Source: Rheinheimera sp. A13L (GTDB lineage Bacteria; Pseudomonadota; Gammaproteobacteria; Enterobacterales; Alteromonadaceae). From it: a stretch of 64,000 nucleotides of DNA. The DNA is taken from positions 62,001 to 126,000 of the forward strand of contig NZ_AFHI01000056.1 of NCBI RefSeq assembly GCF_000217935.1, read 5' to 3'. A model generated the notes under the pieces. That model ran no database searches. It had not been told where the DNA came from and worked only from the letters and a program-made list of their open reading frames with translations. The translations under genes were made by a program, and so were the position numbers. Each line of letters opens with the position of its first letter. Positions within the stretch are counted from its first letter, which is position 1. Of the stretch, positions 1-64,000 are shown piece by piece.

Positions 1-241
1 CCATCCAGGGTTTACCCTGCTGCAAATAACGCCACATGGTTTGAAATGCGGCTTCAGGCATATCAGGGTGCCGAACAATACTATGAGGTTTGCCAATTAA
101 CTCTTCTTTGCTAAAACCACTAATAGCCACAAAAGCATCATTACAATGCAAAATGGTGCCTTTGATATCGGTAGAAGAAATAAGCTGTTGCTCTTTTAGA
201 AAAGTACGTTCTTTTTCAGTAACTGGTAGGTTCTTACGCAT
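1..241 (-). CDS. PAS-domain (Aer-type) sensory protein, N-terminal fragment
   Basis: The gene starts at ATG 239-241 on the minus strand and runs off the left edge, so only about 80 residues are visible. It begins MRKNLPVTEKE and continues with a PAS core containing CNDAFVAISGFSKEELIG and RHPDMPEAAFQTMW. These are the hallmarks of the aerotaxis-receptor PAS domain found at the N terminus of Aer-like methyl-accepting chemotaxis proteins, where it senses redox state through FAD. The rest of the protein (membrane anchor and MCP signalling domain, or another output) lies outside the window. The Aer-type PAS is well supported; the full architecture is not visible. Confidence 0.8.
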   Translation of the reverse strand, partial: MRKNLPVTEKERTFLKEQQLISSTDIKGTILHCNDAFVAISGFSKEELIGKPHSIVRHPDMPEAAFQTMWRYLQQGKPWM

Positions 242-419
242 TTGTGACACTCTCCTTAGTGGTCTATGAGCTGACTAGATCCAACGGACATTATTTAGAA
301 CAGCGAAATGATAATAGTGATAAAAAGTTAGCAGTAGATCTTCGGCATAGATAGGTAAGCATTAAAAAAACGCTCAAAATCATCTGCAATAAACTGTTTG
401 AACAGAGATAAACTTCGAG

Positions 420-1571
420 TCAAATTGCTTTATCCCGTCGCTGCAGCAGGGTTAATACCTCTGAGTGTTGGGTATGAGGAAACATATCAAACAACCGTAC
501 TTTGAGCAGTTGGTAGTCTGCGCTCAGCACAGCTAAATCGCTGGCCAGAGTATCAGGATTACAGCTGGAATAAATCAACCATGCAGGTTGTAATGCCAGC
601 ACCGATTGACAAAGCTCAGCCCCCAAACCCCGACGCGGTGGATTGACCAGCAGCAGATCGGGTGTTTCTTCTGCCGCTTTAGCAAAAGCAGTGGCATCCA
701 GGGCCTGAAACTTTACTTCAGTCAATCCAAGTTCAGCGGCTGAACGAGTTGCGCTGGCAATAGCTTTTGGCGCAATTTCAATACCTGTTAAAGCCCGAAC
801 CTGGCCTTGTGCTGAACTGGCCAGATGCAAACCAAAACCACCCACACCACAAAACAAATCCCAAAGCCTGTGCCCTGGTAAGGGGTCTGCCCATTGTTTT
901 GCGGTGGCATATAAAGCTGCAGCCACAGCGCTATTGGTTTGGAAAAAACTTTGTGGTGTCAGATAAAGCGGAATGCCGTTTAACTCCTCGCGCAACAACT
1001 CTTCTGGGGTTAACACAATTTCTTCCGGCCCTTCCAGCACAGCCATATGCACAGGCTGAAGATTCACCGAACAGACCTCAAGTTCAGGCCATTGCTGTTG
1101 CAACCAGGCTAAATGTTTTTGGATGGACGCCAGACAGTTTTTCGACCGCAACACAAAACGCAGCATAAAACGGCCCGAATGCTGACTTTGACTGAGTAAC
1201 ACAAGCTTCAGCTCCCCCTGCTTTTGCTCCAACTGATAAGGGGTTAACCCGGCACGTTGAATAAAGCTTTTAATCAAGGCAAAAGCCGGCTCGAAGGCTG
1301 GCGGATACAAAGGGCAGGCCGATAAATCCACAGGTTGTTGTCCGTTCAGAATGCCCAGCACAGGCTCGTTTACAGTGCCGGACACCACCATTTTGGCTTT
1401 AGTACGAAAGCCCTGTTCGTCACTTGCTACTGCAGGCAGGAGTTCAGCGTCCGCAAAAGGCGCCATCAAAAGCGCCAGCTTCTGTTGTTTTTGTGTCAAT
1501 TGTTCAGCATAAGGCACAGCAAGCTGACTACAGGAGTTACAACGTCCGGCTAAAAACTCAACACAATTCAT
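420..1571 (-). CDS. rlmC: 23S rRNA (uracil(747)-C(5))-methyltransferase RlmC
   Basis: SAM-dependent m5U methyltransferase of the RumA/RumB/TrmA family, modifying U747 of 23S rRNA. At 383 residues it has the expected RlmC length and lacks the N-terminal TRAM domain of RlmD. Cysteines C3, C11 and C14 reproduce the C-x7-C-x2-C iron-sulfur ligand pattern of E. coli RlmC. The SAM-binding loop is LFCGVGGFG, the NPPRRG motif begins near residue 310 and the catalytic cysteine lies in YSSCNP near 337. It follows the dienelactone hydrolase gene on the same strand after a 91-bp gap, so co-transcription is possible but not shown. Confidence 0.93.
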   Translation of the reverse strand: MNCVEFLAGRCNSCSQLAVPYAEQLTQKQQKLALLMAPFADAELLPAVASDEQGFRTKAKMVVSGTVNEPVLGILNGQQPVDLSACPLYPPAFEPAFALIKSFIQRAGLTPYQLEQKQGELKLVLLSQSQHSGRFMLRFVLRSKNCLASIQKHLAWLQQQWPELEVCSVNLQPVHMAVLEGPEEIVLTPEELLREELNGIPLYLTPQSFFQTNSAVAAALYATAKQWADPLPGHRLWDLFCGVGGFGLHLASSAQGQVRALTGIEIAPKAIASATRSAAELGLTEVKFQALDATAFAKAAEETPDLLLVNPPRRGLGAELCQSVLALQPAWLIYSSCNPDTLASDLAVLSADYQLLKVRLFDMFPHTQHSEVLTLLQRRDKAI

Positions 1572-1662
1572 CGTCTCTCAACTGTACTTTAAGGCCTGCA
1601 AGGAATGGCCGCCATTTTACGACGTTAAGCAAAGCCAAAGCCAGAAAAACTGCCTGTAGCAG

Positions 1663-2406
1663 CTACATCTGGCGGAACAAAGCCACGGCCTGCTGGTAAT
1701 TTTGCAGCGCTAAAGCCGCATCATAACGCTCACCTTCATCACGCATAAAGGCATGCTGAGCATTGTATTCATGCCAGCTGAATTGGACTTTGGCCTGAGT
1801 CAGTTGTTGATACACTTTCTGCCGCCCTTCAAGTGATACATGAGGGTCCTGTTTGCCCCACACCATCACCAGCTCACCCTGAATATCAGCGGCTCGGCTT
1901 AAGGTCTGCTGGCCTTCGCCACAAGGCAAGGTATCACTGTGTAGATCTGTGGCATACAAGCAATAGGTTGCTTTGATGGCAGGATTGAGCGCAGCACGAA
2001 ATGCAAGATGGCCACCAATACAGACCCCCATAGCGCCCACTTCAGGCCGGACATAAGGCAGGCTTTTTAAATAATCCAGCATGGTCTGATTATCACTGTC
2101 ATAACTTTCCAGCGGCTTAGTCCATTTGTCCTGATTGCCTTTATCTTTGCCTGCATCGTCATAAGCAAGCACTGTACCTTGCAGATTCAGCTCATGGAAA
2201 ATTTCAGGCACCAGCACCACAAAACCATGGCTGGCCAGCATGGCTGCACTGCGGGCAATAGGGGCTGTTTGCTGAAAAATCTCGGAATAAAACAAAATGG
2301 CCGGAAATGATTTGCCTGTAGTAGCAGCGGCCAAGGGCTGGTACTGATACACCAGCATAGGTCCTGTTGCTGTGGTTAAGGTGACTTTACTCTGTTCAAT
2401 TTGCAT
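1663..2406 (-). CDS. Dienelactone hydrolase family protein
   Basis: A cytoplasmic alpha/beta hydrolase of the dienelactone hydrolase family, about 247 residues. The nucleophile elbow is GVCIGGH with a cysteine nucleophile, and the other triad members fit WGKQDPH (Asp) and AQHAFMR (His), the Cys-Asp-His arrangement of the family. The chosen start is ATG 2404-2406 (MQIEQSKVTL), which fits the family N terminus; a GTG at 2464-2466 would add 20 residues that do not resemble the family. No aromatic-degradation genes lie nearby, so the physiological substrate cannot be inferred. Confidence 0.82.
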   Translation of the reverse strand: MQIEQSKVTLTTATGPMLVYQYQPLAAATTGKSFPAILFYSEIFQQTAPIARSAAMLASHGFVVLVPEIFHELNLQGTVLAYDDAGKDKGNQDKWTKPLESYDSDNQTMLDYLKSLPYVRPEVGAMGVCIGGHLAFRAALNPAIKATYCLYATDLHSDTLPCGEGQQTLSRAADIQGELVMVWGKQDPHVSLEGRQKVYQQLTQAKVQFSWHEYNAQHAFMRDEGERYDAALALQNYQQAVALFRQM

Positions 2407-2553
2407 AAAAAAATCGTCTACATGGAAGGCTGGGCATCCATCATAAAGAGCTAAACACAAAGTCACCAGCTTGTTTTTGCTGTCAGTACAGTATTAATCA
2501 GCCATTCAGCTGAGGTGCATACACTTAAATCATCAGCTAACAGGAGTTTTTAT

Positions 2554-3261
2554 ATGGTCCAGTCCCGTTCATGGGTTTCAGCAACAATTTTGGCTTTGGC
2601 TCTGGTCGCAGGCAGCGCTATTTTAGCCAACAGCCTGATCGAGTTCAGAGCTATGGAGCGTGTTGTTCAGGTCAAAGGTTTAGCTGAACGGGAGGTTGCC
2701 GCAGATACTGTGATTTGGCCTATCAAATTTAACGATGTCGACAATAACCTGACCACTTTAGTGGCTAATGTTGAGCGTAAAAACGAGCAAATTCAGGCAT
2801 TTTTGAAACTGCAGGGCTTTAGTCAAAAAGAGATTTCTGTGGCAATGCCACAAATAGTCGACCGTCAGGCCGGTTATTACGACCCCAATGCAAATCAGAT
2901 GCGCTACACAGCCAGCTCCATTGTCACTGTTTACAGCAGCAATGTCGATTTAGTGCATCAGGCTATGGCGAAGCTACTGGAGCTGAGCAAAACAGGGATC
3001 GCCATAGCCGGGCAGGATTATGACAGCAAAGCCGAATTTATTTTCAGCGGTTTAAACGAATTAAAACCCGCCATGATTGAAGAAGCCACCCGTAATGCCC
3101 GTGAAGTGGCTACTAAATTTGCCGCAGATTCACAAAGTAAACTCGGCAAAATTAAAACCGCCAGCCAGGGTCAGTTCAGTATCAGTGACCGTGACAGCAA
3201 TACGCCTTATATCAAAAAAGTCAGAGTGGTAGCGACGGTAGACTACTACCTTTCAGATTAG
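2554..3261 (+). CDS. SIMPL (DUF541) domain membrane-anchored periplasmic protein
   Basis: About 235 residues with an N-terminal hydrophobic segment (residues ~8-28) followed by a SIMPL/DUF541 domain recognisable by RVVQVKGLAEREV and VRVVATVDYYL near the ends. SIMPL proteins are periplasmic or membrane-associated; family members have been linked to stress and signalling, but no biochemical role can be assigned here. The start ATG 2554 is set by an AGGAG ribosome-binding site at 2542-2546; an in-frame GTG at 2515 would place 13 odd residues before it. The small lipoprotein gene follows after 22 bp, suggesting a two-gene transcript. Confidence 0.85.
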   Translation: MVQSRSWVSATILALALVAGSAILANSLIEFRAMERVVQVKGLAEREVAADTVIWPIKFNDVDNNLTTLVANVERKNEQIQAFLKLQGFSQKEISVAMPQIVDRQAGYYDPNANQMRYTASSIVTVYSSNVDLVHQAMAKLLELSKTGIAIAGQDYDSKAEFIFSGLNELKPAMIEEATRNAREVATKFAADSQSKLGKIKTASQGQFSISDRDSNTPYIKKVRVVATVDYYLSD

Positions 3262-3283
3262 TAAAGACTTACAGACGGAGCTT

Positions 3284-3517
3284 ATGATGAAAAAAGCATT
3301 GTTTCTGACCAGCAGTATTACAGTTTTACTGACATTAACAGGCTGTGTGGTGCGTGGCCCCAGTGTCTGGGTTGAACCACCTGGCTATTATGGCACTGCA
3401 GTGATAGTTGAACCAAGGCCCACTGTAGTAGTGGTTGAAGAGCGGCATTATCATCAGGACAGGCACTATCATAAAAAGCATAAAAAACAAAAACGCCATT
3501 ATCATCGCCACCATTAA
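3284..3517 (+). CDS. Small histidine-rich lipoprotein
   Basis: A 77-residue protein with a lipoprotein signal ending in the lipobox LTGC (lipidated Cys21), so it should be exported and anchored in a membrane. The mature part has a Pro/Val-rich stretch (PSVWVEPPGYYG, VIVEPRPTVVVVEE), and the last 24 residues contain nine histidines mixed with Lys, Arg and Tyr. Such a tail could bind divalent metals or polyanions; that is inference from composition. I recognise no named family. It lies 22 bp downstream of the SIMPL gene and upstream of a good hairpin terminator. Confidence 0.72.
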   Translation: MMKKALFLTSSITVLLTLTGCVVRGPSVWVEPPGYYGTAVIVEPRPTVVVVEERHYHQDRHYHKKHKKQKRHYHRHH

Positions 3518-3639
3518 GCATAACTTGTGTCCGGCACTGTTGCAGATACAGTTAAACCGGACTAAGCTTTGCTTGTTAGTTTAGATTAAAGGTAAATTCC
3601 GTTTTTGATTTTTTGTGTTTATTTGGCAGGATGTGTGAA

Positions 3640-3681
3640 AAGGCCGGAGCTGAGCTGTTAAGCAAAGCTCCGGCCTTTTTT
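3640..3681 (+). terminator. Rho-independent terminator after the SIMPL/lipoprotein genes
   Basis: A perfect 12-bp stem (AAGGCCGGAGCT, 3640-3651, with AGCTCCGGCCTT, 3666-3677) is followed by a T-run. It lies about 120 bp beyond the lipoprotein stop. An A-run before the stem means it may also terminate the convergent phosphoesterase operon. Confidence 0.8.
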
Positions 3682-3741
3682 ATCAAATATACAAATTAGC
3701 GACTCTAAATCTGAGCCTGACGCTAAACAGTATTGCTGCGC

Positions 3742-4701
3742 CTAAGAAGAACGCTTAATACTGAAACTATAGCTATGCTGTGGCAGTGGTGTGGCAACAC
3801 CTGTCTGATAAGTGTCGACCTGCATTATGCCTTTGTCATTCAGGCTAAAGACTCTGAACATAGGAGTATGTTTGGTCTCATCAGGAATTTTGGTGCGCTC
3901 CAGGGCTGGAATATGTAAATAATGCACCTGACCCAGTTGCTTGGAGTGATCTGTTCTGTCCATATCCATATGTAAATCACCTGAAATCACAGCAACCAGA
4001 TTGGACTGAGCTATCACTTCTGCAAAACCCGGGTGTTTGATGCCCTTTTCCGCATTTTCAGGATAAACGCCAGTTTGGGCACCGTGCACAATCAATAGCA
4101 CGGGTTTGTTGTTTAAGCGTTTCATCTCGCTCAGGATCCAGCTGATCCCCTGGTCGTTAAAATCACGGCCGTGATCTGGTGATGCAAAAACCAAAGCTAC
4201 TGCATCATACTCCAGCACATAACTTGGTGAATCGAGCGTCACTTTGCCCTGATTCCACAGATTGGCATACTGCATAAAACGTTCTACCGTACTGCCATGT
4301 TCTTCATTACCCATAATAGGGTAAAACGGCAATTTCAGTTGTTGCAGTACAGGTGTCGCATTTTCATATTGGATTTGGGTGCCCTTGTGCGCTATATCAC
4401 CCACCCCGACCACAAAGCTTAGCTTCAGAGGTTCTGTCAGTTGGTTCACATCGGCGACAGCAGCGGCCACATTAGGAAATTGAGGTTCAGGTTTAGGTTC
4501 GGCGTCACCCAACACGGCAAAAGCCAGCACCACTGAACCAGTTTCTGCTGGTGTTGGTGTTGCTTCTGCTGGCGCTGTTGCTGCTGCAGCCTGGGTCTGA
4601 GGCTTTTGCTGTTGCGTCTCTGTCGGTGAATCAGCCGGAGAACAAGCAGTCAGCAAAACGCTGAGTACCAGAGGTACAAAAAGGCTGAAATGAGTTTTCA
4701 T
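3742..4701 (-). CDS. Metallophosphoesterase-like lipoprotein
   Basis: A 319-residue exported protein with lipobox LTAC (Cys20) followed by a Gln/Ala/Pro/Thr-rich linker (about 21-58). The remainder resembles the calcineurin-like metallophosphoesterase fold: VLGDAEP, GVGDIAHKG, IMGNEEHG, LLIVHGAQTG and VISGDLHMD occur in the expected order. Several motifs are non-canonical: GNEEH in place of GNH(D/E), GDAEP where DxH is expected, and GDLHMD in place of GHxH. Metal binding may therefore be altered. It is the third gene of a probable operon after the GGDEF and AraC genes, starting 26 bp after the AraC stop. The substrate is unknown; a phosphate-scavenging role fits the context. Confidence 0.75.
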   Translation of the reverse strand: MKTHFSLFVPLVLSVLLTACSPADSPTETQQQKPQTQAAAATAPAEATPTPAETGSVVLAFAVLGDAEPKPEPQFPNVAAAVADVNQLTEPLKLSFVVGVGDIAHKGTQIQYENATPVLQQLKLPFYPIMGNEEHGSTVERFMQYANLWNQGKVTLDSPSYVLEYDAVALVFASPDHGRDFNDQGISWILSEMKRLNNKPVLLIVHGAQTGVYPENAEKGIKHPGFAEVIAQSNLVAVISGDLHMDMDRTDHSKQLGQVHYLHIPALERTKIPDETKHTPMFRVFSLNDKGIMQVDTYQTGVATPLPQHSYSFSIKRSS

Positions 4702-4727
4702 AAATAGTCCCGTTATAAGTATGGTGG

Positions 4728-5744
4728 TTAATTAAAATGGAACATGCCTTTAAAGCTGCTGGGAATTAACCCTGTCCAGCGTTTAAAGGCACGGCGAAAG
4801 TTGTGTTCATCTGAGTAGCCCAGCTTCAGCGCCAGTTGGCGGTTTGAATACTGGCCTTGTTGCAGCAGATTGCGGGCAGCATCACGGCGTACTTCATCGA
4901 TCAAACGGGCAAAATTAGTGTCATGCCGGCTGAGTAAACGTTTGAGTGCACTATTGCTCAGCCCCAAGGCTAAAGCCACCTGTTCCTGACTCAACAACTG
5001 TGGCAAAGCACGCTGTTGCAACCGGGAAATACTTTCCAGCACACCCCGTTGTTTTATCAACACATGATTCAGTTGACGGCAGGTTCGTCTGGCCGCTTTA
5101 AATTGCTCCGCGTCGGCATCATGAAATGCATGCTGCCACAGAGGCAACGGAATACGTAAAGTGTCGCAGGGCTGATTAACACTCAGCTCACAGCCCCACA
5201 ACTGATGCTCGGCGCTATCATGCTGCAACTGCACACTGACGCCAGCCAAAGAGCCCAATTGCTGTTTAATCAGGCTCAGCAACAAGGAACAGGCAATGGT
5301 CAGCATAAATGGCTGCTGCGACGCTAAACCCAGCGCTGCTTTAAACTCAATCACTATATGGTCATTTTGCTGGTAAAGCCGGGCATACAAACCCGGAAAC
5401 AACTGATGACGGAAATAATACAAATGGCACAGTGCCTGCCTCAGGTTCTTTGCATACTGCAAACTTTGGCAGACGGCAATATAGCGGCTGTTCAACATGG
5501 CGTTGCCCAGTAAAAAAGGTAGCTCAGGGCTTTTTAGCTGATGCTGACAATTGTGCAACAACTTCAGCCAGTCGGCATGGTGCAGCCGTCCATGGGGCCT
5601 TTGTAAATCCTGCTCAAAAATACTGGTGCCACTTAATAACTTATGCAGTTCGACTCCACGACGCTGAGCTAAAGCCAGCAGCTCTGTACTGCCATGTTGC
5701 AGCAACAGAATTTTGTCATGAGAATCAAAGTGGCGTGCTGACAT
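4728..5744 (-). CDS. AraC-family transcriptional regulator (OruR/ArgR-like)
   Basis: A 338-residue regulator. The N-terminal about 200 residues resemble the arabinose-binding-like ligand domain of the OruR subgroup (LLGNAMLNSRYIAVCQSLQYAKNL region). The C-terminal about 90 residues form the double helix-turn-helix: LSQEQVALALGLSNSALKRLL, then RQLALKLGYSDEHNFRRAFKRWTG, the AraC signature. Its ATG overlaps the stop codon of the upstream GGDEF gene (TGATG at 5742-5746), so translation is probably coupled. The ligand and targets are unknown; the adjacent phosphoesterase gene and the divergent phytase operon are candidate targets. Confidence 0.88.
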   Translation of the reverse strand: MSARHFDSHDKILLLQHGSTELLALAQRRGVELHKLLSGTSIFEQDLQRPHGRLHHADWLKLLHNCQHQLKSPELPFLLGNAMLNSRYIAVCQSLQYAKNLRQALCHLYYFRHQLFPGLYARLYQQNDHIVIEFKAALGLASQQPFMLTIACSLLLSLIKQQLGSLAGVSVQLQHDSAEHQLWGCELSVNQPCDTLRIPLPLWQHAFHDADAEQFKAARRTCRQLNHVLIKQRGVLESISRLQQRALPQLLSQEQVALALGLSNSALKRLLSRHDTNFARLIDEVRRDAARNLLQQGQYSNRQLALKLGYSDEHNFRRAFKRWTGLIPSSFKGMFHFN

Positions 5745-6643
5745 CAGACAGGCTGCAATCTGAATTCAGTGCCCTGTTTAGAGGCGGCTAACATCTGAAG
5801 CGCGGTCTGAAGAGCAGCAGAGGCGGAGTCCTGACTCACTTGCATTACAGCCATGATTAGATCAGGCTTATTTTCTTCATCCGTTAACTGCACCACCTGT
5901 TGTTGCAGATGCTGCGCCATAATCTGAGCCGCAGCTGCCGCTGTATCAGGTAAGACTGCAACAAAACAATCTCCGCTGTAGCGACAGACCACATCACTGT
6001 GGCGTAACTGACTTAACAGTAACTCACTCAACTGACCCAAATAATGATCTCCAGCCGCTATACCATTACGTCGGTTAAAATCGGCGAAGTTATGAATATC
6101 CAAAACTAACAGGCTCAATGGCTGACGCTGGCTTTGATGTAATTCAACTTCCCTTTGCAACACAGCCAGTAAATACTCAGCGCCATACAGCTGAGTTAAA
6201 GGGTCAATTAATTCATGGTTTCGTAAAAACAACTCCCGGCCACGCAATTGCCTGTTGATAGCCCGCTGTTCCCTGTGCCAGCCAATCAAACCATAAGTTA
6301 AAATCAGCATGCCCACTGGCGCAGGTAATGACTCCAGCCAACTCATCAGACGCACATCTTCAGGGTACTGGATAAACTCATCCAATAAATCGAGAAAATA
6401 GGAATAGACTAACAGCAAGCTGCCATAGTACAGCAACTCAGTCACCCTCCCTGCCGGACGACTGCTGACTATTAATCCCAACCAGCCACAAGCAACCAGT
6501 AAAGTTGTGCCTTCTCCCAGCACATCCACCCAATCAAACTCATAGCTTTGTTTTGCATAACCACAATAAAACGCGAGCAATAAACTGCTGAGTAAAAGCA
6601 GCAGGCTAAATACCAATTTATATCGATGTTGACGCCACATCAT
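5744..6643 (-). CDS. Membrane protein with degenerate GGDEF domain
   Basis: About 299 residues: several N-terminal membrane helices (roughly residues 5-140), then a GGDEF-type domain starting at ELIDPLTQLYG. The active-site signature is SGDCF instead of GG(D/E)EF, so the catalytic glutamate position is a cysteine and cyclase activity is doubtful. The inhibitory-site motif RxxD is kept as RHSD, five residues upstream. This combination suggests c-di-GMP binding rather than synthesis, which is inference. The start ATG 6641-6643 is preferred (GGAT seven bases upstream); ATG 6668-6670 would add nine residues and lies upstream of the promoter position predicted from the Pho box. It is translationally coupled to the AraC gene. 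Confidence 0.82.
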   Translation of the reverse strand: MMWRQHRYKLVFSLLLLLSSLLLAFYCGYAKQSYEFDWVDVLGEGTTLLVACGWLGLIVSSRPAGRVTELLYYGSLLLVYSYFLDLLDEFIQYPEDVRLMSWLESLPAPVGMLILTYGLIGWHREQRAINRQLRGRELFLRNHELIDPLTQLYGAEYLLAVLQREVELHQSQRQPLSLLVLDIHNFADFNRRNGIAAGDHYLGQLSELLLSQLRHSDVVCRYSGDCFVAVLPDTAAAAAQIMAQHLQQQVVQLTDEENKPDLIMAVMQVSQDSASAALQTALQMLAASKQGTEFRLQPV

Positions 6644-6684
6644 TCTCAGATCCAGGCAAATAAAAACCATTTTGCGGTTGGCGC

Positions 6685-6702
6685 ATGACAGTTACATGAC
6701 AA
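6685..6702 (-). promoter_or_regulatory. Candidate PhoB binding site (Pho box)
   Basis: On the minus strand these 18 bases read TTGTCATGTAACTGTCAT, matching the E. coli Pho-box consensus (CTGTCATAWAWCTGTCAY) at 16 of 18 positions, with two direct TGTCAT repeats 11 bp apart. A possible -10 (CAAAAT) begins 11 bases beyond it toward the GGDEF gene. It lies between the GGDEF operon and the TonB-receptor/phytase operon, so PhoB could act on either or both; the orientation favours the GGDEF side. Confidence 0.6.
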
Positions 6703-6841
6703 AGTGAAGCACTGACGGTATCAGGCTGAGCGGTAAAGACCCGGGTCAGCAGCGCTCAGCCAAGCTTATTCAGAAACGGTGTTTTGTCACAGAGCCCCGG
6801 CAGACTGGCTAACAGGTTTAATAAGTCCACTGAGAGCTAAA

Positions 6842-9595
6842 ATGACACTGAACTACCGTCCTAACCTGCTTGCGTTTGCCGTTACATTGGCCTGCAGCAC
6901 AGTATCCACCTCATTATTGGCCGATGCCGATGTACAAGGCCGGATCACAGATAACCGTAATAGTCTGCTGGCAGGAGCACAGGTCAGTATTCCTGAACTT
7001 AAATTGCGCCGTACTACAGGTGCCGATGGCAGCTTTCATTTCAGACAATTACCTGCAGGAACTTATACCCTGCACGTCAACTACTTAGGTGCTGCTCCAC
7101 AAAGCCAGATACTGGTGGTTGCGGATACGCAGCAACGACTGGCGGATATCAAACTGCTATCGGCCAGCAATTCTATTGAACATATAGAAGTGGTGGGACA
7201 GTCAGGTGCCATCAGCAAAGCATTAAACCGCCAGCGTAACGCCAACGGTATATTAACTGTGGCCAGTACAGATGAAATGGGGCAATTTCCAGACAGTAAT
7301 GTCAGCGAAGCATTGCAACGCCTGGCAGGTTTGTCTGTAGAACGGGATCAGGGCGAAGGCCGCTTTGTCCGGGTGCGGGGTTTGGCTCCAGACTACAATG
7401 CGGTGACTTATAACGGTACTCAACTGGCAGCTCCTGAAGCAGGCCGCCGTGCCGTGGCTTTGGATGTGATTCCTTCTGATTTACTTGAATCGGTGGAAGT
7501 GAATAAAACCCTGACCCCGGATATGCCGGCAGGCTCTTTGGGGGGCACAGTAGAAATCAAAAGTTTATCTGCCTTTGATCGCAGCGATGACTTTTATTCC
7601 GCCACTGTGGAAGCTGGCCATAACGAACTACAAAGCAAAACCAGCCCTAAAGTTTCAGGTGTGATCAGCAAAATCATGGATTTAGGTGGCGAAACTGATG
7701 TTTTTGGTGTGGCTTTGGCGGCCAGTTTCGCTGAACGTAAGTTTGGTTCTGAAAACGTTGAAAGTGGCGGCGCCTGGGATTTTGAAGAAGGTCTGGAAGA
7801 ATTTGAATTAAGGGATTACAGCATCAGTCGTGAACGCCTGGGTGTGGCACTGAATCTGGACTACAGACCAGGTAACAACAATGACTATTACCTCCGTACT
7901 CTGTACAGCCGCTTTAGCGATACAGAAGAACGCCAGGGTATGGTCGTTGAACTGGCCGATCCGCTTTTTGCCGGCGATACAGGTGAAGCAGCGCTGATCC
8001 GTTCATTAAAACAGCGGGAAGAAACCCAAAGTATCAGTGCTTTTGTTTTAGGTACCAAACAGACATCAGGGGACTGGCAATGGCAACTGGAAGCCGGTGC
8101 CAGCAAAGCAGATGAAGATACGCCTTTTAATATTGGCGCCGCCGACTTTGAGCAGGAATTTGATGACGGTGTAGGCTATAGCGGCAGTACTATTTTGCGC
8201 CTGACCGCACCAGCGGAAGCTTATCTGGCTGACGGCTATGAGTTAAAAGAAGTCGAAATGGGCGACACCTATGCCAAGGAAACTGAACGTAATATCAAAT
8301 TTGACCTGAGCCGCGAATTTACCCAAAGCCAGGGCACTATGCTTCTCAAAAGTGGCGCTAAATTCAGCCAACGCGAAAAAACAGCGGACGAAGACATCTG
8401 GTTGTTTGAAGATTTTGAGGATCTGGGTATCAATGCTTTGAGTATGGCCGATTATGCCGGTGGGCAGGTGGATTATGGCTTGGGCACTCTAGGACAGGCC
8501 GTCAACAGCAACGACATCTATCAGTTAGTGAACAGCCTGAACCGCGATGATTTTGTAGATGACGTCGAATCACAAATTAATGACTATCAGGTGGATGAAG
8601 ATATCAGCGCTGCCTATTTGATGGCGCAGTGGGAACGCGATAACTGGCAGTTAATCACTGGTGTGCGTTATGAACATGAAAAACGTGATGCCCTTGGCAG
8701 TCGTTATGACGCCATCAACGAAACCTTCAGTGCCAATCAGGTGAAAAACTCTGAAGGCTATTGGTTACCCGCAGTAGTGGCACGTTATGATCTGTCGGAG
8801 CAAAGCATAGTGCGAGCTGCTTTCAGCACAGGTTTAGTAAGGCCAAACTTTGAGCAACTGTCACCCGCTTTCTTACTGGAAGAAGATGACGATGAAGTGG
8901 AAGCCGCTTTTGGTAACCCTGAATTAGAAGCTCTGACTTCCAACAATTTTGACCTCGGCATTGAACACTACGCAGATAAACTGGGTGTGTTGTCGGCCAT
9001 GCTGTTTTACAAACAAATTGACAACTTCATCTATGAAGCCGACCTTGCTGGCCGTGGAGAATACGCCGATTTTGCTGTGGCAGAAACCTATGTCAACGGC
9101 GGCAAAGCAGATTTATATGGTATTGAACTGAATGCAGTGCATAAAGTTTCAGGTTTTGGAAACTGGCTGGATAACCTGCTGTTATCAACAAATCTGACGC
9201 TGACGGATTCAGCCGCCGATATTGAATGGTTTGATGATGGTACTTTATTCAGCCGTGAAGTGGCCTTACCCAGCCAATCCGATAAAACCGCTAACCTCAG
9301 CCTGGGTTATGAAACAAATGTAATCAGTCTGCGTCTGGCAGCCAATTATAAATCTGATTATCTGGCTGAAGTGGGTGACATCACGGACAAAGAGTACGAC
9401 GTGCACGCCGATGACCATATGCAGGTTGATTTCACCAGTAAATGGACAGTGCAACCTGGCATGCAGTTTTACTTTAATGTCGTCAACCTCAATGACGAAC
9501 CTTATTACGCTTACACTGGGCGCAAGCCTTATAACTTCCAGTATGAACAATATGGCCGCACCTTTGTGCTGGGCCTGCAAATCACTAACTGGTAA
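6842..9595 (+). CDS. TonB-dependent receptor, probably for phytate or its products
   Basis: An outer-membrane receptor of about 917 residues. It has a signal peptide (MTLNYRPNLLAFAVTLACS...), a carboxypeptidase-regulatory-like domain (about 30-100: VQGRITDNRNSLLAGAQV ... GADGSFHFRQLPAGTYTL), a plug (NVSEALQRLAGLSVERDQGEG ... RVRGLAPDYNAVTYNG ... LGGTVEIKS) and a long beta-barrel ending in an aromatic residue (ITNW). The start ATG 6842 precedes the signal peptide; an upstream in-frame ATG at 6779 would put 21 unlikely residues before it. The phytase gene follows 14 bp downstream, so the two almost certainly share a transcript. Pairing of such receptors with beta-propeller phytases is known in aquatic proteobacteria; the exact ligand is inferred. 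Confidence 0.9.
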   Translation: MTLNYRPNLLAFAVTLACSTVSTSLLADADVQGRITDNRNSLLAGAQVSIPELKLRRTTGADGSFHFRQLPAGTYTLHVNYLGAAPQSQILVVADTQQRLADIKLLSASNSIEHIEVVGQSGAISKALNRQRNANGILTVASTDEMGQFPDSNVSEALQRLAGLSVERDQGEGRFVRVRGLAPDYNAVTYNGTQLAAPEAGRRAVALDVIPSDLLESVEVNKTLTPDMPAGSLGGTVEIKSLSAFDRSDDFYSATVEAGHNELQSKTSPKVSGVISKIMDLGGETDVFGVALAASFAERKFGSENVESGGAWDFEEGLEEFELRDYSISRERLGVALNLDYRPGNNNDYYLRTLYSRFSDTEERQGMVVELADPLFAGDTGEAALIRSLKQREETQSISAFVLGTKQTSGDWQWQLEAGASKADEDTPFNIGAADFEQEFDDGVGYSGSTILRLTAPAEAYLADGYELKEVEMGDTYAKETERNIKFDLSREFTQSQGTMLLKSGAKFSQREKTADEDIWLFEDFEDLGINALSMADYAGGQVDYGLGTLGQAVNSNDIYQLVNSLNRDDFVDDVESQINDYQVDEDISAAYLMAQWERDNWQLITGVRYEHEKRDALGSRYDAINETFSANQVKNSEGYWLPAVVARYDLSEQSIVRAAFSTGLVRPNFEQLSPAFLLEEDDDEVEAAFGNPELEALTSNNFDLGIEHYADKLGVLSAMLFYKQIDNFIYEADLAGRGEYADFAVAETYVNGGKADLYGIELNAVHKVSGFGNWLDNLLLSTNLTLTDSAADIEWFDDGTLFSREVALPSQSDKTANLSLGYETNVISLRLAANYKSDYLAEVGDITDKEYDVHADDHMQVDFTSKWTVQPGMQFYFNVVNLNDEPYYAYTGRKPYNFQYEQYGRTFVLGLQITNW

Positions 9596-9609
9596 GTAAG
9601 GACAACATC

Positions 9610-11568
9610 ATGATATCGACAACAGATTTTTTTAAAGTGAGCATCATAGCGCTGACGCTGAGCACAGTGTTGACTGCCTGTCAGGCCGATCAAGCACAGC
9701 AGCAAGCAGCAACTTCTGCTTCTGCGCCTAAAGCTTTGAACATAAAAGCCAGTCATTACCATCAGGTGCAGGTTGCAGGGCAAGAGTACCAGGTTTTCAC
9801 CGATGGTCAGGGCTTACAGATCAAGCTGGGCGAAACCCAACAAAGCAGCTACAGCGGCAGTTTTAACCGCCTGACTCTACAGCCACTTTCAGCCGACAGC
9901 CTGCTGCTGGCCGCTATGGACAGCAACGACAACAGCTTGTACTTGTGGCGTTTTTCGCCAAAAGAACAAAAGCCTTTAGTACTGATAAGACAGCAACTGA
10001 TCAGCAGCAGAGTTGTGGAAGATTTGTGTTTTTATCAGAGCCACGAAAATCAGCAATTGAGCTTATTTTTACTGGGTGGCCGCGGTGGCGCAGACCAATT
10101 ATTGCTGCAACAAAAGCAAGAGTGGCTGGCAGAGCCAGTGGTGATCCGTGAACTGAATGTACCTTATGACAGCAAAGCCTGCGTTGTGGATCAACAAACT
10201 GCAGCACTGTATATAGCGGAAGCAGACAGAGCTATCTGGTCTTATCAGGCAGAGCCTGAAGCAGATGAAGGCCGCAGCTTAGTTCAGGTTAATCAGCCAT
10301 TTGGTCAGCTGCAAGGCGAAATTTTAGGCTTGCAGCTGCTGCCAGACAGCAGCCTGCTTGCATTAGAGGCAGAACCAGCCAGACTGCTGCATCTCAGCAG
10401 TACAGGTCAGGTGATCCATCACAGCTCAATACCAGCTTTCGCTGAAGCAACTGGTTTATCAGTTCGTGTACAAGGCAACAGCACAACAGCTTATATCAGC
10501 AATGAAGATGCAGATGCTGTGCAAAGCCTGAAACTGCAAGAAACAACAGCAGTTGCAACAACAAAACCAGCTATGGCGCAGGTGCAACCCATCTTGCAAA
10601 CAGAAGCCGCCAGCCAGCGTGGTGATGTAATGGACGACCCTGCGGTATGGCATCATCCTACCCAACCAGAGCTGAGCCTGATCCTCGGCACTGACAAAAG
10701 AGCTGGCCTGGATGTTTACAGTATGCAGGGCAAACGGGTGCAACAACTGGCCGTCGGACGCTTAAATAACGTCGATGTGCGTTACAATTTAAACTGGCAA
10801 GGCAAACAACACGATATCGCCGTAGCCAGTTTACGTAACGACAACAGCCTGCAACTTTTTGCAATTGATCAAAAAGGGCTGTTGCATAATGCAGGTAAAG
10901 TGCCAACCTCCATGAAAGAAATTTATGGTCTGTGCATGTATAAGGATGCAAAAAGAGGCTCACATTACGTTTTTGTCAACGATAAGTCCGGCTTGATTGA
11001 ACAATACCGTATCAACAGCGATGGTACACACTGGCAAGGTACTTTAGTGCGATCTCTGCAGGTGCCAAGTCAGCCTGAAGGCTGTGTTGCCGATGATAAG
11101 CGCGGCATTTTATTTGTTGGCGAAGAAGATGAAGCTGTATGGCGTTTTGCAGCAGGCGCAGAAGCCAGCAGCACAGGTGAAAAAATCATTTCAGTGGATG
11201 GCAAACGTCTGGTCGATGATATAGAAGGTATAGCACTGGCTGAACACAACGGAGCCAGTTATCTGGTGGTTTCCAGTCAGGGCAATGATAGCTATATCAT
11301 TTACGATGCAGCCCCACCTTACACAGAACGTCTGAGATTCAGAGTGACAACGAATCCTCAATTGGGCATAGATGGAGCTTCTGAAACCGATGGTCTTGAA
11401 GTGACAACCCGATCTTTGGGTCCAGGCTTTGAACAAGGTGCTTTGATAGTGCAGGATGGCCGCAATCGTATGCCGGAGCAAGGTCAGAATATGAAACTGG
11501 TGCCCTGGAGTAGCCTGCTGCAAGAGTTGCAGAAGCAAGATCAAAGTAAGCAGAACCAAGGTAAATAA
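9610..11568 (+). CDS. Beta-propeller phytase (3-phytase), two-domain lipoprotein
   Basis: A 652-residue exported protein with lipobox LTAC (Cys24). The C-terminal half (about 315-645) is a calcium-dependent beta-propeller phytase domain: DDPAVWHHPTQPELSLILGTDK, LNNVDVRYNL, ASLRNDNSLQLFAID, YGLCMY, VPSQPEGCVAD, FVGEEDEAVWRF, DIEGIAL and ASETDGLEVT are family landmarks carrying the acidic metal ligands. The N-terminal half (about 40-305) looks like a second, degenerate propeller with related blade patterns. Dual-domain phytases are known in which the incomplete N-terminal domain aids hydrolysis of phytate. The lipid anchor suggests attachment to a cell membrane, probably the outer one. It is co-oriented with the receptor, 14 bp apart, and followed by a terminator. 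Confidence 0.9.
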   Translation: MISTTDFFKVSIIALTLSTVLTACQADQAQQQAATSASAPKALNIKASHYHQVQVAGQEYQVFTDGQGLQIKLGETQQSSYSGSFNRLTLQPLSADSLLLAAMDSNDNSLYLWRFSPKEQKPLVLIRQQLISSRVVEDLCFYQSHENQQLSLFLLGGRGGADQLLLQQKQEWLAEPVVIRELNVPYDSKACVVDQQTAALYIAEADRAIWSYQAEPEADEGRSLVQVNQPFGQLQGEILGLQLLPDSSLLALEAEPARLLHLSSTGQVIHHSSIPAFAEATGLSVRVQGNSTTAYISNEDADAVQSLKLQETTAVATTKPAMAQVQPILQTEAASQRGDVMDDPAVWHHPTQPELSLILGTDKRAGLDVYSMQGKRVQQLAVGRLNNVDVRYNLNWQGKQHDIAVASLRNDNSLQLFAIDQKGLLHNAGKVPTSMKEIYGLCMYKDAKRGSHYVFVNDKSGLIEQYRINSDGTHWQGTLVRSLQVPSQPEGCVADDKRGILFVGEEDEAVWRFAAGAEASSTGEKIISVDGKRLVDDIEGIALAEHNGASYLVVSSQGNDSYIIYDAAPPYTERLRFRVTTNPQLGIDGASETDGLEVTTRSLGPGFEQGALIVQDGRNRMPEQGQNMKLVPWSSLLQELQKQDQSKQNQGK

Positions 11569-11617
11569 TACCGAAACGAAATATTCCCTTTAAGGGTTAA
11601 CATAAAATGCACTTAAG

Positions 11618-11655
11618 GCGGCTGGTTTAGCTCAAAAACCAGTCGCTTTTTTATT
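11618..11655 (+). terminator. Rho-independent terminator of the receptor-phytase operon
   Basis: An 11-bp stem with one G-T pair (GCGGCTGGTTT, 11618-11628, with AAACCAGTCGC, 11636-11646) is followed by six T residues, about 50 bp after the phytase stop. Confidence 0.85.
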
Positions 11656-11802
11656 TTCTACAGCACCACTTTAAAGCCTCTTCACTATGTCCATGAGTCT
11701 GCTGAACTTGTTTTATCAGGAAAATATCGTTTACTTATTGCGCTTTTCGCAGAATCACGACATGCTTAAGTCAGGTAAATGCTCCAAGCAAGGATGTTGC
11801 GC

Positions 11803-12195
11803 ATGACTATAGATCAATCTTCTATCCTGATCGTCGATGACGTCAGTTCAGTTCGTTATTTCTTAAATCAAAATTTGCGTATTATGGGCGCTGAAAAAGT
11901 GTCAGAAGCCAGTACAGGCCAACAAGCTTTGATGGCTATCAGCACAGATCATCATGATGTGATTTTTTTGGATATTGAATTACCGGACAGTAACGGTCAT
12001 GAGCTGTTAGGCCGCATTAAAGCATTGGACCCCAAGTGCCATGTGGTCATTATGTCAGCACACAGCACTGTGGAAAATGTAAAACGCAGTGTTGAAGGAG
12101 GAGCCAGTGGTTTTATGGCAAAACCTTTTACCCCACAAAAAATTCAGGCAACGATGAATCGTATCTGCAACTTGCCCCAGGCCCAATCCGCTTAA
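11803..12195 (+). CDS. Single-domain response regulator (CheY-like receiver)
   Basis: About 130 residues forming one receiver domain: acidic pocket VDD (residues 11-13), phospho-acceptor Asp57 in FLDIEL, Ser in VIMSAHS and the conserved Lys in AKPF. There is no output domain, so it must signal by protein contact, as CheY does. The start ATG 11803 has an AAGGA site eight bases upstream; upstream in-frame ATGs at 11779 and 11794 are less well placed. No cognate kinase is adjacent. Its stop codon abuts the triplicated repeat derived from the neighbouring hopJ gene. Confidence 0.88.
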   Translation: MTIDQSSILIVDDVSSVRYFLNQNLRIMGAEKVSEASTGQQALMAISTDHHDVIFLDIELPDSNGHELLGRIKALDPKCHVVIMSAHSTVENVKRSVEGGASGFMAKPFTPQKIQATMNRICNLPQAQSA

Positions 12196-12197
12196 GC

Positions 12198-12392
12198 GGA
12201 TTTTGGCTTTAACGCCTGGCCACTGAATTCAATACCATCCCAACCGTGTTGCATAATGATTAAATGGATTTTGGCTTTAACGCCTGGCCACTGAATTCAA
12301 TACCATCCCAGCCGTGTTGCATAATGACTAAATGGATTTTGGCTTTAACGCCTGGCCGCTGAATTCAATGCCATCCCAGCCGTGTTGCATAA
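12198..12392 (-). repeat. Three tandem 68-bp copies of the hopJ 3' end
   Basis: Units begin at 12198, 12266 and 12334 with GGATTTTGGCTTTAACGCC and are nearly identical (a few substitutions). The third (12334-12392) is the genuine C-terminal coding region of hopJ on the minus strand; the other two lie beyond its stop codon. Each extra copy still carries an ATG followed by the final 19 codons of hopJ and its own stop. The 68-bp period is not a multiple of three. A slippage or unequal-exchange duplication is the simplest explanation. Confidence 0.9.
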
Positions 12393-12675
12393 ATTGACGG
12401 ATATTGGCGTGATCTGAGCCTGTAGGGCTGGATAACACGTCTTTGCGGTAATAATCACCAAACATCTGCAAAGCCTGAGGCTCTGACAAACGGTGCAACA
12501 AGGCAAAAGCTAAAATCTTACAAGAGCCATTATTCTCACCGGCAGCATTGTGTTTATCGCCGTTCTGAAACGCAGTTTCAGCAAAGTCATATAAGTTATC
12601 AATCAACTCTATACTTTGCTGAAAGCTAATGCTGTCTGGATCTGTCGTCAACTGACGGAAAAAATTTTCTAACAT
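12328..12675 (-). CDS. HopJ type III effector family protein
   Basis: A 115-residue protein of the HopJ family: ISFQQSIELIDNLYDF, TAFQNGDKHNAAGENNGSCKI and NIRQFMQHGWDGIEF are the family's conserved blocks. Despite its name, the family is widespread in non-pathogenic gammaproteobacteria with no type III secretion system, and its role there is unknown. The start ATG 12673-12675 (MLENFFRQL) matches family N termini and has an AGGG upstream; a longer reading from 12768 would run into the divergent neighbour. The stop (TAG 12328-12330) lies at the junction of two copies of the tandem repeat made from this gene's own 3' end. Confidence 0.88.
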   Translation of the reverse strand: MLENFFRQLTTDPDSISFQQSIELIDNLYDFAETAFQNGDKHNAAGENNGSCKILAFALLHRLSEPQALQMFGDYYRKDVLSSPTGSDHANIRQFMQHGWDGIEFSGQALKPKSI

Positions 12676-12748
12676 AATTGAACCCTGGTTAAAGTTTGTA
12701 CAATCCTGGTCGATATAGTCGTTAAGCCCAAGTAAGAGGGGAGCCAAA

Positions 12749-13759
12749 ATGCAAATCCTCAGCATCAAGCAACAACAGAACTCCAGCAGTCAGCAGTTAT
12801 TGTATTCAGGTCGCACTGTGAGTCCAGAGCGAAATGACAGCTTAACTGTAACAAAGGATAACAGAAGTTTAACTCAGACTTCTCTGTTACCTTCGGCTAA
12901 TGTGATTTCTTCTGAAAATATGCCAGCGTCAAAAGCCGCAGATGTGAAAGAAGCTAAGAGTGACGATGGTCTTTTTAACGCTGTGTATTCCATTGGCACC
13001 ATCAAACGTTTACTGGAACAACTGACAGGCGAAGAGTTAAAAGGCTGGCTAGACCCGGCAGAATTAAACCAGGCTCTGAATGGCCCGGCCACCACAACAG
13101 AGCCAGACCAGCTTGAAAATCAAAATGCTTCAGGCGTCACCATTCGTGAGTGGTCCTATAGGTACGAAGCCGTCAGTGCTGATTTTTCAGGTTCAGTAGC
13201 GCTGAAGGATGGCAGCAGTTTTAGCTGGTCGATGCAATTTTCCATGAGCTATGAAGAATTCAGCTACAGCGAACGCACAGAACAGCCAATGAAAGATCCG
13301 CTGGTCATGAGTTTTAACGGCCGCCCTGTGGAACTGACAGGCCAAACTACAGCTTTTCATCTGACAGACAATGCCAGACATATTCAGCAACTTGCACAAG
13401 GCCAGTATTATCTGGTTAAAGACAGCAATGCCAATGGCGTGGTGGATTCAGGCAGCGAACTATTTGGCCCCACCACAGGCAAAGGTTTTGCCGAACTGGC
13501 AGCTTTTGACCAAGACGAAAACGGCCTGATCGATCAACAAGATCCTATCTGGCAAAGCTTATGGTTATGGCGCCCTGAAGAAAAAGGCTTGTACAGCTTA
13601 AAAGACATGGGCGTCACAGCACTGAGTGTCGATTCTGTCGCCACTCCTTTTACCTTAAGGCACAAAGACGAAATACAAGGCCGACTGGAGCGCAGCTCAA
13701 TTTTTATCACTGAAGATAAAGAGGTGGGCTTATTGCAGCAGATTGATTTAAAGGTGTGA
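12749..13759 (+). CDS. EF-hand-like calcium-binding protein, uncharacterised
   Basis: A 336-residue protein with no signal peptide. Residues about 220-285 contain KDSNANGVVDSGSELFG and FDQDENGLIDQQDP, Asp/Asn-rich loops of the EF-hand type, followed by WQSLWLWRPEEKGLYSL and a MGVTALSV segment. The same arrangement is seen at the end of large calcium-binding repeat proteins. The first about 110 residues are Ser/Gln/Thr-rich and probably disordered; the middle (WSYRYEAVSADFSGSVALKDG) looks like a beta-rich domain. The start has a strong GAGGGGAG site. It is divergent from hopJ with 73 bp between starts. Function unknown. Confidence 0.75.
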   Translation: MQILSIKQQQNSSSQQLLYSGRTVSPERNDSLTVTKDNRSLTQTSLLPSANVISSENMPASKAADVKEAKSDDGLFNAVYSIGTIKRLLEQLTGEELKGWLDPAELNQALNGPATTTEPDQLENQNASGVTIREWSYRYEAVSADFSGSVALKDGSSFSWSMQFSMSYEEFSYSERTEQPMKDPLVMSFNGRPVELTGQTTAFHLTDNARHIQQLAQGQYYLVKDSNANGVVDSGSELFGPTTGKGFAELAAFDQDENGLIDQQDPIWQSLWLWRPEEKGLYSLKDMGVTALSVDSVATPFTLRHKDEIQGRLERSSIFITEDKEVGLLQQIDLKV

Positions 13760-13830
13760 GGTACAGAGCTTTGCCTCAATGATTGACCTTAGATCTGCAA
13801 CTATGTAGTGTATTTTCATAGCCTAAGCCT

Positions 13831-14304
13831 ATGGAAAGTTATAAAAAAGTGGAATTTGAACTGCGAGAACGAAGCCAAAGTGCAGGTATAAAAGCGCTGA
13901 AAATCATCCTGCTGAATATCGCCCTGTGGACTGTAACCTTTATCGGCTACCACTACATCTCTGATGTTCTTAGTACAGGGAATAGCAATGCAGGGAAACT
14001 GGTTGCTGTGATTGTAATGGGGCCAGCTATAGCTTTGGTACTTTCAATACAAGTGGGGATCAGGCCACAACGCGTTTTTGCTGCCAGTGAGCAAGGCATT
14101 CAATTTGGTGACCCGGTATCAGGTATGAAGCGTTATTGCTGGAATGAGATCAGCTGTTTTGAGTTATCCCCTAACGCCAAATTATTAAAACTAAGTTTAG
14201 AAAACATCGATAAAACAGAGATTATTCCGCTGAAAGGTTATGGCATCAATCAACAACAATACAACAAGCTACTTCAATGGTCTGCTGCTGGTTTAGTGAA
14301 ATAA
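13831..14304 (+). CDS. Small membrane protein, STM3941-like, uncharacterised
   Basis: 157 residues with two hydrophobic helices (about 25-47 and 57-77) followed by a soluble tail (FAASEQGIQFGDPVSGMKRYCWNEISCFELSP...) that reads like a PH-like domain: GIQF, W-EI, F-L-P and LKLSL. This arrangement resembles the STM3941 family, whose function is unknown. It lies 71 bp after the EF-hand gene on the same strand and is convergent with the histidine kinase gene. Only the general architecture is supported. Confidence 0.65.
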   Translation: MESYKKVEFELRERSQSAGIKALKIILLNIALWTVTFIGYHYISDVLSTGNSNAGKLVAVIVMGPAIALVLSIQVGIRPQRVFAASEQGIQFGDPVSGMKRYCWNEISCFELSPNAKLLKLSLENIDKTEIIPLKGYGINQQQYNKLLQWSAAGLVK

Positions 14305-14338
14305 CACTATTGGCCCGATCTTTTCCAGATGCTTCTGT

Positions 14339-17002
14339 TCAATCTGAAGCCGGAGTTTGCAACGGTAAGGTGATATAAAAAGTACTGCCCTGCCCCTCCA
14401 CACTGTCAAAACCTATAGTGCCGTTCATCCTCTCCATCAGTTCTTTGCAGATACTGAGTCCCAAACCTGTGCCGCCACGCTGGCGGGAATCCGAGCCGTC
14501 GGCCTGAGCAAACTTCTGGAAAATCCGCGAGCGAAATTCCTGCGAAATGCCTGGGCCCTGATCACAAACCTTGATCATTACGTCATGATCCCTGAGGCAA
14601 GCACTCAATTGCACCACAGTACCTGGAGCTGAAAACTTCACAGCGTTGCTGATTAAGTTACTCAGCACTTGCTGCAGGCGCTGGTGGTTTACACTTACCA
14701 GCACACTTGCAGGCAGTTCGTGCAAGTCAAGGCTGAGACGTACAGAAAAATTGTCGGCATAACCCTGATTTTGGGCCAGTGCCTGCTCTAGAAGTTCGCG
14801 TAAATCGGTAAGGCTAAGAGGCAAGCTGGCTTCGCCCAATTCAAGTTTCTCGATATCCAGAATGTCATTCACCAGCAGTACCAGCCGTTCGGTGTTTTTC
14901 TGTGCAAGGCGCAGCATGGTGCCGGCTGTTTCAGGAATAGATCCGAGCACACCAGCATTTACCAGTTCAAGGGAGCCCTTAATGGAGGTCAGCGGGGTTC
15001 TGAGCTCATGGCTGACTGTAGCAACAAATTCGCTTTTCAGCCGCTCTACCTTTTTCCGTTCACTGATGTCATGCAACAGGCAGATAAACCAGATGTGCCC
15101 AGGCAAGGCATAACTGCTCAGGCTGATTTCCAGTTCCAGCAGTTTTTTTTCCGCAGTCACACCTGCAGCCTCGATAGAACGTCCTTGCCGGTTCTGCAAA
15201 AAGAGTGGACTGGCCTGATGAAATTCGGGCAACAAAGTGCCTATATGTAGCCGCTGGAATTGTTTGTAGCCAAACAGCTCCTGTGCGGCGGCATTGGCGC
15301 GTTCAATGGTGCCTGAAGAGTCGAAGATCAGTATAGCTTCAGCGGCATTATCCAGGATCCCGCTCAGTTCCAGAGTCCGTTGCCGGACCAGTCGCCTGAC
15401 TTGTTCGGCCCTTCCAGTCACAGACAACAGAAAACCACCAAGCAGACTACACAACAACAAACCTCCGGCCAGAATGGCCCAGGGTTGCAAACTGCTCTGG
15501 GTCCTGAGGAACTGCTCGCTGGGTAATACTTCCATACTGAACCGGCGACCGGCAATATCAAAGTCTTGCTGCCATACCAGTGGTGCTGCATAGGCTGGAA
15601 GTGCGGTTGTCAGCTTGCTGAAAACAGCCTGTGCATGGCCGTCTGTAATGTCGTCGACCTTTAATTGGAAACTGTCTGCCGGATAGTCACTCAGGGAAGA
15701 CTCAATCACATCAGCTATATGCAGAGCAGCCACCACATAACCTCGCAGTGAGCTGCGGCGTTCGCTGACAGAAGTTGGCGGTTGTGCCTTTGTATAAACG
15801 GGATAAAACAGCAGCATGCCAGTCTTTCGTCTCTGATCCTGAATCAGCTCCAGCGGAGCTGTCAGTTGTGCAGTAGCACTGTCGGCTGCGAGATGCATAG
15901 CGCTTCGACGTAAAGGATCTGAACCCACATCGTAGCCTATTGCATTGAGATTTTTTTCCAGAGGCTCTATAAAAGTGATAGGAAAATAGTCTGTTCTGTT
16001 CGCTGCAGGCACCAGTAGATCATTGTCATTAAGTTCGCTGATCACCACGCCAAGGGGACTGCTGGTCTGGATCCCGGCTTCAAAAGACTGACGTTGCTCT
16101 GAAGTCACTCTGGCGTTCCAGCTCAGAGCACGGATCCCTGGATGATTTTTCGCCATGGCGTCAACAAAGATGGCAAACTCTTGCTGACTAACCTCGTCTG
16201 ATGCAGCAAAAAACCGTTCTATTGGCGCAACCGAGCTGCCATACAAGGCAATGCGTGATTTGACGCTCTGTGCCATTAATTTGGATTGCTCATGAAAGCG
16301 CTGTTGTAGCCTGTTTTGCTCTCCTTCACTGGTACGGAAAAACAGCAACATCATCAGCGCACAACTGAACACTAATGGCAGGCCTACAGTGGCGGCCCTG
16401 CTACGCCATATTTCACGCGGTTTGGCAAAGACAATAAAGACCAACGGTGTAGCAATCATAACCCCTATGCTGTCGCCTATCCACCAACTCCACCAGCTGA
16501 ATATGGTTTGGGCAGGGGTAATGATCTGATGAAAGTACAACACCCAGGTTCCTATGCTTGCACTGATCAGGCAAGTCAGTGGTCCGCCGATAAGAAGCAG
16601 CTGCATAATGCTGCGGTCTTCCGTTAAAGGATTAGGGAAGCTAAGCCTTTGACGGATCAACCATGAAGCACAGAGACACTGGATTGTGGTGCCCAAAGCT
16701 ATACCGCAGGCGACAGGCAGGTGTTGCCAGCTTAATTGTTCGAAACTGCTGGCAGCTATGCTCAGGTTAAGCAAGGTAGAGCCAAGAAAAACCCCGGGCA
16801 ACATAGGGTAACCCCAGATCAACACAGCGGCCAGAGCAATCCCCACCGGAGGAAAAATAGCGCTGATAAAGCCCGGAGGTACCGCCAGCAGCATTGCCAG
16901 TTGACCGCTGAGCAGGTAAGCAAAAGACAGCAAAGCGATTTTTCCGGTAAAGGAAAGCACATGCATAATGGGGGTTGGTATGGTCAGGTTCAGTACTGTC
17001 AT
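14339..17002 (-). CDS. MASE1-CHASE-PAS hybrid-type membrane histidine kinase (no receiver)
   Basis: An 887-residue sensor kinase. The N terminus (1-~280) is a multi-helix MASE1 sensor (PPGFISAIFPPVGIALAAVLIWGY). It is followed by a CHASE domain (about 280-470, including GIRALSWNARVTSEQRQSFE), another helix near 510, a PAS domain (ILDNAAEAILIFDSSGTIERANAA), a HisKA dimerisation domain with phospho-acceptor His665 in SHELRTPLTSIKGS, and a HATPase domain (NLISNAVKFS, GPGIS, GTGLGLSICKELM). There is no receiver or HPt, and no adjacent response regulator on its strand. The signal sensed is unknown; CHASE domains usually bind small extracellular ligands. Confidence 0.9.
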   Translation of the reverse strand: MTVLNLTIPTPIMHVLSFTGKIALLSFAYLLSGQLAMLLAVPPGFISAIFPPVGIALAAVLIWGYPMLPGVFLGSTLLNLSIAASSFEQLSWQHLPVACGIALGTTIQCLCASWLIRQRLSFPNPLTEDRSIMQLLLIGGPLTCLISASIGTWVLYFHQIITPAQTIFSWWSWWIGDSIGVMIATPLVFIVFAKPREIWRSRAATVGLPLVFSCALMMLLFFRTSEGEQNRLQQRFHEQSKLMAQSVKSRIALYGSSVAPIERFFAASDEVSQQEFAIFVDAMAKNHPGIRALSWNARVTSEQRQSFEAGIQTSSPLGVVISELNDNDLLVPAANRTDYFPITFIEPLEKNLNAIGYDVGSDPLRRSAMHLAADSATAQLTAPLELIQDQRRKTGMLLFYPVYTKAQPPTSVSERRSSLRGYVVAALHIADVIESSLSDYPADSFQLKVDDITDGHAQAVFSKLTTALPAYAAPLVWQQDFDIAGRRFSMEVLPSEQFLRTQSSLQPWAILAGGLLLCSLLGGFLLSVTGRAEQVRRLVRQRTLELSGILDNAAEAILIFDSSGTIERANAAAQELFGYKQFQRLHIGTLLPEFHQASPLFLQNRQGRSIEAAGVTAEKKLLELEISLSSYALPGHIWFICLLHDISERKKVERLKSEFVATVSHELRTPLTSIKGSLELVNAGVLGSIPETAGTMLRLAQKNTERLVLLVNDILDIEKLELGEASLPLSLTDLRELLEQALAQNQGYADNFSVRLSLDLHELPASVLVSVNHQRLQQVLSNLISNAVKFSAPGTVVQLSACLRDHDVMIKVCDQGPGISQEFRSRIFQKFAQADGSDSRQRGGTGLGLSICKELMERMNGTIGFDSVEGQGSTFYITLPLQTPASD

Positions 17003-17272
17003 CTGCTACCGCATTTCGCTGAAAAGGTAAGCCCGGCATTGCCCAACCAAGTGAAGGCATACACAGCTTTAATTTGACTAAAACAACGTTTTTCCGCCTT
17101 GTGATTATTTGATTCAGCGTAGCGGTTTGCACCAACAATTATTGACTGTTTGTCAGTGACTTATATTCAATTCAAAGATCTCAATCCTAAGATAGCTCAA
17201 GCCACAAACTTCAGCCAATAAATCCAGTGTGCTGAAGACAGATTGAGTTATTTTTGGCTGCCGTTTCAGATA

Positions 17273-17307
17273 AAAACAGGGCAAGACTTTGGATCTTACC
17301 CTGTTTT
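17273..17307 (-). terminator. Terminator of the PHB-depolymerase-like gene, in a 334-bp gene-free stretch
   Basis: The stem AAAACAGGGCAAGA (17273-17286) pairs with TCTTACCCTGTTTT (17294-17307) with one mismatch; on the minus strand it ends in a T-run. It lies 30 bp beyond the esterase stop. The rest of 17003-17336 should contain the histidine kinase promoter, but I see no clear -10/-35 pair and nothing else in it. Confidence 0.75.
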
Positions 17308-17336
17308 CATTGAGCCACCACTTAGCGGCAATTTAA

Positions 17337-19244
17337 CTACTGCGGACAAGCCCCCACTTGCCAATAACCTGCACTGGTGGAAGATAAAACACTGACCCCC
17401 CAGGTCGAACCTGCCAGTGCTGTATTGCTGCCGGTCGCGAAATAATTTGGCGTATAAGGATTACCGGAACTATAGGCCCGGCCTGCCAGTTTGTGGCTGT
17501 AGTTATTGGTACTGAACTGCACACAATCTGCTGGTGGTGGTGTTGGATCGCCACCATCCTCTCCTCCACCTGCGCTGCTGCAACTTTGAGTGGGGCCAAA
17601 ACAACTGGCGTCATTATCCTGCCAACGGCATTGGTTGCCTGTAACCAGCTGTTCACGCAGTATAAAACTGGCGGTGCTGTATTCCAGATAACAGTTGGCA
17701 TAGTTGGTGTAATTTAACCGGCCCGCAGCAATGTGCTGATCCAGAGTCGCGTTTTGCCCCGCATCTATGCTGAAGTTAACTAATTCCGAACTTAGCAAGC
17801 CTCCGGCATCCAGTGCTGTGACTAAAGCCGTATTGTTACCTCCAGCCAGAGCACAACGCTGTGCACTAAATAAATCGCCGTTCAAAGTGGCAGCTACAGT
17901 GCCGGTACTGAATTCAACGCTGACCGAAGCCAAATCGCGATTTAAATCAAACACCCTTCCTGTAACTGTCGCACATTGGCCCTCAACACTCACAGCAAGT
18001 TCACTCAGCTCTGGCGCAGTGGCAGGAGGTGGTGGACCAAGCAGAACCGAAGTGCTGTAGGGGTTACTCGCCAGCCCTTCACTGTCAGTGGCTGTCACTG
18101 TCACTTGATACCAGTCATTGGCTAAAACCGGGCTGGTCAGGCTGAAGTTGCCTGTAGTGTTGGGCGTTGCGCTGACACTCACCGTCTGGTTCATGCTGTT
18201 ATTAAAACTGGCGTTGACACTGATGGGATCTGCGTCGGCATCTGTTGCTTTCCCACTGACACTGATTTGATTCGAGCCCTGACTGACACTGATCTGGGTC
18301 AGCTCCGGCGCGCTGTTACGGTTTACCCTTTGGTTATTGTCGCGGAAATACTGCCCTAAATAACTGGCGTAGTTAATACCGTTGCCATTGATATAAGAGC
18401 CGCTGGCGCCCTGACCACCAGACCAGGCGTGATCCACACTATTGAGCCATAACATAGACACCCGGCCGTTTTGCCACAGTGTTTCATCTGCAGTCCGGCC
18501 CGTGCCGTTGCTGATCAGATTTTCGCCATTGATTCGGCTTACATTGTATAAATCAGCCATGCCTGTGGCATTTTGCTCGTTGTAGCAAAGGTTCACTGTA
18601 GTGTCGTTACGGCCATGGGCAATAGAGGCAATCTGGCTGCTGAAATGACTGGCATAACTGCCTGCATATTGGTTACAACGTGTCGCAACATCCGCGGTTT
18701 CACAAGGCCCAAGAGCACCGTTAGAACTGGTGCCTATGCTTGGGCCTGCACTAACGCCAACACCTGCAAAAATATCAGGTGCAATACAAGCTGTGGTATG
18801 GGCAAAAGAGGCTCCAGAGGATAAACCGGCAATATAGACCTGGTTCGGATCGATCTGATAACCTGGGTTGGCCATTAAGGCAGTGGCCAGATTGACCAGG
18901 TTTTTATAGTCGCCGCTACTGCGGTTTCTGGTACCCTGCCAGTAGGACCAGCAGCCAAAACCCGCTTTATTCATTGCATCAGGTACTGCGATCACTAAAC
19001 CATATTGCTCAGCCGCTTGCGCCAGATTGGCGGTTAAATAAGCATCAACCGACTGAGTACAACCATGCAATACCACCAGTAAGCCCCGGCCCTGACCAAT
19101 AGAAGATACTGAATCCGGGGTATATAAATGTACTTTGTTAAAGCCGCCAACTGCCTGATTTTGTTGCCAGCTACCGGCCAAAGCAGGTGAAGAGAAGAGG
19201 CCCAGCGCTAACAGAGCCGCCAGAGGGTAAGAATATTTTTGCAC
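17337..19244 (-). CDS. Secreted PHB-depolymerase family esterase with C-terminal binding domains
   Basis: A 635-residue extracellular esterase. A signal peptide is cleaved near Ala23. The catalytic domain (about 25-310) has the lipase box GLSSGAS (nucleophile Ser143), the Asp in HGRNDTTV and the His in VDHAWSGG. Next come Ig-like beta modules (ISVSQGSNQISVSGKATDADADPISV...) and a Cys-rich C-terminal module (CVQFSTNNYSHKLAGRAYSSG ... YWQVGACP), probably for substrate attachment. Family members hydrolyse polyhydroxyalkanoates, while some cleave feruloyl or acetyl-xylan esters, so the polymer is not certain. The start is GTG 19242-19244 with AAGGAA upstream. It is a single-gene unit with its own terminator. 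Confidence 0.82.
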   Translation of the reverse strand: MQKYSYPLAALLALGLFSSPALAGSWQQNQAVGGFNKVHLYTPDSVSSIGQGRGLLVVLHGCTQSVDAYLTANLAQAAEQYGLVIAVPDAMNKAGFGCWSYWQGTRNRSSGDYKNLVNLATALMANPGYQIDPNQVYIAGLSSGASFAHTTACIAPDIFAGVGVSAGPSIGTSSNGALGPCETADVATRCNQYAGSYASHFSSQIASIAHGRNDTTVNLCYNEQNATGMADLYNVSRINGENLISNGTGRTADETLWQNGRVSMLWLNSVDHAWSGGQGASGSYINGNGINYASYLGQYFRDNNQRVNRNSAPELTQISVSQGSNQISVSGKATDADADPISVNASFNNSMNQTVSVSATPNTTGNFSLTSPVLANDWYQVTVTATDSEGLASNPYSTSVLLGPPPPATAPELSELAVSVEGQCATVTGRVFDLNRDLASVSVEFSTGTVAATLNGDLFSAQRCALAGGNNTALVTALDAGGLLSSELVNFSIDAGQNATLDQHIAAGRLNYTNYANCYLEYSTASFILREQLVTGNQCRWQDNDASCFGPTQSCSSAGGGEDGGDPTPPPADCVQFSTNNYSHKLAGRAYSSGNPYTPNYFATGSNTALAGSTWGVSVLSSTSAGYWQVGACPQ

Positions 19245-19413
19245 TTTGTCTGTTCCTTATCTTTATTGTTTTGATGAACACCGAAGCAACGCAGCCCTTC
19301 CCTGTTTGTTCGTTAGCAACTACAGCAGCAGGCTTTGGCGTGAAAAAAACTATAGATGGAACAGCTAAAAAGCGCGGTAGTACTTTAGTGCTGTGAGCAA
19401 TGAGCACAAAGGT

Positions 19414-19437
19414 CAAGGGCGCATTGCTGCGCCCTTG
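19414..19437. terminator. Inverted repeat, possible terminator between VOC gene and esterase
   Basis: A perfect 10-bp stem (CAAGGGCGCA / TGCGCCCTTG) with a TTGC loop lies just downstream of the VOC-protein stop on the minus strand. It has no T-run on either strand, so a terminator role is only probable. Confidence 0.45.
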
Positions 19438-19468
19438 TTGAACAACTATTTTATGATGACTGCTGAGA

Positions 19469-19936
19469 TCACGGGGGCCCAAACATCTGTGCAGAACGTT
19501 TTGCCATTTCTTCTTCAGATACATCTTCTACGTGAGTAGAAATCATCCACAGATGACCAAAAGGGTCTTGCAGACAACCACTGCGATCGCCCCAGAACTG
19601 ATCCGACACCGGCATGGTTAACGCAGCACCAGCAGCTACAGCCCGTTCAACAAAGGCATCGACATCGGGCACATAAAGCATCAAAGTCACAGGGCTGTTG
19701 CCCAGCATATCGGGACTTTTAGTACCCCATTGATCATTTTGTTCGCTGAACATAAATGTGGCACTGCCGATACGCATTTCAGCATGCATCACAGCTCCGG
19801 ATGGCATATTCATCCGCATTATGGTTTCGGCACCAAAAGCCTTTTGATAAAACTCAAATGCCGCAGCCGCATTTTTAATCACCAGATAAGGCAATACTGC
19901 AGCGTAACCCGCTGGAATAGCCTGAACATCGGACAT
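19469..19936 (-). CDS. VOC-superfamily (PhnB/glyoxalase-like) protein
   Basis: About 155 residues of the vicinal-oxygen-chelate fold. The two beta-alpha-beta-beta-beta modules are seen in PYLVIKNAAAAFEFYQKAFGAE ... MHAEMRIGSATFMFSE and VTLMLYVPDVDAFVERAVAAGA ... WGDRSGCLQDPFGHLWMISTH, the typical PhnB-like layout. Substrate specificity cannot be read from the sequence. The start ATG 19934-19936 (MSDVQAIP) is set by a strong AAAAGGAG site; an upstream in-frame ATG would add eight residues. It is transcribed alone, and the neighbours give no functional hint. Confidence 0.85.
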   Translation of the reverse strand: MSDVQAIPAGYAAVLPYLVIKNAAAAFEFYQKAFGAETIMRMNMPSGAVMHAEMRIGSATFMFSEQNDQWGTKSPDMLGNSPVTLMLYVPDVDAFVERAVAAGAALTMPVSDQFWGDRSGCLQDPFGHLWMISTHVEDVSEEEMAKRSAQMFGPP

Positions 19937-20012
19937 AAGTTTCTCCTTTTGATCATACACAGGACCTTTAAAACGCTATCAGTATAGTCAGAGAGCAACA
20001 GGCTGCATCAAA

Positions 20013-20510
20013 TCAGGCTAACTGCTGTTTGAGTACATCGACCACGGATTGAAACTCTGTCTTGTTTTTTTCATTCAACGCAATCAGTGCTTCGTGTGCA
20101 TGCAGGATCATCAGGCCTTTTTGCTGATCGCTGTAGGGCTGGGCCTGAACGCTGGTCATATCAACAGCTTGATTTGTAGGCTGCTGCACAATATCAAAAG
20201 CCTGATCCAGACAGAGGCTAAACAGCAATTCGTTGACCGCAGGCACAGTGCAAAACAAAGTGGGTTTGGGTAAATCTTGCTGCTGACAATAACGCGCCAG
20301 ACTGGCCAGTAAACCTATATAGGTGCTGTCCATAAAGCTGGCTTCGTTTAAATCCACCACCACTTGTTTACACTGCAGTTTTGCAGAAAACAACCGTTCA
20401 ACCAAATCGTCCATGCCGGTGGCATTGGTGTAACGCAGCTCACCACATAATTTAAAATAACAGCAGTGTTCAACGCAGGCGAACAGAATTTGATCTTGTG
20501 GTGTCGTCAT
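20013..20510 (-). CDS. STAS-domain anti-sigma factor antagonist-like protein
   Basis: A 165-residue STAS protein. The core (about 8-110) has LCGELRYTNATGMDDL and VVVDLNEASFMDSTYIGLLASLAR; Ser62 sits at the usual phosphorylation position of SpoIIAA-type antagonists. A C-terminal extension of about 55 residues (YSDQQKGLMILHAHEALIALNEKN...) is predicted helical. It lies 11 bp downstream of the SpoIIE-type phosphatase gene, its likely partner: the phosphatase would dephosphorylate it and so control release of a partner protein. The anti-sigma target and the matching kinase are not in the window. Confidence 0.83.
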   Translation of the reverse strand: MTTPQDQILFACVEHCCYFKLCGELRYTNATGMDDLVERLFSAKLQCKQVVVDLNEASFMDSTYIGLLASLARYCQQQDLPKPTLFCTVPAVNELLFSLCLDQAFDIVQQPTNQAVDMTSVQAQPYSDQQKGLMILHAHEALIALNEKNKTEFQSVVDVLKQQLA

Positions 20511-20521
20511 AGTTTTACTCT

Positions 20522-21853
20522 TTATTTGCGTGAGTGACGGGTTAACTTCAGTATAGTTAAATCGTCTGGTAAAGGCTGGGTTGGATCTATGGCTAAAGCC
20601 TTAAGCAAAGCGGCAATGTCGTTTTGTTCTGCACTGACCTGCAATAAATACTGCAGTTTCTGCTCTGTGTTTTGTTGTGGCAATACATCTAACACACCGT
20701 CGGACCACAACACTAAGCTGCTGTTTTCCTGTATCAACAAGCGGTGATTCGTGTAATGAGCAAAATCAAACATACCCACTGGAGTACTTTTTAATTCCAG
20801 ATAGCTGCCATGCTGCTGTTGCACGAGCAAAGGCCAGGGAAAAGCCCCTGCATTGGCATAGGTTATTTCTGCAGTCCGGGTGTCCAGCACCGCATAAAAT
20901 AAGGCTATGTATTTGCCGATTTTTTCTTTCAGCAGCTCTTTGTTTAATTCAGCCAAAACAGCAGCAGGGTCAATAATATGGTCGCAGGTGCCACGCTGAT
21001 AACGTTCCAGTTTAGCGCTGATAAAACGCTTCAGATACACAGTCACAAAGGCAGATGCCACGCCGTGGCCTGACACATCAGCAATATAAAACGCCACCTT
21101 ATGCTCATCGACCGCAAAATAATCGACAAAATCACCACTCATAAATTCAGATGGATACAAGGCATGGCAAAACTGATACTCAGCACAATGGAAACTTGGC
21201 GGTGGTAACATTTTAAACTGCACCTGCTTGCCGGCTTTTTCACCCGCTTCCAGTTCCGCCAATGAATGCTGTAACTGCTGATTACTGCTCTGCAATTGCT
21301 CTGTTCTGGCCTGAACTTGCTGCTCAAGGCTGGCGTTCAGCTGCGCCAACTGCTCAATCGCCATATAGGCTCTTAACGCAGACACCACACTGGTCGTCAG
21401 GCGCTGCACTGTCAGTTCAGTTTTAGAGCGGTAATCATTGATATCATAATCCAGCACTATACGATGCTCAGGCGCCTGACCCGGCTGACCTGTACGTAAA
21501 ATAATACGCACCAGCTGGTTTTGTAGCTGGTCACGAATGTAGCGTACCAGTACAAGGCCGGCATCGTCAGTTTCCATCACGACATCCAGCAGTATCAGCG
21601 CTATATTGCTGTTCCTTTCCAGAATATCCCTGGCTTCGGCGGCACTGTAAGCACTGATAAACTGCAGTTTATGCTGTAAAAAAGTAAAATCACGCAGCGC
21701 TAATAAGGTGATCTGATGTATTTCTGGCTCATCATCGACAATAAGTACTGTCCAGCAGGGTTGCTGATCGTCATCCGCTTCAGCATCAACGGCAAACAAC
21801 AGTTCATCGTCATCAGAGCCTTGAGTTGGCTGGGCATTAAAGTGTTGTTCCAT
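20522..21853 (-). CDS. Response regulator with SpoIIE-type PP2C phosphatase output
   Basis: About 443 residues: an N-terminal receiver (LIVDDEP; phospho-acceptor Asp90 in ILLDVVME), a coiled-coil linker (QLNASLEQQVQARTEQLQSSNQQL) and a PP2C/SpoIIE phosphatase domain (SGDFVDYFAVDEHKVAFYIADVSGHGVASAFV; later LVLWSDGVLDV). The Asp residues of SGDF, ADVSGHG and SDGV are the metal ligands. Similar HsbR/CrsR-type regulators often carry an extra HATPase kinase domain; none is present here. The start ATG 21851-21853 has AAGGAA upstream. It is the first gene of a two-gene operon with the STAS protein. Confidence 0.88.
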   Translation of the reverse strand: MEQHFNAQPTQGSDDDELLFAVDAEADDDQQPCWTVLIVDDEPEIHQITLLALRDFTFLQHKLQFISAYSAAEARDILERNSNIALILLDVVMETDDAGLVLVRYIRDQLQNQLVRIILRTGQPGQAPEHRIVLDYDINDYRSKTELTVQRLTTSVVSALRAYMAIEQLAQLNASLEQQVQARTEQLQSSNQQLQHSLAELEAGEKAGKQVQFKMLPPPSFHCAEYQFCHALYPSEFMSGDFVDYFAVDEHKVAFYIADVSGHGVASAFVTVYLKRFISAKLERYQRGTCDHIIDPAAVLAELNKELLKEKIGKYIALFYAVLDTRTAEITYANAGAFPWPLLVQQQHGSYLELKSTPVGMFDFAHYTNHRLLIQENSSLVLWSDGVLDVLPQQNTEQKLQYLLQVSAEQNDIAALLKALAIDPTQPLPDDLTILKLTRHSRK

Positions 21854-22057
21854 ACAGCTTTCCTTCACATTAATGTCTGTTCGCACGAGTTGAAGAAGTG
21901 CAGAGGCATAGCTTAACTATAGCCGCCTGTAATTAACCTGCAGTCCGGGTTTTGTTATCCAGCTCAGAAAACCCTTTTCTTTCAGTGCCGGATCCGGCCA
22001 GCTTTTTTTCCTCCGCCAAGTTACACTCTGTTTAGTTTCTGCTGATGAGTCTTCGCC

Positions 22058-23461
22058 ATGCTGGATCCCCTGGTCTGTCAACAAGCCCGTTTATCGCGTG
22101 ACAGTCGTTTTGATGGCCTGTTTTTTATTGCGGTAAAAAGTACTGGTATTTATTGCCGCACTATTTGCCCGGCAAAGTCTCCGGCTGAACATCAGGTGAG
22201 TTATTTTTCCTGTGCAGCAGCGGCCGCGGCTGCGGGTTACCGACCTTGTTTACGTTGCAGACCCGACAGTGCGCCACAGTCGCCCGCCTGGTTGGGCGTG
22301 GAAACCAGTGTCCGGCGGGCTTTAAAACTGATAGCAGAAGGAGCTTTGGTCCATGGCGATCAGGCCGCTTTAGCCTCGCGCCTTGGCATCAGCGAACGTT
22401 ATTTACGTAAGCTGTTTCAGCAACATTTAGGGGTTGCGCCCAAACAATATGCTTTGTATCAACAAGTGCTTTTGGCTAAGCAGCTGCTGCATCAAAGCCA
22501 ATTGCCCGTGCATCAGATCGCCGCTTTATCTGGTTTTCACAGTATCCGGCGTTTTAACGATGCCTTTAAGCAGCAGTTGCTGCTAAACCCAAGCCAAATT
22601 CGCCGTAAAAAAATGACAGGACACTCTTCAGTGATTGAATTACAACTTAGTTACAGGCCGCCTTTAAACTGGCAAGCTCAGCTGGATTTCTGGCGTCAGC
22701 GTACTTTGGATGGCATGGAGTGGGTGAAAGGTGATGCTTATGGCAGAACTTTTAGCTGGCCAACAGCAGAAGGACTGGTGCATGGCTGGTTTGAGTTAAG
22801 TCCGGTCAAAGAAGGTGTGATGCAGTTAAAACTGCATTGGCCCAGCCAGCAGGAGCTGACCTCTGTGCTGCAACGTATTCGCCAACTGGCCGATTTAGAT
22901 GCCAATATGCCACAGATAGAACAGCAGCTTGCACCTGTGTTTGGCGACTTTCTGGAACCAGGCTTACGGCTGCCGGGTTTATGGAGTCCTTTTGAAGCCG
23001 CAGTACGGGCTATTTTAGGTCAGCAAGTCAGTGTGCAGGGAGCCCGAACTCAACTGAACCGTTTACTGGCAGAATTAGCAGAACCATTGGCTGATGATCC
23101 AGAGAAAAAGCTATTCCCTACCCCAGAAACTATCAGTCAAAACGAGCTTTTAATGCTTAAAGTGCCACAAGCCAGACGCGATACCTTAAAACAACTGGCC
23201 GCTACCGTAATTGCAGAACCACAAAGTACACCGGATGACTGGTTAAAACTTAAAGGCATAGGGCCATGGACTGTGGCCTACAGCAAAATGCGTGGCCTTG
23301 CCGATCCGGATATTTGGTTAGGGGGTGATTTAGGCGTGCAAAAAGCCTTAAAACGCCATGGGGATATCACACCAGAGCAACTGGCTCCCTGGCGCAGTTA
23401 TGCCACCTTTCAACTGTGGTTTAGCTTATCCCGCCCTGCAATAACGGAGGACATCAAATGA
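22058..23461 (+). CDS. alkA: Ada-AlkA fusion: methyl sensor/regulator and DNA-3-methyladenine glycosylase II
   Basis: A 467-residue fusion. The N-terminal Ada zinc domain has Cys33, Cys37, Cys64 and Cys67 with the same spacing as the zinc and methyl-acceptor cysteines of E. coli Ada. An AraC-type helix-turn-helix follows (ALASRLGISERYLRKLFQQHLG; IAALSGFHSIRRFNDAFK). The C-terminal half is an AlkA glycosylase: LPGLWSPFEAAVRAILGQQVSV, the helix-hairpin-helix LKGIGPWTVAY, and catalytic Asp424 in LGGDLGV. It should both sense methyl-phosphotriesters to induce the response and excise alkylated bases. Its stop overlaps the ogt start (ATGA), so the two are co-translated. Confidence 0.92.
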   Translation: MLDPLVCQQARLSRDSRFDGLFFIAVKSTGIYCRTICPAKSPAEHQVSYFSCAAAAAAAGYRPCLRCRPDSAPQSPAWLGVETSVRRALKLIAEGALVHGDQAALASRLGISERYLRKLFQQHLGVAPKQYALYQQVLLAKQLLHQSQLPVHQIAALSGFHSIRRFNDAFKQQLLLNPSQIRRKKMTGHSSVIELQLSYRPPLNWQAQLDFWRQRTLDGMEWVKGDAYGRTFSWPTAEGLVHGWFELSPVKEGVMQLKLHWPSQQELTSVLQRIRQLADLDANMPQIEQQLAPVFGDFLEPGLRLPGLWSPFEAAVRAILGQQVSVQGARTQLNRLLAELAEPLADDPEKKLFPTPETISQNELLMLKVPQARRDTLKQLAATVIAEPQSTPDDWLKLKGIGPWTVAYSKMRGLADPDIWLGGDLGVQKALKRHGDITPEQLAPWRSYATFQLWFSLSRPAITEDIK

Positions 23462-23958
23462 AACAACTGCAATTTTCAACACCTTTAGGAGCCTTGGTTG
23501 TCACTGCAAATGCCAAGGGGATTGAGTCAATTTTGTTTCGCGACGCTGCAGAGGCTTCGGATCACAGCAACGATATGTTACTGCAGGACTGCAAAGCCCA
23601 GTTTGATGCGTATTTCAAAGGAAGCCTGCAGCAATTTGATTTGCCCTTAGCCGCCATTGGCACGGATTTCCAGCAAGCGGTCTGGCAGCAGTTGAGCAAA
23701 ATTCCTTTTGCACAGCTGCGTAGCTACAGCGATATTGCCCATGCACTGAATAACCCAAAAGCAGTGCGGGCCGTAGGTGCAGCCAATGGCCGTAACCCAC
23801 TGACCATCATTGTGCCCTGCCACAGAGTGATAGGAGCCAATGGCACCTTAACAGGCTATGCCGGCGGCTTAGAGCGCAAAGACTGGCTGCTGAAACATGA
23901 ACAAAACGCAGCGCAGGCCTTGGGCTTGTTTCAGCTGGAAGCCAGCATAGCTCCGTAG
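23458..23958 (+). CDS. ogt: Methylated-DNA--[protein]-cysteine S-methyltransferase
   Basis: A 166-residue suicide methyltransferase that repairs O6-methylguanine and O4-methylthymine. The active-site motif IVPCHRVIG holds the acceptor Cys121; FQQAVWQQLSKIPFAQLRSYSDIA and AVGAANGRNPL are the DNA-binding helix-turn-helix region. The length matches Ogt/MGMT proteins without the Ada sensor domain. It overlaps the Ada-AlkA gene by four bases, forming a compact alkylation-repair operon. The stop codon (TAG 23956-23958) lies inside the REP-like hairpin repeat that starts at 23953, so the repeat has shaped the 3' end of the gene. Confidence 0.93.
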   Translation: MKQLQFSTPLGALVVTANAKGIESILFRDAAEASDHSNDMLLQDCKAQFDAYFKGSLQQFDLPLAAIGTDFQQAVWQQLSKIPFAQLRSYSDIAHALNNPKAVRAVGAANGRNPLTIIVPCHRVIGANGTLTGYAGGLERKDWLLKHEQNAAQALGLFQLEASIAP

Positions 23959-23981
23959 GGGCGACCTTTATGGTCGCCCGC
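23953..23981 (+). repeat. REP-like 27-bp hairpin repeat, copy 1
   Basis: The repeat holds a hairpin GGGCGACC-tttat-GGTCGCCC. The same 27 bases, with one mismatch, occur in inverted orientation at 39920-39946. This copy contains the ogt stop codon. A second small hairpin (TCCCCG/CGGGGA, 23991-24008) follows. Together they may act as transcript-end structures. Confidence 0.75.
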
Positions 23982-24113
23982 ATCAATCAATCCCCGCAGC
24001 GACGGGGAAGGTTCAAATTTTTCGAACATTTAAAGCAAAACTATCCGCTATTGCTTCGATTAAAGAGCTGTTTTAATAGACCTATCAACAGCTACTAACC
24101 AGGTAAAGTAATT

Positions 24114-24998
24114 ATGACAGCCCGTACTTTAAAACAACTGATCCCTGCCATGCTGGCGTCTGACGGCGCTGGCGTAAAAATTAAACGTAGTCTGGGCCAA
24201 AGCCAGGCTGTGCGACTGGACCCGTTTTTAATGCTGGACGCTTTTGGCTCAGACAAAGCCGACGACTACATCGCAGGTTTCCCGGCTCATCCACACCGTG
24301 GTTTTGAAACCGTTACTTATATGCTCGATGGTCATATGCTGCACGAAGATCATTTGGGCAACAAAGGCCATTTAACCAGTGGTGGTGTGCAGTGGATGAC
24401 CGCAGGCCGTGGCATTATCCACTCAGAAATGCCACAACAAGAGTCTGGCCTGATGCGTGGTTTTCAGCTGTGGATCAATTTGCCAGCCGCAGAAAAAATG
24501 AAAGAAGCGGCTTATGTTGATATTCCGGCTGTGGATATTCCGCTGATAAATTTAACGCCGCAAAGTTTTGTCAAAGTGATAGCAGGCGAAACAGAGCTGA
24601 ATGGCAACATTGTTCGTGGTCCTATTTTTGGCTTATCCACCGAACCTTTGTATCTGGACGTACAGTTAGAAGCAGGCCAAAGTCTGACTTTACCTGTCAC
24701 AGTGGGCCACAACGCTTATCTCTATCCTTTTGAAGGCGAGGTTTTTGTGGAAGGCTTAAAGGTAGCCAATCATCACGGCGCAGTATTAACAGATGGTGAC
24801 ACAGTCACAGTCTCGGCACAGGGCAAAGCTCGTTTTATCCTGTTAGCAGCTAAACCCATAGGCGAGACTGTGGTGCAATACGGTCCTTTTGTGATGAATA
24901 AGCCAGAGGAAATTGAGCAGGCTATCCGTGATTATCAGGCCGGAACTCTGACCAATAACCAACAGGCCAAAACCATAGCTATTCATAAATCAACCTGA
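24114..24998 (+). CDS. Pirin family protein
   Basis: A 294-residue bicupin of the pirin family. The N-terminal cupin has FPAHPHRGFETVTYMLDG and HEDHLGNKG, with the metal-binding His residues, then GGVQWMTAGRGIIHSEMP, the family signature. The C-terminal cupin includes LTLPVTVGHNAYLYPFEGEV. Bacterial pirins bind iron; some have quercetin 2,3-dioxygenase activity and others regulate pyruvate metabolism, so the role is not settled by sequence. It appears monocistronic, lying between the REP-like repeat and an ERIC-like repeat. Confidence 0.9.
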   Translation: MTARTLKQLIPAMLASDGAGVKIKRSLGQSQAVRLDPFLMLDAFGSDKADDYIAGFPAHPHRGFETVTYMLDGHMLHEDHLGNKGHLTSGGVQWMTAGRGIIHSEMPQQESGLMRGFQLWINLPAAEKMKEAAYVDIPAVDIPLINLTPQSFVKVIAGETELNGNIVRGPIFGLSTEPLYLDVQLEAGQSLTLPVTVGHNAYLYPFEGEVFVEGLKVANHHGAVLTDGDTVTVSAQGKARFILLAAKPIGETVVQYGPFVMNKPEEIEQAIRDYQAGTLTNNQQAKTIAIHKST

Positions 24999-25005
24999 GA
25001 TCTCT

Positions 25006-25131
25006 TACCCTAAGTAATTGATGTTGCAGCGAGGCGACAAGCAAGTCAGACCCCAGGAGCATAGCAGCGCTATGTGACTGGGGCTGTGAAGCGCAGACAA
25101 CAAAGCTGCAGCTTCAAGTACGACGGGTGTA
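25006..25131 (+). repeat. ERIC-like intergenic repeat, copy 1
   Basis: This 126-bp element begins TACCCTAAGTAATTG and ends CGACGGGTGTA. Its centre is the inverted repeat CCCCAGGAGCATAG...CTATGTGACTGGGG, and GCTGCAGCTTCAAGTACG lies near the end. Length, ends and core follow the enterobacterial ERIC consensus (127 bp, with GTGACTGGGG in the core). Related copies lie at 39723-39846 (inverted) and 50119-50242. Confidence 0.8.
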
Positions 25132-25138
25132 ATTAATG

Positions 25139-25166
25139 AAGGGCAGATGCTATCATCTGCCCTTTC
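25139..25166 (+). terminator. Hairpin terminator upstream of mtnN
   Basis: A perfect 11-bp stem (AAGGGCAGATG, 25139-25149, with CATCTGCCCTT, 25154-25164) has a CTAT loop and is followed by TCTAAT. It may end the pirin transcript or attenuate mtnN, whose start codon is only 20 bp further on. Confidence 0.6.
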
Positions 25167-25185
25167 TAATTCTGAGGATCGGCAG

Positions 25186-25899
25186 ATGCAACTTGTGGGT
25201 ATTATCGGCGCTATGGAGCCGGAAATTGCAATTTTAAAAGCTCAATTAAGCGATATGACCATGGTCAAACTGGCAGATTATGAGTTTTATCAGGGCCGTC
25301 TGGCCGATACTCAAGTGGTATTAGTGCAGTCAGGCATAGGTAAAGTAGCTTCTGCAGTCGCCACCACATTAATGATTAGCCAATTTAAACCGGATTGTGT
25401 GATCAATACAGGCTCGGCAGGTGGTTTTGATCCTGAATTAAATGTAGGTGATGTGGTGATTTCGTCTGAAGTTCGGCATCACGATGTAGATGTCACAGCT
25501 TTTGGTTATGAAATTGGTCAGGTGCCACGTATGCCAGCAGCTTTTACCGCCCATCCGGCCTTAATCAGCGCGGCAGAACAAAGCATTACTACCTTAGGTT
25601 TTTGCAAAACGAAAAAAGGCTTAATCACCACAGGTGATGTCTTTATGTGTCAACCTGAGCGTATTGCTCAAGCCCGTGCTGACTTTCCGACGATGTTAGC
25701 TGTGGAAATGGAAGGCGCTGCCATAGCTCAGGCTTGTTATCAGCTCAATACTCCATTTGTGGTGATCCGCAGTTTAAGTGATATAGCAGGTAAAGAGTCG
25801 CCTACGTCTTTTGAAGCTTATTTAGAAATTGCGTCCAAAAACAGTTCAGCCATGGTGCTGGAACTGCTGAAAAACCTTAAAACAGTTCAGTTAAGCTAA
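25186..25899 (+). CDS. mtnN: 5'-methylthioadenosine/S-adenosylhomocysteine nucleosidase
   Basis: A 237-residue cytoplasmic nucleosidase (Pfs/MtnN) hydrolysing MTA, SAH and 5'-deoxyadenosine to adenine plus the thioribose product, in methionine salvage and AI-2 precursor formation. Landmarks: IIGAMEPEI (catalytic Glu region), QSGIGKVASA, NTGSAGGF, GDVVISSEVRHHDVD, AVEMEGAAIAQ and the catalytic Asp in SLSDIAG. The start ATG 25186 has TGAGGA upstream; an in-frame start at 25147 would overlap the hairpin. The CbiB-like gene follows directly (TAA then ATG), so both are on one transcript. Confidence 0.95.
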   Translation: MQLVGIIGAMEPEIAILKAQLSDMTMVKLADYEFYQGRLADTQVVLVQSGIGKVASAVATTLMISQFKPDCVINTGSAGGFDPELNVGDVVISSEVRHHDVDVTAFGYEIGQVPRMPAAFTAHPALISAAEQSITTLGFCKTKKGLITTGDVFMCQPERIAQARADFPTMLAVEMEGAAIAQACYQLNTPFVVIRSLSDIAGKESPTSFEAYLEIASKNSSAMVLELLKNLKTVQLS

Positions 25900-26859
25900 A
25901 TGCCTTACTGGCTGGACGATCTCTCGGCTTATCCACTGGTACTGCTAAGCATTTGGTTACTTGGCAGTCTGGTTCTTTTGCCACAGGATTATCAGCCTTT
26001 AACTTTTTTCCGCATTTTTGCTAAACAATTGGCCGCTAAAGTTCATCCGGATCCAAACAGAGCCAGCAGTCAGCAGTTGATTTCTGGCAGTTTAGCTTTG
26101 GCTGTGGTGATGTTACCCACCTTAGCTTTACTGGCCCCTTTGTACTGGTTATCGGACTGGCCTTTGGTGCTGGATGGTCTGCTGCTGTATTTTTGTCTGG
26201 ATTTTGTTTATTACCGCAAACAAAGTCACAAAGTAGCTTTGGCTGTCAGTCAGCAACAAAACAGCAGAGCCAAAGATTTATTACAACCTTTGGTGTTACG
26301 CCAAACCCAAAATTTAAGCAGCACAGGTTTATGCAAAGCGACTATCGAAATGTTATGGCTTCGTACCGCCAAGCAATGGATAGGGGTCAGTTTCTGGTTT
26401 TTAATTGGCGGCGGTTTAGCTGCGGTGGCGTATCGTTTGCTGCTGCTATGTAATCAACAATGGAATGATAAACACAGCAATTTCCGCTATTTTGGCCGCC
26501 CTGCCTCTTTGTTAACCCAGTGGGCCAGTTTCCCTGCCAGCCTGATCACAGCGCTGTTGCTGGCTTTGCTGACGGATATCACAGGCGCTGTGCGGCAATG
26601 GCGTCAGGCAGCGAAGCTGAAACTATGTTTGCCACATCTGCTTATTCTGGGGGCTTTGGCTTCTGCCTTGCGGGTGAATCTGGCTGGCCCTGTAGTCTAT
26701 CAGCAACAGAAAAATCAGCGCCAACGGCTTGGACCGGCCCCCTTACCTCAAGTGAATGATATGCTTGGGTCACTGAAATTAAACCGGCAATTCCAGCTTT
26801 ATTCCGCCTTTCTTGTGTTTATTTTCAGCTTGTTACAAAGCCTGTGGCTGATCTATTAA
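25900..26859 (+). CDS. CbiB/CobD-like membrane protein (putative adenosylcobinamide-phosphate synthase homologue)
   Basis: A 319-residue membrane protein with about five hydrophobic segments. HPDPNRASSQQLISGSLALAVV near residue 47, the helix pattern, LLYFCLDFVYYRKQSHKVA, and YFGRPASLLTQWASFPASLITALLLAL resemble CbiB-family proteins, which attach aminopropanol to adenosylcobyric acid. Conservation looks loose and no other cobalamin gene is nearby. It begins immediately after the mtnN stop, a pairing also known in other gammaproteobacteria. Whether it is a true cobalamin enzyme or a diverged relative cannot be decided here. Confidence 0.65.
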   Translation: MPYWLDDLSAYPLVLLSIWLLGSLVLLPQDYQPLTFFRIFAKQLAAKVHPDPNRASSQQLISGSLALAVVMLPTLALLAPLYWLSDWPLVLDGLLLYFCLDFVYYRKQSHKVALAVSQQQNSRAKDLLQPLVLRQTQNLSSTGLCKATIEMLWLRTAKQWIGVSFWFLIGGGLAAVAYRLLLLCNQQWNDKHSNFRYFGRPASLLTQWASFPASLITALLLALLTDITGAVRQWRQAAKLKLCLPHLLILGALASALRVNLAGPVVYQQQKNQRQRLGPAPLPQVNDMLGSLKLNRQFQLYSAFLVFIFSLLQSLWLIY

Positions 26860-27000
26860 CAGGCTTTCTGTTTTTGTAAATTTCTTTGGAACTATGCTGG
26901 ACTTTGTAACGCCATTCGCTGTATTTTCTTAGGCTTCTTGCACCAGATTGACGCTTATATACCTAATAACAATAATAACCCGACCTTCAGAGGATTAGTT

Positions 27001-30000
27001 TTGCCTGTTTTAGCCTTATTGCGCTATGTTTGCGGCCTGCTGCTGCTGTGTTGCCTTTGCACATTTGCAATGGCTGCACCGCTATTGCAGCCATTGACAC
27101 CGGATCAAAACTTATCTCAGGGTTCAGTCAATGATTTATTGCTCGACCGTCAGGGCTTTTTATGGATAGCTACAGATGCGGGATTAAACCGCTATGATGG
27201 CTATCAAAATCTGCTGATTGGTGCAGACTCACCTCAATTGCAAAGCCTGACTTTTACTCAATTAGTATTAGATTCAAAACAAAGATTATGGGCTTTGGCC
27301 CCACGTTCTGGCTTATATGCTTTTGATCCGCTGAAAGCTCAGTTATTTTTACATGCCTCCTTACCCGGTACTGCAACACTGCAAAACCGTTTCGTCAATT
27401 TAATACAATCAGATGACGAACACTTGCTACTCAGTAGCAGAACAGAGCTATATAGTTATCAGACAGACAACAGCCAACTGACTGTTTTAGCCAGATTGGC
27501 CGATATAGCATTAGCAGAGGCCAATATTCGTGTGCTGCTAACAACTCCGGACTGGATACTGCTCGGTACCAGTCATGGCTTAGTCCTCTATGATAAAACC
27601 ACTCAACAACTGAAGCTGGTGCCTCATTTGCCCCAAGGCCAGTCGATGGACTATCAGCGCCATGTTAAAGCCTTACAAATTCAGGATAAACATCTGCTGG
27701 TAGGTACTGTCGAAGGCTTGTATCAACTGGAACTGTCGGCCATAAAACAGTTTTTACAAACAGGACAAACTCCAGCGAGCAAAGAACTGATTGCCGGGCC
27801 TAATGTCTGGAAAATTAAGATCCAGTCTGATCATTTATTAGTGGCGACAGAACGTGGTTTGTTACGTTATACACCAGAGCAAAACAGCACAGCGCTGGTG
27901 CTGAAATTCAGCGAAAGTAATTTTAATTTGTCTGACGACAATATAGTAGCTTTGCAGGAAGACGGTCAGGGTGGTTATTGGCTTGGAAGTCGTTTTGATG
28001 GTGCTTATTATTGGCATCCACGCAGCAAAGCCATTCGCAATTTCAGTCGTACAGGACCTGATGCTTTAAGTAATGACAAAATTACTGCCATAGCTGAAAA
28101 AAGCAGGGAAGAGTTGTGGTTGGGTAGTCGCAATGGCCTGAACTTATTAAATCTGGAAACTCAGCAGGTTCAGCATTTTCTGGTGAACCCGGATCCAAAA
28201 GCCGTCTGGCATACCAGTACCATCATGAATTTGTCGATGGATAAAGCCGGCGACTTATGGTTCTTATCCTCCAGTGGCCTGAATTATTTCTCCAGTCAAC
28301 ATAAAGAGCTGCAACAAGCCCCGGTAGCAGGGCCAGAGCAGCAGGCTGTGCTGAACAAAGCGCGGCCCGGCAGTTGGCTTAATCAGCAGCAACCCTTTTA
28401 TCTGCTGACCAGAGAAAGCTTTTATTTGTACCAGGTGGAAACAGGACAAGCAGAGGAACTCACTGCATTAAAGCAAAAGTTGCCTGCCAGCGAGGTTCGT
28501 GCTGTTTTAGGCAAATGGCCAGGCCAACCAGACTGGCTGGTGTTGTCCGCTTATGAAAAGCTCTGGGCCTACAATGAAAAAACAACAGAGTTAAAGCTGT
28601 TGTACCAGGCCGAAGTAAGTACAGCTTTTAGTATGCGTTTTGCCGATCAGATGGCTTTGGATAAAAACAATACCTTATGGTTCAGCGCTGCAGATATAGG
28701 TTTGCTGGCTTTTGACGCGAAAACTATGCAGCTGAAACATCATTTTCACAGCAAAAACAAACTCAATACCAATGTGGTGTATGCGGTGAACCGCGATCAA
28801 CTGGGCCATATCTGGTTTTCCAGCTTGCATGGCGTCTCTTCGTTAAATGTTGATAGCCTGCATATAGAACAATTCAGTAAAAAAGATGGTTTATCCAGTA
28901 ATGAATTTATCGGCCAAAGTAGCCAAAGGTTAAGCAATGGCGAGATGGCTTTTGGCTCTATTCGTGGAGTGAACCTGCTATCGCCGGCGCAATTGACGGA
29001 ACCCAGGCGCAAACCCCGTATTGTCATTACTCAGCTGGACTTATTGTCTTCGCCTATAGAAAGCCCGCTCACCGATTTATCAGGTCAGTTTTTTAGTTTG
29101 CCTTATAACAGCCAGGGTTTAACCATCAGTTATTCCAGTCTGAATTTCCGTGACAGTGGAAAAATGCGTTACCGTTATTGGCTGGACGGCCCGCAGCGTT
29201 TAGTTTTTCCTGAACAAAGCTCCAGCTCTGTGATGTTCCCTCAGCTGACGCCGGGAGATTATCAGTTTAATGTAGTGGCCGTATCGCCGGTGACAGGCCT
29301 TGAAAGCGAAGTGGCGACTCTGCGCCTTAAAGTAGAACCTGCCCCCTGGCTGAGTTACTGGGCTTATATGGTGTATGCGTCTGTTACCCTGATTGTGATG
29401 CTGTTTTATTTGCGAACCCGGCAAAAACAACAACGTATGCTCAAAGTAGCTCATGCCAAAGTGACCGCCAGTGAACAACGCTTAAAACAAGCGCTGGACT
29501 CCATCGACAGTGGCGCCTGGGAATGGCATGCCCGCAAAAACATTATGTTTGCCTCCCGTATTCACAGCATGCTGGGTTATCAGGAAGCGCTCAATCCGCT
29601 GGCGATGAGCCAACATTTATCTTTATTGCATCCGGAAGACAAAGACGCGTATCAGCAAGCCTGGCTGAAACTAATGCAAACGCCGGATAAAACCTTTGAT
29701 CACACTTACCGTATGCAACATAAAAATGGTAAATGGTTATGGTTCCGCGATATAGGGAAAGTGGCTGAAGTGGATGATGAAGGTCAGCCAGAACGGGTCA
29801 TTGGTACTTTTAGCAACATTACCGAAACCAGGGCGAACCAGGAAAAAGCCCGGCTTTTTGGTGAAGCTTTCCAGCAAACCCGTGACTGGGTGGTGATTTT
29901 AGATGCCAGCCAAAGAGTCATAGCTGCTAACCAGTCTTTTGCTGATGTCTTTGGTTCTGTCGATCAGTATCTGGTTAGCCCAAAAACTCACCATCTGGGC

Positions 30001-31506
30001 ATCAGCCTGCAACGTCGTCGTTTTTACACTTCGTTGTTACGTGGTTTAACTGTTAATCAGCACTGGCAAGGTGAAGAGCTGGTGCACACCCCTGACGGTA
30101 AAGAGCGCCCTGCCCTGATAAATATCAGCGCTATAGGTGATGTGGATAAAGTAGAGTTTTTTGTACTGGTGTTTACCGACATCACAGCACAAAAAGTAGC
30201 AGAAGAAGAATTACGCTATTTAGCCAGCTACGACTCGTTAACAGGCCTACCAAACCGCACTTTGCTGATGGATCGTATTCAACATGGTATAGATCAGGCT
30301 AAACGGGCTAAAAAGTCTCTGGCTTTGTGTTTTATCGATCTCGACAAGTTTAAGCAGGTCAACGATTCTTTAGGTCATGATGTCGGCGATCAATTACTGC
30401 AGGAAGTCGCCAGACGTTTGCGTGCCACTTTAAGAGAAACAGATACCATAGCGCGTTTAGGTGGTGATGAATTTGTGGTATTGCTGGAGAGCTACAAAAA
30501 CGATGACAACATCAGCCATGTAGCCCGCAAAATGCTGCAATCTATTGGCGAACCTATGCAATTAGGCACTCATACCGTCAGCGTATCGCCCAGCATTGGT
30601 ATAGCTGTGTACCCGGACGATGCCACGGACGCCAATTCGTTATTAAAACATGCTGACGTTGCCATGTATCACGCCAAAGATTTGGGCCGTAATAACTTCC
30701 AGTTTTTTATTGCCGAGATGAACGAAAAAGCTCATATGCAACTGGCCAAAGAAACTCAGTTACGACAAGCCTTTAAAGATGGCGAATTTATTAACTACTA
30801 CCAGCCTATTGTCGATTGCCGCAGCCAGTCCGTGATAGGGGTGGAAGTATTAATGCGCTGGAGTCATAAAAATACCCTTATTCCGCCGACCGAATTTATT
30901 CCTATGGCAGAAGATTTACGCTTAATTATTCCTATGACTTTATCTTTGCTGGAACGGGCTTTGGTCGATTTGCAGCAATGGCGTCAGGCCGGATTAGATT
31001 TGTACTTGTCGGTGAATTTATCCACCAGTCATTTAGAACAACTGTCTCTGGCGGAACATACTGAAAAGTTGCTGAATAAATACCAGTTGCCACCCTCTTG
31101 CTTGCGTTATGAAGTGACCGAAAGCGCGCTGATGCGTGACCACGAAAAGGCCATTACCACTATGCTGGCGCTGAACCAACTGGGCATTCAGCTGGCGTTG
31201 GATGACTTTGGTACTGGTTATTCCTCGTTAAAATACTTAAAAGAACTGCCAATAGACGCCATTAAAATTGACCGCAGTTTTGTTAAAGACATTGGCATAG
31301 ATCCGGATGATGAAACCATTATCGAAGCCATTTTGTCGATGGCTGGCAGCTTAGGTATGAGTTGTGTCGCCGAAGGTGTAGAAACTGAACAGCAACTGGC
31401 TTTCTTCAGCAGTCGCCAGTGTTATCTGATCCAGGGTTATTTATTTGCTAAACCTATGCCAGCCATAGAATTGATTAACTGGCTGCATAGCGAACACTTA
31501 AATTAA
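27001..31506 (+). CDS. Two-component-propeller/Y_Y_Y sensor with PAS, GGDEF and EAL domains
   Basis: About 1501 residues. A signal/anchor helix (1-~30) precedes a periplasmic beta-propeller built of Reg_prop repeats (LLLDRQGFLWIATDAGLNRYDG; FWLGSR..., LWFLSSSGLNYF; HIWFSSLHGVSSLN), a Y_Y_Y domain (about 700-780) and a transmembrane helix (about 785-805). Inside the cell follow PAS domains (about 830-1070), a canonical GGDEF site (RLGGDEFVVLL, near 1155) and an EAL domain whose first motif reads EVL (near 1282) but which keeps VNLS, YEVTES, LDDFGTGYSSL, KIDRSFV and AEGVET. Both synthesis and hydrolysis of c-di-GMP are plausible. The start TTG 27001 is set by AGAGGA and the signal peptide; a TTG at 26938 is the alternative. 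Confidence 0.88.
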   Translation: MPVLALLRYVCGLLLLCCLCTFAMAAPLLQPLTPDQNLSQGSVNDLLLDRQGFLWIATDAGLNRYDGYQNLLIGADSPQLQSLTFTQLVLDSKQRLWALAPRSGLYAFDPLKAQLFLHASLPGTATLQNRFVNLIQSDDEHLLLSSRTELYSYQTDNSQLTVLARLADIALAEANIRVLLTTPDWILLGTSHGLVLYDKTTQQLKLVPHLPQGQSMDYQRHVKALQIQDKHLLVGTVEGLYQLELSAIKQFLQTGQTPASKELIAGPNVWKIKIQSDHLLVATERGLLRYTPEQNSTALVLKFSESNFNLSDDNIVALQEDGQGGYWLGSRFDGAYYWHPRSKAIRNFSRTGPDALSNDKITAIAEKSREELWLGSRNGLNLLNLETQQVQHFLVNPDPKAVWHTSTIMNLSMDKAGDLWFLSSSGLNYFSSQHKELQQAPVAGPEQQAVLNKARPGSWLNQQQPFYLLTRESFYLYQVETGQAEELTALKQKLPASEVRAVLGKWPGQPDWLVLSAYEKLWAYNEKTTELKLLYQAEVSTAFSMRFADQMALDKNNTLWFSAADIGLLAFDAKTMQLKHHFHSKNKLNTNVVYAVNRDQLGHIWFSSLHGVSSLNVDSLHIEQFSKKDGLSSNEFIGQSSQRLSNGEMAFGSIRGVNLLSPAQLTEPRRKPRIVITQLDLLSSPIESPLTDLSGQFFSLPYNSQGLTISYSSLNFRDSGKMRYRYWLDGPQRLVFPEQSSSSVMFPQLTPGDYQFNVVAVSPVTGLESEVATLRLKVEPAPWLSYWAYMVYASVTLIVMLFYLRTRQKQQRMLKVAHAKVTASEQRLKQALDSIDSGAWEWHARKNIMFASRIHSMLGYQEALNPLAMSQHLSLLHPEDKDAYQQAWLKLMQTPDKTFDHTYRMQHKNGKWLWFRDIGKVAEVDDEGQPERVIGTFSNITETRANQEKARLFGEAFQQTRDWVVILDASQRVIAANQSFADVFGSVDQYLVSPKTHHLGISLQRRRFYTSLLRGLTVNQHWQGEELVHTPDGKERPALINISAIGDVDKVEFFVLVFTDITAQKVAEEELRYLASYDSLTGLPNRTLLMDRIQHGIDQAKRAKKSLALCFIDLDKFKQVNDSLGHDVGDQLLQEVARRLRATLRETDTIARLGGDEFVVLLESYKNDDNISHVARKMLQSIGEPMQLGTHTVSVSPSIGIAVYPDDATDANSLLKHADVAMYHAKDLGRNNFQFFIAEMNEKAHMQLAKETQLRQAFKDGEFINYYQPIVDCRSQSVIGVEVLMRWSHKNTLIPPTEFIPMAEDLRLIIPMTLSLLERALVDLQQWRQAGLDLYLSVNLSTSHLEQLSLAEHTEKLLNKYQLPPSCLRYEVTESALMRDHEKAITTMLALNQLGIQLALDDFGTGYSSLKYLKELPIDAIKIDRSFVKDIGIDPDDETIIEAILSMAGSLGMSCVAEGVETEQQLAFFSSRQCYLIQGYLFAKPMPAIELINWLHSEHLN

Positions 31507-31663
31507 ATTATTGATAAACAAAAATATTTTCACTTAGCCTTACCCCAAACTATCTCATTTCACCTTCGATTAGACTGTAACCAGCTGATTAACTGTGACT
31601 AAGACTTGACGCCGTCGCAATGCCATCTATGTTGTATTTATCAGAGGAACTGAAGATATAACA

Positions 31664-32084
31664 GTGGAACAAGCAGAGTTACTACCTTTTTGCATTGGTC
31701 AACACCGCCTGGCTATTCAGCTTGCAGAAGTAGGCAGAGTATTACCCGCATTCATGTGGAACGAATTAGCCTATTGCCTTTTGCCTGTGAACGCTATCGT
31801 TCATGGAAAAGATAGAGTGCCGGAGCCCTATGGCTAAAAAGCTCATTGCAGTCCAATTATCTGGTTTGGGTCAGAACAAAGCTGAAGGAATAAACACAAT
31901 TCGCCGTTCAGACAAACTTTACTTAGTACAGGATCCGGACATTGCTTGCATTGGCCCTATGCCTGATGCGGTGCGACGTCTGAGCCTCCAACACTGCATA
32001 CTGGGCCCCCATAGCGTTGCCATTTTTATCAACCATTTGCAACGTGATAAAAGCCTATCCTTATCACAGAAGGAGTCTGAATGA
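31664..32084 (+). pseudogene. Decayed CheW-like gene (frameshifted remnant)
   Basis: From GTG 31664 a 57-codon frame reads MEQAELLPFCIGQHRLAIQLAEVGRVLPA, like the first strand pair of a CheW domain, and stops at 31835-31837. A second frame, open from ATG 31803 to 32084, continues with SDKLYLVQDPDIACIG, resembling the LILIxDLDxFL segment near the end of CheW-like proteins. The central CheW core is not recognisable. Total length (421 bp) is close to a small cheW, so a frameshifted and eroded CheW-like gene is the best reading. The second frame overlaps the start of the next gene by four bases (ATGA). Two separate small proteins remain possible. Confidence 0.45.
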
Positions 32085-35000
32085 TATTCAAGGAAGCGAA
32101 TGTGCTGATCGTCGTAGACAGTGCAACTCAGGCTGCAGAGCTGCAGCTTTTATTAGAGAATTCAGGCTGCACTGTATGGCTGGCTCGTAATGGTGTTGAA
32201 GCTCTGGAAATACTGCAACACCGCACTCCAACAGTGATCGTCAGCGACATTGTGATGCCTGAAATGGATGGCTATCAGTTATGCCATCAAATAAAACAGT
32301 CAGATAAAACCAAACAGATCCCGGTTATTTTGGTGACTGCACTGGCAGATCCACGGGACGTTGTGCACGGCTTAGCCTGTGGTGCTGATAATTTTATTGT
32401 GAAGCCCAACGACGAGCATTATTTGCTGCCCCGTATCCAGTATTTTTTGGTCAACCATGAGTTGCGAGCCCAGGAACAGGTTCAAACAAGCTTTGAAGTA
32501 TTACTGGAAGGCGAACGCCATTTTATCACTGCCAGCCGGCAACAGCTGCTTGACCTGCTGATCTCCACCTACGAACAGGGAGTACGGATCAACCATGAAT
32601 TAAGAACAAAACATGATGAACTGGCCCGCTCAAATTCGTTATTGCATTCTTTGTTTCATTTTACCATCGGCATTACCGGGCAAAAAAAGGAAAATGAGCT
32701 GATAGATGAAGCATTAAAACGGGTTTTGCAATTTCCTGATGTAGCCGCAACCTGGTTACTGATGCCTGAGAAAGGTAAGGAAAACTGTTTAGTGGTCGCA
32801 GGCCATTCAGGTTTAGATCAGCTCATGCAGCCTCTGACCGAATTTGATTGCATTAATCAATGCCCTTGCCACCATGCCGTATTCAGAGACAAAATTAATC
32901 AGCCCACAGACATCACTCAATGTCCTCTGTTAAAGCACTGCTCTCACCAGCAATCCCATGCCAGCATTCCACTGCTGATAGAAGGTGAAACTATAGGTGT
33001 GCTTAACGTGGTGCATGTAAATGGTGAAGCCTGGTCTACAGACGCTCTGGATGCATTAGCATCGCTGGGACGTCAGCTGTCTATGGCTCTGGGCCGCGCC
33101 CGGCTGTTTGACAGCCTGGAAATGCTGGTGGAAGAGCGTACCAAAGCTCTGGCAAATAGTGAATCGATGTTACGAAATGTGCTGAACAATTTACCTGTCG
33201 CTGTGCTGGTGGCGGATCAAGACGGTGAACTAATTATCAGTAATCAGGAATTTAGCCAGATGGCTGATGGCGTGGTGATTCAGAGCCTGGATCAGTTTGG
33301 TCAGCCACTCTATATTGAACAACAGAGTACCAGTTACTGTGACCCGGGCCGCTGGTTGTTGCATCAAACCCTGCAACAACAAAAAGCCTGCAGAAATATA
33401 TTGCTGGATATCAAAACTGAGCAACAAGACATCCAGACTTTACTCAGCTCAGCAGTGCCCTTTTTTGATAGACAACATAAGTTACAAGGCGCTATTGCGG
33501 TGATGCAGGACATGACGGAGCAACGGCAACAAGATCTGCAGATGCGTATCCGAACCAGAGCTATCGAAGCCAGCATCAATGCCATCATTATTACCGACAA
33601 TGAGGCACCAGATCAGCCTATTGTTTATGTCAATCCAGCTTTTGAACAACTGACAGGTTACACATCAGCCGAAGTGCTGGGGAAAAACTGCCGACTTCTG
33701 CAAAGCCAGGATAGGCATCAACCCGGCTTGGACTCCATTCGCAGAGCAATCCGCAACAACTGCAAAGGCAACGCTGAACTGCTGAACTACCGTAAAGATG
33801 GTTCGTCATTCTGGAATGATTTAACTCTGGCGCCCGTCGTCAATGACAGGGGCCATACCAGTCATTTTGTCGGCATATTGCGGGATATTACTGAAAGTAA
33901 AAACTACAGACAGGAGCTGGAGCATCAGGCTAATTACGACAGCCTGACCGGTTTACCTAACAGAAATTTACTCAACGATCGGCTGCAACAGGCTATAGCT
34001 TACGCTAAACGTCATGACCAGCAATTTACCCTGGCGTTTTTAGACATCGATCACTTTAAAGTAATTAACGACAGTCTTGGCCATACTGCCGGAGATGAAT
34101 TGCTGCAGCACATTGCAGAACGTATGAAAAGGCAAATACGGGACACGGATACCATAGCCCGGCTGGGAGGGGACGAGTTTGTTATTTTATTGACAGACAA
34201 TAGTCCTATATCTACTCACGTCAGACGCCTTGACAAGCTGAGGCAGCAGTTAATACGCCCCGTCATGTTAGAACAACAAGAAATAGTGATCAGCTTCAGC
34301 ACTGGGATCTGTCGTTATCCTATGGATGGGGATACCAGCGTCACATTGTTACGAAATGCCGACACAGCAATGTATGAAGCAAAACATCAGGGACGCAACA
34401 GGATCTGTATGTTTAAGCCGGAAATGAACACCATAGTGCAACAACGCTTACAAATGGAACAAGCCATACGGCAAGGCTTGTTCAGTAAAGAGTTTTTAGT
34501 CTATTACCAACCACAGGCTGATTTAAGCACAGGCAGGCTTTGCGGCCTGGAAGCGCTGGTGCGCTGGTATCACAAGGAGCAGATGATCTCTCCACTGGCT
34601 TTTATTTCATTGGCAGAACAAAGTGGCTTGATCACTGAACTGGACTTCTATGTGTTTACCACTGTATGTAACCAAATCAGCCAATGGAGAAATGAGCTTC
34701 AGGGCGTTTCGGTTGCAGTGAATTTTTCAGCTTTAAGCTTTATGGATGCGCAGTTTGTTCCCCGTATTCGCACTATACTGGAGCTGTATCAGGTAGACCC
34801 TGACTGGATCAAAATAGAAATGACGGAGAGTATTCTAATGCATGATGCAGATGAATCTTTGCTCAAAATGCAGGAACTCCGCTCTTTGGGCATTCACTTT
34901 TCTATTGATGATTTTGGTACAGGCTACTCCTCATTGGCCTATTTAAAGCGCTTCCCTTTCGGTCAACTGAAAATCGACCGCAGTTTTATTGGCGATGTTT

Positions 35001-35668
35001 ACACAGATCCTGATAGTGCGGCGTTGGTCCGGTCCATGATCTCCATGGGGCATAACCTGGGTATCAAAGTGATCGCAGAAGGTGTTGAGACCATGGAACA
35101 ACTTGGTTTTCTGCTCAAAGCTGGCTGTGATGAAATTCAGGGCTATTTTTATTCAATGCCTTTGCCGGCCGACAAATGTTTCCATCAACTTCAACACAGA
35201 GAGCAAGCCCAGTTACCCCCTGAACTTTATGCCAATGGCCAGCGCTGCTTGCTGGTGGTGGATAGTGAAACCAATATACTGCAGGCTCTGAAACGAGAAC
35301 TGCGGCTGGAGAATTATAAGTTGCTGCTGGCAGAATCTGCAGCTCAGGCCATAGATTTACTGGCTAAAAACAATGTAGATATAGTACTGACTGACTTGCG
35401 GTTAGAAGATATGACAGGCATTGATTTTTTACAAAAAGTCCGGGCTATTTATCCTGATGTTATTCGTATGGTGCTCAGTGCAACGACTGAAATCAGTGGC
35501 ATTCTTAAGGCCATCAATGAATGTGTGATTTACCGCTTTATTACGAAGCCCTGGGAGCCAAATGACTTAAAACTGCAGCTTGCTGAAGCCTTCAGGCTCA
35601 GAGCAATCCAGTTAGAAAATGAGCAAATGAAACAGCAGTTGCTCGCCAATGAGAAAAAAAGGGGCTGA
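32081..35668 (+). CDS. Receiver-GAF-PAS-PAS-GGDEF-EAL-receiver c-di-GMP protein
   Basis: 1195 residues, cytoplasmic, no membrane helix. Order: receiver (about 5-125, phospho-acceptor Asp56 in IVSDIVMPEMDG); GAF (about 195-350); two PAS domains (about 370-610; the second has VNPAFEQLTGYTSAEVLGKNCRLLQ, like LOV/PAS cores but with no clear photoactive cysteine motif); GGDEF (RLGGDEFVILL near 697); EAL (LEALVRWYH near 824, DDFGTGYSSL, AEGVET); and a C-terminal receiver (about 1053-1180, LTDLRLEDMTGIDF) of the RpfG-like type. Both c-di-GMP sites look intact. Receivers at both ends suggest input from two phosphodonors. It is convergent with the kinase gene at 35677. Confidence 0.92.
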   Translation: MIFKEANVLIVVDSATQAAELQLLLENSGCTVWLARNGVEALEILQHRTPTVIVSDIVMPEMDGYQLCHQIKQSDKTKQIPVILVTALADPRDVVHGLACGADNFIVKPNDEHYLLPRIQYFLVNHELRAQEQVQTSFEVLLEGERHFITASRQQLLDLLISTYEQGVRINHELRTKHDELARSNSLLHSLFHFTIGITGQKKENELIDEALKRVLQFPDVAATWLLMPEKGKENCLVVAGHSGLDQLMQPLTEFDCINQCPCHHAVFRDKINQPTDITQCPLLKHCSHQQSHASIPLLIEGETIGVLNVVHVNGEAWSTDALDALASLGRQLSMALGRARLFDSLEMLVEERTKALANSESMLRNVLNNLPVAVLVADQDGELIISNQEFSQMADGVVIQSLDQFGQPLYIEQQSTSYCDPGRWLLHQTLQQQKACRNILLDIKTEQQDIQTLLSSAVPFFDRQHKLQGAIAVMQDMTEQRQQDLQMRIRTRAIEASINAIIITDNEAPDQPIVYVNPAFEQLTGYTSAEVLGKNCRLLQSQDRHQPGLDSIRRAIRNNCKGNAELLNYRKDGSSFWNDLTLAPVVNDRGHTSHFVGILRDITESKNYRQELEHQANYDSLTGLPNRNLLNDRLQQAIAYAKRHDQQFTLAFLDIDHFKVINDSLGHTAGDELLQHIAERMKRQIRDTDTIARLGGDEFVILLTDNSPISTHVRRLDKLRQQLIRPVMLEQQEIVISFSTGICRYPMDGDTSVTLLRNADTAMYEAKHQGRNRICMFKPEMNTIVQQRLQMEQAIRQGLFSKEFLVYYQPQADLSTGRLCGLEALVRWYHKEQMISPLAFISLAEQSGLITELDFYVFTTVCNQISQWRNELQGVSVAVNFSALSFMDAQFVPRIRTILELYQVDPDWIKIEMTESILMHDADESLLKMQELRSLGIHFSIDDFGTGYSSLAYLKRFPFGQLKIDRSFIGDVYTDPDSAALVRSMISMGHNLGIKVIAEGVETMEQLGFLLKAGCDEIQGYFYSMPLPADKCFHQLQHREQAQLPPELYANGQRCLLVVDSETNILQALKRELRLENYKLLLAESAAQAIDLLAKNNVDIVLTDLRLEDMTGIDFLQKVRAIYPDVIRMVLSATTEISGILKAINECVIYRFITKPWEPNDLKLQLAEAFRLRAIQLENEQMKQQLLANEKKRG

Positions 35669-35676
35669 ACAGCTCA

Positions 35677-36792
35677 TCAGCCTGCAGATACGACAGGTTG
35701 CTGTGCCGGTAACCAAATCTTAAAGCTGGTGCCACAACCTGCTTTGGTCGTCACCTCAAAACGCCCATGGTGCCGCTCAATAATAGCGAGAGACAAGGCA
35801 AGACCCAACCCCGTGCCTTTTCCTATAACTTTAGTGGTAAAAAAGGGGTCGAAAATTCGTGATAAGTGTTCATCACTGATACCACAGCCGTTATCCTGCA
35901 CTTCAATCCAGACCCAGTCTTGCTGAACACCGGTTCTGATATGAATTTCGCCCTTTTCGGAGATCGCATGCCCGGCGTTCACCAGTAAATTCAGCATCAC
36001 CTGGTTCAGCTGTGAAGGTATACACTCCACCATAGGCAAAGCTGCAAAGTCTTTGTGTATCACAGCTTTGTACTTCAGTTCGTTATTCACAATAGTCAAA
36101 CTCGACAAAATTCCTGCTTCAATATTGGCTAGCTGGAAATGGCCTTCATCGGTATGGGATAAATCTTTCAGCGACATGATCTGAGCGATCACCTGCTCCA
36201 GGCCAAAGGCTGATTCTTTTAACAAATTGCGAATGTCTGCACAAATGTAGTCAAAATCAAATCTTTTCTTAATGGCCTCTGATGGCTCTGTAGTGTCAGG
36301 ATCAGACAGCACTTCAATGATTTTAATCAGGTTATCCACATAATCAGAAAAGGTCTGCAAATTAGAATGCACATAACCCACAGGATTGTTTATTTCATGG
36401 GTGACACTGGTCGTTAACTGGCCAATAACGGCCATTTTCTCCGACTGAAACAACAGTTGTTGCATATGCTCTGATTTTTTCTGCAGCACATTGTGATCAG
36501 ATACCTGTTGAAACAGCAAGCAATAGCCTATGAATTGAGGTTCGGTGAGTGGGATAATCTGATACAGTAAAGGCCCAACCGGGCCCACATCAACAGGGCC
36601 ACAGAGTGCCAGTGCATTCTCTTTGTTTTCCCGTAGAGAAATGTTCGGTAATATTTCTGATAAAAAACTACCCGTTTTATAGTCCGAAAAAATACCAGTC
36701 GCAAACAGCAGTACTCCTGATGCGTCAACCAGCAGCAGATCTTTATGCAAAAGTTGTAATACGGTACTCGACACTGAATCCAATGCTGTCAT
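35677..36792 (-). CDS. Cytoplasmic histidine kinase with PAS-like input
   Basis: 371 residues. The N terminus (about 1-100) reads as a PAS-like domain (LLVDASGVLLFATGIFSDYKTGSFLSEILPN). A short coiled coil leads into SEKMAVIGQLTTSVTHEINNPVGYVHSNL, a histidine box of the NtrB/ZraS-like type with phospho-acceptor His132, then a HATPase domain (QVMLNLLVNAGHAIS, VQDNGCGIS, GTGLGLALSLAIIERHHG). No membrane segment is seen. It lies downstream of the receiver/HPt/receiver genes on the same strand (86 bp gap) and is probably their phosphodonor. Convergent with the large c-di-GMP gene, leaving only 8 bp between stops. Confidence 0.88.
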   Translation of the reverse strand: MTALDSVSSTVLQLLHKDLLLVDASGVLLFATGIFSDYKTGSFLSEILPNISLRENKENALALCGPVDVGPVGPLLYQIIPLTEPQFIGYCLLFQQVSDHNVLQKKSEHMQQLLFQSEKMAVIGQLTTSVTHEINNPVGYVHSNLQTFSDYVDNLIKIIEVLSDPDTTEPSEAIKKRFDFDYICADIRNLLKESAFGLEQVIAQIMSLKDLSHTDEGHFQLANIEAGILSSLTIVNNELKYKAVIHKDFAALPMVECIPSQLNQVMLNLLVNAGHAISEKGEIHIRTGVQQDWVWIEVQDNGCGISDEHLSRIFDPFFTTKVIGKGTGLGLALSLAIIERHHGRFEVTTKAGCGTSFKIWLPAQQPVVSAG

Positions 36793-36878
36793 AAGGTTTT
36801 ACCCATCTAATCCTGAAAAGTACTAAACCTGAGTCAACAGCATGTCGGAACACAACAGATAAAAGCAACACAGCACAC

Positions 36879-37277
36879 TTAGGACAGACAGGAGGCTGAT
36901 TTTACAGACGCCAGATAACCTTCTATCACCAGGCTCAACTGCTGTTTACTGCATGGTTTGCTTAATACCTGATCAACCAGTCCTGCTTTTATCAACTCAT
37001 CCGTAAAATCTTCACTGCTGCCGCTCAGCAACACACGCTTAACAGCATGGTATTTGTGATCCAGACCACGAAAAAATTCTGCGCCTGTGCCATCCTGCAA
37101 ATAATAATCACAGAGTATCAACTGAATCGGGTGTAGCTCCAGCATCGCATAGGCCTCTTTCATCGTCAGACAAAACAAGGATTGCCAGTCAGACTGCCGG
37201 AACATACGCTGGTAAGCATTGAGCAGGAATTGCTCATCATCGATAAATAATACAACAGGCGCGTTATTACTCTGCAT
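36879..37277 (-). CDS. Single-domain response regulator
   Basis: About 132 residues: one receiver domain with FIDDEQ, phospho-acceptor Asp57 in ILCDYYLQDGTG, VLLSGSSED and the conserved Lys in LSKPCSKQQL, the layout of RpfG/HnoC-type receivers. There is no output domain. The chosen start ATG 37275-37277 (MQSNNAPVV) has GGAGAAG upstream and overlaps the HPt gene by 11 bp; an ATG at 37293-37295 would add six residues. It is part of a tight cluster with the HPt protein and another receiver upstream. Confidence 0.85.
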   Translation of the reverse strand: MQSNNAPVVLFIDDEQFLLNAYQRMFRQSDWQSLFCLTMKEAYAMLELHPIQLILCDYYLQDGTGAEFFRGLDHKYHAVKRVLLSGSSEDFTDELIKAGLVDQVLSKPCSKQQLSLVIEGYLASVKSASCLS

Positions 37278-37686
37278 CAGAAGACGCTTCTCCATCTGCC
37301 AAAATACATTTGTCCACCTCGGCTAAGGTTTCAGCCCATACAACTTCAAATACAGGATAGCTGCGCTGGGCTTCAACCATATCTCTGGTTTTGAGCTGCC
37401 GCTCAAACACCTGACAAAGCCGTGCCATTCGTTCCGCCCCCACCATAGCAGCCATTGTCTTTAAACTATGTACATATCTTGTAATATCGTCAAAGGCACC
37501 GGTGCGCCATAACTTATCAATCTGAATCACATAACCCAGAGCTTCGGCTCTGAATTGTTTCAAGGTGTCGATAATCAGTCCTGCGTCTGACTCCCCATAA
37601 ATCAGGCTGATGGCTTCAACGGTCAATAAAGGCCGGTTTGAAAGTGGTCGCAATGCAGGCCCTTTATTCATTATGATCTGACTCAT
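37267..37686 (-). CDS. HPt-domain phosphotransfer protein
   Basis: 139 residues, mostly helical. The HPt motif is DITRYVHSLKTMAAMVGAERM, with phospho-acceptor His73; the usual HxLKG(S/A) reads HSLKT here, so Gly is replaced by Thr. A stand-alone HPt between two receiver genes suggests a multistep phosphorelay. It overlaps the upstream receiver gene by 23 bp and the downstream one by 11 bp, implying coupled translation. An internal ATG (37669-37671) is an alternative start. Confidence 0.82.
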   Translation of the reverse strand: MSQIIMNKGPALRPLSNRPLLTVEAISLIYGESDAGLIIDTLKQFRAEALGYVIQIDKLWRTGAFDDITRYVHSLKTMAAMVGAERMARLCQVFERQLKTRDMVEAQRSYPVFEVVWAETLAEVDKCILADGEASSDAE

Positions 37687-38647
37687 TCAGAGGGTGCACA
37701 AAAGGTCTGTTCAGCGTTTGCACCCACCAATACGAGATACGCTTAAATAAGGGCTGGATCTGTGAGTTATGTTTGGGGTTTACTTTTGCCAGATCGCCGC
37801 CTAAATCAGTCAGCTTCTGGATCCTGTCATTAAAAAACACCCAAAAGCTCTGCTGGCCATCACTGGTATTTTGCAGTTTTTTCCCCACATAAATTAAGTA
37901 GTCTATGGCCTCAACAATGCGTTTTATTTCATTTGCTAATGCAATAGCTTTGCTTTCTTTAACAAATAAGTTGTGAAAGAAGTTAATACGTTGCGCCAGG
38001 ATCAACATACGTCTGTCCAATTGATGGAAACCCGTTGTTGAGTTTTCCGGCCAGACCACTAATTCGGCGAGTTCGGTTTCAGTTTCACTCTCTTCCTGTG
38101 GCACATAGCCCTTGTGTTCTGAAGCAGACAAAGAACGGACTATAGCAACATTAGATCGGTAGGGTTCAGCGGTAAGAGCTGGCTCCGCCGCTTTTACTTC
38201 TTTTTTCTCGGGCACAAACACAATGTTTTTATAGTGTTCAGCATCAAGGATCTGTTTTTCGTGCTGTAAATGAAATACCACTTTTTTCTTTAAACCATCA
38301 GCAGACAATGGTTTAGCTAAAAAATCGTTCACATCATATGCCAGGCACTCTAAAACCATATCTTTATAGGTATTACCAGAAAACATTAAAACAGGAATGT
38401 CGTGAGGGTTGTTGATAGCACCACTGCGAAGTTTTTTTAACAGTTCAAGGCCATTTGGTGCGTTCATCTCTATGTCGGTGATCAACATATCTATGGTTTC
38501 ATGTTCAAGAATATCGATAGCAGTACGCCCATCAGTTGCCTTTAGCACTTTGCAGTTTTTAATAGAGGTTATAACTTTAAATAAAAAGTCACACATCAGC
38601 AGAACATCATCTACAACCAGGATCGTAAAAGTACGGGTCGGTATCAA
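37664..38647 (-). CDS. Response regulator with uncharacterised helical C-terminal domain
   Basis: 327 residues. The N-terminal receiver (about 5-130) has LVVDDV, phospho-acceptor Asp58 in LITDIEMNAPNG, LMFSGNTYKD and FLAKPLSADG. A charged linker (about 135-195, KEVKAAEPALTAEPYR... ESETETELAEL) leads to about 130 predicted-helical residues (FHQLDRRMLILAQRINFFHNLF ... IVEAIDYLIYVGKKLQ ... ISYWWVQTLNRPF) that match no output domain I know (not DNA-binding, GGDEF, EAL or HD). First gene of the cluster HPt - receiver - kinase on the minus strand. Confidence 0.85.
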   Translation of the reverse strand: MIPTRTFTILVVDDVLLMCDFLFKVITSIKNCKVLKATDGRTAIDILEHETIDMLITDIEMNAPNGLELLKKLRSGAINNPHDIPVLMFSGNTYKDMVLECLAYDVNDFLAKPLSADGLKKKVVFHLQHEKQILDAEHYKNIVFVPEKKEVKAAEPALTAEPYRSNVAIVRSLSASEHKGYVPQEESETETELAELVVWPENSTTGFHQLDRRMLILAQRINFFHNLFVKESKAIALANEIKRIVEAIDYLIYVGKKLQNTSDGQQSFWVFFNDRIQKLTDLGGDLAKVNPKHNSQIQPLFKRISYWWVQTLNRPFVHPLNESDHNE

Positions 38648-38869
38648 CGAAACGCTCCTTGTTTTAACTTCATTAATCTCATAGTCGCCTTAGGGCATCT
38701 TTCACTGCAGTTTAGTAGCGAAAATGGATATTTGCTTAGTTTGTCCTCTGTTTAGCATTTAAGTTCAGCTGGAATTATCAACAGAACCACCTGATGACTC
38801 CCTGAAAGCACAGTAAATTTCTGCGTTGCTCTGCTATACTGCGCACCTCTTCGATGGATGTGATTTCCG

Positions 38870-39721
38870 ATGCAACCCAATTTGCTGAAAGGCGCGTTAT
38901 TGCTGTTACTGGCTGAAGCTTGTTTTGCTGGTATAGGTGCTTTAGTCAAACTGACCAGCGACAGTGCCAGCAATGCGCAGGTGGTGTTTTTCCGCAACTT
39001 TTTTGCCTTAGTGGTGATGCTGCCCTGGCTTTGGGTGCAAGGTAAACAACTGCTCTATACCAAGCGCTGGTATCTGCATCTAAGCCGCTCCATTACCGGC
39101 ATTATTTCGATGTACTGCTTTTTTTATGTCATCAGCCAGTTGCCTTTAGCCCAAGCTATGGTGGTGCTTTTAATGTCACCTTTTATAGTGCCGCTGATTG
39201 CCAGATATTGGCTAAAAGAAACGGCCAGCCGCTTAACCTTATTCAGCGTAGCTTTGGGTTTTGGTGGCGTGTTATTGGCTTTACCTGTAGCCAGCGGTGG
39301 AGGTGCTTTTTATCTGTTTTTAATAGCGCTGCTGTCAGCGGTATTAGTAGCAGTCACCAAAACCACCATTCGTTATATGTCTGACACTGAACCCGCAGCC
39401 CGTATCGTCTTTTATTTTTCCTTACTAACCGCCATTATCTCTTTTGTGCCCGTGCCTTTTTATTGGCAGGAATTGCCAGCTATCGCCTGGTGGGCCTTTG
39501 CGTTTATGGGTATTTTGGCCGCTATAGGCCAAATGGCGATGACCAAAGCTTATGCCTTAGCGCCTGCTTCTGATATTGGTATCTGGACTTACAGCTCTGT
39601 TATTTTTGCCGGGCTTTTTGGTTATTTGTTCTGGTCAGAACCTGTCACCATGAGCTGGTTTGCCGGTGTGGCCATTATCTTTTACGCTGGGTATATCACC
39701 ACAAGACAACGTTTATGGTAA
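38870..39721 (+). CDS. EamA-family (DMT superfamily) membrane transporter
   Basis: 283 residues with about ten hydrophobic helices in two EamA repeats (LLLLLAEACFAGIGALVKLTSD ... FRNFFALVVMLPWLW; LSAVLVAVTKTTIRYMSDTE ... LFWSEPVTMSWFAGVAIIF). Such proteins export or exchange metabolites such as amino acids or S-adenosylmethionine-type compounds; the substrate cannot be read from sequence. It is divergent from the signalling cluster, with 222 bp between starts, and followed by an ERIC-like repeat, so it is probably monocistronic. Confidence 0.87.
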   Translation: MQPNLLKGALLLLLAEACFAGIGALVKLTSDSASNAQVVFFRNFFALVVMLPWLWVQGKQLLYTKRWYLHLSRSITGIISMYCFFYVISQLPLAQAMVVLLMSPFIVPLIARYWLKETASRLTLFSVALGFGGVLLALPVASGGGAFYLFLIALLSAVLVAVTKTTIRYMSDTEPAARIVFYFSLLTAIISFVPVPFYWQELPAIAWWAFAFMGILAAIGQMAMTKAYALAPASDIGIWTYSSVIFAGLFGYLFWSEPVTMSWFAGVAIIFYAGYITTRQRLW

Positions 39722-39722
39722 C

Positions 39723-39896
39723 TGCCCTGCGTACTTGAAGCTGCGGGCTTTGTTGACTGAGTTCTTTCGCCCCAGTCACATAGGTGAACTATGCTCCCGG
39801 GGTCTCAATCACTCGTCGCCTCGCCGCATCATCAATTACTTTGGGCAGCCCTGCTCACTTGAAGCTGCGGGCTTTGTTGACTGAGTTCTTTCGCCC
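39723..39896 (-). repeat. ERIC-like repeat, copy 2, with partial tandem copy
   Basis: A full ERIC-like unit in inverted orientation (39723-39846: core CCCCAGTCACATAG...CTATGCTCCCGGGG; end AATTACTTTGGGCA) is followed by a 49-bp partial copy of its terminal segment (39848-39896, sharing CTTGAAGCTGCGGGCTTTG and the sequence up to TTTCGCCC). It fills much of the gene-free 39722-40087; the rest holds the REP-like hairpin and the ABC operon's leader. Confidence 0.78.
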
Positions 39897-39920
39897 TCAC
39901 ATTAATTAGAATCTATAGAC

Positions 39921-39946
39921 GGGCGACCATAAAGGTCGCTCCTACG
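39921..39946 (-). repeat. REP-like hairpin repeat, copy 2
   Basis: Hairpin GCGACC-ataaa-GGTCGC followed by TCCTACGG. Its reverse complement matches the copy at 23953 with one mismatch in 27 bases. It sits 24 bp after the partial ERIC-like unit. The remaining 140 bp to the ABC operon start presumably contains its promoter; no clear -10/-35 was picked. Confidence 0.72.
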
Positions 39947-40087
39947 GCTTACCAAACAATCTTCATGGTTTTCAATCACCAACATTTATTTTTATTTCGT
40001 TCAAACCTTTTTCCTGTCCCTGACGACTCATTGGTAATAGCGGCATTTTTTGATGCCTTACCAAAGAGCTAAAGTGCAGGAAAACCC

Positions 40088-41362
40088 ATGAAAATAGCCG
40101 ATACCAGCAGCCAGGATGAACGGCTGGCACCAAAAAAAACCACTAAAAAATTCTGGGTAGCAGGCTCTGTCAGCCTGCTTTTGGTATTGCTGTTATGGCA
40201 GATTATTCCTGCGGCTCGCAGTTGGTCGCAGTCGGATATGTCGGTGTCTTTATCGCGCGTGCGGCTGGACACAGTAAGAACAGCAGATTTTACCCGGGAT
40301 ATATCAGCGCAGGGCCAGGTGGTCGCAGCGGTCAGTCCTAAACTTTATGCTCCGGCTGAGGGCACTATCAGCTTATTGCTTGATGCAGGTACTGAAGTGA
40401 AACAAGGGGATGTGCTGGCGACTATCGACAGCCCCGAGCTGAACAATAAACTGCTGCAGGAACAAGCCACCTTTTACAGCTTAGAAACCAGCCATAACCG
40501 GCAAAAAATTCTGGCGAAAAAGCAGCAACTGACCGACAAAAAAGCTGTGGACATAGCACAAGTGACTTTAACCACAGCAGAGCGTGAGAAACGCCGTGCC
40601 GATCAGGGTTTTGACAAAGGTGTGATCAGCAAAATTGAGCACGAAAAAGCGCAGGACGATTTAGAAACTGCCAAATTGCAGCACCAGCACGCTGTAGAAG
40701 ATGCCCGCCTGAATAAAGAAAACCTGGATTTTGAAATACAAAGTTTAGCTCAGCAGCTGGACCGTCAGCGTTTGCTGGTGGAGGACTTTCAGCGTCAGGT
40801 CAATGGCCTGCAAGTCCGTTCTCCTGTGGATGGCTTATTGGGTAATCTGGCTGTAGAAAACAAAACCTATATCACCAAAAACCAGCTGATTTTATCTGTG
40901 GTGGATTTAAGCCAGTTTGAAGTGGAAATTGCCGTGCCCGAAAGTTATGCCAACGATTTAATCATTGGCTTGCCAGTGGAAGTCACAGCTGAGCAAAGAC
41001 TGTATATGGGCAAGCTGGTGACCATTTCTCCTGAAGTGTTCGAAAACCAGGTCAAAGGCCGGGTACGTTTTACCAAAGAAGCGCCACCTGCCCTGCGTCA
41101 AAACCAACGTTTAAGCAGCCGTATTTTATTGGAACACCGCGAAGGCGTGATGCAGGTAGCCCGTGGCCAATTCCTCGATAGCAGCAATGGCAAATTTGCC
41201 TACAAAGTCAGCAATGGCATGGCCATTAAAACTCCGATTGAACTGGGCGCCCGTAGCCTGAACTCAGTTGAAATTCTGGCAGGTTTGCAGCCGGGCGATC
41301 AAATCATTACCTCAGGCACTGACATTTTTGAAGGCGCCAGCACAGTACAACTTAATAACTGA
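40088..41362 (+). CDS. HlyD/MacA-type periplasmic adaptor of ABC exporter
   Basis: 424 residues. One N-terminal transmembrane anchor (about 20-40, FWVAGSVSLLLVLLLWQII) precedes a biotinyl-lipoyl-like domain (AQGQVVAAVSPKLYAPAEGTISLLLDAGTEVKQGDVLATIDSPEL), a long coiled-coil hairpin (about 130-250), the second lipoyl half (VRSPVDGLLGNLAVENKTYI) and beta-barrel segments. It should bridge the inner-membrane ABC permeases to an outer-membrane channel, which is not encoded here. AGGAAAA precedes the start. First gene of a four-gene operon. Confidence 0.9.
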   Translation: MKIADTSSQDERLAPKKTTKKFWVAGSVSLLLVLLLWQIIPAARSWSQSDMSVSLSRVRLDTVRTADFTRDISAQGQVVAAVSPKLYAPAEGTISLLLDAGTEVKQGDVLATIDSPELNNKLLQEQATFYSLETSHNRQKILAKKQQLTDKKAVDIAQVTLTTAEREKRRADQGFDKGVISKIEHEKAQDDLETAKLQHQHAVEDARLNKENLDFEIQSLAQQLDRQRLLVEDFQRQVNGLQVRSPVDGLLGNLAVENKTYITKNQLILSVVDLSQFEVEIAVPESYANDLIIGLPVEVTAEQRLYMGKLVTISPEVFENQVKGRVRFTKEAPPALRQNQRLSSRILLEHREGVMQVARGQFLDSSNGKFAYKVSNGMAIKTPIELGARSLNSVEILAGLQPGDQIITSGTDIFEGASTVQLNN

Positions 41363-41398
41363 ATAAATAACTAAGGCGAGAACGCCAGAGGACTTGTT

Positions 41399-42103
41399 AT
41401 GTTAACCATGAATAAAATCAGTAAATCTTTTATCACTGACGATGTGATCACTCATGCGCTGCGGGATATCCAGCTGCATGTCAACGAAGGTGACTTTGTC
41501 AGTGTGACAGGCCCTTCAGGTTCAGGAAAAACCACCTTTTTAAATATTGCAGGTTTATTGGAAACCAGCACCAGCGGTGAATACCTGCTGGACGGCGAAG
41601 ACATAGCCAAACTAAACGACAACGGTCGCTCCCGCATGCGTAACCAAAAAATAGGCTTTATTTTTCAGAGTTTTAACCTTATTCCGGATCTTAACCTGTT
41701 CGACAATGTGGATGTGCCTTTACGTTACCGTGGCCTGAATACAGCGGAGCGTAAAAAACGTATTGAATACCATCTGGATCAGGTGGGTTTAGCCTCTCGC
41801 ATGAAGCATCTGCCAAGCCAGTTGTCCGGTGGTCAGCAGCAACGTGTGGCTATAGCCCGCGCCCTGGCAACGTCACCACGCTTTTTACTGGCGGATGAAC
41901 CCACAGGTAACCTCGACAGCCAGATGGCACAAAGTGTGATGAGCCTGCTCGAAGACATAAATAAAGCCGGCACTACTATTTTGATGGTCACGCACGACCC
42001 AAGCCTGGCGGCCCGCGCTAAACGCCAGATTTATATTAAAGATGGTCATGTCAGCGAGCTGACGAATAAAAACTCTAACCTGCATCTGGTTGGCGAAGCT
42101 TAA
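41399..42103 (+). CDS. ABC transporter ATP-binding protein (MacB/LolD type)
   Basis: 234 residues with all ABC ATPase motifs: Walker A GPSGSGKTT, Q-loop IFQSFNLIPDLNL, signature LSGGQQQRVAIARAL, Walker B FLLADEPTGNLDS and H-loop MVTHDPSLA. This places it in the MacB/LolD/FtsE (type VII) group that drives mechanotransmission rather than classical substrate translocation. It lies 36 bp after the adaptor gene and 9 bp before the first permease, and should power both FtsX-like permeases. Confidence 0.93.
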   Translation: MLTMNKISKSFITDDVITHALRDIQLHVNEGDFVSVTGPSGSGKTTFLNIAGLLETSTSGEYLLDGEDIAKLNDNGRSRMRNQKIGFIFQSFNLIPDLNLFDNVDVPLRYRGLNTAERKKRIEYHLDQVGLASRMKHLPSQLSGGQQQRVAIARALATSPRFLLADEPTGNLDSQMAQSVMSLLEDINKAGTTILMVTHDPSLAARAKRQIYIKDGHVSELTNKNSNLHLVGEA

Positions 42104-42112
42104 GGAGCGGCT

Positions 42113-43423
42113 ATGTTTTCTTATTATGTAAAGCTGGCTTACTTAAGCTGCAAACGCACCTGGGGTATGACGCTGCTGATGGTGTGCGCCATAGGTTTAG
42201 GTATTGGCGCCTCCATGACCACCATTACGGTTAACTATCTGATGTCGGCCAACCCTATTCCCCAAAAAAGTGAGCAACTGTTTTTTGTGCAAATGGACGC
42301 CTGGCAACCCAACAATCCATTTAACGACGACGGTGATGCCCCCACTCAACTGACCTATCGTGATGCTACTTATTTATGGCAGGCCCAAAAAGCCAAACGT
42401 CAGAGTATTCAAAGTGGTATGGCGGCAGTGATTGAACCTGCGGATAAAGAAGTGTTGCCTTTTATGGTGCAAGGCCGCGCCAACAGTGCTGACTTTTTTT
42501 CTATGTTTGATGTGCCTTTTTTATATGGCACGGGCTGGGATCATCAGGCCGATCTGAAAAAAGAACGGGTGATCGTAATCAACGCTGAACTGAACGAGCG
42601 CTTATTTGGTGGTAAAGATTCGACAGGCCAGACAGTGCGTATGGCAGGTGAAGACTACAAAGTGACAGGGGTGATCGACAGATGGAACCCAAAACCTAAG
42701 TTCTATGACATCAGTACAGGTGCTTTTAATGATGTAGAAGAAGTTTTTGTGCCTTTTAGCTTAATTACCGAGCAAAAATTCAGCCGCTCTGGCAATACCA
42801 ACTGCTGGAAACCGACTGGTTCAGGTTTTCAGGCCTTTTTAGATTCAGAATGTATCTGGCTGCAATTGTGGGTGGAGTTACCCACAGAGCAGGATAAAGA
42901 GGCTTATTTCAGCTTTATGAATGCCTACGCCAAAGAGCAAAACCAATATGGCCGCTTTGCCCGTACCGACAACAACAAGTTGCGTGATGTGATGCAGTGG
43001 CTGGAAAACCAGCAAGTGGTCGCAGACGACGCCAACATGATGATGGCCATGTCGTTGATGTTCCTGTTGGTGTGTTTACTCAATACTGTAGGTTTATTGC
43101 TGGCGAAATTTTTAGGCAAAGCTTCGGAAATTGGAGTGCGACAGGCCTTAGGTGCAAGCCGTAACGATTTGTTTATTCAGCATTTAATTGAATCAGGCTG
43201 CATAGGTTTGGCTGGTGGTTTATTAGGTTTAGTGCTGGCTATATTGGGGCTTGAAGCCATTAAAGTGATGTATGGCGACTGGATCCGCGATTTGGCCCAA
43301 TTGGATTTGACTTTAGTAGCCATGGCTATTGGTTTAGCTATTGTCAGTGCGTTATTAGCCGGTTTGTATCCCACATGGCGTGCCTGTCAGGTTCAGCCGT
43401 CCGTTCAGCTGAAAAGCCAATAA
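42113..43423 (+). CDS. FtsX-like/MacB-type ABC permease 1
   Basis: 436 residues. One N-terminal helix (about 18-40), a large periplasmic MacB-PCD-like domain (about 45-300), then three C-terminal helices (about 305-325, 355-380, 395-420) separated by the cytoplasmic LGKASEIGVRQALGASRNDLFIQHLIESGC segment, the FtsX-family coupling motif. It pairs with the downstream permease gene (10 bp gap) to form a heteromeric exporter with the ATPase. The substrate is unknown; relatives handle antimicrobial peptides, macrolides or lipoproteins. Confidence 0.9.
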   Translation: MFSYYVKLAYLSCKRTWGMTLLMVCAIGLGIGASMTTITVNYLMSANPIPQKSEQLFFVQMDAWQPNNPFNDDGDAPTQLTYRDATYLWQAQKAKRQSIQSGMAAVIEPADKEVLPFMVQGRANSADFFSMFDVPFLYGTGWDHQADLKKERVIVINAELNERLFGGKDSTGQTVRMAGEDYKVTGVIDRWNPKPKFYDISTGAFNDVEEVFVPFSLITEQKFSRSGNTNCWKPTGSGFQAFLDSECIWLQLWVELPTEQDKEAYFSFMNAYAKEQNQYGRFARTDNNKLRDVMQWLENQQVVADDANMMMAMSLMFLLVCLLNTVGLLLAKFLGKASEIGVRQALGASRNDLFIQHLIESGCIGLAGGLLGLVLAILGLEAIKVMYGDWIRDLAQLDLTLVAMAIGLAIVSALLAGLYPTWRACQVQPSVQLKSQ

Positions 43424-43433
43424 GGAGTTTGCC

Positions 43434-44669
43434 ATGTTAAATCTGTTTTCCGGATTAGAGTTAGGACCTATATTCCGCGCCTTAATGCGCAATAAAATTG
43501 GCGCTTTGCTGATCGCCCTGCAAATCGCCCTGACATTGACCATTATGGTGAATGCCATCTTTATGATGCAGGAACGCAGCCAGCAAATGGCCAGAGCCAG
43601 CGGTTTGGATGAAAGCAATACCTTTTATCTGAGCAACACTGTCTTTGCTCAGAATTACAATCTGAAGACAGCGTTGCAGCAGGATTTACAGCGTATTCGC
43701 CAAACTCCTGGTGTGGTGGATGCCACTCAAATCAATGCTATTCCTCTAAGCGGTGGTGGCTGGTCTATGAGCCTGCAAACCAAAGCTGGTGATGATATTG
43801 AAGGCACTGGTTCTGCTGTCTATATGGTGGACGAAAACGGCATCAATGCTTTGGGAGTGGAGCTGATTGCAGGTGAAAACTTCCAGAGCTCAGACATCGT
43901 CTGGCGTGAAGAAGGCAGTACCACCTGGCCTCCTAAAACCATTATCACCAAAGCATTAGCAGAAGCTATGTTTGAAGGTGACTGGAAAAGCGCCTTAGGC
44001 AAAACTGTCTACATTGACAATCATCAACCAGTGCAAATCACAGGCATTATCAACACCCTGCAAGCCCCATGGAACGGCTGGAATGGCGTGGAGCGCAGCA
44101 TGCTGGTGCCTCAACAACTGGATAACAAAGGCAGCCGCTTTTTTATCCGCACCGAACCTGGTCGTCGTGATGAATTAATGCCTGTCATTGAAAAAATGCT
44201 GGCCGAAAGTGACAGAGGCCGCATTATCCGCAACGTCACCAGCATGGAGCAAACCCGTGATAAAAGTTATCAGGAGCATCAAGCCACTAATACGACCCTC
44301 CTGACCGTCATTATTGTGCTGACACTGATCACAGGTTTTGGCATTGTAGGCCTTGCTATGTTCAGCATTAACAGACGAACCCGCCAAATAGGCACCCGCC
44401 GCGCTTTGGGCGCCAGTCAGTGGCAAGTGATGCGCTACTTTATGCTGGAAAACCTGCTGATAAGCTCCGCCGGTGTGCTGCTGGGTGCGGCAGGTGCTGT
44501 AGGTTTAAATATCTGGCTGGTTTCAACCTTCAGCATGAGCCCGTTAAGCCCTGTGTTATTGGTGATAGGTGTTGTGGCCTTGCTGATAGTAGGCCAACTG
44601 GCGGTCAGTTATCCGGCTTTAGTGGCTTCGAGAATTTCGCCAGCTACGGCAACCAGAGGGCGTGCTTAG
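43434..44669 (+). CDS. FtsX-like/MacB-type ABC permease 2
   Basis: 411 residues with the same four-helix layout as the preceding gene: an N-terminal helix (about 15-40, ALLIALQIALTLTIMVNAIFMM), a periplasmic domain (about 45-280) and three C-terminal helices, with FSINRRTRQIGTRRALGASQWQVMRYFMLENLL as the coupling segment. The two permeases are clearly related but diverged, so the working transporter is probably a heterodimer. The last gene of the operon; a clear terminator follows at 44715. Confidence 0.9.
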   Translation: MLNLFSGLELGPIFRALMRNKIGALLIALQIALTLTIMVNAIFMMQERSQQMARASGLDESNTFYLSNTVFAQNYNLKTALQQDLQRIRQTPGVVDATQINAIPLSGGGWSMSLQTKAGDDIEGTGSAVYMVDENGINALGVELIAGENFQSSDIVWREEGSTTWPPKTIITKALAEAMFEGDWKSALGKTVYIDNHQPVQITGIINTLQAPWNGWNGVERSMLVPQQLDNKGSRFFIRTEPGRRDELMPVIEKMLAESDRGRIIRNVTSMEQTRDKSYQEHQATNTTLLTVIIVLTLITGFGIVGLAMFSINRRTRQIGTRRALGASQWQVMRYFMLENLLISSAGVLLGAAGAVGLNIWLVSTFSMSPLSPVLLVIGVVALLIVGQLAVSYPALVASRISPATATRGRA

Positions 44670-44714
44670 ATCTGCTGTAACGACTCCCAGGTAAGTAAAA
44701 AGTAACCAACCTTT

Positions 44715-44749
44715 CCCTCAGCTTTTTGTCCTTCGGCTGAGGGATTTTT
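44715..44749 (+). terminator. Rho-independent terminator of the ABC exporter operon
   Basis: The stem CCCTCAGC (44715-44722) pairs perfectly with GCTGAGGG (44736-44743), followed by ATTTTTG, 46 bp after the last permease stop. Confidence 0.82.
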
Positions 44750-44847
44750 GTTTGTGGCATTACATGCCAAAATCGCTAACAATCAACACTCGCCTTTAGA
44801 TCACAAACTTATGCAAAAAGCCTTTCTGTAATGCTTAAGGATTAGCA

Positions 44848-45702
44848 ATGAAACTATATCAGTACCTCAATTTTGATGAGAAAGACGGAAAGTATTTTCG
44901 ACTGGAAACTGTACGAAGAAATAAGCTGTGGCAGTCTAATCCAACTAAGTTCAATGACCCACAGGAACTAAAATACACTCTTGATAAAAACCTTCGTCTC
45001 ATGTCAGGCAAGCCACAAAAAATCTATGACTTTATTAATGAAATACTCAGTAGTGACCAACAGTATGGCATTGGACACAGTGTACTTGATTTGAATCTTC
45101 TTAAAGATATATCCACAGTGTACGGCGGCATTTTAGAGCAGGAAAGTGAACTCACTGAAAGGATCTCGTGGGCTTTTCTGCCCAACCTGTGTGCTATAGC
45201 TTGCTTTTCTGAAGAACGTTCCCACCCATTGATGTGGGCACACTATGGTAAAGGTCATAGCGGCTTCTGTGTCACCTACGAAATAAATGATAGCTCAGAC
45301 ACCCCTGACCGTTACTTTCTAGAGCATATCTGGGGTGGATATTTACGCCACGTGAATTACGTTAGTCGTAGCCAATCAATTAACCACTGGGATTTATTAT
45401 TCGGGGCCGCTTTTGAGAAGGTTTTATGTACAAAATCAATTGATTGGGCTTATGAAAAAGAGGTTCGTTATATAGTTCCAAATCTAGTTAAAGATGAAAA
45501 AGAAATGGGAACAGAGATTGATCTTCCTGCGGGGTTCAGGATTAGCGAGATCACTGCAGGCGTTCGAATATCACCGGAGAATTTGCAACACCTAAAACAT
45601 GCTGTGGAGGACTTGAAAACGCTGACTAAACATGATGTAAAGTTGACAAAGGCTGTAATCAGCGAAGATGATTTTGGCATTGAAATTCGTGATATTGAGT
45701 AG
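44848..45702 (+). CDS. DUF2971 family protein
   Basis: 284 residues, no signal peptide or membrane helix. Family landmarks are YQYLNFDEKDGKYF, LWQSNPTKFNDPQE, IACFSEERSHPLMWAHYGKGHSGFCVTYEI and YEKEVRYIVP, the conserved blocks of DUF2971, whose biochemical role is unknown. Its base composition reads visibly richer in A/T than the neighbours, and it sits alone between the ABC operon terminator and a hairpin-rich repeat region, which suggests acquisition by transfer. A good AAGGAT site precedes the ATG. Confidence 0.82.
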   Translation: MKLYQYLNFDEKDGKYFRLETVRRNKLWQSNPTKFNDPQELKYTLDKNLRLMSGKPQKIYDFINEILSSDQQYGIGHSVLDLNLLKDISTVYGGILEQESELTERISWAFLPNLCAIACFSEERSHPLMWAHYGKGHSGFCVTYEINDSSDTPDRYFLEHIWGGYLRHVNYVSRSQSINHWDLLFGAAFEKVLCTKSIDWAYEKEVRYIVPNLVKDEKEMGTEIDLPAGFRISEITAGVRISPENLQHLKHAVEDLKTLTKHDVKLTKAVISEDDFGIEIRDIE

Positions 45703-45734
45703 TTTGTTTTTCTAAACGGTTTCGCCGTTGGCGA

Positions 45735-45866
45735 GATACTTTCTTTTGCTTCGCCAAAAGAAAGTATCCAAAGCAAGAAAGTGCAGGATGCACTTTCTAA
45801 CAGCCGAAGGCTGGCCCGTAGGGTGAATTGCAGGGATGCAATTCATAAAAGGCGACCCCAGGTCGC
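45735..45866. repeat. Array of five consecutive hairpins, start of a ~300-bp non-coding element
   Basis: Hairpins: 45735-45768 (14-bp perfect stem GATACTTTCTTTTG, loop CTTCGC); 45777-45797 (GAAAGTGC-aggat-GCACTTTC); 45802-45812 (AGCC-gaa-GGCT); 45825-45844 (GAATTGC-agggat-GCAATTC); 45852-45866 (GCGACC-cca-GGTCGC). GC-rich sequence continues to about 46020. The gene-free stretch 45703-46065 holds this element and nothing else that I see; the 79-codon open frame across it does not read as a protein. Similar hairpin-bearing sequence occurs between genes in other gammaproteobacteria, from memory. Confidence 0.65.
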
Positions 45867-46065
45867 AGCGAAAGCCCGGCCCAAAATCGTGCGTCCAAGG
45901 CGACTCGGCAACTCGTTCGTCGCTACCGCTCCTCGCTCAAACACTCCTCGTCTTAAAACCTTGGCCACCCAATTTTGTCCGGCTCGCGCCCTAATGGGGG
46001 CCCATTCGGCATCAGGTTAGGTTGTTGTAGAGATCTTTTAGTCGCCGCAGGAATTTTAAAAAGCC

Positions 46066-46713
46066 CTACGCCAAAGCCAATCTCACCGCAAAGCCGGTAA
46101 ATAACAGGCCTAACAATAGATTGCCTGCTTGCCCTGCTTTGGGTTGGCCTTTGAAGAAGCTGGCTATAGCTGCTCCTGCGTAGATCAGTGTGGTCAGGTA
46201 GAGCAGGCTTATGATTTCCAGTACAACCGCCAACACCAGATAAGGCACCCAGTTGGGAGTAAAACCGGAGTCAATAAACTGGATAAAAAATGACAGAAAA
46301 AACAAAATGGCCTTCGGGTTGGTCAGGCTCAATAACAAGGACTTTCTAAATACTGAAGCACAGGTCGCAGCAGCCACAACAGGTGGTGTTTGTGCATCAG
46401 TACTGGCTTTAGATTGGCGCAAACTCAGTAAAATTTGCACGCCGATAAAGAGTAAATAGGCCGCACCTAAATAACGTATCCAGCGGAATAACTCTGGCGA
46501 GGCTAACAACACAGAGGCAAGGCCAAGGTAAGACAGCAAAATCAAGGTCGCATCACCCAATAACACTGCAGCAAGAGCACACCAGGCATGCTGTGGCCCT
46601 TGCACCATGCTGGTTTTCAGCACAAACAGACTATTTGGTCCCGGCATCAGGATGATAACCACCACGCCAGCCAAAAAAGTCCAGAACTGAATCACACCAA
46701 AACTTTCCATCAT
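46066..46713 (-). CDS. leuE: LysE/RhtB family exporter, LeuE-like
   Basis: About 215 residues with six hydrophobic helices. FGVIQFWTFLAGVVVIILMPGPNSLFVLKTSM and LLLSLTNPKAILFFLSFFIQFID align closely by eye with E. coli LeuE, the leucine efflux protein, so export of leucine or related amino acids is likely. The start ATG 46711-46713 (or the adjacent ATG 46708-46710) is favoured by AAGGG just upstream; a GTG at 46720-46722 is the longer alternative. It is transcribed alone toward the hairpin-rich element. Confidence 0.82.
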   Translation of the reverse strand: MMESFGVIQFWTFLAGVVVIILMPGPNSLFVLKTSMVQGPQHAWCALAAVLLGDATLILLSYLGLASVLLASPELFRWIRYLGAAYLLFIGVQILLSLRQSKASTDAQTPPVVAAATCASVFRKSLLLSLTNPKAILFFLSFFIQFIDSGFTPNWVPYLVLAVVLEIISLLYLTTLIYAGAAIASFFKGQPKAGQAGNLLLGLLFTGFAVRLALA

Positions 46714-46833
46714 GCCCTTCACACCATCACTTTAACTTTTCATCAAAGGTTATTATCGGGTATACAACAGAGGAAAGTCACTCTATATGCTGCACTGTAC
46801 ACAAAGCTCAGGCTGTGAGTGGAGAAGGTGGAG

Positions 46834-46867
46834 CTCAGGTTGATTTAGTATCAACCTGAGTTTTTTT
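46834..46867 (+). terminator. Strong rho-independent terminator with no visible gene on its strand
   Basis: A perfect 11-bp stem (CTCAGGTTGAT, 46834-46844, with ATCAACCTGAG, 46850-46860) is followed by seven T residues on the plus strand. Both flanking genes lie on the minus strand, so no annotated transcript ends here in this orientation. It is 2 bp beyond the porin stop, so it may also fold in that transcript, although without a U-run. Confidence 0.7.
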
Positions 46868-46869
46868 AG

Positions 46870-48018
46870 TTAAAACACCATATCCAGCCCAAAAGATAAA
46901 GTGGTTGCGTCACCATAGTTCTCTTTAAACCAGGAGCCACTGTGATCCATCCATTTATCCAGCTGTACTTTGAGTGACATACTGCTGGTCAGATCGTAGC
47001 GGGTTGTGAAAGAAATCATGTCGTGGATTTCGGCGTCTGCTTCTGCAATGTAACCATCGGGGTTATCCGAGGTAATACGTTGTTCGTATTTGCCATAGGT
47101 CAACATAGGCAACCAATCGCCCATTCGATAACCCACACTCAGGCTGTAGGCCAGATCGCGGCCATAAGTTTCGGTTCTGTCGCTGACAAACAACTCAGAA
47201 ACAACCAGCCAGTTCTGGTGATCTATGACAGCAGAAGCGCCGAGAATATGCTGTACTGCTGAAGCTGACCAATCTTCCCCATCAGACACCACCCGGCCCT
47301 GATTTTCTGATCGCAGGTACATTAAGCGGCCTTCAAACCAGTCTTTGCGCATCACCATTTCAGCACCAACAATATTGTTCCAGCGTGTATCACTTTCGCT
47401 GTCAAGCCCGCTGTAGAGCTTTAAATACTCATTGTCGCTTCTGGTTTCATTGCCATAAAAGACATTAATATTGCCATCCCAACTTCCCAGGCTCAGCATA
47501 TGATTCCAGTTAATACCGTTATAATTCACCGCTTCCCAACCATAGGTTTGTGGCGGCAAATGTAACCAGGGGTAGGAAAAGCTGACATCTTGTTGTTCAG
47601 AGTAATAAAACAACGGTATGCGTTTACGTCCTACCTGCACCGTATTGTTGTCATCAATACTGTAACTCATATAAAGCCATTCCAAACCAACAGCAGCATC
47701 CTGAGAACCCCGGGATACAACTTGTCCGGTCAGACTTAGCCTGTCACTGATCAGCAAAGTACCTTGCAGACCAAGCTTTGAGTCAGGCTTTAAACTCCAG
47801 TCAGGATCGTACACACTGGTCTGACCGTAATCGGAAATCATGCAAGGACAGTCCAGCCCCAGCTCATTTTTCCCGTCAACCGATCCAGTCAACACTCTGC
47901 CCGCTGCAATAGTAAGAAAACCAGAGCCATTAAAACTCCAGTCCTGCGCCATAGTCTGACCGGAAACAGCAGCCATGCTCAACGCCATCACACTCAGCTT
48001 CATTGAAACTCGATTCAT
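46870..48018 (-). CDS. Outer-membrane porin-like protein
   Basis: 382 residues with a signal peptide (cleavage after AAVSGQTMA) and a beta-rich mature part of alternating aromatic strands ending in FGLDMVF, the terminal Phe of outer-membrane barrels. The text (FNGSGFLTIAAGRVL..., LQGTLLISDRLSLTGQVVSRG, YMSYSIDDNNTVQVGRKRIPLFYYS) resembles porins found next to PstS-like genes in Shewanella-type genomes. Two close cysteines (CPC near residue 56) are unusual for a porin. It lies 11 bp after the PstS-like gene, so they share a transcript. Phosphate or another anion is a plausible solute by association only. Confidence 0.78.
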   Translation of the reverse strand: MNRVSMKLSVMALSMAAVSGQTMAQDWSFNGSGFLTIAAGRVLTGSVDGKNELGLDCPCMISDYGQTSVYDPDWSLKPDSKLGLQGTLLISDRLSLTGQVVSRGSQDAAVGLEWLYMSYSIDDNNTVQVGRKRIPLFYYSEQQDVSFSYPWLHLPPQTYGWEAVNYNGINWNHMLSLGSWDGNINVFYGNETRSDNEYLKLYSGLDSESDTRWNNIVGAEMVMRKDWFEGRLMYLRSENQGRVVSDGEDWSASAVQHILGASAVIDHQNWLVVSELFVSDRTETYGRDLAYSLSVGYRMGDWLPMLTYGKYEQRITSDNPDGYIAEADAEIHDMISFTTRYDLTSSMSLKVQLDKWMDHSGSWFKENYGDATTLSFGLDMVF

Positions 48019-48029
48019 AAACCAAACCT

Positions 48030-48437
48030 CTAATAGGACGCTACTACTTTTACATTGTCTGTGACTGATGCTTTGTCAACATAACCAATAGCATTAGGGT
48101 TAGAGCTAACCAGCTCCAGCACTTCTTTGTCTCCTTCAACATCCTGTGGCGGAGTACCTTTTCCGGTAAAAATCAGTTTTGACCAATGAGCTTTCATCTG
48201 GCTATTGCTTCGGCCCAACACTTTGGAATTAAATTCTTCTGTGGCAGCAGCTGCATCTTTTTGCCCTAATACAATGACGGATTTCCCATCAGGAAAACTT
48301 TTACTGCGACCAAGATAAATCTGAGAGATTTGCTCCTGAGTTAAAGCTGCTGCGTTGGATGGATGCACCACCACAGCAATATCGGCAAAAACTGAGCCTA
48401 TAAAACTACCAGCGATAAACAACACAACTCTCTGCAT
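48030..48437 (-). CDS. Small PstS-like periplasmic substrate-binding protein
   Basis: 135 residues with a signal peptide (MQRVVLFIAGSFIGSVFA). The mature domain (IAVVVHPSNAAALTQEQISQIYLGRSKSFPDGKSVIVL ... FNSKVLGRSNSQMKAHWSKLIFTGKGTPP ... VSSNPNAIGYVDKASV) matches one lobe-sized version of phosphate-binding PstS-like proteins. It is about half the usual PstS length, and no pstCAB genes accompany it, so transport through an ABC system is not evident. A strong TAAGGAGT site precedes the ATG; first gene of a pair with the porin. Confidence 0.85.
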   Translation of the reverse strand: MQRVVLFIAGSFIGSVFADIAVVVHPSNAAALTQEQISQIYLGRSKSFPDGKSVIVLGQKDAAAATEEFNSKVLGRSNSQMKAHWSKLIFTGKGTPPQDVEGDKEVLELVSSNPNAIGYVDKASVTDNVKVVASY

Positions 48438-48596
48438 TACCTGTACTCCTTATTTGACGGATACCAGTTCAGCATAGACCAAATAAATGCAAAAACACTA
48501 AAAACGATAATTTCTGCAAGTGATGTAATAAAAAAACAACTCTTAGTGAAAAACACCCACTGCGACAGTGACAAAAGCTGCTAATAAGATCCACTG

Positions 48597-48626
48597 CTGG
48601 CACTTCAAGCCTCACTAGGATAAAAT
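48597..48626 (+). promoter_or_regulatory. Possible sigma-70 promoter of miaB
   Basis: CTGGCA (48597-48602) and TAAAAT (48621-48626), separated by 18 bp, fit -35 and -10 boxes, about 48 bp before the miaB start. Read by eye. Confidence 0.4.
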
Positions 48627-48673
48627 GCGCGTCCTTTTTCTTAGCGTTAACTTTTTTACGGGCTACAACACAA

Positions 48674-50101
48674 ATGGGCAAAAAGCTGCACATTAAGACC
48701 TGGGGCTGCCAGATGAACGAATACGATTCATCCAAAATGGCAGACCTGCTGGATGCAACTCATGGCTACACTCTGACTGAAGATGCTGCTGAAGCGGACG
48801 TGATCCTGCTGAACACCTGCTCTATTCGTGAGAAGGCTCAGGAGAAGGTATTCCATCAGTTAGGTCGCTGGCGTCCGCTGAAAAAGAAAAACCCGGATCT
48901 GATTATTGCGGTCGGTGGTTGTGTGGCTTCTCAGGAAGGCAAAGCCATTCGTGAGCGTGCGCCTTATGTCGATATCGTCTTCGGGCCACAAACTCTGCAC
49001 CGTTTGCCTGAAATGATTAACTCAGTGCATGGCAACAAATCACCTGTGGTTGACGTGTCATTCCCGGAAATCGAGAAGTTTGACCGTATGCCAGAGCCAA
49101 AAGCCGATGGCCCTACCGCTTTCGTGTCTATTATGGAAGGCTGTTCTAAGTACTGTACTTTCTGCGTGGTGCCTTACACCCGAGGTGAAGAAGTCAGCCG
49201 TCCGCTTGATGACGTACTGCTGGAAATAGCTCAGCTGGCAGAACAAGGTGTACGTGAAGTCAACCTGTTGGGTCAGAACGTAAATGCTTACCGTGGTGAA
49301 ACTTTTGATGGCGAAATCTGCCATTTCTCTGAGTTACTGCGTTTAGTTGCAGCCATTGATGGTATCGACCGTATTCGTTACACCACGTCGCATCCTGTTG
49401 AATTTACAGACGATATTATCGAAGTGTACCGGGATGTGCCTGAATTGGTCGATCACCTGCATTTACCTGTGCAATCGGGTTCAGATCGCATTCTGGCGCT
49501 GATGAAGCGTAACCATACAGCGATAGAATACAAATCAAAAATTCGTGCGCTGAAAAAAGTACGACCCAATTTATGTATGTCATCTGACTTTATTATCGGC
49601 TTCCCTGGTGAAACCGCAGAAGACTTTGAAGCCACTATGGATCTCATCAAAGCCATGAACTTTGATATGAGCTTCAGCTTTATTTACAGCGCCCGCCCTG
49701 GTACTCCGGCGGCCGATTTACCGGACGATGTATCGGAAGATGAGAAAAAACAACGTCTGTATGTGCTGCAAGACCGTATTAACCAGCAGTCATTACAAAT
49801 TGCCCGTGCTATGCTCGGCACTGAACAACGTATTCTGGTGGAAGGCCCGTCGAAAAAAGACATTATGGAGCTGACCGGACGCACAGAAAACAATCGGGTG
49901 GTGAACTTTGAAGGCTCACCCGATATGATTGGCCAGTTTGTAGATATTTTAGTGACTGATGTCTTTACCAACTCATTAAAAGGTAAAGTGATCCGCACTG
50001 AAAAAGAGATGGATTTACGTCGTGAAGTATCGCCACAACAAATTCTGGCGGCTAAAGCGGCAAAAACAGACGAATTGGGAGTGGCAACTTTTACTCCTTA
50101 G
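48674..50101 (+). CDS. miaB: tRNA-2-methylthio-N6-dimethylallyladenosine synthase MiaB
   Basis: 475 residues; radical-SAM methylthiotransferase modifying i6A37 of tRNAs reading UNN codons. Domains in order: UPF0004 ([15 protein letters not shown] ... [14 protein letters not shown] ... GGCVASQEG, three cluster cysteines), radical SAM ([23 protein letters not shown], the CxxxCxxC cluster; [16 protein letters not shown]) and a C-terminal TRAM domain. Length and motif order match MiaB. It begins the conserved miaB-phoH-ybeY-corC-lnt series, but here an ERIC-like repeat separates it from phoH. Confidence 0.97.
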
Positions 50102-50118
50102 TTTCACCTCCTGAATGT

Positions 50119-50242
50119 CAGCCAAAGTAATTGGCGTTGCAGCGCGACGACAAGGGCGGCAGTCCCCGGGAGCATAGTTCACTATGTGACTGGGGCTGAC
50201 GCACGAAGTCAACAAAGCTGCGGCGTCAAGTACGAAGGCTAA
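50119..50242 (+). repeat. ERIC-like intergenic repeat, copy 3
   Basis: The 124-bp unit starts CAGCCAAAGTAATTGG and ends GTCAAGTACGAAGGC; its core is CCCCGGGAGCATAG...CTATGTGACTGGGG. It has the same orientation as the copy at 25006. It is inserted in the normally tight miaB-phoH intergenic gap, so transcripts reading into phoH will carry the hairpin. Confidence 0.8.
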
Positions 50243-50259
50243 ACAAAAGAGATAAAGCA

Positions 50260-51300
50260 TTGGATAACCCGATCACCAGTTTAGAATTTTCTCTCTCCCC
50301 TTTTGAACCTCAACGTCTGGCTTTTTTATGGGGCCCCTTTGACGATAACTTGCGTCAGATTGAACGCCGTTACCGCGTGCAGGTGTCCTACCGCGATAAC
50401 CAGTTGCGTTTAGTGGGCTTAACTGAACAACTTGAGCCTGTAAAACAAATCATCGAATCTCTGTATGGCGAAACCGCCAATGCCCAGGGCAAAGCTGTGC
50501 CTTTAAGCCCGGAGCAGGTGCATCTGGTGATCCAGCAACAGCATCAGGACCCCACAGAGCAGCAGTTTGATGAAGAACAAGTCAGCATTAAAACCAAAAA
50601 AGGGGCAGTCAAAGGCCGCAATGCCAATCAAAGTGCATATGTGCGTAATATTCAGCGCCACGACGTGACTTTTGGTATCGGCCCTGCTGGTACAGGCAAA
50701 ACTTATTTAGCTGTGGCTTGTGCTGTCGATTCGCTGGAAAAAGGCGAAGTGCGCCGTATAGTGCTGACCCGCCCTGCAGTAGAAGCCGGTGAAAAGCTTG
50801 GTTTTTTACCCGGCGATTTAGCGCAGAAAGTCGACCCTTATTTACGGCCTTTGTACGACGCTTTATTTGAAATGTTAGGTTTTGAAAAAGTAGAAAAATA
50901 CTTAGAGCGTGGTGTGATTGAAATAGCACCTCTGGCTTATATGCGTGGCCGAACTTTAAGCGATGCTTTTATTATTCTGGATGAAAGCCAGAACACCACT
51001 GTAGAACAAATGAAAATGTTCCTGACCCGTATTGGCTTTAACGCCAAAGCCGTGATCACAGGCGATATCACCCAGGTCGATTTACCCCGTGGTCAGTATT
51101 CAGGCTTAAAACATGCAATGGACGTCTTATCGGAAGTACCGGATCTGAGCTTTAACTTCTTTAAAGCCAAAGACGTAGTACGTCACCCTGTGGTGCAAAA
51201 AATTGTCATGGCGTACGAAGCTTTTGAACAAAAAAAGCTGGAAGCCCAGGAAGAAGCAAAACAAGCCGCCAAAGATGCAGCCAACACGAGTAAAGATTAA
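50260..51300 (+). CDS. ybeZ: PhoH-like ATPase (YbeZ)
   Basis: 346 residues, the PhoH-like P-loop ATPase encoded next to YbeY and associated with RNA/ribosome quality control. The Walker A motif is GIGPAGTGKTYLA, Walker B FIILDESQNT, with LTRPAVEAGEKLGFLPGDLAQKVDPYLRPLYDAL and RHPVVQKIV as family blocks. Residues 1-110 hold the N-terminal KH-like region. The start appears to be TTG 50260 with a weak AGAGA upstream, matching E. coli YbeZ length. Only 3 bp separate its stop from ybeY. Confidence 0.93.
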   Translation: MDNPITSLEFSLSPFEPQRLAFLWGPFDDNLRQIERRYRVQVSYRDNQLRLVGLTEQLEPVKQIIESLYGETANAQGKAVPLSPEQVHLVIQQQHQDPTEQQFDEEQVSIKTKKGAVKGRNANQSAYVRNIQRHDVTFGIGPAGTGKTYLAVACAVDSLEKGEVRRIVLTRPAVEAGEKLGFLPGDLAQKVDPYLRPLYDALFEMLGFEKVEKYLERGVIEIAPLAYMRGRTLSDAFIILDESQNTTVEQMKMFLTRIGFNAKAVITGDITQVDLPRGQYSGLKHAMDVLSEVPDLSFNFFKAKDVVRHPVVQKIVMAYEAFEQKKLEAQEEAKQAAKDAANTSKD

Positions 51301-51303
51301 AAC

Positions 51304-51765
51304 ATGAGCATTACCCTGGATTTACAGCTGGCAAGCGAAGCGCCGAACCTGCCATCCGAAGCCCAATTTCAGCAATGGCTGGAAGCCGCTATTCTGCCTT
51401 TTCAGGAAATAGCTGAAGTGACAGTGCGTATTGTGGACGAAGCAGAAAGTCAGCAACTGAACTTTGATTATCGTGAAAAAGATAAACCCACTAACGTGCT
51501 GAGTTTCCCTTTTGAACTGCCACCAGGGGTTGAAGAATTGCCATTATTAGGTGATTTAGTCATTTGTGCTCAGGTAGTGGCAGCAGAAGCTGTAGAGCAA
51601 GGCAAAGAATTACATCATCACTGGGCTCATATGGTGGTGCATGGCTGCTTGCATTTATTAGGCTTTGACCATATAAATGACGCAGATGCAGAGCAAATGG
51701 AAGCAGAAGAAATTCTGATTTTGCAGCAACTGGGTATAAAGAACCCTTATGTTTTAGAAGATTAA
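51304..51765 (+). CDS. ybeY: Endoribonuclease YbeY
   Basis: 153 residues; metal-dependent endoribonuclease for 16S rRNA 3'-end maturation and 70S ribosome quality control. The zinc motif [15 protein letters not shown] carries the three histidines (H-x3-H-x5-H), and [26 protein letters not shown] is the conserved core. Translation is probably coupled to ybeZ (3 bp gap) and the gene leads into corC. Confidence 0.96.
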
Positions 51766-51840
51766 CTGTTATTTTGTTTCTTAATCGCCCCTATTATTGT
51801 GGGCATTGTATTTTTAATTACTTGGAGCTTAAGTTCACTC

Positions 51841-52719
51841 ATGGGTGACGACCATTCCCACTCTAGTCGGGGTTCTGCCGCCAAATCATGGCTGGAGCGT
51901 ATAGCCGCGATTTTTACCGCAGAACCACAAGATTTATCTGATCTGGTTGAAGTGATCAACGAAGCTGCAATGCGTAAGCTGATTGATAACGATACTCACA
52001 GTATGTTGCAGGGTGTTTTGGATGTCTCCAAAATGCGCGCCCGTGACATTATGGTGCCACGTTCGCAGATGGCTACCATTAATATTGACCAGTCCCTTGA
52101 ACAAATGATGCCGCTGCTGCTGGAAAACAACCACAGCCGTTATCCTGTGGTCAACGAAGACAAAGACCATATCGAAGGTATTCTGCTGGTTAAAGATTTG
52201 CTGCAGCACAGCTTACAAGGCAATACCGAATGGAGCCTGCGCGACCTGTTGCGCCCTGCTGTCATTATCCCTGAAAGTAAAAGGGTGGACGCCTTATTAA
52301 AAGAATTCCGTCAGAAACGTTACCATATGGCCATAGTGGTCGATGAATACGGTGGCGTATCCGGCTTGATTACTATTGAGGATATTCTGGAACAAATTGT
52401 CGGTGAAATCGAAGATGAACACGACGATGAAGAAGATCTGGATATCAAAAAAATGGCCAGCCATGTTTATCAAGTCAGCGCTTTAACACCTGTCGACGAG
52501 TTTAATGAAAGTTTCGGCACCAGCTTCGATGAAGAAGAGGCCGGTACTATAGGCGGTATTGTGTTACATGCCTTTGGCCATATGCCGGAAAAAGGCGAAA
52601 CCATTGAACTGCAAAATCTGACCTTTAAAGTCAGCAAAGCCAATAGCAGACGTCTGGTGCAGTTGCAGGTCATTCGTGCTAAAACTGCCACAGAAACTAC
52701 AGCGCTACAGAAGGACTAA
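51841..52719 (+). CDS. corC: CorC/YbeX CBS-domain protein (magnesium/cobalt efflux family)
   Basis: About 292 residues, cytoplasmic. Two CBS domains (about 60-185: [71 protein letters not shown]) are followed by the CorC/HlyC domain ([22 protein letters not shown]). The start [11 protein letters not shown] at 51841 matches the E. coli YbeX N terminus; a GTG start at 51799 would add a hydrophobic stretch not seen in the family. It is linked to magnesium/cobalt homeostasis and more recently to ribosome assembly with its YbeY/YbeZ neighbours. Confidence 0.92.
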
Positions 52720-52722
52720 CTT

Positions 52723-54246
52723 TTGCTGTTGTCAAAAACCTCCTGGTTCCCAGCCCTGCTTTTAGCAGGGCTGGGTGCATTAAACACCTTAGCTTTTGCC
52801 CCTTTTACTTACCATATGTTGCCGCTGCTGACCTTGTCTGTACTGGCGTATTGCCTGCTGCAGGCACAAAGTCCAAAACAGGCCGCCCTGTTTGGTTATG
52901 CCTATGGTATGGGCTGGTTTGGTGTGGGGGTCAGTTGGGTGCATGTCAGCATCGCCACTTTTGGCGGCATGCCGCTGATTGCCAGCCTGGCTATTATGGC
53001 GGTGCTGATAGGTTATCTGGCACTCTTCCCTGCCCTTGCTATTTGGTTTGGCTGGCGCTTTCGAGGCAACTTTTGGTTTCCACTGGTCTTAGCCTCCAGT
53101 TGGTTTATCGCTGAAAATATCCGTTCCTGGTTTTTAACAGGTTTCCCCTGGTTATCTGTGGGTTACAGTCAAACCGATGGCTGGATGGCCCCCTGGGCAT
53201 CTGTACTGGGCGAAACCGGCATCAGCTTTTTAATGCTGTTGATTGCAGGCTCTGTAGCTATAGCTGTGCAATCTAAACTTTGGGTTTGGCCTGCTATTGC
53301 GGCCATAGTATTGATAGTCAGCCCTGCATTAAACAGCATCAAAGGCTGGCAAGATACTGGCGAGCAGGTGAAGGTAGCCTTAGTGCAAGGCAATATAGCG
53401 CAGGATTTACGCTGGGATCCGGATCAGGAAGCCATCACTATGCGCAAGTATATGGAGCTCAGTCGCCCGCATCTGAATGCCGACATTATGATTTGGCCTG
53501 AAGCAGCTATTCCACAACTCGAGCCTTTAGCTTTGGCCTATTTGTTTAATCTGGATATGCTGGCGGCAGAAAACGATACGGCCGTAGTCACAGGTATTCT
53601 GGATTACAAAGAAAACGGTGATGCTTATAACGGCATGATAGTTCTTGGTAAATTTTCTAAAGAAACCACTGACGGCGATTACAGATACAGCACCAGCAAC
53701 CGATACCAGAAACATCATTTGTTGCCTGTTGGCGAATTTGTGCCTTTTCAGGATGTACTGAAATATGTAGCTCCACTGTTTAACCTGCCCATGAGTTCAT
53801 TCAGCCGTGGTGATTGGCTGCAGCCTAATTTACAAGCCAATGGCTATTCACTGCTGGCCGCTTTATGTTTTGAAATTGCTTTTCCACGTCAAATGATTGC
53901 CAACTTTGATGACAATACCCACTTCCTGCTGACTGTCAGTAACGACGCCTGGTTTGGTGCCTCTATTGGCCCTCATCAGCATTTAGAAATAGCCAGAATG
54001 CGTGCACTGGAATTAGGCCGCCCACTACTTCGCGCCACCAATAACGGCATCACAGCTGTGGTGACTGCTGATGGCAAAGAGCTAAGCCGTTTACCTCAGT
54101 TTGAGGAAGGCGTATTAACAGCTGAAGTGCCACTGGTGCAAGGCCGTACTTTATACAGCATCTGGAGCGACTGGCCAGTGCTTGTCATCAGCTTGTTGTG
54201 TGTTGGACTGTTGAGTTTCAGACGTTACTACTGGGGTCAGAGCTGA
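52723..54246 (+). CDS. lnt: Apolipoprotein N-acyltransferase
   Basis: 507 residues; inner-membrane enzyme adding the third acyl chain to lipoproteins. The N-terminal about 200 residues form six membrane helices, then a nitrilase-like periplasmic domain with the catalytic triad Glu260 (WPEAAIP), Lys330 (YQKHHLLPVGEFVPF) and Cys382 (LCFEIAFPRQM), and a final helix. TTG 52723 is the start, with AAGGA seven bases upstream. Only 3 bp follow corC. The stop codon lies in a perfect hairpin (54234-54258). Several predicted lipoproteins in the window depend on this enzyme. Confidence 0.95.
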   Translation: MLLSKTSWFPALLLAGLGALNTLAFAPFTYHMLPLLTLSVLAYCLLQAQSPKQAALFGYAYGMGWFGVGVSWVHVSIATFGGMPLIASLAIMAVLIGYLALFPALAIWFGWRFRGNFWFPLVLASSWFIAENIRSWFLTGFPWLSVGYSQTDGWMAPWASVLGETGISFLMLLIAGSVAIAVQSKLWVWPAIAAIVLIVSPALNSIKGWQDTGEQVKVALVQGNIAQDLRWDPDQEAITMRKYMELSRPHLNADIMIWPEAAIPQLEPLALAYLFNLDMLAAENDTAVVTGILDYKENGDAYNGMIVLGKFSKETTDGDYRYSTSNRYQKHHLLPVGEFVPFQDVLKYVAPLFNLPMSSFSRGDWLQPNLQANGYSLLAALCFEIAFPRQMIANFDDNTHFLLTVSNDAWFGASIGPHQHLEIARMRALELGRPLLRATNNGITAVVTADGKELSRLPQFEEGVLTAEVPLVQGRTLYSIWSDWPVLVISLLCVGLLSFRRYYWGQS

Positions 54247-54258
54247 TAGCTCTGACCC
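54234..54258. terminator. Hairpin spanning the lnt stop codon
   Basis: GGGTCAGAGCT (54234-54244) pairs perfectly with AGCTCTGACCC (54248-54258) around a 3-base loop; the lnt TGA is at the top of the stem. It is symmetric between the convergent lnt and phoD genes. There is no T-run, so the terminator role is uncertain. Confidence 0.5.
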
Positions 54259-54266
54259 TAAACAAC

Positions 54267-55967
54267 TTAAATCTTATAGCTTTTCTGATGTCCCAAGGTG
54301 GTCTGATATTGAGCTTTGGTAATGTCATCCACAAAAAACCACTGTGCATCCATTTGTTCTTTAGTGAATGACACCAGCAAATAACCCCGTTGATGTAAAT
54401 TGCAGTACTCCAGCTCGTCAATCAGCGTCGGCAACACGCCGGCTAATTGCTCCACTTGCGTGGTATTCAGTTTCAGATAAGTCTCAATACCAGGGGAGCT
54501 GACCGAAGCCGTAGCCAGCTCTATTCCGACTTTTTTACCTTGCTGATCATGTAAAGTCGAAGCCCAGGCGTTATGGGTATCCCCTGCCAGGACCACCAGC
54601 TGTTTATTCTGCTGCTGCGCCGTCTGATAAATCAGTTCGCGCTCATAGGGATAACCATCCCAGGCATCCAGGTTGTAAGCGACGACAGACTCTATACGTT
54701 GTTTATCCTGTGCAGTCAGGCTGCTATCACCTTGCTGTGCGCGCTGCTTTAATGCTGACAGTTCTGCAATCTGTTTTACCAGCTCAGGGCCTGGTTTAGA
54801 AAAAGCTGACAGCAACTCAGATGGAAACATCATTTTCGCCATCAATACCTGCTGCCCCAGCACCTGATAGTGAGCTTTAGAGCGCATCAACTGAGTTTGC
54901 AACCATTGCTGCTGCTTTTGTCCAAGCAAAGTACGGTTTGGATGGGTTAAGTCACCGACAAAACGCTGAGTATCAAAGGTTCCGGTACTTTGATTGGTGT
55001 AGTCTTTATACTCCAGTTGCACATTACGCCCTTCAATGCGGGTGTCGAGCATATGCAAATCGACCAGATCACCAAAGGCAAAGCTACGGTACAAACTTTG
55101 TTGCTGGCCGGACACAAGGGGCCGTATTGGCATCCACTCGTAATAGGCCTGTAACGCATTAAGCTTACGCTGCTGATAATCCCCTTCATTGGATTGATGG
55201 TTTTCAGCGCCGTCTGTCCAGGCATCATTGGTGATTTCGTGATCATCCCAGACACAAATAAAACTATGACTGGCATGAGCCTGCTGTAAATCTTTGTCGC
55301 TGCGGTATAAAGCATAGCGGTTGCGGTAATCCGTCAGACTTATAATTTCGCCCAGATTGTCTGCAGCTAAAGCCCGGCCTAGTTCGACAGAGCGCTCTGT
55401 GGCATAACCACCTTGCTCGTATTCGTAAATGTAATCACCTAAATGCAACACAGCATCCAGTTGTTGTTGCGCTACCTGCTGATACACATGGAAATAACCA
55501 GCCGGATAATTAGAACAGGACAACACGGCAAAACGCACTTGCGATACAGCACCCTCAGGCAAAGTTTTCGCATGACCTGTTGCAGACACAGTCCTGCTGT
55601 CGCTAAAACGATAATAATAACTGCGGCCGGGCAACAAGCCGATTAAATCAACTTTGCAGCTATAGTTGGCTTCTTTACGCGCCAGACAAAGCTGCTGATG
55701 TTGCACAACAGAAAAATCAGCGCTGTCACTGACTTCCAGCAATAACTGCACTGAATCCGGCTGTTGTTCAGGTGTCACTTTAGTCCATAAAATCAGCCGG
55801 TCTGTTAAAGGATCGCCACTGGCAACACCATGCAAAAACTGAATTGGGCTATTGTTTTTTGCTGTTTTGACTGAGCTGCTGCAACCAAACACAGCAGTAC
55901 TTAACCAGGCTGCACCGGTAAAAAAAGCGCTGTTTTTTAAAAAACTTCTTCTGCTAAAATTCGACAT
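54267..55967 (-). CDS. phoD: PhoD-like alkaline phosphatase/phosphodiesterase
   Basis: 566 residues. A twin-arginine signal (SRRSFLKNSAFFTGAAW) leads to a possible lipobox-like FGC and then the PhoD N-terminal domain (FLHGVASGDPLTDRLILWTKVTP). The metallophosphatase core has VLSCSNYPAGYFHVYQ, VLHLGDYIYEYEQGGY, CVWDDHEITNDAWTDGAENH and VVLAGDTHNAWAS, the calcium/iron ligands of the PhoD family. Export is by Tat in folded form. CGGAGGA precedes the ATG. It is transcribed alone. I looked for a Pho box upstream and found none convincing. Confidence 0.92.
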   Translation of the reverse strand: MSNFSRRSFLKNSAFFTGAAWLSTAVFGCSSSVKTAKNNSPIQFLHGVASGDPLTDRLILWTKVTPEQQPDSVQLLLEVSDSADFSVVQHQQLCLARKEANYSCKVDLIGLLPGRSYYYRFSDSRTVSATGHAKTLPEGAVSQVRFAVLSCSNYPAGYFHVYQQVAQQQLDAVLHLGDYIYEYEQGGYATERSVELGRALAADNLGEIISLTDYRNRYALYRSDKDLQQAHASHSFICVWDDHEITNDAWTDGAENHQSNEGDYQQRKLNALQAYYEWMPIRPLVSGQQQSLYRSFAFGDLVDLHMLDTRIEGRNVQLEYKDYTNQSTGTFDTQRFVGDLTHPNRTLLGQKQQQWLQTQLMRSKAHYQVLGQQVLMAKMMFPSELLSAFSKPGPELVKQIAELSALKQRAQQGDSSLTAQDKQRIESVVAYNLDAWDGYPYERELIYQTAQQQNKQLVVLAGDTHNAWASTLHDQQGKKVGIELATASVSSPGIETYLKLNTTQVEQLAGVLPTLIDELEYCNLHQRGYLLVSFTKEQMDAQWFFVDDITKAQYQTTLGHQKSYKI

Positions 55968-56217
55968 AGTTCCTCCGAAAAAAAACTACTTTAGTCAGCT
56001 TTAATGATTTTTTGATGACGGAAAATCGGTCTGGGCTGCACTTCGTCTGGTCAGAGAGGGTATTTAACTCAGAGACTGATCTAAAGTAACTAAGCAACGT
56101 AACAATGCCCCTGACTTAAAAAATATTTCTGTTAACTTTCCAACATTTAATCAAGTGCAGGACGCAGTTGTAGTGACAGAGCCCGGTTAGCCCAGCTACC
56201 GGTCAAACGAGGTCTTT

Positions 56218-57705
56218 ATGCACATCTATCCATTTCGTCAACAAGCGTTCCGCATTATGAACAGCATCAATCTGGTACTGATGCTGTTGGCTTTAGCTCT
56301 TGCCAGTTGGCACCAAAGCTGGGGAGCTGCCTTATTAATTGGCTTGCCGGCTTTGATTGTGCCTTTTGTGTTGTACAAAACTTTAAGAGACCACCGCTTA
56401 TCACGTATCGCCTTTGGTATATCTTTTATGCTGTTTTGCGCCTTACACATTCATCAGTCCAACGGTGTAACCGAACTGCACTTTGGTATTTTTGTGCTGT
56501 TAGCGGTTTTGAGTGCATTTCGTGACTGGATGGTGATTGCTGTCGCTGCCAGCACTATAGCTGTGCATCATTTATTATTTGCTTACCTGCAAACCCGGCA
56601 TGGCGAGGTCTTCTTAATGCCAGCTCAGGATGCGACCTTTAGCAACGTAGTGGTACATGCCGCTTATGTGGTCGTGGAATCTGCAGTACTTATTATCATT
56701 ACCCTCAATTCATACAAAGAGGCGATGGTGGGTTTGGCCTTCTCGGAAACGACCAAAGAGTTAGTTGCAGACCCAGCCCATATTAATTTAACTGTGCGCT
56801 GCCCGGACATCCGCTCCCGTTTGGTGTTGCAATTTAACCAGGCATTGGATGGCATTCAGCACACAGTGCAAACCATCAATCAGTCTGTTGCTTTACTACA
56901 TAGTGAAAGTGCAACTCTGTCTGAGGAGGGGCAACAACTGGTGTCAGGCATGAATGAACAAAATACTCAGGTCAAACGTATAGCGGCGGCCTCGGAGGAA
57001 ATGGCGCAAAGTATTCAGGCGCTGGGCGAGCTGGCGGCAGCAGTGTTAAACGCAGCTCAACAAGCTGAGCAGAGTTCAGTATCGGGTAAAGAGTCTGTAG
57101 ATCAGACCATAGCGGCTATTTCGACTCTGGCTGTTACTTTGCAGGATGCAGGACAAAAAGTAGATAGCATGGCGTTATCCAGTAAAGAGATCACCACTGT
57201 ACTTGAGGTGATTAAAAGTATCGCCGAACAAACCAATCTGCTCGCCTTAAATGCAGCAATAGAAGCAGCACGGGCAGGTGAACAAGGCCGTGGTTTTGCG
57301 GTCGTAGCGGACGAAGTTCGCACTTTAGCTGGTCGCACTCAGCAATCCACAGAACAAATTCAGCGTATGATCCAAACGTTAACCGAAGCAAGCCAAAGTT
57401 CAGTGCGCTCAGTGCAGCATTGTTTGAGTCAGGTGGACCAGACTGTCAGTTTAGCCAAACGCAGTGATGAGTTGTTGAATACCATTACGGCAGAAGCCCA
57501 GTCAGTAGCGCGCTCTGCCGACATTATGGCAGGTTCTTTACAGCAGCAACGCCACGCTAGCGCAGAGATGGCGCAAGGTGCTCAGTACTTGAATGACAGT
57601 GCCGTTGCCCAGATGCAACGCAGTGAACAAGTGAAACACAGTACGGTTCAGATTGAACGAGTTGCTAACCAACTGGCGAGTGAAGCAAACAGGTTTACCA
57701 GTTGA
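56218..57705 (+). CDS. Methyl-accepting chemotaxis protein with membrane-embedded sensor
   Basis: 495 residues. The N terminus (about 20-180) has about six membrane helices and no large periplasmic domain; conserved-looking histidines occur in [17 protein letters not shown] and [11 protein letters not shown], so an intramembrane ligand or cofactor sensor is likely. After a short linker comes the MCP signalling domain (about 230-490) with the hairpin tip [37 protein letters not shown]. The rest of the chemotaxis machinery is not here. The stop overlaps the start of the next gene (TTGA). Confidence 0.92.
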
Positions 57706-58235
57706 AACAGAACCCAGTTACTTCTGGAAAACTGAAAGCTGCCATTCTGTTGGTGCTGCTATGGCTGGCTGGCAGTGCTGCAGCTTTTTATTGGTTTTTC
57801 GTAAGTCATTATGGTGTCTTTGATCAGCAGAGCCAGTGGCGGCAACACCCACTTGTGCCTCAGCAAGTACAACATATGTTAAATCAATATCTCGAATCTC
57901 ACTCAAAGTGGCAAGCCATACTGATCACAGACTCAGACTGCAGTTGTAGTTCTTTTGCTAAAGATCACTTATCGCGTATGCAACAACGCCAGCCTGATTT
58001 AGCTATTCAACAGCTGAGCCAGACTCAAGCTGAAAAGCTGGGACTGAATATCATTGCGACCCCACTGTTACTGCTATTTCAACACAAACAGCTAATTTAC
58101 GCCGGGCCTTTAGCCACAGATCTGCTCTGTAGTGATAACGCCAGTGTGTTGGATAGTATTATCAATGGCGCCACCTTATTACCCGGCTTTTGGCTGAATG
58201 GTGAAAGTACCGCCTGCCGATGCCCGACACCTTAA
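57702..58235 (+). CDS. DUF6436-like, membrane-anchored thioredoxin-fold protein
   Basis: 177 residues: one N-terminal helix (about 12-32), then a periplasmic-side domain with [20 protein letters not shown] near residue 72 and [10 protein letters not shown], which resembles a thioredoxin-like fold in which Cys-Ser-Cys takes the place of the usual CxxC. The C terminus ends ACRCPTP. I connect it with DUF6436; no function is known. TTG 57702 overlaps the MCP stop, and its own stop shares TTAA with that of the convergent DoxX gene (58232-58235). Confidence 0.7.
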
Positions 58236-58618
58236 CGTCGAGACGGCCAGTGGTTTACTGCCACGGACAACAACACCAGTATCAGCAAGGCACTGAATTC
58301 TGCACCATTCCGGCCAGGTCCTACGACAAACCAGCCTACTTTGGCATGCAAAATAGCGATACCAGTGGCGTAAATGCCCACATACCCCAGACACACCAAA
58401 GTGACATAACGGTTGAGTGCCAGAAATAAAGTGCCAATAATTTCAAAAGCAGTGATAGCGACTGCTATTAATACCCCCATGGGCCAGCCCTGATTGTCCA
58501 GCCACTGGCCAAAAGGTTCGACACCACCTGTTAAAGCCCTGTGCCAGCCGTGTGCCCCTATGATTCCGGCCAGTGCCAGTCGTAAAGTACCCCAGCCAAA
58601 AATCTGTTGTAGTGACAT
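58232..58618 (-). CDS. DoxX-family-like small membrane protein
   Basis: About 128 residues with four hydrophobic helices (LRLALAGIIGAHGWHRALTGG ... GVLIAVAITAFEIIGTLFLAL ... LVCLGYVGIYATGIAIL ... EFSALLILVLLSVAV). The HGWHR at the first helix end and the four-helix plan fit DoxX-like proteins, whose roles are mostly unclear. The start ATG 58616-58618 has GGGGAG upstream; a longer in-frame reading to 58738 enters the ACT gene. It follows the ACT gene by 13 bp, forming a two-gene operon. Confidence 0.8.
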   Translation of the reverse strand: MSLQQIFGWGTLRLALAGIIGAHGWHRALTGGVEPFGQWLDNQGWPMGVLIAVAITAFEIIGTLFLALNRYVTLVCLGYVGIYATGIAILHAKVGWFVVGPGRNGAEFSALLILVLLSVAVNHWPSRR

Positions 58619-58631
58619 AAAATCTCCCCTC

Positions 58632-59042
58632 TTACTGCTTTGCTGATTTTTGTTGTAAATGCTGTAACACCAGCATTGCGGCCTCTGCCTGATGCACAGG
58701 CACCAGAATATGATCATGAAAAGCGCCGGCAAATACATTACAACTTAAACCGGCATCAGCTAATGCCGTGGCAAAAGCTGCAGTTAAACCCACTGCTTCT
58801 AAATCAGAATGCACCCTCAGGCTGATCCAACGCGCCCTGAACAAAATATCCAGTTGATACTCTGCCGCTTGTTGTTCGGTCAGCACTAAGGTCAGGCCTT
58901 CCTTTTCTTTAAAAGTGGCTAAAGGCAAAGGCCCGAGCCAGCTTTTATCCAAAGGCCAGATACAATACACATAGACTTCTGGCTCCAATTTGGGCTGCAT
59001 AGTGCTCAGCAACTGGTCCAGAGCTTTAATAGCCACTGTCAT
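58632..59042 (-). CDS. ACT-domain protein (ACT_3/ACT_7 type)
   Basis: 136 residues: an N-terminal ACT-like module (YVYCIWPLDKSWLGPLPLATFKEKEGLTLVLTEQQA) and a C-terminal ACT module (ARWISLRVHSDLEAVGLTAAFATALADAGLSCNVFAGAFHDHILVPVHQAEAAM). This two-part layout belongs to small stand-alone ACT proteins thought to bind amino acids; no catalytic domain is present. GGAGAG precedes the ATG. It is upstream of the DoxX-like gene; the functional link is unknown. Confidence 0.85.
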   Translation of the reverse strand: MTVAIKALDQLLSTMQPKLEPEVYVYCIWPLDKSWLGPLPLATFKEKEGLTLVLTEQQAAEYQLDILFRARWISLRVHSDLEAVGLTAAFATALADAGLSCNVFAGAFHDHILVPVHQAEAAMLVLQHLQQKSAKQ

Positions 59043-59069
59043 TTATGCTCTCCACTTATCTCAACTTGG

Positions 59070-60884
59070 TTATTTGAGTAGCACAGGTAACTGGCCCGCA
59101 GATTTAACTTTCCCCATTAAAAATCCAATCACCGCATCATAAGCCGGCCCTGAAAATGGCCGCTCTGCGGTTTGAGGTTTTTGGTTGTAGCTATAAGTCG
59201 CCAGTCGTAAGTCAGCACTGTTGGCGAAATCAGCCAGCTCGTATGGGGTACGTAAAGACACCATCACAGTTTTTTTGTCTGAAGCTTTAGCTTGTTGTAA
59301 TAGCTGCATTAACAAGGTCTTTTGCTCAGCCACTGTTAATTTCATCACAGGTAAAGCCTGCAAGTCGGCCAACACCCCCAGTTCAGCTGCGCTTTGGGCT
59401 GGCGAAATCAGCGAACCTAACACCAAATCGGCCTTGTCTATTTGCTGTATTGCCAGCTTTTGATCAAAAGAAGTTAAATCACTGCAGGTCACTGACTTAG
59501 GCTTTATCCCCCAGCCGCTTAACGCCTGCAACCAGCTTTGGCATTTGGTTTGATCAGGAGCAATCAGATGTAGTTTTAAAGCGGCCAAATTTAAGGGTAA
59601 CTGTAATTTATTAGTGCCCACCAGAGTCAGGCTTGCCTCTGCCAGTTCCCGCTCCAGTTGCAGATCATTCTCTAAACGTTTGGCGTCAGGTAACAGCTTC
59701 TGAGCCGGGCTGGCTTTGAGCTGCTGCCGCAACCTGGTAATGCGCTGTGCAGACTGCGCTATTTCAGCGCTGTTAAGCTGGCCTTGTTGTACAGCCAGCA
59801 CCACTTGATCAATCAGCTTTGTCAAAGCAGTTATATCAGCAGGAGTTTTCATTTCATAAGGCATCAGCGCTATATCAGCACCAGCAGCAAAAGTTTGGAT
59901 CACAGCCTCAGCGGGTGTAAAAAACTGACTGATGCCAGCCATATTCAGCGCATCTGTGATGATAATGCCATGAAAGCCCATATCGTCACGTAACAAGTCG
60001 GTCAGAATGGCACGGGATAAAGTAGCTGGTTTAATCAGAGCCTCACCGGTTTTGCTGATCAGACGGCTGTTATCCAGTGCCGGATACTGAATATGAGCCG
60101 TCATCACCATGGCTGGCTGATGCTGTTTAATCAGTTGGCGAAATGGATATAAATCAACAGCTTCTACTGTGGCTTTGTCATGTTCCACTAAAGGTAAACC
60201 TGTATGGCTATCGACATGGGTGTCGCCATGACCAGGAAAATGTTTGATGGTGCCTAAAACACCTGCCTGTTGCATAGCGTCGAGCATGGCGCCACCAGCT
60301 GCTGCTACTGCTTGTGGGTTATCGCCAAAAGAGCGGGCATTAATCACAGGGTTGGCTGGGTTGTTATTCACATCCAGACTAGGGGCGAAGTTTAAATTGA
60401 TGCCCACTGAGTTTAATTGCTGCGCTATGGCAGAGCCTACGCTGGCAGCATAACGGCTACCTGCGACAGGCAAAGTGGCTCCTATGGCCATATTGCCGGC
60501 AAAAGCGGGAAACTCTTGAGTCGGCAGGCGAGCCACACGGCCCCCTTCCTGGTCAATACCTATCAGCAAGGGCAGGCCATCGCTGCTGGCCCTTTGCAAA
60601 TCAGCAGTTAAACGACGAATTTGCTCTTTATCTTTTAAGTTATTAGCAAATAAAATCACCCCACCTAAATGCAACTGCTGTATAGCTTCGGCAAACTCTT
60701 TGGGTAACTCCGTCAAATCGGTTTTGCACTGTGCTGATGAACCTTGAGTACAAAAATGCCGTAAATCGATCATCAGTTTTTGCCCAATCTGACGGCGTAA
60801 TTCCTGCTGATCCATTGATGTTTGTGCCACACAACCTCCCGCATTTAACGTCACTACAGCCAGCAGCAGTGCATATTGTTTCAT
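59070..60884 (-). CDS. GH3-family beta-N-acetylhexosaminidase-like lipoprotein
   Basis: 604 residues. A signal peptide with a lipobox-like AGGC (Cys18) is followed by a GH3 catalytic barrel: LLIGIDQEGGRVARLP, NFAPSLDVNNNPANPVINARSFG, GTIKHFPGHGDTHVDSHTGLP (the NagZ His-Asp acid pair region) and IITDALNMAGI with the nucleophile Asp. A C-terminal alpha/beta domain (about 410-590) is absent from cytoplasmic NagZ. Larger size and export suggest a role in envelope peptidoglycan or chitin-oligomer trimming rather than NagZ recycling; that is inference. It is transcribed alone, divergent from the cyanophycinase gene. Confidence 0.88.
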   Translation of the reverse strand: MKQYALLLAVVTLNAGGCVAQTSMDQQELRRQIGQKLMIDLRHFCTQGSSAQCKTDLTELPKEFAEAIQQLHLGGVILFANNLKDKEQIRRLTADLQRASSDGLPLLIGIDQEGGRVARLPTQEFPAFAGNMAIGATLPVAGSRYAASVGSAIAQQLNSVGINLNFAPSLDVNNNPANPVINARSFGDNPQAVAAAGGAMLDAMQQAGVLGTIKHFPGHGDTHVDSHTGLPLVEHDKATVEAVDLYPFRQLIKQHQPAMVMTAHIQYPALDNSRLISKTGEALIKPATLSRAILTDLLRDDMGFHGIIITDALNMAGISQFFTPAEAVIQTFAAGADIALMPYEMKTPADITALTKLIDQVVLAVQQGQLNSAEIAQSAQRITRLRQQLKASPAQKLLPDAKRLENDLQLERELAEASLTLVGTNKLQLPLNLAALKLHLIAPDQTKCQSWLQALSGWGIKPKSVTCSDLTSFDQKLAIQQIDKADLVLGSLISPAQSAAELGVLADLQALPVMKLTVAEQKTLLMQLLQQAKASDKKTVMVSLRTPYELADFANSADLRLATYSYNQKPQTAERPFSGPAYDAVIGFLMGKVKSAGQLPVLLK

Positions 60885-61145
60885 CTTGTCACCACATTCT
60901 GAGTTTATCTGAGCACTATATCAGGGCAACACAAGCTCTGTAACCGCATCTGCTGTAATGGTTTTTGTTTGTTCGTTATTTAAGCTCTTATCCATCTTCA
61001 GCGCTTTGAGAGCATGCCAGCTTTTGTTATGCTCGGGTTGTTGTCATACAAAGATCAATAAAAAATCTGGCCAAAGATGCCGGATGTGACAACAGATGAA
61101 GCAGATAGATCAAAATCAATAAAGCAAAAATGGAGTCTGAACCTG

Positions 61146-62414
61146 ATGAAAAAAACTTACCTGCTGGCTCTTGGTCTGAGCCTTGGCAGCCCCTTTTTAT
61201 ACGCAAAAACTCAGCTTGCGGGCGAACTGATGATTGTTGGTGGAGCTTTAGCCAGTTCCAACAAGGCGGTGTACCAGCAGTTTATTCAGAGTGCTGGCGG
61301 AGTGGATAAAGCCAGAGTCGTGGTGATACCAGCAGCCAGCAGCCAGCCGGTAAAATATTTTCGCCAGTTCCAGCAGGATTTGGCTTTATACGGCGTACCT
61401 GAGCAGCAAGTGCAATTGTTGCCTATAGCGGTAAAAGATGACAAAAGCACAGCAGAAGATGAGTCTTTGTGGCGTAACAATGCTGCAGAACCCAAACTGG
61501 CCGCACAAGTGCAACAAGCCACAGCCGTCTGGTTTTTAGGTGGCGATCAAAATCATCTGGTGGATACCTTAAGAGCAGAAGGAAAAAACAGCCCTGTACT
61601 TGATGCGGTCTGGCAGCTCTATCAGCGCGGCGGCATTATCGGAGGCACCAGCGCAGGCGCCGCAATAATGAGTGAAGCTATGATTGCCTCAGGCTCGTCC
61701 TGGACAGCTTTAGCCAGAGCAATTGCAGAGCCTGATACACAAGTCGACGAAGCGGCGGATGAGCCCTTGCAATTACGCCGCGGTTTAGGTTTTTTCCCTG
61801 AAGGAGTGATTGATCAACACTTTGACCGCAGAGCCCGTTTTGGTCGTTTGATTGTCGCAGTGGCAGAACAAAAGTCTGGCTCTGCTATAGGTTATGGTGT
61901 AGATGAAGATTCAGCTTTGTTTTACCAGGCCAAAACCCGTCAATTTCAGGCCTTAGGTTCAGGCGGTGTCACTGTGATTGATTTACGTCAGGCTAAAAAA
62001 GTGACGAACCCGCTGGGGTTTCAAATGGAAAATATCCGCTTAAGTTATCTGCAAGGTGGCGATAAATACGATGTTCAAAGCCAGCAGCTGTTACCTCATC
62101 CGGCCAAAGTGACCACCACAGGCGCAGAGTACGGCCACAATCCACAGCCTGTGATGTCCGGCGTTTTTAGTGCCAATACCCGACTGAAAGACTTTATTAC
62201 TTTTGAACTGACCGATAACAAAGCGGCCAGCAAAGCCATTAGTTACCTGCATCAGGGCAATGGTCTGGTCTTTGGTTTAACCTTCAGCAAAGATGAAAAA
62301 ACCAAGGGGTACTGGCAATATCTGGATGGTTTAAAGGACAACAGCAGCGCCCATCAGGTCCGTTTAGATATAGTACCAGGCCGGATGCAAATTGATTTAA
62401 AACCACAAAGTTGA
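61146..62414 (+). CDS. Secreted cyanophycinase-like peptidase (S51 family)
   Basis: About 422 residues with a signal peptide (MKKTYLLALGLSLGSPFLYA), so it is exported. The S51 fold shows GELMIVGGALASSN, VVVIPAASSQPVKYF, VWFLGGDQNHLVDTLR and GGIIGGTSAGAAIMSEAMI, with the catalytic Ser in GTSAGA. The domain includes FFPEGVIDQHFDRRARFGRL. Cyanophycinases release beta-Asp-Arg dipeptides from cyanophycin; extracellular versions let heterotrophs feed on cyanobacterial reserves. The start ATG 61146 is set by the signal peptide and GGAG; an in-frame ATG at 61077 is rejected. It carries its own terminator. Confidence 0.87.
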   Translation: MKKTYLLALGLSLGSPFLYAKTQLAGELMIVGGALASSNKAVYQQFIQSAGGVDKARVVVIPAASSQPVKYFRQFQQDLALYGVPEQQVQLLPIAVKDDKSTAEDESLWRNNAAEPKLAAQVQQATAVWFLGGDQNHLVDTLRAEGKNSPVLDAVWQLYQRGGIIGGTSAGAAIMSEAMIASGSSWTALARAIAEPDTQVDEAADEPLQLRRGLGFFPEGVIDQHFDRRARFGRLIVAVAEQKSGSAIGYGVDEDSALFYQAKTRQFQALGSGGVTVIDLRQAKKVTNPLGFQMENIRLSYLQGGDKYDVQSQQLLPHPAKVTTTGAEYGHNPQPVMSGVFSANTRLKDFITFELTDNKAASKAISYLHQGNGLVFGLTFSKDEKTKGYWQYLDGLKDNSSAHQVRLDIVPGRMQIDLKPQS

Positions 62415-62428
62415 TGTGTAGAGATACA

Positions 62429-62463
62429 AAAAGCCGGAGATCTACAGAGATCCGGCTTTTTTC
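62429..62463 (+). terminator. Rho-independent terminator of the cyanophycinase gene
   Basis: AAAAGCCGGA (62429-62438) pairs with TCCGGCTTTT (62451-62460), followed by TTC, 14 bp after the stop. The A-run before the stem makes it possibly bidirectional. Confidence 0.82.
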
Positions 62464-62495
62464 TCGTTTAACCGCAGGAAAAAACCTATAAAAGG

Positions 62496-62526
62496 TTGCC
62501 TTGGTTGCAGCTTACCCAGTTATAAT
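62496..62526 (+). promoter_or_regulatory. Possible sigma-70 promoter
   Basis: A perfect -10 TATAAT (62521-62526) with TTGCCT (62496-62501) 19 bp upstream, 43 bp before the start of the small membrane protein gene. The spacer is slightly long. Confidence 0.38.
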
Positions 62527-62569
62527 CGCCACAGTCTTTTGTTGTTAAGCCGTAGTCGGGCAGGTTGTT

Positions 62570-63046
62570 ATGTATAAACCCACACCATTGTTAAGTTATT
62601 TTTGGGGTCTGTTTAGTGGTTTGATTGTCTCCGCTTTTTTGTTTAATTCTTTGACTCAAACTGAAGTTGCATCAGAACAAATCCCGGTCGAAGCAGAACA
62701 AAATACGCTAACGCCCGTCGCCACTTCAGTTGCCGATGCGCCAACACAAAGCCTGGCCAGCAGAGCAGAGTTATTGCTGAAGTACTACACCATTCGGGAT
62801 GGTGCTGAAGAAACCAACTTAGCGCCTTTGTTACAGAAAAATGGCCATCTGGAGATTTTCCGCCAGATGCTGCAACAAAGCACAGCTGACGTCAGCGATT
62901 TAATCCAGTCCACTCAATCTTTTACTGCAGCGCAGTTTTATGCTTCGCTGGTACGCATTAAGCAAAAAGACGAAGAGCAACAAGCCAAAGCCCAGTTGGA
63001 GCTATTAAAACCTGCCCCTGTAATACCTGCTGTCAGCAATCCATAA
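62570..63046 (+). CDS. Single-pass membrane protein, uncharacterised
   Basis: 158 residues: one N-terminal helix (about 8-27, LLSYFWGLFSGLIVSAFLF), a Glu/Thr/Ala-rich linker (about 30-60), then a helical domain (SRAELLLKYYTIRDGAEETNLAPLLQKNGHLEIFRQML ... TAAQFYASLVRIKQ) and a Pro/Ala tail. I recognise no family. It sits between two independent units, with a likely promoter upstream and 65 bp before the solute-binding gene, so co-transcription with the latter is possible. Confidence 0.7.
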   Translation: MYKPTPLLSYFWGLFSGLIVSAFLFNSLTQTEVASEQIPVEAEQNTLTPVATSVADAPTQSLASRAELLLKYYTIRDGAEETNLAPLLQKNGHLEIFRQMLQQSTADVSDLIQSTQSFTAAQFYASLVRIKQKDEEQQAKAQLELLKPAPVIPAVSNP

Positions 63047-63111
63047 ACTCAAGGCGTCTGCTCCATTTTTGACTATAGTCAGAGCATTGGCTGAAGTCTG
63101 GAGTCAGGCAG

Positions 63112-63864
63112 ATGAAGGTTCTGTGGTTGTGCTGTGTTTTGTTTTGCTTTGCAGTTTCTGCTGCTATGCCCTGTCCATTGTCGCTGCGTATGGCGTACAA
63201 CAACGACTGGTTGCCTTATGTCCAACTGACGGATGAAACAGTCACGGGTTCAGATATTGAGTTGGTGCGAAGCCTGATTCATACACTGGGCAGCTCATTA
63301 CAACTGGTTAGAATGTCAGAACAACGGGCACTGCAACAAATTCAACAAGGCGAACTGGATTTGGTGTTTGCCGCTTCCTACACAAAAGAACGTGCCGGTT
63401 ACGCCTATTTTTCGCTGCCTTATCGGGAAGAAAACATTACCGCAGTGCTGAGTAACAACTTAATAGCGCAACATCCTGAACTACAGAACAGTACCGACTT
63501 TTATCAACTTGCAGCTAAACGCTGGTCCGGTGCTGTCAATACTGCTGGCTACTACGGTGACGAATTTGAACACTTTAAACAAAACGAAGGCCAAAGCCGG
63601 TTGTTTCATGTGGCAGAAGAATTCAGGCGTTTACAAATGGTGGCTCAAGGTCGGGCTCAGTATTCGATAGTAGACCGCAATGTGGCTCACTATCATATCC
63701 GTCAGCACAAAAAACTGTCACAGCTCAGATTACTGCCTTTTTTATTACATAACAGCAGCATTCATTTGATGTTAAGTAAAAAAACCGTACCTGAAACTTG
63801 TGTAGAGCAGATGAACCTTTTGCTGAAAACCAAGTTTAAGAATCAGATTGCATCTGAGCAATAA
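63112..63864 (+). CDS. Periplasmic solute-binding protein, SBP_bac_3-like
   Basis: 250 residues with a signal peptide (LWLCCVLFCFAVSAAMP). The mature part follows the family-3 amino-acid-binding pattern: LRMAYNNDWLPYVQLTDETVTGSDIELVRSLIHTLG, MSEQRALQQIQQGELDLVFAASYTKERAGYAYFSLPY and QYSIVDRNVAHYHIRQ. No permease or ATPase gene is adjacent, which is common for orphan members in this bacterial group that may work with sensors. A GGAG site precedes the ATG. Its last 29 bases overlap the convergent DUF2959 gene. Confidence 0.85.
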   Translation: MKVLWLCCVLFCFAVSAAMPCPLSLRMAYNNDWLPYVQLTDETVTGSDIELVRSLIHTLGSSLQLVRMSEQRALQQIQQGELDLVFAASYTKERAGYAYFSLPYREENITAVLSNNLIAQHPELQNSTDFYQLAAKRWSGAVNTAGYYGDEFEHFKQNEGQSRLFHVAEEFRRLQMVAQGRAQYSIVDRNVAHYHIRQHKKLSQLRLLPFLLHNSSIHLMLSKKTVPETCVEQMNLLLKTKFKNQIASEQ

Positions 63865-64000
63865 ACTTATTCGAATCTGCAATTGCCTTGTTCATTGCAC
63901 TGATCAAACTGCTGACATCCTGCTGTAAACTAGCAAAATCAGTCTGGATAGAGCCAATAGCTTTGGCATTTAAGTTATGTTTTAAAAACAATACATTGTC
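63836..64000 (-). CDS. DUF2959 family protein, C-terminal fragment
   Basis: Only the last 54 codons are inside the window, ending at TAA (63836-63838 on the plus strand). They read DNVLFLKHNLNAKAIGSIQTD ... FIAQMQSDS, matching the helical C terminus of DUF2959 proteins (often predicted lipoproteins). The gene continues beyond the right edge. It converges with and overlaps the solute-binding protein gene by 29 bp. Confidence 0.8.
   Translation of the reverse strand, partial: DNVLFLKHNLNAKAIGSIQTDFASLQQDVSSLISAMNKAIADSNKFIAQMQSDS

Follow-up and report, generated by a model that had tools for sequence, protein, structure and literature searches.

Among the closest described systems are the PhoB-dependent promoters of phoB and pstS, and the locus reported here shares with them 11-nt direct repeats set 10 nt from the −10 hexamer. 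Unlike phoB and pstS, however, the box here would drive a local pair of regulators, and in many relatives of this locus the −10 doubles as the spacer of an AraC-type half-site. The araBAD/AraC system has two-part half-sites about one helical turn apart, and two distant sites by divergent promoters could loop; at the present locus, half-sites of a different sequence are combined with PhoB boxes, and a loop is only putative. Previous work indicated that the PhoB regulon of Caulobacter includes a phytase and TonB receptors, as this locus would, whereas no local AraC or GGDEF regulator is mentioned in the sections of that paper drawn on here (PMC11208175). In Pseudomonas aeruginosa, VreI likewise regulates transcription locally and is linked to the response to phosphate starvation; according to the part of the report consulted, it forms an ECF sigma/anti-sigma pair, whereas an AraC-family protein and an apparently dead GGDEF protein are found here (PMC7035377). 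We found no report of a GGDEF-AraC pair beside a phytase, of its operator or of its coupling to PhoB in the literature searched, in which subscription journals were thinly covered, and the consulted parts of two further papers (PMC9414882, PMC3409153) held nothing specific to the module. What appears to be new is that the Pho regulon would contain a local AraC circuit in which the regulator is paired with an unusual pseudo-cyclase. To our knowledge, little is understood of the decision by which bacteria turn to phytate, a major store of organic phosphorus in plants.

The window (the whole 64-kb stretch of DNA that was analysed) carries a receptor-phytase operon and, divergent from it, a GGDEF-AraC operon; their genes and the sites between them are collected in Table 1. 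The named near relatives of the GGDEF gene are from Rheinheimera (86–91% identity). An ortholog is present in 17 of 22 genomes of the genus (E ≤1.8e-84), the other five giving best matches of 5.2e-17 or weaker, and the receptor gene is divergent from it at all 17 loci, though incomplete in L041 (contig end) and L045. In genome G012, the contig that carries phytase and receptor breaks off within the receptor gene. The C-terminus of the AraC-family protein is a double helix-turn-helix (PF12833, E 2.3e-16), and its profile matches AraC-family structures; a structure model reached a pLDDT of 76.6, and no claim is based on it. The preliminary description had the operon end in a phosphoesterase gene, which holds here, but in relatives this gene accompanies the pair at only 13 of 36 loci. 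Matches of its product are weak (Metallophos, 1.9e-05; PDB, 0.0086), and its metal-site motifs (GDAEP, GDIAH, GNEEH, and GDLH) are unusual and kept in nearly all 13 orthologs; the set of metal ligands may be altered. When seven loci of the genus (L042–L048) are compared with window positions 2515–12195, the flanking SIMPL and response-regulator genes are about 90–95% identical where present, and the phytate cassette between those flanks is inverted and only about 35–61% identical, as if it had been swapped at one chromosomal slot. In Stutzerimonas kunmingensis 7850S (L228, 2711–4278), two transposase-like ORFs, recognized by eye, lie between the receptor and GGDEF genes.

Table 1. Genes and candidate regulatory sites of the locus (window positions).
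Feature	Position	Strand	Remark
Lipoprotein-like metallophosphoesterase, third operon gene	3742..4701	-	In 13/36 loci with the pair
AraC-family regulator (Arabinose_bd + HTH_18), overlaps GGDEF gene end	4728..5744	-	
Membrane protein, degenerate GGDEF domain (SGDCF), RxxD retained	5744..6643	-	
-10-like hexamer CAAAAT, 10 nt after Pho box	6669..6674	-	Genus phoB/pstS promoters spaced alike
Pho box TTGTCATGTAACTGTCAT, facing GGDEF-AraC operon	6685..6702	-	Highest PhoB-matrix score in the window; kept in orthologous loci
AraC-type half-site GGGTCTTTACCGCTCA, left palindrome arm	6727..6742	-	Exact; in relatives of both arrangements
Palindrome core GACCCGGGTC	6738..6747	.	Sole copy in 4.5 Mb genome
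AraC-type half-site GGGTCAGCAGCGCTCA, right arm facing TonB receptor	6743..6758	+	Conserved
Single PhoB-type repeat TTGTCAC in TonB-receptor promoter	6784..6790	+	Half box only here
-10-like hexamer CAGACT, 10 nt after TTGTCAC	6801..6806	+	Geometry as on GGDEF side; hexamer weak
TonB-dependent receptor	6841..9595	+	True start likely ATG 6841, not GTG 6779
Beta-propeller-type phytase (PF02333)	9610..11568	+	E 1.7e-85

The preliminary description had placed a Pho box between the two operons at 6685–6702, and the site is real: the plus strand reads ATGACAGTTACATGACAA, the minus strand TTGTCATGTAACTGTCAT, and all 14 informative positions of YTGTCAY-N4-YTGTCAY are matched by two 7-nt repeats of the CTGTCAT type, 11 nt apart. 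This 18-mer is present in a single copy in the 4.5-Mb genome, and at up to three mismatches it has one other genomic place, compared with six for a reversed control pattern. A bare match to the Pho consensus is weak evidence, since TGTCAYNNNNNTGTCAY, with six exact genomic places, is not commoner than its reversed control (69 versus 99 places at up to one mismatch). For this reason, a PhoB matrix was built from promoters outside the window; it comprises 24 distinct boxes and was trained only on promoters from the phoB and pstS regions of the genus (21 of 22 phoB loci, 18 opposite-strand boxes upstream of phoB, and 22 of 22 pstS loci). PhoB itself (TIGR02154) was detected in all 22 genus genomes. 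In the resulting scan, a check that the preliminary description had proposed, the box has the highest score of about 128,000 window positions, 19.1 bits (the next site has 15.8), and none of 30 simulated 64-kb sequences contained a hit equal to it; the score is lower than that of every training box (21.9–26.7 bits). Of separate note, phoB itself (G000 contig C6) has a further Pho box some 320 bp upstream, on the opposite strand, and 18 of the 22 genomes have an opposite-strand box in this region.

Conservation was assessed in 27 orthologous intergenic regions, namely the window, 16 other loci of the genus, and all 10 listed loci of the sister genus. A box with 12–14 of 14 matches is present on the GGDEF-facing strand in all 27 loci of these two nearest genera (14/14 in 22, 13/14 in two, and 12/14 in three), and the 17 loci examined within the genus all have a box with 12 or more matches directed at the GGDEF gene. 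The earlier proposal that the GGDEF/AraC operon belongs to the Pho regulon beside the phytate genes gains support from this conservation, from which we infer membership; the preliminary description had named a lack of conservation at orthologous loci as grounds against its proposal, and no such lack was seen in these two genera. Among nine distant loci, a box facing the GGDEF gene is absent from L121, L124, L127, and L128 and weak in L123; by this measure, PhoB control of the GGDEF side is not universal among more distant relatives. A NANANT-type hexamer stands 10 nt past the box in 25 of the 27 loci (in L038 and L039, the best-scoring box differs from the one beside the −10), and the −10 hexamers of the genus phoB (CATACT) and pstS (TATGAT) promoters lie at the same distance. 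The plausible −10 reported earlier thus stands as to its spacing, which is that of phoB and pstS, but it overlaps the ATG at 6670. Given this overlap, the true start of the GGDEF gene is probably M10 or M11 (6643 or 6640), and in distant GGDEF orthologs the alignment begins only at residue 9–14.

A PhoB-type repeat on the receptor-phytase side had escaped the preliminary description. No full Pho box is present on this side in this genome (the 18-mer scores −13.0), and in many relatives receptor-side boxes are strong, reaching up to 27.5 of 27.6 bits. With PhoB-type repeats in both promoters, each at the right distance from a −10, and with such strong receptor-side boxes in relatives, one might suppose that PhoB alone drives both operons, that the AraC and GGDEF proteins serve other targets, and that the palindrome between the operons belongs to another factor. 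We regard this as unlikely in view of how the AraC-type half-site is distributed, as described below.

Also missed previously was a candidate operator of AraC type, the palindrome TGAGC-N6-GACCC.GGGTC-N6-GCTCA at 6727–6758, between the Pho box and the receptor gene. Its core, with or without one extra base, is found in all 27 loci of the two genera. The distance from the Pho box to the core is 35 nt in 16 loci, 24 nt in nine, and 36 nt in two, the step from 35 to 24 nt being equal to one 11-nt PhoB repeat; from the core to the receptor YTGTCAY it is 36 nt in 24 loci and 35 nt in three, gap-free in otherwise diverged DNA. The inferred receptor start site lies about 71 bp downstream of the palindrome centre, and the right half-site ends 25 nt ahead of the receptor promoter repeat. 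Each half-site, GGGTC-N6-GCTCA, has its two boxes spaced by about one helical turn, as would suit a double-helix-turn-helix AraC protein, and is a putative operator element that we take to resemble known AraC/XylS sites. Two other readings of these letters were rejected: a dispersed repeat, because the core occurs once in the genome, and a genome-wide AraC regulon, because the half-site has four exact genomic places, two of which are the palindrome, and 121 places at up to one mismatch versus 83 for the control, which gives no clear wider regulon. The other two exact half-sites (G000 C59:7351–7366 and C60:156732–156747) are possible other targets.

The arms of the palindrome are inverted, and they vary between loci yet stay partly complementary, as they would if they formed an RNA hairpin (an attenuator, riboswitch, or terminator) in a leader rather than a protein site. 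However, 34 of 49 loci outside the palindrome genera have half-sites in direct repeat at least 85 bp apart, which cannot form such a hairpin; the direct-repeat arrangement rules out a hairpin shared among the relatives. Moreover, there is no Rfam match up to E 5, and the spacing to the promoter is fixed. The RNA element was rejected on these grounds, and we consider it very improbable.

The AraC-type half-site extends well beyond the two genera. Nine distant loci, whose AraC proteins are about 30% identical, gave no palindrome core, and their 4,870 bp of intergenic DNA contain 10 strict half-sites compared with none in the surrounding 132,138 bp, a difference to be read in the knowledge that an intergenic position by itself favours regulatory motifs and that the half-site was first spotted in near loci and then tried on distant and unlinked ones. 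Relatives from Stutzerimonas, Pseudomonas fluvialis, and Alteromonas have two half-sites (≤1 mismatch) in direct orientation. Forty further regions comprised 20 phytase loci without a listed AraC protein and 20 AraC-listed loci (18 beside a phytase and two without one). The half-site (≤1 mismatch) is present in all 38 of these that have a receptor and a divergent pair (L277 is from the same species as L234), although the loci are related and such counts, like those of the Pho box, overstate independence. L298 has a half-site upstream of GGDEF, and the 3-kb contig of L265 carries no receptor. The 20 phytase loci had been picked as negatives, and yet all 19 with a receptor carry the GGDEF-AraC pair; the AraC count, at least 55 of 295 genomes after a first look that scored at most seven candidates per genome, is therefore an undercount.

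The last batch held 34 loci (32 phytase loci and two AraC-listed loci without phytase). The pair is linked in 27 of them, 25 of which have the half-site (≤1 mismatch); it was not found in L324 and L334 (genus g29), though the pair is linked there. These two loci have another long palindrome (arms GAGCTGTTCGGA/TCCGAACAGCTC) beside a strong Pho box, CTGTCATGTAAATGTCAT. Seven loci lack a linked pair, and two of these, L305 and L306, have the half-site. In genomes G174 and G155, the receptor-phytase genes and the GGDEF-AraC pair are on different contigs; the receptor promoters have two half-sites each (L305, one with a single mismatch; L306, both exact), and the unlinked pairs keep a half-site of their own (L121 and L128). 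L308 and L311, also without a linked pair, gave no receptor or GGDEF hit and lay outside the region of the half-site scan. The half-site was not found in L317, L319, and L330, which have receptor and phytase and no linked pair, and only these three serve as test negatives. AraC searches gave no ortholog in G237 (L330; best E 5.7e-12), a match confined to the C-terminus in G040 (L317; 8.9e-30), and a hit on another contig in G249 (L319; 7.8e-42), so that the clean negatives come down to G237 and perhaps G040. Collectively, the half-site, as a sequence pattern, tracks the AraC pair, the two unlinked cases included. That it does so down to about 30% identity, with another class of receptor and phytase, and at two unlinked loci argues against PhoB acting alone, as does its absence from the three receptor-phytase loci without a linked pair, one of which (G249) has its AraC hit elsewhere.

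We then examined the relative placement of the PhoB and AraC-type sites in 49 loci from beyond the two genera with the palindrome (L277 and L302 were dropped), averaging the PhoB matrix, which was trained elsewhere, upstream of the GGDEF-proximal half-site at offsets of 0–39 nt. At an offset of 5 nt, the mean score was +2.0, with 27 of 49 loci at 8 bits or more and 22 below; at the other 39 offsets, the means were −13.5 to −25.6, and 0–1 of 49 loci reached 8 bits. The 22 loci below 8 bits at 5 nt are a second indication that PhoB control of the GGDEF side is not universal. When the Pho box lies 5 nt from the half-site, the −10, 10 nt after that Pho box, is formed by the six-base half-site spacer (e.g., TAATAT in L122), so that AraC bound there should block the PhoB-driven GGDEF promoter, which implies autorepression. 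Two half-sites are in range at 34 loci; in 32 of these, the top-scoring receptor-side PhoB site within 120 nt has at least 8 bits, and it starts 63–65 nt after the second half-site in 25, 52–54 nt after it in five, and 73 nt after it in two. These sites, their spacings, and their conservation are read directly from the DNA. The two half-sites are 97–100 bp apart in 22 of the 34 loci; the remaining spacings hint at a period of about 10.8 bp, a modest periodicity, as the period was fitted, the spacings were collapsed by hand, and 83 of 5000 random sets equal it. An araBAD-like loop between the distant half-sites is possible. In the genus and its sister genus, the half-sites are joined into one palindrome that lies upstream of either promoter; to judge from the sequence, they no longer cover the −10.

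The half-site over the −10 of the pair's promoter in the direct-repeat relatives is a repressor position, and AraC might accordingly be a repressor of the receptor-phytase operon that is relieved by the signal, leaving PhoB as the sole activator. On the receptor side, however, the half-site is upstream; in the loci measured, 24–25, 64–65, or 74–75 nt separate its end from the proximal repeat, as is commoner for activators, and we think it rather improbable that the sign is reversed in this way.

The GGDEF domain had been called degenerate, which is borne out by the motif SGDCF in this genome and by degenerate signatures ([SA]GD[CKR]F, ASDRF, or HSDHF) in all 36 aligned orthologs; the intact GG[D/E]EF motif of an active diguanylate cyclase is not present. 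In a wider set of 86 loci, none of the 81 motifs that could be read is intact, and the R of RxxD is kept in 80; the loss of GG[D/E]EF is thus a plain feature of these alignments. The RxxD I-site is retained in all 36 aligned orthologs. It is also found in 13 of the 13 other GGDEF loci compared, all with an intact motif, so that RxxD is inherited and not specific, and only its retention after catalytic loss is suggestive. By eye, the N-terminal membrane part is conserved as well, with LDE, SRPxGxVT, and ES.PAP.G motifs. These features suggest that the GGDEF protein is a receptor or adaptor for the AraC protein and not a cyclase. A described case of such a partnership involves MlrA, which belongs to another regulator family than AraC. 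In the E. coli PdeR/DgcM/MlrA system, a GGDEF protein acts on the transcription factor by contact, but DgcM, as presented in the part of that report consulted, is a diguanylate cyclase, unlike the degenerate protein here, for which contact with AraC is only putative (PMC5635695).

To see what the module controls, we considered the at least 55 genomes with AraC: a PF02333 phytase lies within 15 kb in 43, elsewhere in the assembly in three, and none is found in nine. L117–L119 keep the pair and the palindrome beside a different receptor, with no PF02333 phytase. The operons of L117 and L119 encode a purple-acid-phosphatase-type enzyme and a His_Phos_2 enzyme, which in L117 matches multiple inositol-polyphosphate phosphatase (E 1.9e-66). 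Histidine phosphatases thus occur in the regulatory setting of PF02333 (L117 1508–2881, MINPP-like; L119 14015–15394), where by sequence they are non-homologous replacements of the phytase. In L122 and L125, a phosphatase-like lipoprotein, recognized by eye, follows the receptor. The common theme, as judged from these gene contents, is that phosphate esters, phytate above all, are taken up and hydrolysed.

Taken together, these results point to a two-input control region, and we consider it likely that PhoB drives the GGDEF-AraC pair and that AraC relays a second signal to the receptor-phytase operon. We infer binding by the two proteins, the sign of regulation, and the place of the signal and the GGDEF protein as follows. 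At low phosphate, phosphorylated PhoB would bind 6685–6702 and start the GGDEF-AraC(-phosphoesterase) operon. On a second signal, AraC would bind the GGGTC-N6-GCTCA half-sites and, at the palindrome (6727–6758), activate receptor-phytase transcription, helped by the repeat at 6784–6790. In many relatives, one half-site would cover the −10 of the PhoB-driven GGDEF promoter and allow autorepression; the second, most often 97–100 bp away and upstream of the receptor's own Pho box, would allow a loop. The most likely role of the GGDEF protein is that of a membrane receptor or adaptor, catalytically dead, that gates AraC. A bolder version, which we offer only tentatively, is that the GGDEF sensor directly holds or releases AraC in response to either c-di-GMP or an inositol-phosphate cue in the periplasm, so that phytate scavenging would be an AND-gate with the PhoB starvation signal, and that pseudo-cyclase and AraC form a one-component-like family across the Rheinheimera/Alteromonas family and Pseudomonas/Stutzerimonas. 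If true, the AND-gate would rest on PhoB and AraC sites whose interlocking is precise to the base pair.

The conserved module would bring a general phosphate signal and a local regulator together at one promoter and, with its paired pseudo-cyclase, represents a concrete, testable circuit. The putative operator offers a way to find phytate operons, and the module may give an entire group of degenerate GGDEF proteins a function.
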